The translations under genes and the position numbers were made by a program. The notes below the pieces were generated by a model. It had not been told where the DNA came from and ran no database searches. It saw only the letters and a program-made list of their open reading frames with translations. This document shows positions 1 through 37,763 of a stretch of 37,763 bases of DNA, in pieces. How positions within the stretch are numbered: the first letter of the stretch is position 1; every line of letters starts with the position of its first letter. The DNA is from Fusicatenibacter sp. (lineage in GTDB: Bacteria > Bacillota > Clostridia > Lachnospirales > Lachnospiraceae), in contig JAGHIA010000091.1 of NCBI GenBank assembly GCA_017887445.1, positions 1 to 37,763 of the forward strand, read 5' to 3'.

Positions 1-35
1 GTTACATCTTTTTTTCGGTGAATAAAAAGAAAGTA

Positions 36-65
36 TTTACATAAAGAAGCAGACAGGTTTATAAT
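36..65 (+). promoter_or_regulatory. Vegetative (sigma-A) promoter of proS
   Basis: TTTACA at 36-41 and a perfect TATAAT at 60-65 are separated by 18 bases. Transcription would start near 72, so the leader before proS is only about 70 nt, too short for a T-box. Confidence 0.75.
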
Positions 66-82
66 AGACCATACCCACAAAA

Positions 83-112
83 GCAGCGGTTTGTGTATTG
101 CCACGCCGCTGC
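83..112 (+). other. Hairpin in the proS leader
   Basis: GCAGCGG (83-89) and CCGCTGC (106-112) form a 7-bp stem inside the proS leader. It is followed by A residues and not by T residues on the + strand, so it is not a + strand terminator. A role in mRNA stability or start-site access is only a guess. Confidence 0.4.
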
Positions 113-140
113 AAAAAAATATCAGAAGAGGATGAAAGTG

Positions 141-1883
141 ATGAAGGTTTCAAAATTAGTTGGTGAGAGATTTAAAGAAAAGCCGGCAGACTGCGTGATC
201 GACAGCCATGCGCTGATGATCAAGGGCGGATATATTAAGTATATGGCAAATGGTATCTATTCCCTGTTCACCCCGGGCAAGCGGGTGACCTCCAAAATCG
301 AGCGGCTGATCCGCGAGGAGATGGACGCCATCGACGGCCAGGAAGTCATGTTCCCGGTTGTTCTGCCAGGCTCCCTGTGGGAGGAATCCGGAAGATTCCA
401 GAGTGTGGCCCAGGAGCTGGTGCGCTTCCGTGACCGCAACAACAGCAGCATGGTTCTGGGCATGACCCACGAGGAGGCGGCGGTGCATCTGGTAAGAGAG
501 TACGCCAACTCCTACAGCAAATATCCGTTTATGATCTACCAGATCCAGACAAAATTCCGCGACGAGGCTCGCCCGAGAGCCGGCCTGCTCCGCGTGCGCG
601 AGTTTACCATGAAGGATGCTTACTCCTTCCATACGTCCCAGGAAGATCTGGAGCGTTACTATGACATCTGCTACAACGCGTATCACCGCATTTTTGCCCG
701 GGCTGGCGTTCCGGACGTAGTGGCGGTAAAATCCGATTCCGGCATGATGGGCGGAAGCATTTCCCATGAGTACATGCTGCTGACACCGATCGGAGAAGAT
801 TCCATCGCAATCTGCGGCGCCTGCGATTATAAGGCAAACATGGAAGCGGCAGACAACCTGGTAGACAATTCCAAGAACACCATGGAGATGGCCCCGATCG
901 AGAAAATCTATACGCCGAACCTGAGCACCATCGACGATGTGACCAAGGCGCTGAAACTTCCTGTTGAAAATACCTGCAAGGCAGTGGTATATCAGAAAAA
1001 CAGCGACGACAGCTATATTGTTGTCTTCATGCGCGGCGATATGGAGGCCAACGAGACAAAGATCACCAACTTTGTAGGCGGCGGCATCCATCCGGCAAAC
1101 ATCGAGGACGACAGCGTACTTGTGGCCGGATTTATCGGACCGTACCAGCTGAACTCCGATGTGACCGTACTGTACGACCAGTCCCTGAAAGGCATCCGGT
1201 ACATGTCCTGCGGAGCCAATGAGAGAGATTACCACTACGTCGGCCTGAACCTGGCAAGAGATCTTGGCCAGGAGCCGGAGTACCACGACTTCACAAAAAT
1301 CCGCGACGGCGGCATCTGCCCCAAGTGCGGAAAGCCGATGATCAAAGTGCACCGCGGCATCGAAGTAGGAAACATCTTCCAGCTTGGAACAAAATACACC
1401 AAGAGCATGAACATGAAGTACATCGACCAGAACAACGAAGAGCAGTATCCGATCATGGGATGCTACGGCATTGGCGTAGGACGCCTGGCAGCTTCCGTAT
1501 GCGAGGCCCATCACGACGAATACGGCCCCATCTGGCCGATCACCATCGCACCGTGGGAAGTACACATCTGCTGCCTGCGCGTAGACGACGCGGAGTGCAA
1601 AGAATACGCAGACAATCTGTACCAGAGCCTGCAGAGAAAACAGGTAGAAGTCATCTATGACGACAGAGACGTCCGTCCCGGCGCCATGTTCTCCGACGCC
1701 GACCTGCTCGGCGTTCCGGTACGGGTAGTCGTCAGCCCAAGAAACATGAAAGAAAACCATGTAGAGATCGTGACCCGCGACAAACGCTACAAATTTATGG
1801 CCGAAAAAGAACAGGCAGAAGAAAAAATCCTCGAACTCATCCAGACCCTGAAACAGGAAATCCTGGAAAAAGTACCGCAGTAA
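141..1883 (+). CDS. proS: Prolyl-tRNA synthetase (bacterial type with editing insertion)
   Basis: Cytoplasmic class II aminoacyl-tRNA synthetase that charges tRNA-Pro with proline using ATP. Class II motif 2 is visible (FRDEARPRAGLLRVREF), as is motif 3 (GCYGIGVGRL). Between them lies the YbaK-like editing insertion that defines the bacterial-type enzyme (roughly residues 215-380, including VVFMRGDMEANETK), which hydrolyses Ala-tRNA-Pro. The C-terminal anticodon-binding domain follows (IAPWEVHICCL, then VIYDDRDVRPGAMFSDADLLG). I start it at the ATG at 141 because AGAAGAGG (124-131) lies 9 bases upstream. The ATG at 132 directly abuts that site, and an upstream in-frame ATG at 93 would add a non-conserved tail. 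The product is 580 aa, normal for the family. It has its own promoter and terminator, so it is monocistronic. Confidence 0.96.
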   Translation: MKVSKLVGERFKEKPADCVIDSHALMIKGGYIKYMANGIYSLFTPGKRVTSKIERLIREEMDAIDGQEVMFPVVLPGSLWEESGRFQSVAQELVRFRDRNNSSMVLGMTHEEAAVHLVREYANSYSKYPFMIYQIQTKFRDEARPRAGLLRVREFTMKDAYSFHTSQEDLERYYDICYNAYHRIFARAGVPDVVAVKSDSGMMGGSISHEYMLLTPIGEDSIAICGACDYKANMEAADNLVDNSKNTMEMAPIEKIYTPNLSTIDDVTKALKLPVENTCKAVVYQKNSDDSYIVVFMRGDMEANETKITNFVGGGIHPANIEDDSVLVAGFIGPYQLNSDVTVLYDQSLKGIRYMSCGANERDYHYVGLNLARDLGQEPEYHDFTKIRDGGICPKCGKPMIKVHRGIEVGNIFQLGTKYTKSMNMKYIDQNNEEQYPIMGCYGIGVGRLAASVCEAHHDEYGPIWPITIAPWEVHICCLRVDDAECKEYADNLYQSLQRKQVEVIYDDRDVRPGAMFSDADLLGVPVRVVVSPRNMKENHVEIVTRDKRYKFMAEKEQAEEKILELIQTLKQEILEKVPQ

Positions 1884-1895
1884 CACAAAAAAGAG

Positions 1896-1945
1896 AAAGA
1901 CAGCGGATGTGAATGACACAGTGCAAACACATCCGCTGTCTTTTT
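1896..1945 (+). terminator. Intrinsic terminator of proS
   Basis: A 16-bp perfect stem (AAAGACAGCGGATGTG at 1896-1911 with its complement at 1928-1943) is followed by a T run. The complementary A run makes it potentially bidirectional. It marks the left edge of the AT-rich island. Confidence 0.9.
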
Positions 1946-1972
1946 ATATCTTTGTAAAAGAAGAATTCAAAT

Positions 1973-2022
1973 ACTTTCGCATAGTATAAGGTTATGGTTA
2001 AACTTTCGCAAGAAATTGCGAA
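1973..2022. promoter_or_regulatory. Candidate operator: repeated ACTTTCGCA and a TTCGCAA palindrome
   Basis: ACTTTCGCA occurs twice, at 1973-1981 and 2002-2010. The second copy is part of a perfect palindrome, TTCGCAAGAAATTGCGAA (2005-2022). Both lie 30-75 bases upstream of the -35 box of the small Cro/C1-type regulator gene. They are a plausible binding site for that regulator or for an activator; this is inference from position and symmetry. Confidence 0.5.
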
Positions 2023-2049
2023 TAAGTATTTTGTGCTTAAGATATTTTA

Positions 2050-2078
2050 TTGACTTCTCGGATATGTAATTATATACT
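2050..2078 (+). promoter_or_regulatory. Promoter of the island regulator gene
   Basis: TTGACT (2050-2055) and TATACT (2073-2078) are 17 bases apart, a near-consensus sigma-A promoter. It lies 42 bases before the ATG at 2121 and just downstream of the TTCGCAA palindrome. Confidence 0.7.
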
Positions 2079-2120
2079 GATATTGAGTGGACAAGAAAAT
2101 GAATTAAGAGAGTATATGCT

Positions 2121-2330
2121 ATGAAGATTAGTTATAAAAAGTTATGGATACGCTTAATTGAAAAAGAGATTTCTCCGGCTACACTTCGAAAAGATTTGAG
2201 TATCGCAACAGGGACCATGACAAAGTTGCGTCGAAATGAAGAAGTAGCACTTTCGGTTTTGCTGCGTATCTGTGCGTATCTGGACTGTAATATCGGTGAT
2301 ATTTGTGATGCAGTAAAGACAGAGTCATAA
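2121..2330 (+). CDS. Small Cro/C1-type helix-turn-helix regulator (YozG-like)
   Basis: A 69-aa protein that is essentially one DNA-binding domain. LRKDLSIATGTMTKLRRNE reads as the two helices of the HTH, followed by the SVLLRICAYLDCNIGDIC segment typical of small XRE-family regulators. There is no effector domain, so it probably works as a dimer on a palindromic site. The palindrome at 2005-2022 upstream of its own promoter is the obvious candidate. It is the first gene of the AT-rich island and probably controls itself and perhaps the genes downstream. The 204 bases between it and the next gene hold no convincing gene, only a short unsupported reading frame. An SD-like AAGAGAG lies 8 bases before the start. 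Confidence 0.8.
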   Translation: MKISYKKLWIRLIEKEISPATLRKDLSIATGTMTKLRRNEEVALSVLLRICAYLDCNIGDICDAVKTES

Positions 2331-2534
2331 TATTTTTAAACTTTGATTGTGGAGGCGGGATATAGCTTTTGACCTTAATGGTAGTAAGGTGCTATTGGTG
2401 GGAATGCTTTCCTGGAGCAGGATGCTGAATGTGAAACAATATGAAGAATCAATATGCAGATAGACAGGCGATATTGTTCGAATTCAAGAAATAAATTTAT
2501 ATTGAGCTAAATAATGTGATTACGAGGTACATAT

Positions 2535-4271
2535 ATGTCATATTGTAGAAAATGCGGAACCAAGCTGACAAATGACGCAAAATTTTGTCATCAATGTGGT
2601 TGCTCAGTGATGAATGAAAGCACAGGATATACGCAACGAAGGCAGGAGTTCGAAGGAAAAATGTATAAATGCCCTAATTGCGGTAAAATACTAAAGTCAT
2701 TTGTATTAAATTGTCCTGCTTGCGGCTATGAGTTACGTGGGGCAAGAACGTCTAGTGCGGTAAAAGAATTTGCTTTGAAATTGGAGGCTATTGAAGCAAG
2801 GCGGGAATATGAAAAACCTTATGGCTTTTTTGCGACGGCTGAAGCACAGCAAAGAGTATCTAAAACAGATGCGCAGAAAATTAGTTTGATAAAATGTTTT
2901 ACTGTTCCAAACACGAAAGAGGACATGCTTGAATTTATGATTTTAGCAACATCAAACATGAATATGCGGACATATGATTCTGCTAATACAGATATCTCAA
3001 AGAGTGAAAGAGAAGTAAATGCAGCCTGGTTTTCAAAAGTTCAGCAGGTGTATGAAAAAGCTAAAAGAAGTTACTCTACAGATAGTATATTTGCAGAAAT
3101 TAAGATGCTTTATGATAACTGTAATGAGGAAATCAAAAAAAGCAAGAAAAAAGGTATCATAAAACGAATACTCATGCTTGGCTGGATTCCAATTGTTTTA
3201 TTGGCTTGGGTTGTCTTAAATTTTGTTGAAGAACCCAAGGAAATTAAACGGTTAGAGGCTATTGTGGTTGAAGTACAAGAAGCTTTAGAAAATGGTGAAT
3301 ACAAACTCGCTTTAAATTATGCAGATTCTATTGATTATCAACGTTTTGATGCGGAAATGGAGCAAAAATGGGATATTGAACGGGAGTATTGGGTAGACAA
3401 AGTGCTTGAGGAGGCTACGGCAAATGGTGTGGATTTAGAGTATATGGCAACTCCAGATATAGATAGAGCAAATAATGAACCCGTTACTAGAGATAGTATC
3501 AATAGTGGATTTGTTGAAGGTATCAAAGAAAGTGTACAATCGGGGGTAGATGCTACGGAAGAAAACATTAATGAATTTAACGCAATTATGGACGAAACAA
3601 AAGATAAATCGCAACAGACGACAATATCGGAGGTTGAAACAATTTCTATAGGAGAGAATGATTACATAACAAATACTATAGAAAAAGGAACTACTTATAC
3701 GTATGGTTATGATGAATGGGGACTTTATTGTGCAACGGCTATATCTGATAGCGTCATTTCTATTGATAAATGGGAAAAAAATCTCTCACTAGAAAAATCA
3801 TTCAATAAGAAGTATGAGGTAGGGATGTTCAAAATTACGGATGCTCAATATGAATTTACATGGATTGATGAAGATTATACCGCCTTTTCATTTACATTGA
3901 CAGATAAAAATAACGGAGACTTTAAGAAATCAAAGAACATAGTATTTACTATTTTGGGAGTAGATGGTGATACTAATAAAGGAACAAATTATAATAAAAA
4001 AAATGTTTGCTATTCATATCGGAATGATGATTGGCATTTATACAGAGCGATACCATTGACGGATTTGGTTATGAAAATAGAATGTTGGTATAGACCACTG
4101 GCTTTAGGTAGTTTTCATTACGGATATGATATTTGTGTCATAAATATAAATGCTAAAGACACTGATTTTGAATGGACGGATGACGAACATACTTCGTTTA
4201 CTATATCAATTCAAGATAAAGAAAATAGTGACTTGAAGAATTCAACATTTGTAGCGTTTACACAAGATTAG
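2535..4271 (+). CDS. Double zinc-ribbon, single-pass membrane protein with a duplicated extracellular domain
   Basis: A 578-aa protein. Two zinc ribbons lie at the N-terminus: Cys4/Cys7/Cys18/Cys21 (MSYCRKCG...FCHQCG) and Cys46/Cys49/Cys60/Cys63 (YKCPNCG...NCPACG). A charged helical stretch follows, then one hydrophobic segment near residues 209-230 (RILMLGWIPIVLLAWVVLNF) preceded by a lysine cluster, which puts the ribbons inside the cell. The outer part has two related modules of about 90 residues (about 386-475 and 490-578) sharing Y-x5-D-W/E-W-x-LY, FEWTDDEHTSFTIS-like and D-L/F-K-x-S patterns, an internal duplication. I do not recognise a named family for these. The neighbouring SPFH gene recalls the Bacillus YdjG/YdjH-YdjI pairing, where zinc-ribbon membrane proteins partner with an SPFH protein. 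It sits 13 bases before the SPFH gene, so co-expression is likely. Codon usage is AT-rich. Confidence 0.8.
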   Translation: MSYCRKCGTKLTNDAKFCHQCGCSVMNESTGYTQRRQEFEGKMYKCPNCGKILKSFVLNCPACGYELRGARTSSAVKEFALKLEAIEARREYEKPYGFFATAEAQQRVSKTDAQKISLIKCFTVPNTKEDMLEFMILATSNMNMRTYDSANTDISKSEREVNAAWFSKVQQVYEKAKRSYSTDSIFAEIKMLYDNCNEEIKKSKKKGIIKRILMLGWIPIVLLAWVVLNFVEEPKEIKRLEAIVVEVQEALENGEYKLALNYADSIDYQRFDAEMEQKWDIEREYWVDKVLEEATANGVDLEYMATPDIDRANNEPVTRDSINSGFVEGIKESVQSGVDATEENINEFNAIMDETKDKSQQTTISEVETISIGENDYITNTIEKGTTYTYGYDEWGLYCATAISDSVISIDKWEKNLSLEKSFNKKYEVGMFKITDAQYEFTWIDEDYTAFSFTLTDKNNGDFKKSKNIVFTILGVDGDTNKGTNYNKKNVCYSYRNDDWHLYRAIPLTDLVMKIECWYRPLALGSFHYGYDICVININAKDTDFEWTDDEHTSFTISIQDKENSDLKNSTFVAFTQD

Positions 4272-4283
4272 GGAGGTAGAATT

Positions 4284-5600
4284 ATGGCATTACTCAATAG
4301 AAAGAACAGAAAAGGAGGTTTCATGGATGAAATCCGTTGTGATGAGTCTTCGTACTTAATTTGGAAATGGCATCCTGCTGGAGTACGGCCAGGCCAGGAA
4401 AAGAGAGAGAATGCTATTCGGTGGGGGTCTTCTCTGCGGGTGAGAGAAGGCGAGATTGCTGTTTTTATGTATAAGAAAAAAGATGGCGCCATGCAGGACA
4501 CCATTGTCGGGCCGTTCGATCAGACCATCAAAACAGCTAACTTCCCTGTTTTGTCAAGAATCATTGGCCTTGCATACGAAGGTGGTACACCGTTTCAGGC
4601 GGAGATTTACTTCATCAACCTTGCTCGTATCATTCAAGTGGAATTTGGGGTGCCATTCTTTGATATATATGACCCGAGATTTATCGATTTTGGTGTCCCG
4701 GTTGCTGTTAGAGGCACCATCAGTTTTCAGATTCAAGATTACCGTAGGTTCATTAAGCTCAACCGGCTGAATACATTTGAACTGAATGATTTTCAGAAGC
4801 AGATTCGAGATGTAGTATGTAGGTATGTGAAAGATGTGGTTGCCAATGCTCCAGCAGCCAACGACATTCCGGTCATTCAGATTGAGACCAAAACAGCACA
4901 AATCAATGATGTTGTGGAGTATGACATTTGTGAACGATTGAAAGAAACCTTCGGTGTTTTGGTATCCGGCGTGGATATTGGTGCTATTGAGATCGACAAA
5001 ACCAGCGAGGGTTACCGTCAGCTGATGGCTGTTACCAAAGATATTGCTGCAACGAGGATTGAGGCTGAGACACAGGACTATGTGGAGCGTCTTCGAATCC
5101 AGCGTGAAGAATGTCAGTATGCCTTGCACAAGCAGACACAAACATCCAATATCGGTGCATTTCAAGTGGAGAAGCAGGCAGAAGTCGGTGTTGCTGGAGC
5201 GCAGGCACTCGGTCAGATGGCTCCTAATGGTGCCGGTGATGTGAATTTGGGCGGTGGAGACGGGTTCAACATGGCCGCCATGATGGCAAGCATGGCTCTC
5301 GGGGGTACTGTTGGTCAAAATATCGCCGGGGCAATGAACAACATGATGGGCAGTATGAGCCAGACTTCTCAGCCGGGCACAGTTCCGCCTCCAATTCCGG
5401 TTGTTACATATCATGTCGTAGTCAATGGACAGGCTGCCGGGCCGTTTGATCTTTCCGCTCTTGCACAGATGTCTGCAAGTGGACAGCTTACTGCGGACAG
5501 TTTGGTATGGAAAAGTGAGATGGCACAATGGGAAAAAGCCGGTACTATTGATGAACTTAAAAATTTCTTCAGTGTAGTACCGCCAATTCCGCAAGAATAA
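4284..5600 (+). CDS. SPFH-domain protein with C-terminal GYF_2 domain (YdjI-like)
   Basis: A 438-aa protein related to YdjI, often annotated as virion core protein. The SPFH (band 7) core covers roughly residues 60-290, including GPFDQTIKTANFPVLSRIIG and the DYRRFIKLNRL region. An Ala/Gly/Met-rich linker (about 300-365) follows, and then a GYF_2-type module (about 375-430: YHVVVNGQAAGPFD ... LVWKSEMAQWEKAG) that is likely to bind peptides. It has no membrane segment, so it is presumably cytoplasmic and recruited to the membrane by the zinc-ribbon protein upstream. In Bacillus, YdjI helps PspA associate with membranes; no pspA is present here. The chosen ATG has GGGAGG 7 bases upstream. A second in-frame ATG at 4323 also has a perfect AAAGGAGGT but at short spacing, so a shorter form starting there is possible. 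Confidence 0.88.
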   Translation: MALLNRKNRKGGFMDEIRCDESSYLIWKWHPAGVRPGQEKRENAIRWGSSLRVREGEIAVFMYKKKDGAMQDTIVGPFDQTIKTANFPVLSRIIGLAYEGGTPFQAEIYFINLARIIQVEFGVPFFDIYDPRFIDFGVPVAVRGTISFQIQDYRRFIKLNRLNTFELNDFQKQIRDVVCRYVKDVVANAPAANDIPVIQIETKTAQINDVVEYDICERLKETFGVLVSGVDIGAIEIDKTSEGYRQLMAVTKDIAATRIEAETQDYVERLRIQREECQYALHKQTQTSNIGAFQVEKQAEVGVAGAQALGQMAPNGAGDVNLGGGDGFNMAAMMASMALGGTVGQNIAGAMNNMMGSMSQTSQPGTVPPPIPVVTYHVVVNGQAAGPFDLSALAQMSASGQLTADSLVWKSEMAQWEKAGTIDELKNFFSVVPPIPQE

Positions 5601-5620
5601 GTCATTTTAAGAGGTGGATG

Positions 5621-6901
5621 ATGATAAAACGACTGGTACAGGCGATGCTTTTGGCCGTAATATTGGCGATGACTTTGTCTGCTTGTGGTTCGGATGATGC
5701 TAATTATGAGAGCGATACAACCATCGATACAGAAAATAATGATGGAATGGATTTGGTTGATGTTCCGACAGAGGACTACATTATTTCCTGTCTTGAGAAT
5801 ACGCCGAATATTCTTGAAGTTGCCGCTGTCACAGAAGAAAATGATCCGAATGGGCACCTAAATGCAGAGGATGGATATTATTCTGCTGTATTTTTCTCTG
5901 TTGATATAATTGATCAGAATGAAGTATACGGTGAGGGACTTATTGATAAGGGTACTGATGCAGGGGGATGTATCGAAGCATACAAAACAGAAGCTGATGC
6001 TCAAGCTCGTGACGAGTATTTATCTGGTTATGATGATAGCTGGTTATTTAATGCTGGATATCATACTGTTGTAGGAACTCTTGTGATCCGTACATCACAA
6101 AAACTTACTGAAAACGATCAGGCACAATTAGAAACCAACATCATAAGTGTTTTTAATGGGAAACCGGATGATGTAAGGCCTTTCACTAATATATCTGAAA
6201 AAGAAGATGAAGCAGTATCAAACTCAGAGGTAAGTGCAGATACTGTGTCAGAGCATTCTACCGAGGAAATTACCATGTCGCAGGGAGCGTCAGATTATCT
6301 TGGCGCAAACTGGACAATTGATTCTTTAACTGAGCATTTTGAAGAAATGGGTTTTACAAATATAAGAACGATACCGTGTGAACCCAACGATGATAACTAC
6401 GAAAGCAATATTTTTGAGTTATACATCGAAACAGGAGGGTTTAGCTCAGATTCTTGGGAAGCTGGAGACAAATTCGAGCCAGATGTAGAAATTAGTATCT
6501 ATTATAACGAATCTCCTATTTTAACAATTGAGAATTGCAATGATCTTGCTACAGTATTAACTAGCCAAGATATGAGTTATTCTACCTTTGCAGAAAAATA
6601 TAATGGACAATACGTGAAGTTTGATGGATATGTCACGTATCATATTACCTATAATGCAGGAATCGATCATATCATTCAAGTTACAGGTGGTGACTATGAT
6701 GGCTCAGTTGAGTTGGGACATTCTGACGATGGGTATTATGATGGCCTTAATATTTATATTGGTGATCGTACAATGGATAGTTCTATAGACGAGAGTGTGG
6801 ATGAAGGTACTCCTGTAACTGTTAGCGGTAAAATAAGCGCAGATTGGAGCGAATATTATGGGAATTTATATGTGGAAACAATTCACCTTAATAGACGATA
6901 A
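5621..6901 (+). CDS. Lipoprotein with DUF4839-type C-terminal domain
   Basis: A secreted lipoprotein of 426 aa. The signal peptide has a short KR n-region, a hydrophobic core (LVQAMLLAVILAMTL) and an LSAC lipobox with the Cys at residue 22, followed by an acidic linker. The middle region is uncharacterised. The last 150 residues or so (from NCNDLATVLTSQDMSYSTF through AEKYNGQYVKFDGYVTYHI to ISADWSEYYGNLYVETIHL) match the pattern of DUF4839, an OB-like domain of unknown function. ATG codons at 5618 and 5621 are in tandem. I chose 5621 because the SD GAGGTGG (5611-5617) would be almost flush with the first. It follows the SPFH gene by 20 bases and is probably co-transcribed, as the cell-surface part of the same module. 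No function is known. Confidence 0.8.
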   Translation: MIKRLVQAMLLAVILAMTLSACGSDDANYESDTTIDTENNDGMDLVDVPTEDYIISCLENTPNILEVAAVTEENDPNGHLNAEDGYYSAVFFSVDIIDQNEVYGEGLIDKGTDAGGCIEAYKTEADAQARDEYLSGYDDSWLFNAGYHTVVGTLVIRTSQKLTENDQAQLETNIISVFNGKPDDVRPFTNISEKEDEAVSNSEVSADTVSEHSTEEITMSQGASDYLGANWTIDSLTEHFEEMGFTNIRTIPCEPNDDNYESNIFELYIETGGFSSDSWEAGDKFEPDVEISIYYNESPILTIENCNDLATVLTSQDMSYSTFAEKYNGQYVKFDGYVTYHITYNAGIDHIIQVTGGDYDGSVELGHSDDGYYDGLNIYIGDRTMDSSIDESVDEGTPVTVSGKISADWSEYYGNLYVETIHLNRR

Positions 6902-7226
6902 TATATTGGGTGAAAATTTCCTGATTGGAAGTATTATTAAGTAGGCTGAATGTTTTTTGAATACGTGTAAGAAGGTTTAGTAACCTTTTTTCGAAGTCGC
7001 TGGTATTTTCTGGATTTGTGTCTGGGAAATGTTTCTGAAAGTTTTAATAACTCTTGCTGCGTCTAATGTAGGTGGAAAAAGATGTTTCTATGTTTCGGGT
7101 AAGTTAATTTGGTAATGAGTTATCGTTGTGAATGATTTAGGGGGAATATGCGGTTGTAAAAAAGTTCCGCCGAACGCACATGCCGCCTGCTCCCCTCCCT
7201 TTTCGTCCCCATTTCGCAAAAAGAGG
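6902..7226. other. Intergenic gap at the right edge of the AT-rich island
   Basis: No gene is visible. The base composition changes from AT-rich to GC-rich at about 7150, marking the island boundary. A weak terminator-like hairpin lies at 6972-6991. I find no att-like direct repeat, tRNA or integrase at either edge. Confidence 0.5.
6972..6991 (+). terminator. Weak terminator-like hairpin after the lipoprotein gene
   Basis: AAGGTT (6972-6977) and AACCTT (6982-6987) form a 6-bp stem with a 4-base loop followed by TTTT. The stem is short and AT-rich, so the call is tentative. Confidence 0.4.
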
Positions 7227-7255
7227 TTCCCATTTTCCCTCCCCGATGGTATAAT
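7227..7255 (+). promoter_or_regulatory. Extended -10 promoter of the Sua5 operon
   Basis: TGGTATAAT (7247-7255) is an extended -10 element. The -35 region TTCCCA (7227-7232) at 17-base spacing is poor, as expected for extended -10 promoters. The leader to the ATG at 7402 is about 140 nt and contains two palindromic repeats. Confidence 0.6.
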
Positions 7256-7286
7256 CAGAAAAGAGCAAGAAAAGAGCAAGAAAAGA

Positions 7287-7317
7287 GTTACTGTTCGCGT
7301 CAGCCGCAAACAGTAAC
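7287..7317. repeat. GTTAC-family palindrome in the Sua5 leader
   Basis: GTTACTGTT (7287-7295) is complementary to AACAGTAAC (7309-7317). This is a divergent member of the dispersed GTAAC...GTTAC palindrome family seen elsewhere in the window. Confidence 0.6.
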
Positions 7318-7338
7318 AAGAGACGAGGAGTGAAAAGT

Positions 7339-7396
7339 TTGGAAGTAAACTTCCAAATCTACCATTATTGGCGCAGCGAGTGCGCCATGAGAGGAG
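7339..7396 (+). promoter_or_regulatory. 58-base leader repeat, copy 1 (before the Sua5 gene)
   Basis: Matches 17457-17514 at 51 of 58 positions. It begins with the palindrome TTGGAAGTAAACTTCCAA, followed by TCTACCATTATTGG, and ends in the SD GAGGAG of the gene. The CCAA that closes the first hairpin could instead pair with the downstream TTGG, so two hairpins compete. In this copy GGCGCA/TGCGCC adds a third stem. It may be a translational control element; that is inference. Confidence 0.6.
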
Positions 7397-7401
7397 AAAA
7401 G

Positions 7402-8451
7402 ATGAAGGCATGGGTTGCCAAAATGACAGAAGAACAACTGGACCAGGAAGCGATACGGAAAGCCGGAGAGATCCTGAAAAGCGGCGGCCTGGCAGCGTTC
7501 CCCACAGAGACCGTCTACGGTCTTGGCGGAAACGCCTTTGACGCCGAGGCTTCCCAGAAGATTTACGCGGCGAAAGGCAGGCCCAGCGACAACCCTCTGA
7601 TCGTACACATCGCGCGGATGGAGGACCTGGAAGTCGTAGCCAGGAACATTCCGGACAACGCCAGAACGCTGGCCAAAGCCTGCTGGCCCGGCCCGCTGAC
7701 CATGATCCTTGAGAAGACCGAAGCGGTGCCAAAAGAAACCACCGGCGGTCTGAATACCGTCGCTGTGCGTTTTCCCAGCAACCGCATCGCCCAGGCGCTG
7801 ATCCTGGCTGCCGGCGGTTTCGTGGCGGCGCCCAGCGCCAACACCTCCGGAAGACCCAGTCCCACCACAGCGGAGCATGTGATAGAGGATCTGGGAGACA
7901 GCATCGACTGTATCCTGGACGGCGGAATGGTGGAGATCGGTCTGGAGTCCACCATCGTGGATTTCACGGAAGGGACGCCGATGATCTTGCGGCCGGGGTC
8001 TCTGAACCGGGAGCGGCTGGAAGAAATCCTTGGAACTGTGCGCACGGACCCGGGTCTGCTTGCCCAGGAGACGCACACTCGCCCAAAAGCGCCGGGGATG
8101 CGTTATAAGCACTACGCGCCCAACGCGGATCTGACCATCGTGGAGGGGGCGGAGCAGGCGGTCGTGGAGAAGATCCGCGCTCTGGCGGCGAAGCAGCTTG
8201 CCTGCGGCGCGAAAGTAGGGATCATCTGCACGGACGAGACGAGACAGGAATATCCCCAGGGAGATGTAAAAAGCATCGGCGCCCGGTCGGACGAAGCGTC
8301 CATCGCCCGGCATCTGTACGGGATCCTGCGGGAGTTTGACGGCGACCATGTGGATATTATTTATTCGGAGGCGTTCGATACGCCGAAGATGGGACAGGCG
8401 ATCATGAACAGGCTTCTGAAAGCTGCAGGACATAAGCGGATAGAAGTATAA
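7402..8451 (+). CDS. ywlC: L-threonylcarbamoyladenylate synthase (Sua5/YwlC, two-domain)
   Basis: Makes threonylcarbamoyl-AMP from threonine, bicarbonate and ATP, the first step of the t6A37 modification of ANN-decoding tRNAs. The YrdC fold is clear: GGLAAFPTETVYGLG near residues 29-43, KIYAAKGRPSDNPL, then APSANTSGRPSPT and GLESTIVDF. The C-terminal Sua5 domain follows the linker PGMRYKHYAPNA and runs to the end, giving 349 aa, the usual length of the two-domain form. The ATG at 7402 has GAGGAG 5 bases upstream, inside the 58-base leader repeat. It is the first gene of a compact operon with the phosphatase homologue, rpiB, upp and the dCMP deaminase. Confidence 0.95.
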   Translation: MKAWVAKMTEEQLDQEAIRKAGEILKSGGLAAFPTETVYGLGGNAFDAEASQKIYAAKGRPSDNPLIVHIARMEDLEVVARNIPDNARTLAKACWPGPLTMILEKTEAVPKETTGGLNTVAVRFPSNRIAQALILAAGGFVAAPSANTSGRPSPTTAEHVIEDLGDSIDCILDGGMVEIGLESTIVDFTEGTPMILRPGSLNRERLEEILGTVRTDPGLLAQETHTRPKAPGMRYKHYAPNADLTIVEGAEQAVVEKIRALAAKQLACGAKVGIICTDETRQEYPQGDVKSIGARSDEASIARHLYGILREFDGDHVDIIYSEAFDTPKMGQAIMNRLLKAAGHKRIEV

Positions 8452-8483
8452 CGTAACCGTTCAACATAACAGAGGTAGGCAGC

Positions 8484-8942
8484 GTGAAACATTATAAAAA
8501 ACTGATTTTTGTGGATGCGGACGACACGTCCAGGGCTCCGATGGCGAAGGTGATCATGAAGACGAAACCCTTGTTCCGTCCGATTGAGATCGATTCCCGC
8601 GGCCTTGTGGTGCTGTTTGCGCAGCCCATCAATCAAAAGGCAGAGGCGGTGCTCATCAGCAACGGCTATTCCGCCAGGGACCATGCGTCCACGGCGTTCT
8701 CCTCCCAGGATGCAGAGGAAGGTACACTGATCCTGACCATGGAGGAGGCACAGAGGGAGAAAATCCGGGAGGAACATCCCGGGGCGGAGGTTTACACCGT
8801 CTCGGAATTTCTTCAGCTGGACAAAGAGGTGGAGCCGGTGTTCGGGGAACCGCTGACGTCTTACGGAAAATGTTACGAGATGCTGGAGAATCTGATCTCC
8901 GGCATTGTGGAAAAACTGAATGAGGAGGAATTGAGACGATGA
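8484..8942 (+). CDS. Low-molecular-weight tyrosine phosphatase homologue lacking the catalytic cysteine
   Basis: A 152-aa protein with the LMW-PTP fold pattern, normally next to sua5 and rpiB in clostridia. The active-site loop, VCxGNxCRSPMA in true enzymes, reads VDADDTSRAPMA here. The nucleophilic Cys is Asp, the next Gly and Asn are also Asp, and the second Cys is Ser; the Arg and the PMA tail remain. The C-terminal general-acid motif DP is replaced by Glu-Pro (EPVFGEPLTSYGKCYEML). It is therefore very unlikely to be a tyrosine phosphatase. It may be a phosphate- or phosphoprotein-binding pseudo-enzyme, or have acquired another activity. It starts with GTG (8484) after AGAGGTAGG and overlaps rpiB by 4 bases (ATGA), so the two are translationally coupled. 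Confidence 0.82.
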   Translation: MKHYKKLIFVDADDTSRAPMAKVIMKTKPLFRPIEIDSRGLVVLFAQPINQKAEAVLISNGYSARDHASTAFSSQDAEEGTLILTMEEAQREKIREEHPGAEVYTVSEFLQLDKEVEPVFGEPLTSYGKCYEMLENLISGIVEKLNEEELRR

Positions 8943-9376
8943 TAGCGCTTGGATGTGATCACGGCGGATATGAACTGATGCAGGAGGTCAAGGCATATCT
9001 GGACAAAGCAGGAGTGGAGTACAAGGAATTCGGATGTTTCAGCACAGAGGCGGTGGACTATCCGGTGTACGCGAGGAAGGTAGCGGACGTGGTGCTGAAC
9101 GGAAGCTGTGAGAAAGGGATCCTGATCTGCGGAACGGGAATCGGAATCTCCATTGCGGCCAACCGCATACCGGGCATCCGCGCGGCGCTTTGCAGCGACT
9201 GCTTCAGCGCGGAGGCCACCCGTCTGCACAATGACGCGAATATTCTGGCCATGGGCGGCCGTGTGGTCGGACCGGGCCTGGCGGTGAAGATTGTGGACAC
9301 CTTCCTGAATACGCCGTTTTCCGGCGAGGAACGCCACGCGAGACGCATCCGCCTGATCGAAGGCACAGAGGAGTAG
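8939..9376 (+). CDS. rpiB: Ribose-5-phosphate isomerase B
   Basis: Interconverts ribulose-5-phosphate and ribose-5-phosphate in the pentose phosphate pathway, feeding PRPP synthesis. It shows the RpiB/LacAB signature: [14 protein letters not shown] at the N-terminus, the catalytic Cys64 in [16 protein letters not shown], and [18 protein letters not shown]. The length (145 aa) is normal. It overlaps the upstream gene by four bases and lies 14 bases before upp. The ribose-5-phosphate and PRPP link with upp and the dCMP deaminase gives the operon a pyrimidine-salvage theme. Confidence 0.96.
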
Positions 9377-9390
9377 AGAGGAGAAAACAA

Positions 9391-10020
9391 ATGGCAAAGA
9401 CGGTTGTGATGGATCATCCTCTGATCCAGCATAAGATAGGCATTATACGCAGGAAAGACACAAGTTCCAAGGAATTCCGCGAGATGATCAGCGAGGTTGC
9501 GATGCTGATGTGCTACGAGGCCACCCGGGAACTTCCCCTGGAGCCGGTGGAGATTGAGACGCCTATCAGCAAAATGACAGCCTGCCAGCTTGCGGGAAAA
9601 AAGATGGCGGTGGTGCCGATCCTCCGCGCCGGACTTGGCATGGTGGAGGGGATGCTGGCCATGATCCCGGCGGCGAAGGTGGGCCACATCGGCCTGTACC
9701 GGGATCCGGAAACCCTGGATCCGGTGGAATATTACTGTAAGCTCCCGTCGGATATTGCCAGCCGCGAGGTGTTTGTGACAGACCCGATGCTGGCCACCGG
9801 AGGCTCAGCCACGGCGGCGATCACAATGCTGAAGCAGAAAGGCGCGAAGAAAATCCACTTTATGTGCATCATCGCCGCGCCGGAAGGTGTGAAACGGATG
9901 CAGGAGGAGCACCCGGACGTGGATCTGTTCATCGGCGCGCTGGACGAGCGGCTCAACGGCCACGGCTATATTGTGCCTGGTCTTGGGGATGCAGGCGACC
10001 GTATTTTCGGAACGAAATAA
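9391..10020 (+). CDS. upp: Uracil phosphoribosyltransferase
   Basis: Converts uracil and PRPP to UMP. The 209-aa protein has the family signatures [14 protein letters not shown] and the PRPP-binding loop [14 protein letters not shown], and ends with the uracil-binding [18 protein letters not shown]. An SD (GAGAGGAG) precedes the ATG. It lies 15 bases before the deaminase gene in the same operon. Confidence 0.97.
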
Positions 10021-10035
10021 AGAAAGAAGGAAATC

Positions 10036-10524
10036 ATGACTGGAAAAAGACAGGACTATCTGACCTGGGATGAATATTTTATGGGAGTCGCGAAGCTCTC
10101 AGGTCTTCGCTCCAAGGATCCTCACACACAGGTGGGGGCCTGTATCGTCAGCTCGGACAACAAGATTCTGTCCATGGGGTACAACGGCTTTCCCATCGGA
10201 TGCTCCGACGACGAGTTTCCATGGGCCAGGGAGGCGGAGGATCCGCTGAAAAGCAAATATCTGTACAGCACACACAGCGAGCTGAACGCCATTTTAAATT
10301 ACCGGGGCGGCAGCCTGGACGGCGCGAAGATTTATGTGACACTGTTTCCGTGCAACGAGTGCGCCAAGGCAATTATCCAGGCGGGGATCCGCACAGTCAT
10401 CTATGAGTGCGACAAATATGCCGAAACGGACGCGGTGATCGCGTCCAAGAGGATGATGGACGCGGCCGGCGTGCGTTACTATCAGTACCAGAGCACTGGC
10501 AGAAAGCTGGAGATCATCCTGTGA
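10036..10524 (+). CDS. dCMP deaminase (ComEB-like)
   Basis: Zinc-dependent deaminase converting dCMP to dUMP for thymidylate synthesis. Zinc motifs are visible: the first ligand in THSELNAILNYRGG, with HSE replacing the more common HAE, and the pair of Cys in TLFPCNECAKAIIQAG. The N-terminus (WDEYFMGVAKLSGLRSKDPHTQVGACIV) is typical of the family. It has 162 aa and follows upp by 15 bases. In Bacillus the orthologue is comEB, but no competence genes are nearby, so the metabolic role is the safer reading. Confidence 0.92.
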   Translation: MTGKRQDYLTWDEYFMGVAKLSGLRSKDPHTQVGACIVSSDNKILSMGYNGFPIGCSDDEFPWAREAEDPLKSKYLYSTHSELNAILNYRGGSLDGAKIYVTLFPCNECAKAIIQAGIRTVIYECDKYAETDAVIASKRMMDAAGVRYYQYQSTGRKLEIIL

Positions 10525-10575
10525 CAAAGCGGCCGGTGAGCGGCGCAAAGGTTTGTAAAAATAGTTACAAAAGTT

Positions 10576-10618
10576 CAGCCTGTACGGAAGGTTTGCAGAG
10601 AAAACTCCGTGCAGGCTG
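10576..10618 (+). terminator. 13-bp hairpin between the deaminase and cca genes
   Basis: CAGCCTGTACGGA (10576-10588) pairs with TCCGTGCAGGCTG (10606-10618) with one T-G step, followed by TTGTGT. It could end the upstream operon inefficiently or act as an mRNA processing or stability hairpin. The T tract is poor, and the segment begins with a GTTAC-family fragment (GTTACaaaaGTTCAG). Confidence 0.4.
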
Positions 10619-10687
10619 TTGTGTACTTCAAAGACAGTGATGTCAAGGTCAAAACAGTCAGAACACAGAAAAAGGAGTGAACGCGAA

Positions 10688-12025
10688 GTGAAGATAAAAC
10701 TTCCGGCCAGTGTAAAGATGGTGATTGAGAGCCTCCAGGCGAGAGGCTTCGAGGCGTATGCGGTGGGCGGATGTGTCCGGGACAGTATTCTTGGAAGGTC
10801 TCCGGACGACTGGGATATTACCACCTCGGCGACGCCTTACGAGGTGAAAAAGATTTTTCAGAAAACCGTGGACACAGGACTGAAGCACGGCACGGTGACG
10901 GTGCTGGCCGGCAGCCATGCCCATGAGGTGACCACTTACCGGATCGACGGGGAGTACGAGGATTCCCGCCATCCGAAAAATGTGGAATTTACCAGAAATC
11001 TCGGGGATGATCTGCAGCGCAGGGATTTCACCATCAATGCCATGGCTTACAACGATCTGGCGGGTCTGGTGGACCTGTACGGCGGAATGGAGGATCTGCA
11101 GAAAAAAAGTATCCGCTGTGTGGGAAACCCGAAGGAACGTTTCGGGGAGGATGCTCTCAGGATCCTGCGGGCAGTACGTTTCAGCGCCCAGCTTGGGTTT
11201 GGCATTGAGGAGGAAACCCTGCGGGCGGTACAGGACCTGGCGCCGACGCTGAAGCAGATCAGCGCGGAGCGCATCGCGGTGGAGCTGACAAAACTTCTGG
11301 TGTCTGACCGTCCGGAAGCCATGAGAACTGTCTGGGCGACGGGGATCACCAAGGTGGTGCTTCCGGAGTTTGACCGGCTGATGGAAACGCCCCAGAACAA
11401 TCCGCACCACTGTTATAACGTGGGAGAGCATACGCTGGAAAGCCTGCGCTTTGTGGGAAACGACAAGGTGCTGCGCTGGACCATGCTGCTGCATGATATG
11501 GGGAAACCGGCCTGCCGTACCACAGACGAGGACGGTGTGGATCATTTCAAAGGCCATGGAAGGGCCAGTGTGGAGCTGGCAAAAGAAATCCTGAAGCGGC
11601 TGAAATTTGACAACGACACCATACGGAAGGTCACTGTGCTGATCCAGTGGCACGACTGCAGGATGAACGCCGACGCCAAATCCGTCCGGCGCATTATGAG
11701 CCGCGTGACGCCGGAGCTGTTCCGGCTGCTGATGGAGGTACAGTATGCGGACGCCATGGCACAGAGCGAATACCGCCGCAGGGAAAAGCTGGAACGGATC
11801 GAGAAGGTACGGAAGCTCAGCAAAAAGATTGTGGAGCAAAAGCAGTGTCTGAGCCTGAAAGACCTGAAACTGACGGGAAAAGACGTTATGGAACTGGGCG
11901 CGGTACCCGGACCGGTGATCGGTCAGGTGCTGAACGCGGCGCTGTACGAGGTGCTGGAGGAACCCTCCCGCAACGAGCCGGAAATCCTGAAGAAGTTTGC
12001 TAAGGGGTATTTGGAGCGGCTTTGA
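10688..12025 (+). CDS. cca: CCA tRNA nucleotidyltransferase with HD domain
   Basis: Adds or repairs the 3' CCA of tRNAs. The nucleotidyltransferase head shows YAVGGCVRDSILGR and the metal-binding DDWDITTSA. RRDFTINAMAYN and the RNA-binding region LRAVRFSAQLGFGIEEET follow, then an HD-type domain (HCYNVGEHTLESL ... LLHDMGKP ... FKGHGRASVELA). The product is 445 aa from the GTG at 10688, which has AAGGAG 10 bases upstream. ATG codons further upstream lack an SD and would add a basic non-conserved stretch. It lies 44 bases before the APH-like kinase, so the two may be co-transcribed. Confidence 0.93.
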   Translation: MKIKLPASVKMVIESLQARGFEAYAVGGCVRDSILGRSPDDWDITTSATPYEVKKIFQKTVDTGLKHGTVTVLAGSHAHEVTTYRIDGEYEDSRHPKNVEFTRNLGDDLQRRDFTINAMAYNDLAGLVDLYGGMEDLQKKSIRCVGNPKERFGEDALRILRAVRFSAQLGFGIEEETLRAVQDLAPTLKQISAERIAVELTKLLVSDRPEAMRTVWATGITKVVLPEFDRLMETPQNNPHHCYNVGEHTLESLRFVGNDKVLRWTMLLHDMGKPACRTTDEDGVDHFKGHGRASVELAKEILKRLKFDNDTIRKVTVLIQWHDCRMNADAKSVRRIMSRVTPELFRLLMEVQYADAMAQSEYRRREKLERIEKVRKLSKKIVEQKQCLSLKDLKLTGKDVMELGAVPGPVIGQVLNAALYEVLEEPSRNEPEILKKFAKGYLERL

Positions 12026-12069
12026 ACATTCATCCCTGTTTTGACTTGAAGAGAAAGGAAAGAAAGCGT

Positions 12070-12864
12070 ATGAACAAACTGCCGGAATCGATCCGGAAAC
12101 AAATGGGCCAGCGGAAGTTCCGGGAAAATTCCGTGGGCATGTCCGGCTCCCGGGTGCTGGAGTCTGAGGATCTGGTCCTCAAAATTCAGACACGATCCAG
12201 AGAGACAGACAATGAATATCAGATCTGCCGGTGGCTGGGGGCGCAAAGCCTGCCTGCGCCGGAAATCCTGGCTTATGAAGCGGTGAACGGCACAGCGTAC
12301 TGTCTGATGACAAAAATAAAAGGGAAAATGCTCTGCGATGAGGAATACATGACCGACCCGGAACGGCTGCTGACACTTGTCTGTCAGGGACTGAACATGC
12401 TCTGGAACGTGGATATCGCGGCATGTCCCTGTGACAACACGCTGGATGCGCGGCTTGGAGACGCCCGCTATGCGGTGGAGCATAACCTGGTGGATCTGGA
12501 CAACGTAGAGGAAGACACCTTCGGGCCGCAGGGATTCTCCGGTCCGGAAGAACTTCTGCGGTGGCTGGAGACAAACCGCCCGGAGGAAGAAATTGTATTT
12601 TCCCACGGAGATCTCAGCCTGCCCAACGTTTTTGCCGACGGAGACAGGATCAGCGGATTCATAGACCTGGGAAAAACAGGAAAGGCAGACCGCTGGCAGG
12701 ACCTGGCCATCTGCTACCGCAGCCTCAGAGATAACTTTGCCGGACGCTACAACGGAGGCCATCCCTATCCGGGATATCGTCCCGAGATGCTGTTTGAACG
12801 CCTTGGCATCCGCCCGGACGCGGAAAAACTGAAATACTATCTTCTGCTGGACGAACTATTCTGA
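12070..12864 (+). CDS. APH(3')-like aminoglycoside O-phosphotransferase homologue
   Basis: A 264-aa kinase-fold protein, exactly the length of APH(3')-IIIa and with the same closing pattern (KYYLLLDELF). All expected catalytic pieces are present: the ATP-binding Lys in DLVLKIQTR, the paired Glu in NEYQICRWLG, the Brenner motif FSHGDLSLPN with His179, catalytic Asp181 and Asn186, and metal-binding Asp199 in GFIDLGKTGKADRWQDLA. The family transfers phosphate from ATP to the 3'-OH of aminoglycosides. Whether this chromosomal homologue confers resistance or has another substrate cannot be told from sequence. No mobile element adjoins it and its base composition matches the host. ATG at 12070; AAAGGA lies about 10 bases upstream. 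Confidence 0.85.
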   Translation: MNKLPESIRKQMGQRKFRENSVGMSGSRVLESEDLVLKIQTRSRETDNEYQICRWLGAQSLPAPEILAYEAVNGTAYCLMTKIKGKMLCDEEYMTDPERLLTLVCQGLNMLWNVDIAACPCDNTLDARLGDARYAVEHNLVDLDNVEEDTFGPQGFSGPEELLRWLETNRPEEEIVFSHGDLSLPNVFADGDRISGFIDLGKTGKADRWQDLAICYRSLRDNFAGRYNGGHPYPGYRPEMLFERLGIRPDAEKLKYYLLLDELF

Positions 12865-12873
12865 CGGCTATCT

Positions 12874-12900
12874 TGCAGAAAGCAATGTTCAAACACGCTC
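12874..12900 (+). repeat. 27-base direct repeat, left copy
   Basis: Starts TGCAGAAAGCAAT and ends CACGCTC; matches 13644-13670 at 25 of 27 positions. The two copies bracket the DUF3786 gene. The end of this copy is part of the palindrome at 12887-12916. Confidence 0.65.
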
Positions 12901-12916
12901 TGGAGCGTGTTTGAAC
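12887..12916. other. Perfect 14-bp palindromic hairpin before the DUF3786 gene
   Basis: GTTCAAACACGCTC (12887-12900) and its exact complement (12903-12916) are separated by two bases. There is no T run, so it is not a standard terminator. The DUF3786 SD follows directly. It may be an operator, an attenuating hairpin, or an end of a small repeat unit. Confidence 0.5.
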
Positions 12917-12932
12917 TGAGAAAGGAGTAATA

Positions 12933-13634
12933 ATGAAAACAGAGCAGAAAAACACAGGGTCCTTTTCCGGCAGCCGCGCCGCGCGGCCGGAAACCTGGGA
13001 TAACTACGAATACACAAAAGAAAAGATCCGCCCCGAATTTCTGAAATACGACCAGGAAACCATGATCCGGCGCTTCCGCCTGAAACATGACGGGGATTAT
13101 CTATATCTCCCCTTTGTGGGAAGTGAATACCGCATTCGCCGCCAGACCGGGGAAGTAGAAAAACTGACCGGCCAGGGAGACAGCGTACGCACGGAGCCAG
13201 CCGATTACAGCGAAGCATTGTCCATATACGACATCCTCTGCTATTCCAGATCAGACGCCACACTAAGCGGCCGCTGGAGCCTGGTGAACAGCCTGCCCGG
13301 CGTCGGCCAGAACAGCGGACTGGGCGACAACAGCCTGAATCATCACGCCCAGTACGTTGACCAACACCCCGACGCCTACAAAGCCGCCTGCGAAGCCATA
13401 GGCGGAAAAGAAGTCCCCTGCGGCGACATTGGCTACGAGATCCCCGTCTACCCCTTCTACCCCATCCGCCTGCGCTTCTACCACTCCGACGAGGAATTTC
13501 CCGCCCAGATGTCCGTCCTCTTCGACGAAAACACCCTCAACTACATGCACTACGAAACCACCTTCTACGTCGTAGGCTGCCTCATGCGAGCCATCCGCTC
13601 CAGAATGCAGGAACGCATTCCCCACAAACTGTGA
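12933..13634 (+). CDS. DUF3786 domain protein
   Basis: A 233-aa protein matching the DUF3786 pattern known from clostridia and archaea: YDILCYSRSDATLSGRW, then the EIPVYPFYPIRLRFYHSDEE core, and FDENTLNYMHYETTFYV near the C-terminus. The function is unknown; the domain occurs in anaerobes, sometimes beside corrinoid or methyltransferase genes, which are not present here. AAAGGAG precedes the ATG. The gene lies between two 27-base direct repeats and is followed by repeat modules and the first giant hairpin. It could be a small cassette. Confidence 0.85.
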   Translation: MKTEQKNTGSFSGSRAARPETWDNYEYTKEKIRPEFLKYDQETMIRRFRLKHDGDYLYLPFVGSEYRIRRQTGEVEKLTGQGDSVRTEPADYSEALSIYDILCYSRSDATLSGRWSLVNSLPGVGQNSGLGDNSLNHHAQYVDQHPDAYKAACEAIGGKEVPCGDIGYEIPVYPFYPIRLRFYHSDEEFPAQMSVLFDENTLNYMHYETTFYVVGCLMRAIRSRMQERIPHKL

Positions 13635-13643
13635 TGCACATCA

Positions 13644-13670
13644 TGCAGAAAGCAATTTTCAAATACGCTC
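13644..13670 (+). repeat. 27-base direct repeat, right copy
   Basis: Right-hand partner of 12874-12900 (two differences), beginning 9 bases after the DUF3786 stop codon. Confidence 0.65.
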
Positions 13671-13674
13671 CAGA

Positions 13675-13725
13675 ACCGTAACGGCATCCATTTACCGAAA
13701 ATCGCTTCATGATGAAACGGATGCC
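13675..13725. repeat. Dispersed repeat, module with GGCATCC/GGATGCC ends
   Basis: CGTAACGGCATCC...GAAAATCGCTTC matches the module at 18276-18313 and, inverted, those at 19432-19490 and 22414-22466. Here GGCATCC (13683-13689) and GGATGCC (13719-13725) close a hairpin. Confidence 0.55.
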
Positions 13726-13865
13726 TCCTGTACTCCTGTATGTACCATATTTTCATACGGTCTGTGCTGTACAACAAAATCAACAACACACTCCCAAAAG
13801 GCTCCTATCTACCGCCACCATCCAAACAGTATCGGCATCCCCCCAAAAACCGCCGCCACCAGACA

Positions 13866-14379
13866 GAAAGCGGGAGGGGCAGGCGCAGCGGGGACGCGCG
13901 GAAGGTGCGGGGCGGCGCAGGCGGAAGCAGCGGCAGAGGGCGGCAGACAGCGGCGCGCGGGACAGGGGAGCGGGAGCGGCCGCGGCGGCAGCGGGAAGGG
14001 CGGGGAGGAGCTGCTGTGTGTGCGGCGGGCGTCTGTGAATGCAGCTGGAAATTCCGGTGCGCAGGGGAGGTTTCGGCCAGGCCAGGCGAGGTGTTGCCAA
14101 CACCGAGCCTGAGGAGCACTGAACCGCGAACGCATCATGCGTTCACGGTGAATTGCTCCGGTGCCTGGCCGAAACCTCCCCTGCACACCGAGAATTTCCC
14201 TGCATTCACAGCAGTCCGCCGCACACACAGCAGCTCCTCCCCGCCCTTCCCGCTGCCGCCGCGGCCGTTCCCGCTCCCCTGTCCCGCGCGCCGCTGTCTG
14301 CCGCCCTCTGTCACTGCTTCCGCCTACGCCGCCCCGCCCCTTCCGCAACGTCCCCGCTGCGCCTGCCCCTCCCGCTTTC
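13866..14379 (+). repeat. Giant inverted repeat, copy 1 (217-base arms), possible structured RNA
   Basis: Left arm 13866-14082 and right arm 14163-14379 are inverted copies, about 94% alike by eye, with an 80-base centre. The outer stem is extremely GC-rich. The centre holds a small hairpin (GGTGTT-gcc-AACACC, 14090-14104) and a 47-base hairpin at 14113-14159. Some arm differences recur at the same place in the second element (29085-29473), notably GCGGGCGTCTG (14025-14035) opposite CAGCAGTCCGC (14209-14219). Open frames here are only by-products of the GC richness and lack start signals. The + strand is favoured because it gives tandem G-A pairs in the inner loop. Confidence 0.8.
14113..14159 (+). 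ncRNA. 47-base central hairpin of giant element 1
   Basis: Outer stem GGAGCA/TGCTCC, symmetric internal loop CTGA/GAAT, inner stem ACCG-GAACGC/GCGTTC-CGGT with one C-A mismatch, and loop ATCAT. The same architecture occurs at 29270-29316 with compensatory changes in the stems and an identical internal loop. RNA status is inferred. Confidence 0.5.
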
Positions 14380-14451
14380 GTCCCCCATAACATTTTTTCC
14401 CCAACCCCCGCATACTTATAAAAAGACGATAACGCAAAGGGGGAGCTTTTC

Positions 14452-15429
14452 TTGTACGATAACGGAGTGGGAGTATTAAGTCAGTACGGCCTGACCGCCA
14501 AAACCACCTGCCGCGGCCGCGGCGCGATGCTGTGCGAGACAGAGACAGGGTGGAAAAGCATCCAGGAATTCGGAGGAGCCAGAAACAAGCTGGAGCTTCA
14601 GTGGCAGCTTCAGGACCAGCTGGTCCGTTCCGGCGCGGTACAGACCGATTGTCCGCTGCGCAACGAGGCAGGCCAGCTGGTCTCCCAGGGGGAGGACGGC
14701 CTGTGCTATGTAGTCAGAGAGTGGTATCCCGGAAAGGAATGTGACACCCGCAGTCTTCCGGATATCCGCAGAGCCGCGTCTGCCATGGCGCGTCTACATA
14801 AGGCGGCCTGCCTGCCGCTGCAGAAGGAATATGAGAAAGAATCGCTGGTCAGCGAGTGTACCCGCCATAACGCGGAAATCCGCAAGATCCGGAAATATAT
14901 CGCCGGAAAGCAGAAGAAAAATCCCTTCGAGAAGCTGCTCCTGGACAGCGCCAATGAGTTTCTGGAACAGGGAGAGGCGGCGGTGGAAAAACTGAAAAAC
15001 TCCGGCTATGAAACCCTCCGGGAACAGGCGCGGCAGAAAGGCTGCATCTGCCACGGGGAGTTCACCCAGCACAATATTCTGTTTGGATCGGGAGGACAGG
15101 ACACGGTCATCCACTTTGATAAATGGAATTTTGATCTGCCAGCGGCGGATCTTTATCAGTTTATGAGGAAAATCCTGGAAAAACACAGCTGGGATCTGCA
15201 GACCGGCGCCGCGATTCTGTCCGCTTACGAGAGAGAACAGCCGCTGAACGATGAGGAGAGGAAAAATCTTGGCATCCGTCTGGCGTATCCGTGGAAGTAC
15301 TGGAAGCTGGCCAACCATTATTACTGCGGAAAAAAAGCGTGGATATCCCAGAAAGATGTGGAGAAGCTGGAACAGATCAAAACGCAGAAGAAAAACTGGC
15401 TAAATTTTATAAATAATATGGATTTCTGA
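14452..15429 (+). CDS. CotS/YutH-like spore-coat kinase-fold protein
   Basis: A 325-aa protein of the CotS family of bacterial spore-coat-associated kinase-like proteins. It has the characteristic N-terminus (YGLTAKTTCRGRGAMLCET), LHKAACLPL, and the catalytic-loop region CICHGEFTQHNILF followed by VIHFDKWNFDLPAADLYQF. The usual HGD is HGE here, so the catalytic Asp is a Glu and kinase activity is doubtful. It starts with TTG at 14452, supported by AAGGGGGAG 6 bases upstream. It lies directly after giant element 1 and before phosphoglucomutase. The spore-coat role is inferred from the family. Confidence 0.82.
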   Translation: MYDNGVGVLSQYGLTAKTTCRGRGAMLCETETGWKSIQEFGGARNKLELQWQLQDQLVRSGAVQTDCPLRNEAGQLVSQGEDGLCYVVREWYPGKECDTRSLPDIRRAASAMARLHKAACLPLQKEYEKESLVSECTRHNAEIRKIRKYIAGKQKKNPFEKLLLDSANEFLEQGEAAVEKLKNSGYETLREQARQKGCICHGEFTQHNILFGSGGQDTVIHFDKWNFDLPAADLYQFMRKILEKHSWDLQTGAAILSAYEREQPLNDEERKNLGIRLAYPWKYWKLANHYYCGKKAWISQKDVEKLEQIKTQKKNWLNFINNMDF

Positions 15430-15538
15430 ATAGATTTTTGGTAGAATGTAACTTAAAGAGCGGCCACCCAAAGACAGCGGAGCGGAAACGCCGCTCAAAG
15501 GAAAAACTGAAAATTTCAGGAATCATTGGAGGTACGAA

Positions 15539-17272
15539 ATGGATTACAGGGAGATCTACGAATCATGGCTGAACGATCCTTATTTTGATGAGGACACCAA
15601 AGCAGAGCTGCGGGCGATCGCGGACGACGACAATGAGATAAAGGAGCGTTTCTACACGGAACTGGAATTCGGAACCGCCGGACTGCGCGGCGTCATCGGC
15701 GCAGGCACCAACCGCATGAACATTTACGTTGTGCGCAAGGCGACCCAGGGTCTGGCAAACTACATCGCGTCTGTTGGCGGACAGAGCAAGGGCGTGGCGA
15801 TCGCTTACGATTCCCGCCGTATGTCCCCGGAGTTCGCCAATGAGGCGGCTCTTTGCCTTGCTGCAAACGGGATCAAGGCTTATATTTTCGAGTCCTTACG
15901 CCCGACGCCGGAGCTTTCCTACGCTGTGAGAAAGCTTGGCTGCATTGCCGGCATCAACATCACCGCCAGCCACAACCCGCCGGAGTACAACGGCTACAAG
16001 GTATACTGGGAGGACGGCGCCCAGATTACTCCGCCTCATGACACAGGAATCATGGCAGAGGTAAAAGCAATCACAGATTACAGCACAATGAAGACCATGG
16101 CGAAAGAGGACGCGGTCAGCGCGGGCCTTTACGAAGTCATCGGACAGGCGATCGACGACTCCTATATCGAGGAGCTGAAGAGCCAGGTGCTTCATATGGA
16201 TTCCATCCAGGCAATGGCCAAAGAACTGAAGATCGTTTACAGTCCGCTGCACGGAACCGGAAATATCCCGGCACGCCGCGTGCTGAAAGAGCTGGGATTT
16301 GAGAATGTCTATGTGGTGCCGGAGCAGGAGCTTCCCGACGGCAATTTCCCGACGGTCAGCTATCCGAATCCCGAGGCTGCAGAGGCCTTTGAACTTGGCC
16401 TGAAGCTGGCCAAGGAAGTAGACGCGGATCTGGTCCTGGCAACCGACCCGGATGCGGACCGTCTCGGCGTATATGTGAAGGATTCCAAGACCGGCGAGTA
16501 TCATACGCTGACTGGAAATATGTCCGGATGCCTGCTGGCAGATTATGAGATCGGACAGAAAAAAGAACTTCAGGGACTTCCGGAGGACGGCGCCCTGATC
16601 AAGACCATCGTTACCACCAATATGGCAGACGCCATCGCGAAATATTACGGCGTGCGCCTGATCGAGGTACTCACCGGCTTCAAGTTTATCGGCCAGCAGA
16701 TCCTCGGTTTTGAGACAAGCGGAAAAGGCACTTACCTGTTCGGCTTTGAGGAGAGCTACGGCTGCCTGATCGGCACACACGCCAGAGACAAAGACGCGAT
16801 CGTTGCCACTATGGCTCTGTGCGAGTGTGCGGCATACTACAAGACAAAAAACATGACTCTGTGGGATGCAATGATCGAAATGTACGAGCGTTACGGCTAC
16901 TACAAGGACAGCATTAAGTCCATCACCCTGAAGGGCATCGAAGGACTTGCCAAGATCCAGGAAATCATGGACACGCTGAGAAAGAATCCTCCGACCCAGG
17001 TAGGCGGCTACAAAGTGACTTCCTTCCGCGATTACAAGGAAGATACAATCACAAATCTGGAAACAAAAGAGGTTTGCCCGACGGGTCTGCCGAAGTCCAA
17101 CGTTCTGTACTTCGATATGACCGACGACGCATGGCTGTGCGTTCGTCCGTCCGGAACAGAGCCGAAGGTAAAATTCTATTACGGCATTAAAGGGACTTCC
17201 CTGGAGGATGCAGACGCAAAATCCGACAAGCTTGGCCAGGAAGTTCTGGATATGATCAACGAAATGATGTAA
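15539..17272 (+). CDS. pgcA: Phosphoglucomutase/phosphomannomutase (alpha-D-phosphohexomutase)
   Basis: Interconverts glucose-1-phosphate and glucose-6-phosphate (and possibly the mannose phosphates), linking glycogen and cell-wall sugar supply to glycolysis. All four family signatures are present in order: ITASHNPPEYNGYK with phospho-Ser144, the Mg site TDPDADRLG, the sugar-binding GFEESYG, and the phosphate-binding RPSGTEPKVKFYYG near the C-terminus. It has 577 aa, usual for the PgcA subgroup. GGAGG sits just before the ATG. The leader has a small GAGCGG/CCGCTC hairpin near 15480-15496. It is flanked by trehalose and GH13 genes only at a distance. Confidence 0.95.
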   Translation: MDYREIYESWLNDPYFDEDTKAELRAIADDDNEIKERFYTELEFGTAGLRGVIGAGTNRMNIYVVRKATQGLANYIASVGGQSKGVAIAYDSRRMSPEFANEAALCLAANGIKAYIFESLRPTPELSYAVRKLGCIAGINITASHNPPEYNGYKVYWEDGAQITPPHDTGIMAEVKAITDYSTMKTMAKEDAVSAGLYEVIGQAIDDSYIEELKSQVLHMDSIQAMAKELKIVYSPLHGTGNIPARRVLKELGFENVYVVPEQELPDGNFPTVSYPNPEAAEAFELGLKLAKEVDADLVLATDPDADRLGVYVKDSKTGEYHTLTGNMSGCLLADYEIGQKKELQGLPEDGALIKTIVTTNMADAIAKYYGVRLIEVLTGFKFIGQQILGFETSGKGTYLFGFEESYGCLIGTHARDKDAIVATMALCECAAYYKTKNMTLWDAMIEMYERYGYYKDSIKSITLKGIEGLAKIQEIMDTLRKNPPTQVGGYKVTSFRDYKEDTITNLETKEVCPTGLPKSNVLYFDMTDDAWLCVRPSGTEPKVKFYYGIKGTSLEDADAKSDKLGQEVLDMINEMM

Positions 17273-17279
17273 GCGAAAG

Positions 17280-17307
17280 GTAACGATTCCGCTGGCTGAC
17301 TGGTTAC
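17280..17307. repeat. 28-base palindrome GTAAC...GTTAC (dispersed family)
   Basis: Begins GTAACGATTCCGCTGG and ends GGTTAC. First of a direct pair after the phosphoglucomutase gene. Confidence 0.7.
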
Positions 17308-17325
17308 AGCAAAAGGAAGATGCGT

Positions 17326-17353
17326 GTAACAGTTCCGCTGGCTGAACTGTTAC
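17326..17353. repeat. 28-base palindrome GTAAC...GTTAC (dispersed family)
   Basis: Begins GTAACAGTTCCGCTGG and ends GAACTGTTAC. The arms GTAACAGTTC/GAACTGTTAC are perfectly complementary. It lies 18 bases after the previous copy. Confidence 0.75.
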
Positions 17354-17415
17354 AAGAGTTACAGATGCGCGGCAGGTGCGTTCGTTTGATCCTGCGGTAT
17401 TTCGCGCTGTGTAAG

Positions 17416-17452
17416 GATGCAGGGCGGGCAGTAAAGCTGTCCGCCCTGTATC
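17416..17452 (+). terminator. 16-bp GC-rich hairpin upstream of mazG
   Basis: GATGCAGGGCGGGCAG (17416-17431) pairs with CTGTCCGCCCTGTATC (17437-17452) with two G-T steps. It is followed by TGTCTT, a poor T tract. It may terminate the phosphoglucomutase transcript. Confidence 0.5.
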
Positions 17453-17456
17453 TGTC

Positions 17457-17514
17457 TTGGAAGTAAACTTCCAAATCTACCATTGTTGGAGCAGCCAGTG
17501 GGCCGTGAAAGGGG
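17457..17514 (+). promoter_or_regulatory. 58-base leader repeat, copy 2 (before mazG)
   Basis: Same element as 7339-7396, 51 of 58 positions alike. The TTGGAAGTAAACTTCCAA palindrome and TCTACCATTGTTGG are kept. The third stem is not kept (GGAGCA opposite TGGGCC), so only the first part looks constrained. It again ends at the SD (AAAGGGG) of the gene. Confidence 0.6.
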
Positions 17515-17519
17515 TAAGG

Positions 17520-18266
17520 ATGAAAAACATGAGCAATAAAAAGAATGAGGAACAGAAGCGGCAGGCGGCAGAGGCCTTTGAGCGGCTGTATGAGGTGGTG
17601 GAGACGCTGCGGGGTGAGGAAGGATGCCGCTGGGACCGGGCGCAGACCAACCACTCGCTGAAACAGTTTTTGATCGAGGAGGCTTACGAGACGGCGGACG
17701 CGATCACCGCCATGGACCGGGGAGAGGGAACCGGCGGATTGGTGGAAGAACTGGGGGACGTGTTGTTTCTGACTATGCTCCACAGCGAGATCGGCAGGCA
17801 GGAGGGAACCTTTACCTTCGCGGATGTAGCCGGGGGAAGCAGCCAAAAAATGATCCACCGCCATCCCCAGGTATTTCCCGACGCGGAGGGGCGAAAAGAG
17901 AAAAAGGACTGGGAGGCGCTGAAAAAAGAGGAAAAAGCCCCGGTGACGCCTCAGGAAGAGATGGAACAGATCCCCCACTGCTTTCCGGCGCTGCTCCGTA
18001 CCCAGAAGGTACAGAAAAAAATGCAGAAATACGATGGGACCGGAGGAGATTTTCTGGAATGCGCAGGCAAGGCGGAGACGCTCCTTGCGGCGGCGAAGGC
18101 GGCCGGACCGGATGGCCTGACCCCGGAAACCGGCGGGGAGCTTCTCTATCAGGTCTGCAATCTTCTCAGGCTGTCCGGCATGAACAGCGAACAGCTCTTA
18201 AAGGACACACTGGAAACAAAACTGGCCGGGAGAGCTTCCGCGCAAAAAAATCCCGAAGCGCAGTGA
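17520..18266 (+). CDS. mazG: Nucleoside triphosphate pyrophosphohydrolase MazG
   Basis: Hydrolyses (d)NTPs to monophosphates and pyrophosphate; thought to clean the nucleotide pool. The N-terminal MazG domain is intact: TLRGEEGCRWDRAQTNHSL, EEAYETADAI and the metal-binding VEELGDVLFLTMLHS. HRHPQVF follows, as is normal. The second MazG domain is eroded: the expected EELGDLLFxxVN motif is GELLYQVCNLLRL, so it probably lacks activity. The ATG at 17520 (248 aa) lies just after the leader repeat. It corresponds to the MazG part of Bacillus YabN and starts the conserved sporulation-cluster order. Confidence 0.92.
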   Translation: MKNMSNKKNEEQKRQAAEAFERLYEVVETLRGEEGCRWDRAQTNHSLKQFLIEEAYETADAITAMDRGEGTGGLVEELGDVLFLTMLHSEIGRQEGTFTFADVAGGSSQKMIHRHPQVFPDAEGRKEKKDWEALKKEEKAPVTPQEEMEQIPHCFPALLRTQKVQKKMQKYDGTGGDFLECAGKAETLLAAAKAAGPDGLTPETGGELLYQVCNLLRLSGMNSEQLLKDTLETKLAGRASAQKNPEAQ

Positions 18267-18270
18267 AGGA

Positions 18271-18376
18271 CTGAACTGTTACGGCATCCGGCCATTGAAA
18301 ATCGCTTCGCGATCACATTCTGTGCGAAAACACCTCGCGGGATAGTGGCAGGGTGAACTGTTACGGAACTGTTACC
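18271..18376. repeat. Composite dispersed repeat between mazG and hup
   Basis: Starts CTGAACTGTTAC (18271-18282), then GGCATCCGGCCATTGAAAAT, then a module of about 40 bases starting CACATTCTGTGCGAAAACAC that ends GATAGTGGCAGG, then two more GAACTGTTAC ends. The middle module recurs in inverted orientation at 30283-30323, almost base for base, and in a diverged form at 34601-34642. Confidence 0.75.
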
Positions 18377-18393
18377 GAAAAAGCGTATTTTTC

Positions 18394-18422
18394 TTGACAA
18401 ACAGTTGCATAAGGTATATATA
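18394..18422 (+). promoter_or_regulatory. Sigma-A promoter upstream of hup
   Basis: TTGACA (18394-18399) and TATATA (18417-18422) with a 17-base spacer. This predicts a leader of about 230 nt before hup, containing one 28-base palindrome. Confidence 0.7.
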
Positions 18423-18538
18423 TATGGAGAGAGTGATTCTGTCAGGAAATACCACATTTGCAGTACCTGCCGGTATAAGAGCAGTTCAGATGTCAATACT
18501 ATTGTACAGGCGGCGCCTGGCAGAACTGTGCAGAAAGA

Positions 18539-18566
18539 GTAACCGTTCAGCTGGCTGAACTGTTAC
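18539..18566. repeat. 28-base palindrome GTAAC...GTTAC in the hup leader
   Basis: Begins GTAACCGTTCAGC and ends GCTGAACTGTTAC. A nearly perfect palindrome that would form a hairpin in the hup leader RNA. Confidence 0.75.
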
Positions 18567-18659
18567 CTGCAAGAAACCGTTCACAGGCTCTGGACTGGTG
18601 CAGACGGAATGTGGAAGGAAAAACAATCGCAAGAAAGAAAACACAGGAGGAGTTTACTC

Positions 18660-18932
18660 ATGAACAAAACAGAATTAGTTGCGGCAATGGCTGAGCAGAC
18701 CAATTTATCCAGAAAAGATGTTGAGGCAGCATTAAAGGCATTCGTTGATGTTGTTGCAGAAGAATTAAAGAAAGGTGAGAAGGTTCAGCTGGTAGGCTTT
18801 GGTACCTTTGAGGTTTCCGAGAGAGCGGCAAGAGAAGGAAGAAATCCGCAGACAGGCGAGACTATGCAGATCAAAGCTTCCAAGACTCCGAAATTCAAAG
18901 CAGGAAAAGCTTTAAAGGACATGATGAACTAA
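18660..18932 (+). CDS. hup: HU-family DNA-binding protein
   Basis: A 90-aa nucleoid protein. It begins MNKTELVAAMAEQTNLSRKD, has the conserved VQLVGFGTFEVSERAAREGR body with the beta-arm (GRNPQTGE) that inserts into the minor groove, and ends with KFKAGKALKD. This is the standard length. GGAGGAG precedes the ATG at 18660. The gene has its own promoter at 18394 and is 10 bases from rqcP. Confidence 0.97.
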   Translation: MNKTELVAAMAEQTNLSRKDVEAALKAFVDVVAEELKKGEKVQLVGFGTFEVSERAAREGRNPQTGETMQIKASKTPKFKAGKALKDMMN

Positions 18933-18942
18933 TTGAGAGTCA

Positions 18943-19185
18943 ATGAGATTAGATAAATTTTTGAAGGTTTCCAGACTGATCAAACGCCGCACCGTAGCCA
19001 ACGAAGCGTGCGACGCGGGACGCGTCCTGATCAACGACCGTCCGGCCAAGGCGTCGGCTCAGGTGAAAGCGGGAGACGTGCTGGAGATCCAGTTTGGCAG
19101 CAAGGCTGTCCGGGTAGAGGTGCTCAATGTGCAGGAGACGGTAAGAAAAGAGGAAGCACAGGAGCTGTACCGCTATCTGACATAA
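18943..19185 (+). CDS. rqcP: S4-domain RNA-binding protein RqcP (YabO)
   Basis: An 80-aa S4 protein (MRLDKFLKVSRLIKRRTVAN ... RVLINDRPAKAS). In Bacillus, RqcP works with RqcH in ribosome-associated quality control, supporting poly-alanine tailing of stalled nascent chains on 50S subunits. Position between hup and yabP matches the conserved order. It starts 10 bases after hup and lacks a strong SD, so translation is probably coupled. Confidence 0.92.
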   Translation: MRLDKFLKVSRLIKRRTVANEACDAGRVLINDRPAKASAQVKAGDVLEIQFGSKAVRVEVLNVQETVRKEEAQELYRYLT

Positions 19186-19234
19186 AAAAGCAATCATTAT
19201 TCCGTCCGGTCTGCACAGACCGTATGAAAGTATC

Positions 19235-19334
19235 TACCTGCGGCATCTGGCCCATCGCGGAGCAATCTTCCGCGGCCGGGTGCCGCAGGTATTTATCTGA
19301 CGGGATGTAACCGTTCCGCTGGCTGAACGGTTAC
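19235..19334. repeat. Palindromic repeat pair between rqcP and yabP
   Basis: TACCTGCGGCA (19235-19245) pairs with TGCCGCAGGTA (19281-19291), enclosing CGCGG...CCGCG. A 28-base GTAAC...GTTAC palindrome follows at 19307-19334. Confidence 0.65.
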
Positions 19335-19359
19335 GACTGGACAGATGCAGATCGTGTAA

Positions 19360-19388
19360 GTATAAAAGAACAGTCCCTTTCATATAAT
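19360..19388 (+). promoter_or_regulatory. Candidate sigma-E promoter of yabP-yabQ
   Basis: GTATAAA (19360-19366) and CATATAAT (19381-19388) are separated by 14 bases, which fits the mother-cell sigma-E pattern. yabP and yabQ are sigma-E-controlled in Bacillus. CATATAAT also contains TATAAT, so a sigma-A reading is possible, though no -35 box supports it. Confidence 0.4.
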
Positions 19389-19431
19389 GGAAAACAGAGA
19401 ACAGTTTCGGTAACACGGACCGTATGAAAAC

Positions 19432-19490
19432 GTAACGCATGCGGGCATTCAGCCCATTGCCAAGCGATTTTCCATGGCCGGAGCTGTTAC
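19432..19490. repeat. Dispersed repeat, GGCC/CGATTTTC module
   Basis: Opens with GTAACGC and closes GGAGCTGTTAC. The part AAGCGATTTTCCATGGCCGG matches the inverted module at 18276-18313 and the copy at 22414-22466. Confidence 0.6.
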
Positions 19491-19522
19491 GAGACAGACC
19501 ATTATAGGGAGGGCTTTTTTGT

Positions 19523-19804
19523 ATGGATGCGGCAACGGTAAGGCCCCATGAACTGAGGTTCCTGGACCGGGGGCAGGGGAAGATGACGGGAGTGTCCGAC
19601 GTATACAGCTTTGACGACCATGAGATCCTGCTTGCGACCACCGCCGGTCTGCTGACCATCCGCGGGAAGGAGCTGCATGTGAGCCGGCTTTGTCTGGAAG
19701 AGGGAGAGGTCGATGTGGAGGGCCATATCGACAGCCTGGTCTATTCCGATTCCGGAAGAAAAAATCATAAGGATCAGGCGCTTCTGGCGCGGCTGTTCCG
19801 CTGA
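19523..19804 (+). CDS. yabP: Sporulation protein YabP
   Basis: A 93-aa protein with the YabP/YqfC pattern (RFLDRGQGKMTGVSDVYSFD ... EILLATTAGLLTIRGKELHV ... GEVDVEGHIDSLVYS). Needed for spore formation in Bacillus; it acts in the mother cell, probably at the forespore membrane. GGGAGGG lies 8 bases before the ATG. One base separates its stop from yabQ. Confidence 0.93.
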   Translation: MDAATVRPHELRFLDRGQGKMTGVSDVYSFDDHEILLATTAGLLTIRGKELHVSRLCLEEGEVDVEGHIDSLVYSDSGRKNHKDQALLARLFR

Positions 19805-19805
19805 G

Positions 19806-20180
19806 ATGAGCCAGTATATGTCCTATGAACTGCACGCGTTTGCCAGGGCGTTTTTTCATGGGGCGGCGCTTTGCTGGATTTACGACGGTCTGACCGTCTG
19901 GCGGCTGGCGAGAAAAAGCGGACGGGTGGCAGTGGATCTGCGGGACCTGCTGTTCTGGATTTTTGCGGCGCTTGTCACGTTCCGGTATTTCTATACGGTG
20001 AGCAGCGGAAGCCTTCGGGGGTACCTTTTTGTGGGGATTGTGCTGGGAAGCCTGGCCTGGAAGTACTCGCTCAGTTCATATTATGTCAAAGCAGGCACAG
20101 TGGTGTTGAAATTCCTCGGAAAAGTATGGAATATCCCGGCAAAAGTCCTGAAAAAAATTGGGAAAAAGGTTGAAATTTAA
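19806..20180 (+). CDS. yabQ: Spore cortex protein YabQ (basic tail shifted out of frame)
   Basis: A 124-aa membrane protein required for spore cortex formation. It has hydrophobic segments FFHGAALCWIYDGLTVW, LLFWIFAALVTFRYFY and LRGYLFVGIVLGSLAWKYSL, typical of YabQ. The ATG at 19806 follows the yabP stop by one base with no SD, so it relies on coupled translation. The frame ends at KKIGKKVEI (20180). A highly basic continuation lies in the +1 frame immediately after a run of seven A (20151-20157), so the protein may be shortened by a one-base indel or extended by frameshifting. Confidence 0.88.
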   Translation: MSQYMSYELHAFARAFFHGAALCWIYDGLTVWRLARKSGRVAVDLRDLLFWIFAALVTFRYFYTVSSGSLRGYLFVGIVLGSLAWKYSLSSYYVKAGTVVLKFLGKVWNIPAKVLKKIGKKVEI

Positions 20181-20352
20181 ACTGGAGAAAGGTAAAATAA
20201 GACTACATAAACATTTGCGGCGGAAGGATGGGCGGAAACAGGCGAAAAAGCAGAGTACGCCGAAACAGAAAAACATGCTCAAAAAGCCAGAAAAGTCCAA
20301 AGAGCCGGAGACAGGTGCGCAGAAAAAGCAGCGGAAAAAGAAAAGAATGTAA
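20152..20352 (+). other. Basic +1-frame continuation of yabQ
   Basis: A reading frame joining yabQ at the A-rich stretch 20151-20167 and continuing to 20352 as LGKRLKFKLEKGKIRLHKHL followed by a Lys/Arg-rich tail. YabQ proteins often end in a basic tail, so this is probably the lost or frameshifted C-terminus and not a separate gene. It could be initiated at the TTG at 20158, but no SD supports that. Confidence 0.5.
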
Positions 20353-20366
20353 CGCTGAATGGTCAC

Positions 20367-20391
20367 AACGGTTCAGCTGTGTTGAACTGTT
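20367..20391. repeat. Short GTTCA palindrome before divIC
   Basis: AACGGTTCA (20367-20375) pairs with TGAACTGTT (20383-20391). A truncated member of the GTAAC family. Confidence 0.55.
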
Positions 20392-20446
20392 ATAAAAAAA
20401 CGGCGCGTGGGGACATGCAGCGCAGCAGGGGATAAGGGGAACAAAA

Positions 20447-20803
20447 ATGATAGCACACATTGTAAGATTTATAAGATTTATGATCCGGATCGGCAGGAAG
20501 CTGTTCCGCAACAGGGGCGTAAGGATGCGGGGCCGCGAGAAGCGGGCCGTGCTTCTGATGACCGTACTTTTGGCGGCGATCGGCACGGCGGCCGGGGTGC
20601 GCGGAAGTCAGCTTGGCCAGGAAATCCGTGAGAACGATCAGCGGCGGAGCGTTCTGGAGCAGCAGCTGGAGGACGAAACCGCCAGAACCGCGGAAATCCA
20701 GGAGATGGAGCAGTACATGAACAGCGACGGGTACATAGAAAAGATCGCGCGGGAAAAGCTTGGACTTTTAAAAGAAAACGAGATTCTGTTCCGGGAAAAA
20801 TAG
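20447..20803 (+). CDS. divIC: Septum formation initiator DivIC/FtsB-like
   Basis: A 118-aa bitopic division protein: a basic N-terminus, one membrane segment (RAVLLMTVLLAAIGTAAG, about residues 33-51), then a coiled coil (QEIRENDQRRSVLEQQLEDE) and the conserved YIEKIAREKLGLLKENE end. With FtsL and DivIB it forms the bridging complex of the divisome. Its place between yabQ and spoIIE matches the Bacillus order. AAGGGG precedes the ATG. Confidence 0.92.
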   Translation: MIAHIVRFIRFMIRIGRKLFRNRGVRMRGREKRAVLLMTVLLAAIGTAAGVRGSQLGQEIRENDQRRSVLEQQLEDETARTAEIQEMEQYMNSDGYIEKIAREKLGLLKENEILFREK

Positions 20804-20813
20804 TGAAAGAATT

Positions 20814-20879
20814 TGACGAAAACTTTTCCCGGAGCCTGTCTCTTATTCGACATAGTTTCATAGAAAAAACGGCTATAAT
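20814..20879 (+). promoter_or_regulatory. Spo0A-box promoter of spoIIE
   Basis: Two matches to the Spo0A box TGNCGAA: TGACGAA at 20814-20820 and, inverted, TTCGACA at 20846-20852. A perfect TATAAT stands at 20874-20879, with the second box in the -35 region. This is the layout expected of a Spo0A-activated sigma-A promoter, as known for spoIIE in Bacillus. Transcription would start near 20886. Confidence 0.65.
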
Positions 20880-20919
20880 ACTCCCTTGAAAAACCATGTG
20901 GGAAAGGGGAGTTGCCAAA

Positions 20920-22404
20920 ATGCCGGAATGGGTGATTGCCATGTTCATAGTCGGCCTGGCGCTGATTATCAGGGACATGGCAAAAACTGTCTTAGAGGCC
21001 AGAAAAAGCAGGCGGGAAGTGGCCGTGTACGACAATCATCCCCAGAAGGTGCGGATGGAGCGGTACGCGGATTCCTTCCAATCTCTGGCGGATACTTTTT
21101 ACCGTATGCCGCGGAAGAAAGAGCATCTGACCAGGGATCAGGTGGACAGGATGCTGGAGCGGCAAAGAGAGCAGCTGTGCGAGCGGTGCCCGAAGGCTTC
21201 CTGGTGCTGGGAGCAGTACGGCCATCTGACGACCCAGCAGTGTCTGGAGGTTCTGGAGGCGTTTGCCCAGGGAGACGAGGAACGGCAGAACCGGGCCAAG
21301 GGCGACTGGATTTCCCACTGCCTGAGCGGAGCGCGGTTTCTGGAGCTTCTCTACGGGGAATATACGAAAATGCGTCAGAACCTGATCTGGAACAATAAGC
21401 TGATCGAAAACCGCCTGGCGGTGGCCGAGCAGCTGAACGAGGTGGCGCGGATCATGAACAGCACGGCGCAGGATATTTACAGCCTGAACAGCGTGCCGGA
21501 GGAGATGGAGGAAAAGCTGGAGAAAAAACTCCGCAAAAGCGGCGTGCTGGTGCAGAAAATGTGGCTGCAGGAGAAACCCCAGGAGCGCCTGCAGATCTAC
21601 ATGACCCTGCGGGCGAAGAAAGGGTGCCAGATGACTCTGCACCGGGTGGCGGAGCTTTTGTCCGAACTGTGCGGCTCCAGGATGGTGGCCGTGCGGGACG
21701 GGGCGGCAGTGCTGAACCAGGAGCTGCAGACAGTATTGTTTCTTGAGGACACAGGGTTCCAGGTGCTCCAGGGAGCGGCCCGTGTCACCAAAGAGGACGA
21801 GAGCATTTCCGGGGACAATTACGGCTGTGTCTGCGAGGACGGCCGGTTTGTGCTGTGTCTGTCCGACGGGATGGGGTCCGGCCTGGCGGCCAGTCAGGAG
21901 AGCGAGACGGTGGTGGAGCTGTTCGAGCAGTTTCTGCGCTCGGGATTTTCCCGGGAGACGTCGGCGCGGATGATCAATTCCGCGCTGGTGCTGCAGCGCG
22001 ACGGCATGTTCTCCACGGTGGATATCTGTTCCATCGATCTGTACAGCGGCGTATGCAGCTTCCTCAAGGCCGGGGCGGCGGCCACTTTTATCCGGAGAGA
22101 CACCTGGGTGGAGAGCATTGTGTCCACCAGCCTGGCGGCGGGCCTGACCCAGCAGCTGGATTTTGACACGGCGTCCAGAAAGCTGTACGACGGAGATTAT
22201 CTGATCATGGTGACGGACGGTGTGCTGGACGCGCTGGAGTTCGGCCATGAGGAAGAGACTATGAAGGAGCTGATCCTGAACATTTCCGCCCAGGAGCCGA
22301 AGGAATTTGCCAGGGAGCTGCTGGAGCATGTGCTGCGGCTGGGTGGATTTCACGCGAAGGACGATATGACCGTGCTGACCGCGCGCATCTGGAGAAAATG
22401 GTAA
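20920..22404 (+). CDS. spoIIE: SpoIIE-type PP2C phosphatase lacking the multi-pass membrane domain
   Basis: SpoIIE dephosphorylates the anti-sigma-factor antagonist SpoIIAA and so activates sigma-F in the forespore. Here the C-terminal PP2C domain is complete (SISGDNYGCVCEDGRFVLCL, DGMGSGLAASQES, FSTVDICSIDLYSG, MVTDGVLDAL, AKDDMTVLTARIW). The preceding region with the Cys pattern CERCPKASWCWEQYG is typical of the central domain. Only one hydrophobic segment is present (WVIAMFIVGLALIIRDM, near residues 3-19), where the classical protein has about ten membrane spans; the total is 494 aa instead of about 800. I start at 20920 because AAAGGGGAG lies 8 bases upstream. The in-frame ATG at 20896 would leave only about 10 nt of leader. 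Confidence 0.9.
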   Translation: MPEWVIAMFIVGLALIIRDMAKTVLEARKSRREVAVYDNHPQKVRMERYADSFQSLADTFYRMPRKKEHLTRDQVDRMLERQREQLCERCPKASWCWEQYGHLTTQQCLEVLEAFAQGDEERQNRAKGDWISHCLSGARFLELLYGEYTKMRQNLIWNNKLIENRLAVAEQLNEVARIMNSTAQDIYSLNSVPEEMEEKLEKKLRKSGVLVQKMWLQEKPQERLQIYMTLRAKKGCQMTLHRVAELLSELCGSRMVAVRDGAAVLNQELQTVLFLEDTGFQVLQGAARVTKEDESISGDNYGCVCEDGRFVLCLSDGMGSGLAASQESETVVELFEQFLRSGFSRETSARMINSALVLQRDGMFSTVDICSIDLYSGVCSFLKAGAAATFIRRDTWVESIVSTSLAAGLTQQLDFDTASRKLYDGDYLIMVTDGVLDALEFGHEEETMKELILNISAQEPKEFARELLEHVLRLGGFHAKDDMTVLTARIWRKW

Positions 22405-22413
22405 AGGAAAGGC

Positions 22414-22466
22414 GTAACTGGCTGAATCGTTGCGCGATTTTCAATGGCCAGGTGTGGAACTGTTAT
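22414..22466. repeat. Dispersed repeat between spoIIE and tilS
   Basis: GTAACTGGCTGAATCGTT, then GCGCGATTTTCAATGGCCAG, ending GGAACTGTTAT. Its middle matches the modules at 18276-18313 (inverted) and 19432-19490. Confidence 0.6.
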
Positions 22467-22505
22467 TGAAAGAAACGGTGTAACGGAAGATAAGGAGGAA
22501 GACCG

Positions 22506-23903
22506 GTGGTAATAGAACAGGTGGCAAGGTTTATCCGGACCTATGAGATGATCCGTCCGGGGGATGTGGTGCTGACGGGATTTTCCGGGGGCGCGGATTC
22601 GGTGCTGCTTTTGCAGCTGCTGTGGGAGCTTTCCCGGGACGTCGGCTTTGGCGTACAGGCCGTTCACGTCCACCACAACCTCCGCCAGGAGGAGGCGGAC
22701 CGGGACGCGGCGTTTGCGGAGGCGTTCTGCCAAGAGCGGGGCGTCCCTTTTTTTCTGTATTCCTGCCCGGTGGAGGCTGTGGCAAAGGAGAAACGCCTGA
22801 GCCTGGAGGAAGCGGGAAGGCTGGAGCGGCAGAGAGTGTTTGCCCAGTGCCTGCGGGACTGCGGGGGAACGAAGCTGGCGCTGGCCCACCACAGGAACGA
22901 CCTTGCGGAGACCATGATCCATCACCTGGCCCGGGGGACCTCTCTGTCGGGGCTGGCGTCCCTGCGCCCGGTGCGGGGGACAGTTATCCGTCCGCTGCTG
23001 TGTCTGGAACGGGCGGAGATTGAGGCGGAGCTTGCGCGGCGTGGGATCGCCTGGTGCGAGGACAGCACAAACGCCGCCGACGATTACACAAGGAACGGCA
23101 TCCGTCACCATGTGATCCCCTACCTGGAGCAGAGCGTCAACCGGCGGGCCACGGCCCATATGGCCCAGACATCCCTGGATCTGATGGAAGCGGAGGAATA
23201 TCTTGCCGCCGAGGCAAAAAAGCGTTTCGATGAATACTGCGTCTGGCGGGAGGGAGAGCTGGAGCTGTCGGCGCGGCTGGCACGGGAGCCGGCCATTCTG
23301 CAGCGGTATGTTGTGAGAGACTGCCTGGAGCAGCTGGCGGGCCGGCGCAAGGATCTGGGGCGGGAGCATCTGGAGAGCGTTCTTGGACTGCTGGACAAGC
23401 AGGTGGGGAAACTGGTGTGCCTTCCCTACGGCCTCGAAGCGGTGCGCCGGTATCAGGGGATCTTGCTGAGAAAAAGGGACGGCAGTCAGAACAGCCAGGA
23501 AAGTGGGTATACTCTTATGGAAGGGGAAGGCCGCTGGGTTCTGGGAGAATTTCAGGCAAAGGTTTCTTTTCCGGAGGATTTTGCCGGGAATTTCGAAAGA
23601 ATTTCCGAAAAGAAGTATACGAAATGTTTCAACTATGATAAAATAAAGGCTGGTCTTGTACTTCGCACGCGAAAAAGCGGCGACTTTCTCACCGTACAGG
23701 CGGACGGAGGCAGAAAAAAGCTGAAGGATTATATGATCGACGCGAAAATCCCAAGAGAGCAGAGAGATTCCATTCTGCTGGTGGCCGACGGCCAGGAGAT
23801 CGTGTGGGTCGTAGGCTACCGGGTCAGCGAAGCATACCGGGCGAGAAAGGACACAAAAAAGATCATACAGATAGAGGTGTCAGGAGGATATACAAATGAG
23901 TGA
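22506..23903 (+). CDS. tilS: tRNA(Ile)-lysidine synthase
   Basis: Converts C34 of the AUA-decoding tRNA-Ile to lysidine, using lysine and ATP; essential for decoding AUA. The PP-loop SGGADS is at residues 27-32, followed by HVHHNLRQEEADRDAAF and ALAHHRNDLAETMIHHLARG. The C-terminal TilS domain is present (LRTRKSGDFLTVQADGGRKK, then KIPREQRDSILLVADG). It has 465 aa. It starts with GTG (22506) after a perfect AAGGAGG at 7-base spacing. It overlaps hpt by 8 bases, as in Bacillus. Confidence 0.95.
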   Translation: MVIEQVARFIRTYEMIRPGDVVLTGFSGGADSVLLLQLLWELSRDVGFGVQAVHVHHNLRQEEADRDAAFAEAFCQERGVPFFLYSCPVEAVAKEKRLSLEEAGRLERQRVFAQCLRDCGGTKLALAHHRNDLAETMIHHLARGTSLSGLASLRPVRGTVIRPLLCLERAEIEAELARRGIAWCEDSTNAADDYTRNGIRHHVIPYLEQSVNRRATAHMAQTSLDLMEAEEYLAAEAKKRFDEYCVWREGELELSARLAREPAILQRYVVRDCLEQLAGRRKDLGREHLESVLGLLDKQVGKLVCLPYGLEAVRRYQGILLRKRDGSQNSQESGYTLMEGEGRWVLGEFQAKVSFPEDFAGNFERISEKKYTKCFNYDKIKAGLVLRTRKSGDFLTVQADGGRKKLKDYMIDAKIPREQRDSILLVADGQEIVWVVGYRVSEAYRARKDTKKIIQIEVSGGYTNE

Positions 23904-24420
23904 GAGAATTCGGGTCCTGCTCAGTGAAGAGGAAGTGGACAGACGGATACAGGAAATCGGGGAACAGATCAACAAGGACTATGAGGGCAGAAGCGTGCAT
24001 CTGATCTGCGTGCTCAAAGGCGGCGTGTTCTTTATGTGCGAGCTGGCCAAGAGGATCCAGGTGCCGGTGAGCCTGGACTTTATGTCTGTGTCCAGCTACG
24101 GGGACGACACAAGCTCCAGCGGCGTCGTGCGCATTGTCAAGGATCTGGACCAGCCGCTGGAAGGGAAAGATGTGATCATCGTGGAGGATATTATCGACTC
24201 CGGGCGGACACTCTATTATCTGATGGATATTCTGAAAAAGCGCAATCCAAAATCCATGCGCCTTTGCACGCTTCTGGACAAGCCGGAGCGCAGAGTCCGG
24301 GATGTGAAGGTGGATTATACCTGCTTCAATATTCCCGATGAGTTTGTGGTGGGATACGGACTGGATTACGCGCAGAAATACAGAAATCTTCCGTATATCG
24401 GAGTGGTGGAGTTCGATTAA
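23896..24420 (+). CDS. hpt: Hypoxanthine(-guanine) phosphoribosyltransferase
   Basis: Salvages hypoxanthine and guanine with PRPP to IMP and GMP. A 174-aa protein with [20 protein letters not shown], the PRPP loop [17 protein letters not shown], and the C-terminal [20 protein letters not shown] signature. The start lies inside the end of tilS. Clustering with tilS and ftsH is conserved across Bacillota. Confidence 0.96.
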
Positions 24421-24428
24421 ACTGCGGA

Positions 24429-24513
24429 AGTTCAGCCTTGCGGAACGATTACACGCTTCGCGATACACAGACGCTGTATTTTGCGGCAGCCGTTCAGCGG
24501 GCTGAGCAGTTAC
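24429..24513. repeat. Composite dispersed repeat between hpt and ftsH
   Basis: Starts AGTTCAGCCTTGCGGAACGA, continues TTACACGCTTCGCGATACAC, and ends GAGCAGTTAC. The first half matches the left part of the element at 34474-34652 and, inverted, the right part of 30245-30405. It reads open in the ftsH frame, which can mislead start-site prediction. Confidence 0.7.
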
Positions 24514-24542
24514 ATGAAAATAACACAGGAGAGAGAAGAAAA

Positions 24543-26390
24543 TTGGATAGACAGCGTAATGGTTCCGGTTTATTTTTTATACCGACAGTTTTAATTGTGA
24601 TTCTGGTGTTTTATATGCTGAGCAATATGGAGCAGCAGAACACACTGAGTTATCAGACGTTCCAGAAAATGGTGGACCAGGAAAAGATCGTCTCTGCCAA
24701 TATCTACCAGAACATGGAGGTGCCCACCGGCCGTCTGGCTCTGTTTGACACAGATGGGGATACCTTTTACGTCAACGTAACAGACGTCAACGAGGCGGCC
24801 GGACTGCTGGAGCAGAGCGGCATTAATTATACGGTTCAGCCCATGGAACAGGAGAATATCTTTATCCGCTATATGCTGCCGGCGCTGGTGCTGGGACTGG
24901 TACTGATGGCGGGAATCTCGCTGATGAACCGCTCCATGGCAGGAGCCGGGGGCGGCGGCAATAACCGGATGATGAATTTTGGAAAGAGCAACGCACATCT
25001 TTCCACGGAAGGAGACAAGAAGATCCTGTTCCGGGACGTAGCCGGCCTGGAAGAAGAAAAGGAAGACCTTGTGGAGGTTGTGGACTTTCTGAAAGCGCCG
25101 GAGAAATATACCCGCGTAGGCGCGCGGATTCCCAAAGGCGTCCTTCTGGTAGGCCCTCCGGGAACCGGAAAAACACTGCTGGCGAAAGCGGTGGCCGGGG
25201 AGGCCGGTGTGCCGTTCTTCAGCATTTCCGGTTCGGACTTTGTGGAGATGTTTGTGGGTGTGGGCGCGTCCCGTGTCCGGGACCTTTTTGAGCGGGGCAA
25301 AGCTCATGCGCCCTGTATTATCTTTATCGACGAGATTGACGCCGTTGCCCGCCGCCGGGGTACCGGAATGGGCGGCGGCCACGACGAGAGGGAACAGACC
25401 CTGAACCAGCTGCTGGTGGAGATGGACGGTTTCGGCGTCAATGAAGGGATCATCGTCATGGCGGCCACCAACCGTGTAGACATTCTCGACCCGGCGATCC
25501 TTCGTCCGGGACGTTTCGACCGCCGCGTGGTGGTGGGACCGCCGGATGTGAAGGGCAGAGAGGAGATCCTTTACGTCCACGCGAAAAACAAGCCGCTGGG
25601 AGAAGACGTGGATCTGAAGCAGATCGCGCAGACCACCGCAGGCTTTACCGGAGCCCAGCTGGAGAACCTGCTGAACGAGTCGGCGATCATTGCCGCCAAG
25701 GACAGCAGAAACTATATCATGCAGAAGGACATCCGCCAGGCGTTTATCAAGGTGGGCATCGGCACGGAGAAGAAGAGCCGGGTGATCTCCGAGAAGGAAA
25801 AACGCATTACCGCCTATCATGAAACAGGACACGCGATCCTGTTCCATGTGCTGCCGGAGATGGAGGCGGTTTACACCATCTCCATTATCCCCACAGGACC
25901 CGGCGCCGCAGGCTACACCATGCCTCAGCCGGAAAACGACGAGATGTTCAACACCAGAGGAAAGATGCTCCAGTATATCACCGTCTGCCTGGGCGGACGG
26001 GTGGCGGAGGAACTGATCTTCGACGATATCACCACCGGAGCCTCCCAGGATATCAAACAGGCGACGGCTACGGCGCGGGCCATGGTGACCCAGTACGGAA
26101 TGTCCAGGCGGCTGGGGCTGGTGGCCTACGACAACGACAGCGACGAGGTGTTCATCGGCCGCGACTGGGGTCACACAAAGACCTACAGCGAGAATGTGGC
26201 CGCCTCCATCGATGAGGAAGTGAAATCCATCATCGAGGAGTGCCACGAGACAGCGCGCAAGATCATCGAGGAACATTCCTATGTGCTGCACACCTGCGCC
26301 GCGCGTCTGATGGAAAAAGAGAAGCTGACCCGCGCTGAGTTCGAGGCGATCTTCGACGAGGATCAGCAGGAGGCGCTTCCGGAAGCATAA
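24543..26390 (+). CDS. ftsH: ATP-dependent zinc metalloprotease FtsH
   Basis: Membrane-anchored AAA+ protease that degrades damaged membrane proteins and regulators. Two membrane segments (about residues 9-25, [16 protein letters not shown], and [19 protein letters not shown]) enclose a small outer domain. The AAA module has Walker A GPPGTGKT near residues 204-211, Walker B IIFIDEID, and the SRH region ([18 protein letters not shown]). The zinc site HETGH is at 426-430, and the third ligand region is [19 protein letters not shown] start at the TTG at 24543 (615 aa) because AGGAGAG lies about 9 bases upstream. The open frame upstream is repeat-derived. A strong terminator follows. Confidence 0.95.
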
Positions 26391-26391
26391 C

Positions 26392-26429
26392 AGACCGGCC
26401 TTTCGTTTCACGGCGGAAGGCCGGTCTTT
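26392..26429 (+). terminator. Intrinsic terminator of ftsH
   Basis: AGACCGGCCTT (26392-26402) pairs with AAGGCCGGTCT (26417-26427), followed by TTC. A strong stem right after the stop codon, closing the mazG-ftsH region. Confidence 0.85.
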
Positions 26430-26587
26430 CATTACAAAAAATGTCCAAAATACGGGGAGTTTGTGCAAAATGAAATTAAAATATAAAAAAACCGCCAAAA
26501 GCCGCCGTTATTTTGGATAGAAAAGGAATCAAAAAAATATGCGATTTGTGCAGACTTTTTCCAGTCTCTATGGTACTATAATTACTG

Positions 26588-26679
26588 TAAAAACCCCCCA
26601 ATACATTATATAGTTTTTGCTACACCCCATAAGAAGAAATACCTTCTCCAAAAAAGCCAGCTACCCCGCTGGCTTTTTT
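26588..26679 (+). ncRNA. Possible short transcript of about 90 nt before the GH13 gene
   Basis: A TATAAT at 26577-26582 (no good -35 box) is followed about 70 bases later by a perfect terminator, with no open frame between. This could be a small RNA. It could equally be a fortuitous -10 and a terminator protecting the GH13 promoter. Confidence 0.25.
26650..26679. terminator. Bidirectional intrinsic terminator before the GH13 gene
   Basis: AAAAAAGCCAGC (26650-26661) and GCTGGCTTTTTT (26668-26679) form a 12-bp stem with T tracts on both strands. It lies 16 bases upstream of the GH13 -35 box. Confidence 0.85.
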
Positions 26680-26695
26680 ACTTGCCAAAAAAAAG

Positions 26696-26724
26696 TTGTA
26701 ACCCTGCCGGGAAAGGGGTATAAT
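26696..26724 (+). promoter_or_regulatory. Sigma-A promoter of the GH13 gene
   Basis: TTGTAA (26696-26701) and TATAAT (26719-26724), spacer 17. The start would be near 26731, 29 nt before the ATG. No CRE-like palindrome is evident. Confidence 0.75.
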
Positions 26725-26759
26725 AGTACTAATGATAAAGATTGTGAGGCTTACAATAT

Positions 26760-28904
26760 ATGGATAAGGAAAAAGCACAGCAGTATATTTCACAGATGCG
26801 TGGAATGTTCAACAAGCATGCGCTTTACAGTGACGAATCACCGCAGTACCAGTTTCCGTTTGAGCCTGATCCGGGAGATATCGTGACCATTCGTTTCCGG
26901 ACGGCGCGGAACAATGTAGATGCGGTGTATTTTATCAGCGGAGCGATCCGCGAGGAGATGGAAGCGCGGGGAACCCGCAATGGTTTTGATTATTATGAGA
27001 TCGATATTCCGGTGGGGACCGAGACGATCTTTTATTATTTTGAGATCCGTTACGGAAAAATGGTATGCTATTACAACAAGCTTGGCGTGACGAGAGAGCT
27101 ACAGGAAATGTATTCCTTCGGCATCGTGCCGGGATTTTCCACGCCGGACTGGGCCAAGGGCGCGGTGATGTATCAGATTTATGTGGAGCGCTTCTGCAAC
27201 GGAGACCGTTCCAACGACGTGCTCAACGGAGAGTATTGCTACATCAAGGAAAAGGTAAAACAGATCGACGACTGGAACGCGCTGCCGGAGCCGATGGACG
27301 TGCGGAATTTTTACGGCGGCGACCTGCAGGGCGTGATGGATAAGCTGGATTATCTGCAGGATTTAGGCGTCGAGGTACTCTACCTGAACCCGATCTTCGT
27401 TTCACCGTCCAATCATAAGTATGACATCCAGGACTACGATTATGTGGATCCGCATTTTGGAAAGATTGTGGAGGACGAAGGAGAACTTCTGAACACCTGG
27501 GATATGGATAACACCCATGCCACCCGTTACATCAACCGCGTGACCAACAAGGCAAACCTGGAAGCCAGCAACCAGCTGTTGATCCAGCTGGTGGAGGAGG
27601 TCCACCGGCGCGGAATGAAGATTATTCTGGACGGCGTGTTCAACCACTGCGGTTCGTTCAACAAATGGCTGGACAGAGAGCAGATCTACGAAAACCAGGA
27701 AGGCTACGAGAAGGGAGCTTTTGTGTCCAAGGACAGCCCCTACCATACGTTCTTCAAATTTTTCAACGAGCACGACTGGCCCTACAATGAATTTTATGAC
27801 GGCTGGTGGGGACACGACACCCTGCCGAAGCTGAACTACGAGGATTCCCCGGAGCTGATGAAAGACATTATGCGGATCGCCGCCAAATGGGTATCCCCTC
27901 CGTACAACGTGGACGGCTGGCGCCTGGACGTGGCGGCGGATCTGGGCCACAGTCCCGAGTTCAACCACAGGTTCTGGAAGGAATTCCGCCGCGTGGTCAA
28001 GGCGGCCAACCCCAACGCCATCATCATGGCGGAACACTACGGGGACGCCAGAAGCTGGCTGCAGGGGGACCAGTGGGATACGGTGATGAACTACGACGCG
28101 TTTATGGAGCCGGTATCCTGGTTCCTGACCGGAATGGAAAAGCACAGCGACGATTTCAACCAGGGACAGTTCGGCAACAGCGAAAGCTTTCTGGGAGCCA
28201 TGCGCTACCACATGCCGGCGTTTTACGCCCCGTCCCTGTACACTGCCATGAACGAGCTGGATAACCACGACCACTCCCGTTTCCTGACCCGCACCAACCA
28301 CCGGGTAGGGAGAGTGGGGACACTCGGCTCCAGGGCGGCAGAGGAGAACGTCAACAAAGCCGTACTGCGGGAAGCGGTGGTCATTCAGATGACCTGGCCG
28401 GGCGCGCCCACCATCTACTACGGCGACGAGGCCGGCGTCTGCGGCTTTACCGACCCGGACAACCGGCGCACCTACCCCTGGGGAAAAGAAGACAAAGAAC
28501 TGATCCGCTTTTATAAAGAGATCATCCGCATCCACAAAAACTATCCGGTACTCATCGACGGTTCGCTGATAGATCTGTACAACGACTACAACATCCTTGC
28601 TTACGGCCGCTTCAACATGACAGAGCAGGTGGTAGTGGTGCTCAACAACAGAAACGAACAGGTTCACATAGAGATTCCCGTATGGCTTACCGGAATGAAA
28701 CGCAGCGAGGAAACCGAGATGGTGGAAGTGCTGCGCACCGACGCGCTGTCCTTCCGCTGCCAGGAAGGCGTACACGAAGTAAAGGCAGGAATCCTGGAGA
28801 TGGATCTTCTCCCCCTGTCGGCAGTGATCCTCCACCGGGAAGAAAAAGCACAGCTGGAAGAAACCAGCGGCTACCGGTACGACTCTAGGAGAAAAGAAGA
28901 ATAA
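26760..28904 (+). CDS. GH13 glycoside hydrolase, neopullulanase/maltogenic-amylase-like
   Basis: A 714-aa cytoplasmic enzyme (no signal peptide) with the modules expected of neopullulanase-type GH13 enzymes. An N-terminal beta domain of about 120 residues (PGDIVTIRFRTARNNVDAVY ... CYYNKLGVTRE) is followed by the (beta/alpha)8 barrel starting near WAKGAVMYQIYVERFCNGD. GH13 motifs: DGVFNHCG; nucleophile Asp390 in DGWRLDVA; acid/base Glu425 in IIMAEHYGD; Asp504 in LDNHDHSRF. A C-terminal beta domain (LAYGRFNMTEQVVVVLNNRN) ends it. It probably hydrolyses maltodextrins or cyclodextrins taken into the cell; exact specificity cannot be read. It is monocistronic: promoter at 26696, and giant element 2 follows it. 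Confidence 0.92.
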   Translation: MDKEKAQQYISQMRGMFNKHALYSDESPQYQFPFEPDPGDIVTIRFRTARNNVDAVYFISGAIREEMEARGTRNGFDYYEIDIPVGTETIFYYFEIRYGKMVCYYNKLGVTRELQEMYSFGIVPGFSTPDWAKGAVMYQIYVERFCNGDRSNDVLNGEYCYIKEKVKQIDDWNALPEPMDVRNFYGGDLQGVMDKLDYLQDLGVEVLYLNPIFVSPSNHKYDIQDYDYVDPHFGKIVEDEGELLNTWDMDNTHATRYINRVTNKANLEASNQLLIQLVEEVHRRGMKIILDGVFNHCGSFNKWLDREQIYENQEGYEKGAFVSKDSPYHTFFKFFNEHDWPYNEFYDGWWGHDTLPKLNYEDSPELMKDIMRIAAKWVSPPYNVDGWRLDVAADLGHSPEFNHRFWKEFRRVVKAANPNAIIMAEHYGDARSWLQGDQWDTVMNYDAFMEPVSWFLTGMEKHSDDFNQGQFGNSESFLGAMRYHMPAFYAPSLYTAMNELDNHDHSRFLTRTNHRVGRVGTLGSRAAEENVNKAVLREAVVIQMTWPGAPTIYYGDEAGVCGFTDPDNRRTYPWGKEDKELIRFYKEIIRIHKNYPVLIDGSLIDLYNDYNILAYGRFNMTEQVVVVLNNRNEQVHIEIPVWLTGMKRSEETEMVEVLRTDALSFRCQEGVHEVKAGILEMDLLPLSAVILHREEKAQLEETSGYRYDSRRKEE

Positions 28905-29084
28905 AGGTATCAGTGCTTAACGTGTGCCACCGACACACAGCACTGCCAAATATCCATGCAAGCACAAGGTGAAATGTCGCTTGCGGCAAGAGAAGGCAGC
29001 CTGGACTGCGGCTACTTGGCTCGTTGCACGCGGGAATAAACTTCGAAACAGAAACAACAAATCTTCTGCCATCTGCAACCATCA

Positions 29085-29473
29085 GAAACCGACCCCGAGG
29101 CGCGTCACGCGGCGGCGCTGGCGCTGTGAGGGCGGACGGGGAACTGGCGCGGGAAGGGGCGGGCGGCATGGGTGGGTTCTGCGGGCGTCTGAAAAAAATG
29201 CGAGAAAATCTTAATGTCCCGGAGACGTTCTGACCGGGGCAGACTCCGGACCACACGTCCGGAGTCTGAGGCGCACTGAGACGGGAATGCATCAAGCATT
29301 CCTGTCGAATTGCGCCGGTCCCCGGTCAGAACGCCTCCGGGACATTTAGATTTTCCGCATTTTTTCAGCAGTCCGCAGAACCCACCCATGCCGCCCGCCC
29401 CTTCCCGCGCCAGTTCCCCGCCCGCCTTCACAGCCGCCAGCGCCGCCGCGTGACGCGCCTCGGGGCCGGTTTC
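29085..29473 (+). repeat. Giant inverted repeat, copy 2 (155-base arms), possible structured RNA
   Basis: Left arm 29085-29239 and right arm 29320-29473 are inverted copies with few differences. The centre holds an 11-bp hairpin (AGACTCCGGAC/GTCCGGAGTCT, 29241-29267) and the 47-base hairpin at 29270-29316. The internal loop GCGGGCGTCTG (29181-29191) opposite CAGCAGTCCGC (29366-29376) is identical to that in element 1, although surrounding stem sequence differs. It fills the gap between the GH13 gene (+) and treR (-). The 180 bases before it (28905-29084) hold a nested CAGTGC/GCACTG hairpin and no gene. Confidence 0.8.
29270..29316 (+). ncRNA. 47-base central hairpin of giant element 2
   Basis: Outer stem GGCGCA/TGCGCC, internal loop CTGA/GAAT, inner stem GACGGGAATGC/GCATTCCTGTC, loop ATCAA. 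Matches 14113-14159 at 35 of 47 positions, with four two-sided compensatory changes. RNA status is inferred. Confidence 0.5.
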
Positions 29474-29482
29474 GTCCGCCTT

Positions 29483-30208
29483 CTACCTCCTCACCGCATT
29501 ATCCTGAAACCGGAAATAATCCGGCCGATGCCGCGACTGGGTAAATTCAAACATCACCCCGTCACTGTTATAAGTATGGCTGGACACCACCGCCATACAA
29601 TTATAATCATTGGCATCCAGATGCAGATACTTCTCATCGATCTGCGTGATCTTCTCCACCGTCATCACCCGCCGGCTGTTGACAATGGTCATATGCAGCG
29701 TATTCTCCAGATAATCATAGATCGATCCCTCAGCGATCTCCCGGGTCAGTCCCGGCACGGCGCTTTTGAGAAAATAATTGTGATTGATGATCAGCGGTTT
29801 CCCGTCCAGATAATGAAGGCGCTGGAGATAGTAAAGCTCCGAGCCCACCGGGAAATCCGTCCGCCGGGCAATTTTCGTGTCCGCGGTGATCTCCAGAAAG
29901 CAGAGAACCTCCGTGCGTCCTTCCTGATGGTTCCGTTTGGCTGATTCACGGAAGGACTCAATTCCGCCCAGGGTAAAGGAAGTCTGTTCCACCGGACGGA
30001 AAATATTCCGGACGCCTTTTCCCTGCAGGGTCTGGACATACCCGTCCGTCACCAGGCGGGAGATGGCCCGGCGTACCGTGTTGCGGGAACAGCCGTAGGT
30101 CTGGACCAGCACATGCTCCGACGGAAGCAAGTCCTGGTAGGTGAATTCTTCTCCTTCAATTTTCTGCTTCAGATCTTTATAAATCGTTTCATATTTGCTT
30201 TTCGGCAT
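29483..30208 (-). CDS. treR: GntR-family repressor of the trehalose operon (TreR)
   Basis: A 241-aa regulator of the GntR/HutC type. The N-terminal winged helix is visible (IYKDLKQKIEGEEFTYQDLL, then LPSEHVLVQTYGCSRNTVRR). The UTRA ligand domain follows (GSELYYLQRLHYLDGKPLII, then VEKITQIDEKYLHLD). TreR family members sense trehalose-6-phosphate, which releases them from the operator. It diverges from treP, with 391 bases between, in which a composite repeat is inserted. TTGTTTAAACAA-like operators lie at 30441-30547 on the treP side. AGGA lies just before the start. Its 3' end abuts giant element 2. Confidence 0.92.
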   Translation of the reverse strand: MPKSKYETIYKDLKQKIEGEEFTYQDLLPSEHVLVQTYGCSRNTVRRAISRLVTDGYVQTLQGKGVRNIFRPVEQTSFTLGGIESFRESAKRNHQEGRTEVLCFLEITADTKIARRTDFPVGSELYYLQRLHYLDGKPLIINHNYFLKSAVPGLTREIAEGSIYDYLENTLHMTIVNSRRVMTVEKITQIDEKYLHLDANDYNCMAVVSSHTYNSDGVMFEFTQSRHRPDYFRFQDNAVRR

Positions 30209-30244
30209 AAAATCACATCCTGTCTGTTACAATAATAATTGTTT

Positions 30245-30405
30245 GTTACTGTTCACAGCCGGTAACAGTTCGGCCTGCCACTATCCCGCGAGGTGTTTTC
30301 GCACAGAATGTGCGAAAATCCCGAGGCATGCAGCGCGAAACTGCATGAAATGCAGTTTCTGTGCATCGCGAAGCGTGTAATCGTTCAGCAAGGCGGAACT
30401 GTTAC
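30245..30405. repeat. Composite dispersed repeat between treR and treP (about 160 bases)
   Basis: Opens GTTACTGTTCACAGCCGGTAAC and closes GCGGAACTGTTAC. Read on the - strand, it matches the + strand of 34474-34652 module by module (TTACACGCTTCGCGA, AAACTGCATTTCATGCAGTT, GCCTCGGGATTTTCG, then the ACATTCTGTGCGAAAACAC module). It contains hairpins such as CTGCATGAAATGCAG. Confidence 0.8.
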
Positions 30406-30440
30406 AACAAGTGCTGTGCTGTGAAAAGGGCAGTGGACAG

Positions 30441-30547
30441 CTTGTTTAAACATCCTTGTATTCTATTATAAAGAAGTTGAAAAAAAAGTCAAGATTCATT
30501 GTTGACATGTTTAAACAAGTGTGGTATTTTATACTTGTTCAAACAAG
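30441..30547 (+). promoter_or_regulatory. treP promoter with three TreR-type operators
   Basis: Promoter TTGACA (30502-30507), 17 bases, TATTTT (30525-30530). Three matching sites: CTTGTTTAAACA (30441-30452), TGTTTAAACAAG (30508-30519, in the spacer) and CTTGTTCAAACAAG (30534-30547, over the start). The last two are centred about 27 bases apart and the first lies about 67 bases further up, an arrangement that would allow looping. Confidence 0.75.
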
Positions 30548-30599
30548 TTGCAGAAAAGCAAAGGGAACAAAAAGGGCAACAGGAAAAGGAGAAGGTATC

Positions 30600-32750
30600 A
30601 TGGCGAAGTATGAAAATGATGTGAAACAGCTTCTGACCCTGATCGGAGGGAAAGAGAACATCCAGGCTGTTTCCCACTGCATGACGCGGATGCGTTTCGT
30701 GCTGGTGGACCCGAAGAAAGCGGATGAGAAAGCGATTGAGGAGATCCCGGCGGTAAAAGGAACCTTTACACAGGCCGGCCAGTATCAGGTTATTATTGGC
30801 AACGACGTATCTGTGTTTTATAATGAATTTACCAAATACGCAGGGATCGAGGGAGTCAGCAAGGACGCGGTCAAGGCCGCGGCCAAGACCAATCAGAATC
30901 CTCTGCAGAAGATCATGGGAACCCTGGGCGAGATTTTCGCTCCGCTGATCCCGGCCCTGATCTGCGGAGGTTTGATCCTCGGCTTCCGGAACATTATCGG
31001 AGAAATCAACTTTTTCAGCGACGGCAAGCAAAGCCTTGCGGATGTGTCTCAGTTCTGGGCGGGTACTTATAACTTCCTGTGGCTGATCGGCGAGGCTGTG
31101 TTCCATATGCTGCCGGTAGGCATCGTCTGGTCCATTACCAAAAAGATGGGCACCACCCAGATTCTCGGTATCATCCTGGGTCTGACCCTGGTTTCCCCAC
31201 AGCTGCTCAACGGCTTCAGCGTGGCGGATACCGCGGCGGCGGATGTTCCCGTGTGGGATTTCGGTTTTGCCCAGGTGGAGATGATCGGTTATCAGGGACA
31301 GGTCATCGCGGCGATGATGGCCGGCTTCGTTCTGGTATATCTGGAGAAATTCTTTAAGAAACATTGTCCGGAAGTGATCAGTATGATCGTGGTTCCGTTT
31401 TGTTCCCTGCTTCCGGCGGTTGTCATTGCACATACCATCGTCGGCCCCATTGGCTGGGCGATTGGAAATTTTATCGCTGACGTGGTTTACGGCGGACTGA
31501 TGTCTCCGTTTGGATGGCTGTTCGCGGGCCTGTTCGGACTGCTGTACGCGCCCATCGTTATGACCGGTCTGCACCATATGACCAACGCCATCGACACACA
31601 GCTGATCAACTCCTATAAGAGTACGATCCTGTGGCCGATGATTGCGCTTTCCAATATCGCGCAGGGTTCCAGTGTTCTGGCCATGTCCCTGCTGCAGAAG
31701 AAAAACGAGCGGGCACAGCAGGTCAACGTACCGGCATGTATCTCCTGTTACCTGGGGGTTACAGAGCCTGCCCTGTTCGGTGTCAACATGAAATACGGAT
31801 TCCCGCTGGTCTGCGGAATGATCGGCTCCGCCATTGCGGCCATGATCTCCGTGGGAAGCGGCGTGCGCGCCTTAAGCATCGGCGTGGGCGGACTTCCGGG
31901 GATTCTTTCCATCCAATCCGAATATTACCTGAACTTTCTGCTGGCTATGGCGGTGGCGATCGCACTTCCGTTCGCGCTGACCTACATCATCGGCCTGAAA
32001 AAGCTGACAAAAGAGGAACGGGGACTGGCAGCGGCAGGACAGGGAAGCGCAGCAGGACAGGCAAGCGTGGCAAGACAGGGAAGCGCAGCAGGACAGGTAC
32101 AGACTGCTGGTGTACAGGCCAATGCAGCAATGCAGACACAGTCCGCCGAAGCGCGGGCAAACACGGCAGAGAAGGTACAGACTGCCGGTGTACAGGCCAG
32201 CGCAGCGGAGCAGGACCAGACTGCCGGTGCATATGCAAACGCAGCTGAGAAAGTTTCCGGAGACGGAAAAACCGAAGAAAATACAGAGAAACAGCCTCTG
32301 GCGGTCAAAGCGCCGCTGAACGGAAAAACCCTGCCGCTGGAGGATATGCCCGACGAGGTCTTCTCCCAGCACATCATGGGCGACGGACTGGCCATTGAGC
32401 CGTCGGAGGGGATTGTTGTGGCTCCGGCGGACGCGGAGGTGTCCGCGGTGATGGAGGAATCCCGCCATGCCTGCGGTCTGACTCTGGCCAACGGACTGGA
32501 GCTGCTGATCCATGTGGGCATCGATACGGTGGAGATGAACGGCGACGGCTTCGAGCTTTTCGTGAAAGAGGGCGACCATGTGCGCACTGGCGAGCCGCTG
32601 ATCCGTTTCGATATGGATAAGATCCGGGCAGCCGGTCATCCGACGATGACTGCGGTGATTGTGACGGATGAAGGCGGCGCCCAGAATATTCAGTATCTCA
32701 CAGGAAACCAGGCAGAGGCCGGAAGAACGCCGGTGATCACGTTCGAGTAA
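30600..32750 (+). CDS. treP: Trehalose-specific PTS transporter EIIBCA
   Basis: Imports trehalose and phosphorylates it to trehalose-6-phosphate. Domain order B-C-A in 716 aa. EIIB (1-85) has the phospho-Cys27 in AVSHCMTRMRF. EIIC has about ten membrane segments (about 115-470), including GLHHMTNAIDTQLINS and VTEPALFGVNMKYGFP. A long Ala/Gln linker (about 478-560) follows. EIIA (about 575-716) has the active His in LLIHVGIDTVEMNG. The linker includes four 13-residue tandem repeats (32097-32252), longer and more repetitive than usual. AAAGGAG lies before the ATG at 30600. It is followed after 15 bases by treC. Confidence 0.93.
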   Translation: MAKYENDVKQLLTLIGGKENIQAVSHCMTRMRFVLVDPKKADEKAIEEIPAVKGTFTQAGQYQVIIGNDVSVFYNEFTKYAGIEGVSKDAVKAAAKTNQNPLQKIMGTLGEIFAPLIPALICGGLILGFRNIIGEINFFSDGKQSLADVSQFWAGTYNFLWLIGEAVFHMLPVGIVWSITKKMGTTQILGIILGLTLVSPQLLNGFSVADTAAADVPVWDFGFAQVEMIGYQGQVIAAMMAGFVLVYLEKFFKKHCPEVISMIVVPFCSLLPAVVIAHTIVGPIGWAIGNFIADVVYGGLMSPFGWLFAGLFGLLYAPIVMTGLHHMTNAIDTQLINSYKSTILWPMIALSNIAQGSSVLAMSLLQKKNERAQQVNVPACISCYLGVTEPALFGVNMKYGFPLVCGMIGSAIAAMISVGSGVRALSIGVGGLPGILSIQSEYYLNFLLAMAVAIALPFALTYIIGLKKLTKEERGLAAAGQGSAAGQASVARQGSAAGQVQTAGVQANAAMQTQSAEARANTAEKVQTAGVQASAAEQDQTAGAYANAAEKVSGDGKTEENTEKQPLAVKAPLNGKTLPLEDMPDEVFSQHIMGDGLAIEPSEGIVVAPADAEVSAVMEESRHACGLTLANGLELLIHVGIDTVEMNGDGFELFVKEGDHVRTGEPLIRFDMDKIRAAGHPTMTAVIVTDEGGAQNIQYLTGNQAEAGRTPVITFE
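32097..32252 (+). repeat. Four tandem 39-base repeats coding the treP interdomain linker
   Basis: They encode VQTAGVQANAAMQ, TQSAEARANTAEK, VQTAGVQASAAEQ and DQTAGAYANAAEK, so they also form a 26-residue duplication. A GQGSAAGQ-type repeat precedes them (32037-32096). This is a likely slippage-prone length-variable linker. Confidence 0.75.
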
Positions 32751-32765
32751 GGGGGGAATACCGTT

Positions 32766-34418
32766 ATGACAGATTTCAGAAAGAGCGTTGTTTATCAGAT
32801 CTATCCCAAGTCTTTTTACGACAGTGATGGCGACGGACTGGGCGATCTGAGAGGGATCATTGAAAAGCTGGACTATATTCAGTCCCTGGGTGTAGACTAT
32901 ATATGGATGACGCCGTTTTTCGTATCGCCGCAGAAGGACAACGGCTATGACGTGGAGGATTATTATCAGATCGATCCCCGCTACGGGACCATGGAGGATT
33001 TCGAGGAGCTTTCCCGGGAGGCGGCCAAAAGAGGCATCCGGCTGATGCTGGACATGGTGTTCAACCATACCTCCGACCAAAACCAGTGGTTCCGGAAGGC
33101 CATGGAGGGCGACGAGGAATACCGGCAGTTCTACATTTTCCGCAAGGGAAAGGCGCCGGGGGTGCCGCCCACCAACTGGCAGAGCAAGTTTGGGGGAAGC
33201 GCCTGGAAATATGTGGAGAAGTTTGACGAATACTACCTGCACCTGTTCGACGTTTCCCAGCCGGACCTGAACTGGGAGAATCCGAAGGTACGCCAGGAGA
33301 TCCGGAAGGTGGTAAAATTCTGGATGGGAAAAGGCGTGAAGGGATTCCGTTTCGACGTGATCAACCTGATCAGCAAGAGTGTCTACGAGGACGACGACCA
33401 GGGGGACGGCCGCAGGTTCTACACCGACGGCCCGCGGGTCCACCAGTATCTGGAGGAGTTGAACGCGGCCACTTTTGGAAATGACGTGGAGTTCGTCACG
33501 GTGGGAGAGATGTCCAGCACCTCCCTGGAGAACTGCTATCAGTATGCCAATGAGGAAGGAAAAGAGCTTTCCATGGTGTTCAGCTTCCATCACCTGAAGG
33601 TGGACTTTATGGGCAACGAAAAATGGGTGCTGGTGCCCTATGATTTCAGAAAGCTGAAGGATATCATGTTCCAGTGGCAGACCAGCATGGCCGACCACCA
33701 CGCCTGGAACGCGGTGTTCTGGTGCAATCATGACCAGCCGAGAGTAGTAACCCGGTTCGGCGATGAAAAGCGGTACTGGAAGGAATCGGCAAAAATGCTG
33801 GGGACCGTGATCCACTGTCTGCGGGGCACACCGTATATTTATCAGGGCGAGGAGCTGGGCATGACCAACGTGGACTTTGAGGATATTTCCGGGTTCCGGG
33901 ATGTGGAGAGCCTGAATTACTATCAGATCCTTCAGGAGAAAGGACTGACCCCGGAGCAGGCGTTCCAGATCGTCCGGGTACATTCCAGAGACAACGGCCG
34001 CACGCCCATGCAGTGGACCGACGGCTGGGAGGCCGGTTTCACCGACGGCGAGCCGTGGATCGGAGTCAACGGCAATTACCGGTATATTAACGCCGAGACG
34101 GAGCAAAAGGACGAGGATTCCGTGTTCTATCATTACAAAAAACTGGTGGAGCTGCGGAAGAAGTATGACGTGATCGCTTACGGCGACGTGCGTCCGGTGG
34201 CCCAGGAGCATCCCCAGATCTTCGCCTACCAGAGAACCTGGAAGGATGAGGAGCTTCTGGTGGTAAACAATTTCTACGGGAAAGAGATCGTCTGGGATTC
34301 GGGATTTTCTCTGGACGGATATGAGTGTATTCTGGAAAATTATCCCAAGTGCCAGAGAGAGGGCGGCGTGTTCACGCTGCGGCCCTATGAGAGCGCGGTG
34401 CTGTACCGGAAAAGATGA
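32766..34418 (+). CDS. treC: Alpha,alpha-phosphotrehalase (trehalose-6-phosphate hydrolase)
   Basis: Splits trehalose-6-phosphate into glucose and glucose-6-phosphate. A 550-aa GH13 oligo-1,6-glucosidase-type protein: VVYQIYPKSFYDSDGDGLGD at the N-terminus, MVFNHTSDQNQWF, nucleophile Asp197 in FRFDVIN, acid/base Glu248 in VTVGEMSS, and Asp323 in CNHDQPRVVTRFG. Genetic context with treP and treR decides for phosphotrehalase over other alpha-glucosidases. It follows treP by 15 bases with the SD AAGGGGGG. Confidence 0.94.
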   Translation: MTDFRKSVVYQIYPKSFYDSDGDGLGDLRGIIEKLDYIQSLGVDYIWMTPFFVSPQKDNGYDVEDYYQIDPRYGTMEDFEELSREAAKRGIRLMLDMVFNHTSDQNQWFRKAMEGDEEYRQFYIFRKGKAPGVPPTNWQSKFGGSAWKYVEKFDEYYLHLFDVSQPDLNWENPKVRQEIRKVVKFWMGKGVKGFRFDVINLISKSVYEDDDQGDGRRFYTDGPRVHQYLEELNAATFGNDVEFVTVGEMSSTSLENCYQYANEEGKELSMVFSFHHLKVDFMGNEKWVLVPYDFRKLKDIMFQWQTSMADHHAWNAVFWCNHDQPRVVTRFGDEKRYWKESAKMLGTVIHCLRGTPYIYQGEELGMTNVDFEDISGFRDVESLNYYQILQEKGLTPEQAFQIVRVHSRDNGRTPMQWTDGWEAGFTDGEPWIGVNGNYRYINAETEQKDEDSVFYHYKKLVELRKKYDVIAYGDVRPVAQEHPQIFAYQRTWKDEELLVVNNFYGKEIVWDSGFSLDGYECILENYPKCQREGGVFTLRPYESAVLYRKR

Positions 34419-34473
34419 TCATTGGCGCAGCCGTGAAAAACCGCATGTTTCGAGGTGGATGAAAGAAGCGAAG

Positions 34474-34652
34474 GTAACAGTTCAGCGTTGCTGAACGATT
34501 ACACGCTTCACGACGCACAAAAACTGCATTTCATGCAGTTTCGCGCTGCAGGCCTCGGGATTTTCGTAACCGTTCAGCCAGCTGAACTGTTACGGATTTT
34601 CACACATTCTGCGCGAAAACACTTGGCAGGAGAGTGACAGGCAGACTGTTAC
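34474..34652. repeat. Composite dispersed repeat between treC and ptsH (about 180 bases)
   Basis: Starts GTAACAGTTCAGCGTTGCTG and ends CAGACTGTTAC. It carries the same modules as 30245-30405 but in the opposite orientation, plus an extra 28-base palindrome (GTAACCGTTCAGCC...GTTAC at 34567-34594) inserted between the GGATTTTCG and ACATTCTG modules. Confidence 0.8.
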
Positions 34653-34685
34653 CATAAATATTAAAAATGAAAAGGAGAAGAGAAA

Positions 34686-34943
34686 ATGAAAAGTTTTAAT
34701 TATGTGATCCAGGACGAAGTAGGTATCCATGCAAGACCGGCAGGGATTCTCGCGAAAGCGGTAAAGAAGTATTCTTCTAAAATCACGATTTCCGGAAACG
34801 GAAAGTCCGCCGACGCAGGAAAGCTGATGGCAGTGATGAGCATGGGCATCAAGAAAGGGATGGAAGTGACCGTTACGGCAGAAGGCGAGGACGAGGATAC
34901 CGCGATCGCCGAGACAGAGAAATTCTTCAAAGAAAATTTCTGA
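34686..34943 (+). CDS. ptsH: Phosphocarrier protein HPr (Ser46 position is Lys)
   Basis: An 85-aa carrier that passes phosphate from EI to the sugar-specific EIIA domains. Catalytic His15 is in VGIHARPAG. The regulatory segment, KSIMGVMSLG in Bacillus HPr, is GKLMAVMSMG here. The Ser46 that HPr kinase phosphorylates is Lys46, while the rest of the helix is kept. Transport should be normal, but HPr-Ser-P signalling to CcpA should not occur through this protein. AAAGGAGAAG precedes the ATG. 28 bases separate it from ptsI. Confidence 0.93.
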   Translation: MKSFNYVIQDEVGIHARPAGILAKAVKKYSSKITISGNGKSADAGKLMAVMSMGIKKGMEVTVTAEGEDEDTAIAETEKFFKENF

Positions 34944-34971
34944 TTTCTGACAGGGGAAGGAGAGCCAGACG

Positions 34972-36597
34972 ATGGAAAAATTTGAGGGCAAGTCAATTCT
35001 GAAAGGAGTCGCCATTGGAAAGATCCATTATTACTCCAAGGGGGAGCAGGTGGTGCAGCGTGTCAGCGTAGAGGACACCGGCGCGGAACTGCAGCGGTTT
35101 GAGGCGGCGAAGGAGAAAGCGCTGGAGCAGCTTCACGAACTGTATGAAAAGGCGCTCCGGGAAGTGGGAGAGGTCAACGCGGCAATCTTCGACGTTCACG
35201 CGATGATGCTGGAGGACGACGATTTCAACGATTCCATCCGCAACGCCATTGAGTCCCAGAAAGTCAACGCCGAGTACGCGGTAGCCACCACCGGCGACAA
35301 TTTCGCCAGGATGTTTGAGGAGATGGACGACGAATATTTTCAGGCCCGCTCCGCGGACATCAAGGATATCTCCGAGCGTGTGGTTTCCGTTCTGCACGGA
35401 GCAGGGGCGAAAAATGCTCTCGGCGACGAGCCGGTGATCCTGGCAGCCAAGGATCTGGCGCCCAGCGAGACGGTCCAGATGGATAAGTCCAAGCTTCTCG
35501 GATTTGTCACAGAGTTTGGTTCTTCCAATTCCCACACGGCGATCCTGGCCCGCACCATGAACATTCCGGCGTTGATCGGCATTCCCGTGGACGAGAGTCT
35601 GGAGGGACGCACGGCTATCATCGATGGCGTGACCGCGGCTTTGATCCTCGACCCGGATGAGGAAACGCTGAAGCTCTACCAGGAGAAAAAGCAGGAAGAG
35701 GAGCGTCAAAGAGAGCTGCTCCAGGAACTGAAGGGAAAAGAGGACGTGACTCTGGACGGAAAGCACATCCGCCTGTATGCAAACATCGGCAGCGTCGGAG
35801 ACACGGCAAAGGTTCTGGCCAACGACGCGGACGGCATCGGCCTGTTCCGCAGCGAGTTCCTGTACCTGGAGAAATCCGATTATCCCACAGAGGAGGAGCA
35901 GTTCCAGGCTTACAAGACCGTCGCCCAGAATATGGCGGGAAAGAAGGTTATTATCCGCACCCTGGACATCGGCGCGGACAAGCAGGTGGACTATTTCAAC
36001 CTGGACCATGAGGAAAACCCTGCCATGGGTTACCGTGCCATCCGAATCTGCCTGGACAGAGAGGATATTTTCCGCACTCAGCTGCGGGCAATCCTCCGGG
36101 CCAGCGCCTACGGAAACATCGGGATCATGTACCCGATGATCATTTCCGTGGACGAGGTGAAAAAGTGCAAGGAAATCCTTGCTCAGGTACGGGAGGAACT
36201 GGCGAACCAGGGAATACCGGTGGGTGACGTGGAACAGGGCGTGATGATCGAGACGCCGGCGGCGGTGATGATCAGCGACCTCCTGGCCGGGGAAGTGGAT
36301 TTCTTCAGCATCGGCACCAACGACCTGACCCAGTACACCCTGGCCATTGACCGCCAGAACGCGAAACTGGATTCCATTTATGATTCCCACCATCCGGCAG
36401 TGCTGCGGATGATCCGCATGGTTGTGGAAAACAGCCACAAGTGCGGCTGCTGGGTCGGCATCTGCGGGGAGCTGGGAGCGGATACGACGCTGACGGTTGA
36501 CTTCCTGCGGATGGGAATCGATGAATTGTCGGTGACGCCGGCAAGCGTGCTGCCGATCCGGAAGATTATCAGAGAGTCGGTGGCCGGTGAGAATTGA
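34972..36597 (+). CDS. ptsI: PTS enzyme I (phosphoenolpyruvate-protein phosphotransferase)
   Basis: Transfers phosphate from PEP to HPr. A 541-aa protein: the N-terminal HPr-binding and swivelling domains have the active His188 in GSSNSHTAILART, where most EIs read GGxTSHTAI. The C-terminal PEP-binding barrel has DADGIGLFRSEFLYL, MGYRAIRICLDR, and the catalytic Cys in GICGELGAD. Together with ptsH and treP it completes a phosphotransfer chain in one locus; it should also serve other PTS systems of the cell. A strong terminator follows. Confidence 0.96.
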   Translation: MEKFEGKSILKGVAIGKIHYYSKGEQVVQRVSVEDTGAELQRFEAAKEKALEQLHELYEKALREVGEVNAAIFDVHAMMLEDDDFNDSIRNAIESQKVNAEYAVATTGDNFARMFEEMDDEYFQARSADIKDISERVVSVLHGAGAKNALGDEPVILAAKDLAPSETVQMDKSKLLGFVTEFGSSNSHTAILARTMNIPALIGIPVDESLEGRTAIIDGVTAALILDPDEETLKLYQEKKQEEERQRELLQELKGKEDVTLDGKHIRLYANIGSVGDTAKVLANDADGIGLFRSEFLYLEKSDYPTEEEQFQAYKTVAQNMAGKKVIIRTLDIGADKQVDYFNLDHEENPAMGYRAIRICLDREDIFRTQLRAILRASAYGNIGIMYPMIISVDEVKKCKEILAQVREELANQGIPVGDVEQGVMIETPAAVMISDLLAGEVDFFSIGTNDLTQYTLAIDRQNAKLDSIYDSHHPAVLRMIRMVVENSHKCGCWVGICGELGADTTLTVDFLRMGIDELSVTPASVLPIRKIIRESVAGEN

Positions 36598-36627
36598 ATA
36601 AAGAAGGTACTGCAAGAGGAATAGGAA

Positions 36628-36668
36628 GGAGCCGCCAGCTGTAGAAAGCTGGCGGCTCCGTTGTTTCT
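36628..36668 (+). terminator. Intrinsic terminator of ptsH-ptsI
   Basis: GGAGCCGCCAGCT (36628-36640) pairs perfectly with AGCTGGCGGCTCC (36647-36659), followed by GTTGTTTCTT. Confidence 0.88.
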
Positions 36669-36731
36669 TCCCACGGATAATGAAGCAATCCTTTACTGTT
36701 TTGCAGTGCTGCGAATTTAATTCTCTGCTGC

Positions 36732-37046
36732 TCACAGTGGGGTTTTTGAATTTCCCAGAGTTGCTGGCGGGGAAACCGGATTTACGGTAAAACTAAGGCC
36801 AAGCTGCCGGAATATTTTCAGGAGCGTACTGAGATTTGGGGTGGATTTCCCGGATTCAATTCTTGCTACGGAAGAATGGGGAAGTCCGCACAGTTCGGCG
36901 AGGTCTCTTTGAGAGAGATTCAGATTATGGCGCTGTTCGATCATTGCGCCGACAATCTGGGAAAGTACCTCAATTTCGTCAATATCCTTGGCGATTTCAG
37001 GATTATTCGCTCTTACATGATTTTTATAATCAGACCAGGTTGCCAT
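36732..37046 (-). CDS. HigA-type XRE antitoxin
   Basis: A 104-aa protein starting MATWSDYKNHVRANNPEIAK, with the HTH in LNLSQRDLAELCGLPHSSVA and RIESGKSTPNLSTLLKI. This is the layout of antitoxins paired with RelE/HigB (Gp49-like) toxins, encoded downstream of the toxin as is usual for hig loci. I start at the ATG at 37046 because AAGGGGG lies 8 bases upstream; a GTG at 37055 is closer to that SD and unlikely. The toxin gene just upstream is broken, so this antitoxin is an orphan that may still repress the shared promoter or counter related toxins. Confidence 0.88.
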   Translation of the reverse strand: MATWSDYKNHVRANNPEIAKDIDEIEVLSQIVGAMIEQRHNLNLSQRDLAELCGLPHSSVARIESGKSTPNLSTLLKIFRQLGLSFTVNPVSPPATLGNSKTPL

Positions 37047-37051
37047 ATAAG

Positions 37052-37299
37052 TCACCCCCTTCTGGAAATCCAGTCGTCGCGTTCGGCCTTCGCCTTTTCA
37101 ATTTCACGACGCGGCGTTTTTTGTGTTTTCTTACGAAATTGGTGGAGAAGACATATGTGTCATCCTTGTGATAAAAGTACAACACTCTATTATTCCCGGG
37201 GCGAAGTTCCCATATTACGCTTTTTTGTTGCAGATTATTAAGAAAGTTCCACAACTCCGAAGTGCCATCTGCAGTGCTGTAGAACTCAATGTTGAACAT
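37052..37299 (-). pseudogene. Broken HigB/RelE-type (Gp49-like) toxin gene
   Basis: The start is intact (MFNIEFYSTADGTSELWNFL, SD GAAGGAG upstream) and so is the core IWELRPGNNRVLYFYHKDDT. Two defects are visible. About 35 residues usually found between the first helix and IWELRPG are absent. After DDTYV the frame shifts: the normal ending KKTQKTPRREIEKAKAERDD, then WISRRG and stop, is found in another frame. Restoring one base after TATGT gives LLHQFRKKTQKT. In its present frame the translation runs on into the antitoxin gene. It is therefore very likely inactive, unless these are sequencing errors. Confidence 0.85.
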
Positions 37300-37329
37300 C
37301 CGCCCACTCCTTCTCTTTGGAATATAAAA

Positions 37330-37358
37330 AAGATAGCAAAAATGCGTTCAAAAATCAA
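37330..37358 (-). promoter_or_regulatory. Promoter of the toxin-antitoxin operon
   Basis: On the - strand, TTGATT (37358-37353) and TATCTT (37335-37330) with a 17-base spacer, about 24 bases before the putative toxin start region. Confidence 0.5.
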
Positions 37359-37413
37359 GAGGGAATATGAAAAGCATAGGATGAAGCATGAGCAAGCAGA
37401 ATATGTTTAAAAT

Positions 37414-37539
37414 ATGGTGCGGGGCATCTCCAGAGATAAGATTTGCATTCTGGTAACTCACGACATGGATATGGCGGTGATGTGCGATTTCGTTTACGCT
37501 CTGAAGGAAGGGAAACTGAAGCTTCAGGGGAATGCTTGA
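37414..37539 (+). pseudogene. Relic of an ABC transporter ATPase (C-terminal end)
   Basis: Codes for KICILVTHDMDMAVMCDFVY and ALKEGKLKLQGNA before a stop. This is the H-loop (VTHD) and last strands of an ABC ATPase; Walker A, signature and Walker B are missing. The upstream part is gone, replaced by unrelated sequence. Its stop overlaps the start of the next relic, as in tandem ECF-type ATPase genes (ecfA1-ecfA2). Confidence 0.7.
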
Positions 37540-37633
37540 ACTTCTGGAAAACGTTTGCTATACTTATGGTAAGGATGTCAGACTCAAAGCTTGTATAGAT
37601 GACATGGATTTTTGCATGATATCCGGCAAATAA
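37532..37633 (+). pseudogene. Relic of a second ABC ATPase (N-terminal end)
   Basis: Codes for MLELLENVCYTYGKDVRLKA followed by CIDDMDFCMISGK and stop. This is the typical first 33 residues of an ECF/CbiO-type ATPase (L-x-NV-x-YTYG ... A-I-D-D-x-x-F), ending just before the Walker A loop. It starts inside the end of the previous relic. Confidence 0.7.
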
Positions 37634-37654
37634 TAGGTGGGAGGCTGTGAGGTA

Positions 37655-37763
37655 ATGTATGGTTTATTGGTTTTAAATTTTATTATTCCACTTGTGATGA
37701 CCACGGTTGGATTTGTATTAAAGAAGCATCCGGTTACGGATATGAAGAAGCACAGTGGATATA
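37655..37763 (+). CDS. Small membrane protein, SdpI-like, N-terminal part only
   Basis: An open frame running off the window end: MYGLLVLNFIIPLVMTTVGF, then VLKKHPVTDMKKHSGY. A hydrophobic helix followed by KKHPxxxMKKHSGY recalls the first helix and (K/R)-x-P-x-x-(I/M)-N-x-x-x-GYRT motif of SdpI-family proteins, a family that includes immunity to the SdpC toxin. GGGAGG lies 10 bases upstream of the ATG. Only 36 residues are visible, so the assignment is tentative. Confidence 0.5.
   Translation, partial: MYGLLVLNFIIPLVMTTVGFVLKKHPVTDMKKHSGY

Follow-up and report, generated by a model that had tools for sequence, protein, structure and literature searches.

A three-way junction at the tip of giant hairpins in Fusicatenibacter and other genera marks a putatively mobile, non-coding repeat often located behind stop codons

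The window analysed here, meaning the whole stretch of 37,763 nucleotides from Fusicatenibacter sp. (contig JAGHIA010000091.1, positions 1 to 37,763), contains two giant hairpins, E1 and E2 (Table 1), each including a 47-nt hairpin that we call P2. P2 forms one branch of the three-way junction that caps each giant hairpin, and we propose that the whole structure is a non-coding, non-autonomous mobile repeat of gene 3′ ends, a reading to which we give a probability of roughly 0.6. The repeat is often located behind stop codons in a fixed orientation, and folding of the plus strand of its core, either as RNA or as single-stranded DNA, appears to be selected.

The two 47-nt hairpins of the window (14113-14159 and 29270-29316) align without gaps and are identical at 35 of 47 positions. 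Direct reading bears out what the preliminary description had reported for them: equal length, changes on both sides at pairs 3-45, 11-37, 12-36 and 19-29, replacement of G-C by G-T at pair 14-34, and an internal loop, CTGA (7-10)/GAAT (38-41), that is the same in both. Pair 15-33 also differs between the two copies (a C.A mismatch versus G-C). The fold of each 47-mer is better than those of 200/200 dinucleotide shuffles (z -6.72 and -6.73 on the plus strand), and the RNA fold of the E1 region (13840-14400, minus strand) reaches -564.9 kcal/mol (z -37.8). The structure had not been recognised as a named RNA family, in agreement with an Rfam search of the whole window that gave no match at the gathering cut-off; the best score over one copy, 17 bits to a microRNA model with a cut-off of 93, is at chance level. 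The earlier view of a hairpin common to two giant elements holds insofar as both copies are present, but the hairpin is really a single arm of a junction that has more than 100 copies.

A gap-free alignment of copies from the window's genome (A3) places the 47-mer at columns 42-88 of a core of 104 columns. This core consists of a basal stem P0 (columns 1-11 with 92-102), a hairpin P1 (12-23 with 29-40) containing either a GA/GA internal loop or TC/GA pairs, a single A, P2 and a GGT linker leading back to P0; P2 itself is composed of six pairs, the CTGA/GAAT loop, eleven pairs and a pentaloop. A3 combines 18 of 25 rows retrieved by a script with the second window copy (of the other seven rows, five were truncated by contig ends, one was a false match and one was omitted). 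Among its 19 copies, 18 of them distinct, two-sided changes affect 26/38 pairs, 97.8% of cells are paired and one-sided changes occupy 3/684 cells, values in which pairing is favoured in P2 and unaffected in P0 and P1 because the script selected rows with a CACTGA/GAATTG-like frame in which no less than 60% of the inner 39 bases pair. RNAalifold, unaided, reproduces the A3 fold with one extra pair in the P2 loop.

The larger alignment A4 gathers 80 model matches from 66 chosen sources representing up to ten genera. In this alignment, which was fitted to the structure of the model, 36/38 pairs change on both sides, 96.7% of cells are paired and the covariation score is 0.915, versus 0.234 in shuffles; two-sided cells number 1077, whereas shuffles give 314 and slid structures no more than 224. 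Of the five shuffle measures applied to A4, one is not above shuffles: the count of further pair types, which 107 of 500 shuffles reach. The loop of P2 is CTGA/GAAT in 66 of the 80 copies, CCTGA/GAAT in five, TTGA/GAAT in four, CTAA/GCAT in three and of another form in two, while the single A is retained in 79/80 copies and the GGT linker in 75/80. The strong covariation in A3 and A4 and the well-kept loop thus support the claim of a selected structure that was first made from the two window copies.

Table 1. Coordinates of the two giant hairpins, their core parts and the gene adjoining E2 in the window.
Feature	Position	Strand	Details and basis
E1, whole giant hairpin	13866..14379	+	arms 217/217 nt, 94% (arm extension); ends CA|GAAAG...CTTTC|GTCC
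E1 P0, 5′ strand (basal stem of three-way junction)	14072..14082	+	A3 columns 1-11
E1 P1 hairpin, GA/GA internal loop	14083..14111	+	A3 columns 12-40
E1 P2 hairpin, CTGA/GAAT loop (stretch of the preliminary description)	14113..14159	+	A3 columns 42-88; shuffles
E1 GGT linker	14160-14162	+	
E1 P0, 3′ strand	14163..14173	+	A3 columns 92-102
E2, whole giant hairpin	29085..29473	+	arms 155/154 nt (arm extension)
E2 P0, 5′ strand	29229..29239	+	A3 columns 1-11
E2 P1 hairpin, TC/GA pairs in place of GA/GA	29240..29268	+	A3 columns 12-40
E2 P2 hairpin (second copy in the preliminary description)	29270..29316	+	A3 columns 42-88; shuffles
E2 GGT linker	29317-29319	+	
E2 P0, 3′ strand	29320..29330	+	A3 columns 92-102
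GntR/UTRA regulator gene, 3′ end adjoining E2	29483..30208	-	Pfam GntR, UTRA

The genome of the window (G000, 3.88 Mb) contains 113 matches to the core model R1 (E ≤0.01; 150 of 1,625 candidates scored). Its congeners G001 to G006 contain 1, 2, 27, 1, 15 and 0 matches, respectively, and carriers amount to 8 of 61 genomes among the relatives, the genome of the window included (65 candidates scored in each). In a family-wide sample, the core was detected in 15/299 genomes and 14/298 genera (13 candidates scored in each), while the window's genome was the sole match at 1e-6 among 398 genomes sampled across the phylum (model R2, 10 candidates scored in each). Carriers among the matches listed for a strict pattern include Diplocloster agilis, D. 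modestus, Lacrimispora saccharolytica An817, Candidatus Fusicatenibacter merdavium and a Dorea MAG. Near-alike copies occupy many loci in D. agilis and in genome G184. No match was obtained for the E1 core in phage records, for the E2 core in plasmid records or for one strict core pattern in viral contigs. A literature search, mostly of openly accessible journal articles, yielded no description of this family.

Long palindromes invite the suspicion that such copies are artefacts of assembly. Twenty-one of the 113 matches in G000 start within 250 bases of the first base of a contig, locus L088 is an inverted duplicate, and contig C39 of G005 (L241) folds back on itself where it terminates, at the E1 hairpin, an artefact of assembly that calls for caution at palindromes of this kind. 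Single copies may therefore be misassembled, but for the family this explanation is refuted by the copies found in the single-contig genomes G115, G261, G076, G311 and G065 and by the position of both window copies inside their contig.

Comparison of orthologous sites indicates that gain or loss involves the element as a whole. The E2 site is empty in G001 (about 145 nt) and in G005 (about 130 nt) between the same genes, with unrelated terminator-like hairpins there, as judged by eye. The E1 site is empty in G001 and occupied by other sequence in G003, and an orthologous E1 split over two contigs is present in G005. At a third locus, three G000 elements are absent from G001 and one is present in G003. 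Gene order around both window sites is the same with or without the element. Since it is non-coding and shows such copy numbers, a patchy distribution and empty sites, the repeat behaves as a non-autonomous mobile element.

We searched for a protein that could mobilise it. Y1 transposases (Y1_Tnp, PF01797) have matches in the carriers G002 to G005, G021 and G032, but none in G000 despite its 113 copies, and were rejected as the mobiliser on that ground. Reverse transcriptases and group II introns were also rejected, RVT_1 (PF00078) having no match in the carriers G003, G005 and G032 and one match in G000 (G115 and G184 lay outside this search). Remnants of Rpn nucleases adjoin copies in G184, but Rpn matches occur in 32/37 genomes, carriers and non-carriers alike, and this candidate was set aside as well. 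Within the genus, Rpn counts do follow the hairpins (10 in each of G000, G003 and G005; 1, 0, 0 and 1 in G001, G002, G004 and G006), which is a weak lead. Three widely spaced element pairs have no common protein between them: by eye, what they hold is a BspA-type repeat protein, an acetyltransferase and, on one contig, an inverted duplicate. No autonomous element with the same ends was found in the loci examined, genome-wide searches having covered three protein families. Most loci examined in G184 contain units ending in RGAATTTRG...CYAAATTCY, and several of these units have TA on both sides; no target duplication was established in G000.

In G000, the stop codon of an open reading frame of at least 100 amino acids lies within 40 nt of 25/63 right (gene-side) ends, versus 2/58 left ends and a background of 305/4314 random points in the same loci; at the other 38/63 gene-side ends there is no such stop within this distance. 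The 25 genes preceding these elements have diverse C-termini. The same contrast between gene-side and other ends is observed in G261 (3/5 versus 0/5 within 40 nt) and G115 (14/15 versus 2/15 within 70 nt), and a weaker one in D. agilis (13/20 versus 6/20 within 60 nt). Among neighbouring G000 copies less than 2 kb apart, 12/14 pairs are oriented (-,+), as expected with one copy behind each of two convergent genes. In the window, 9 nt separate the right end of E2 from the stop of the GntR gene, which is convergent with it, while E1 is exceptional in its position, 232 nt behind the end of the preceding gene and 73 nt before the following one.

In two other genera, represented by G184 and G115, many copies begin directly at a stop codon. 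Of 30 matches in G184, 20 regions were fetched and 15 loci examined; the unit, which its end pattern delimits to 474-836 nt, directly adjoins a stop codon in 13/15 loci, one of these having an open reading frame of 36 amino acids only. Two loci of another subtype, L269 and L270, have no long open reading frame directly before them. The far end of the unit was found in 14 loci, and in eight of these a convergent open reading frame of at least 100 amino acids terminates no more than 5 nt from it. In G115, a (-,+) pair is present in 9/15 loci; in the eight pairs with both genes found (the ninth was dropped, its gene A not being found), a stop codon followed by WTGGG marks 11/16 ends and both ends in 4/8 pairs, with TAA, TAG and TGA all occurring. 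An apparent replication-strand bias in G115 with 12 copies became weaker with 15.

These boundaries, the most surprising feature of the family, lead us to a bolder proposal, which we hold only tentatively: the element would target the translation stop and land exactly behind it, and the two-hairpin unit of G115 would span the distance from a stop to a convergent stop, replacing the intergenic space. The enzyme recognising the folded antisense strand would belong to neither the Y1 transposases nor the reverse transcriptases, and the arms would be renewed by copying one onto the other. We know of no transposase that reads gene ends by a stop-codon boundary; if this boundary were the true target, the family would represent a mobile element reading gene ends.

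The outer arms were measured for the G000 copies whose loci had been fetched, 64 of the 113. Immediately outside the arms stand CA on the left in 53/64 copies and GTC on the right in 51/64. The commonest arms measure exactly 92/91 nt (16 copies); the same arm size is found in 5/10 Lacrimispora copies, whose ends are mostly the same as in G000. Fourteen of these 16 G000 copies share a single gap pattern; in them, variability is highest at the outermost columns (2.58 pair types each), yet mismatches there occupy 10/504 cells, and pairwise differences there are two-sided and paired in 1104 cases, one-sided in 93 and of another kind in 34. Between one orthologous pair with a common right flank (copy C67 of G000 and copy C11 of G003), 91 arm pairs show 16 two-sided and eight one-sided changes, and 27 core pairs show three and two, respectively. 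The arms of D. agilis differ among copies and match within each copy (mostly 86-96%); L090 and L091 contain mirrored insertions. In the nested D. agilis element L085 (840 nt), one element lies between half of another and the inverted copy of that half, and copy C22 has its P2 converted to a perfect palindrome.

Multi-base compensatory changes in RNA genes have been attributed to DNA template switching by Monttinen and Loytynoja (2022, PMC8794818). Template switching between the arms of a palindrome is expected to yield symmetrised copies, mirrored indels and two-sided changes that pass through few G.T intermediates, the patterns seen in these arms. Covariation is usually read as proof of RNA, but in this family it occurs inside a DNA palindrome with seemingly re-matched arms. 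Since template switching between DNA arms also gives two-sided changes, compensation alone is no proof of selection on RNA, and the argument of the preliminary description that double compensation makes RNA more likely than DNA is unsupported as it was put. Outward flanks of G000 elements, examined as target hairpins, pair at a score of at least 7 in 13/51 cases (51 of the 64 elements), versus about 2 expected from shuffled flanks, an excess that arm copying may have caused.

One could go further and regard all the covariation as a mutational by-product of template switching in long palindromes, the fold being without function. Two-sided changes do dominate both arms and core, and C22 and L085 are cases in point. 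We nevertheless find this unlikely: template switching should erase the CTGA/GAAT loop and the linkers, together with the G.T pair and the mismatches that recur at fixed arm columns, and all of these are kept. Mismatches recur at eight arm columns, among them 28 (T.T in 55/64 copies), 51 (C.T in 44) and 23 (A.C in 23).

The balance of G.T and A.C errors can separate RNA-type selection from DNA arm copying. On the plus strand of the core in A4, G.T exceeds A.C both outside one particular pair (46 versus 21) and at that pair (34 versus 1), figures that count cells on related copies and not independent events. The arms lack this preference: outside the eight recurrent columns there are 66 G.T and 67 A.C, and in the distal arms of the 64 copies, where 2726/2812 pairs match, 29 and 34 (two bins summed). 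In arm columns 12-39, A.C exceeds G.T (44 versus 11), mostly because of the recurrent column 23. Given the excess of G.T over A.C on the plus strand and the survival of the asymmetric parts, and with the reservation about cell counts, we infer that folding of the core plus strand is selected, as RNA or as single-stranded DNA. The strand preference also speaks against the by-product explanation. Since the right ends lie behind stop codons, the core plus strand is antisense to the preceding gene.

A different explanation is that the repeat is a functional RNA family, transcribed at each locus, with a junction that binds a host protein or ends or protects mRNA 3′ ends, so that each gene needs its copy. 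The covariation across up to ten genera in A4 and the placement behind stop codons would fit, as would the unrelated terminator-like hairpins seen at the E2 site of G001 and G005. A T-rich tail follows the hairpin in the gene direction in 22/61 G000 copies and in the reverse direction in 1/60, and from this sequence feature we predict that the repeat may end transcription of its host gene in G000; in other genera, such tails occur in 2/22 copies in either direction. The G.T preference and the G.A-capable loop belong, however, to the antisense strand, congeners manage with few or no copies, the preference is absent from arm errors, and no promoter-like site was seen around E2. Taken together, these points leave a functional RNA family rather doubtful.

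The attC sites of integrons are imperfect hairpins behind genes, recognised through the folded antisense strand, in which sequence varies and shape is kept. By analogy, the repeat might be an attC-like recombination site at which a tyrosine recombinase moves genes, its position, orientation and folded antisense strand having a resemblance to attC. Unlike attC, it lacks 7-bp core sites near both ends (RYYYAAC/GTTRRRY 7-mers at both in 0/60 copies, 4/1200 at random). This result and the constant gene order at the two window sites make an attC-like site very improbable.

The closest counterparts of the proposed mobile repeat are bacterial MITEs and structured intergenic repeats (ERIC, YPAL, RUP, NEMIS and bcr1), for which PMC3733652 gives a size of 70-300 bp. 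Like the MITEs described there, the repeat is non-coding, dispersed in intergenic copies, hairpin-forming and often adjacent to genes, and like them it has terminal inverted repeats, the whole element being one inverted repeat. Unlike known MITEs, it forms a larger hairpin (commonly about 264 nt, 514 nt for E1 and 840 nt for the nested L085), has a three-way-junction tip found across genera and arms varying among copies, and has stop-codon boundaries in two genera. YPAL targets span or flank dyad symmetry (PMC2229807), and catalogues of stem-loop families have already been published (PMC2267715). High-copy extragenic palindromes, dimers and the proposed recognition of a folded single strand recall REP and REPIN sequences (PMC3733652), but REPs are described there as 20-40 bp with a GTAG or CGTC tag, whereas the commonest arms here measure 92/91 nt, and the 113-copy carrier G000 has no match to RAYT (PF01797). 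The template-switched stems of Monttinen and Loytynoja belong to RNA genes, whereas the stems here belong to a dispersed repeat with long arms.

For the mobile repeat that we favour, a trans-acting protein would recognise the folded strand, which is antisense to the gene upstream, either as RNA or, during transposition, as single-stranded DNA. Recognition would rely on P2, including the CTGA/GAAT loop, and on the two linkers, A and GGT. The outer arms would be kept complementary mainly by template switching of DNA polymerase, one arm being copied onto the other, and in G000 the repeat could have come to serve as a possible transcription end for its host gene. Many hairpins of hundreds of bases may explain the break-up of such genomes into many contigs. 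They also raise the puzzle of how long hairpins escape hairpin-cleaving enzymes, of which SbcCD is one.

Several other repeats and features were noted along the way. In G184, a second palindrome family of 225-250 nt (L288, 1992-2226 and 3909-4161) has a GAATTTRG-like end in common with the hairpin family and sits at the other end of its unit. An aminoglycoside phosphotransferase gene of the APH(3′) family, above the NCBIfam cut-off, is located at window positions 12022-12864, two genes before E1, and about 190 nt left of E1 lies a segment of about 60 nt (13610-13673) of which G003 has several close copies. G+C content is 0.33-0.47 at 2001-7000, versus 0.48-0.61 in the remaining 1-kb windows. 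A 29-nt palindromic repeat close to GTAACNGTTCNGCTGGCTGAACNGTTAC has six copies in the window (17279-17307, 17325-17353, 18538-18566, 19306-19334, 24485-24513 and 34565-34593), and repeats resembling it by eye are contained in the orthologous spacers of G001 and G005. A second dispersed repeat, of 53-93 nt, occurs in both orientations (30313-30405, 34474-34566 and 24429-24481). Finally, a 68-nt repeat (87%) with the palindrome TTGGAAGTAAACTTCCAA is present at 7339-7406 and 17457-17524, where the Sua5 and MazG open reading frames start.
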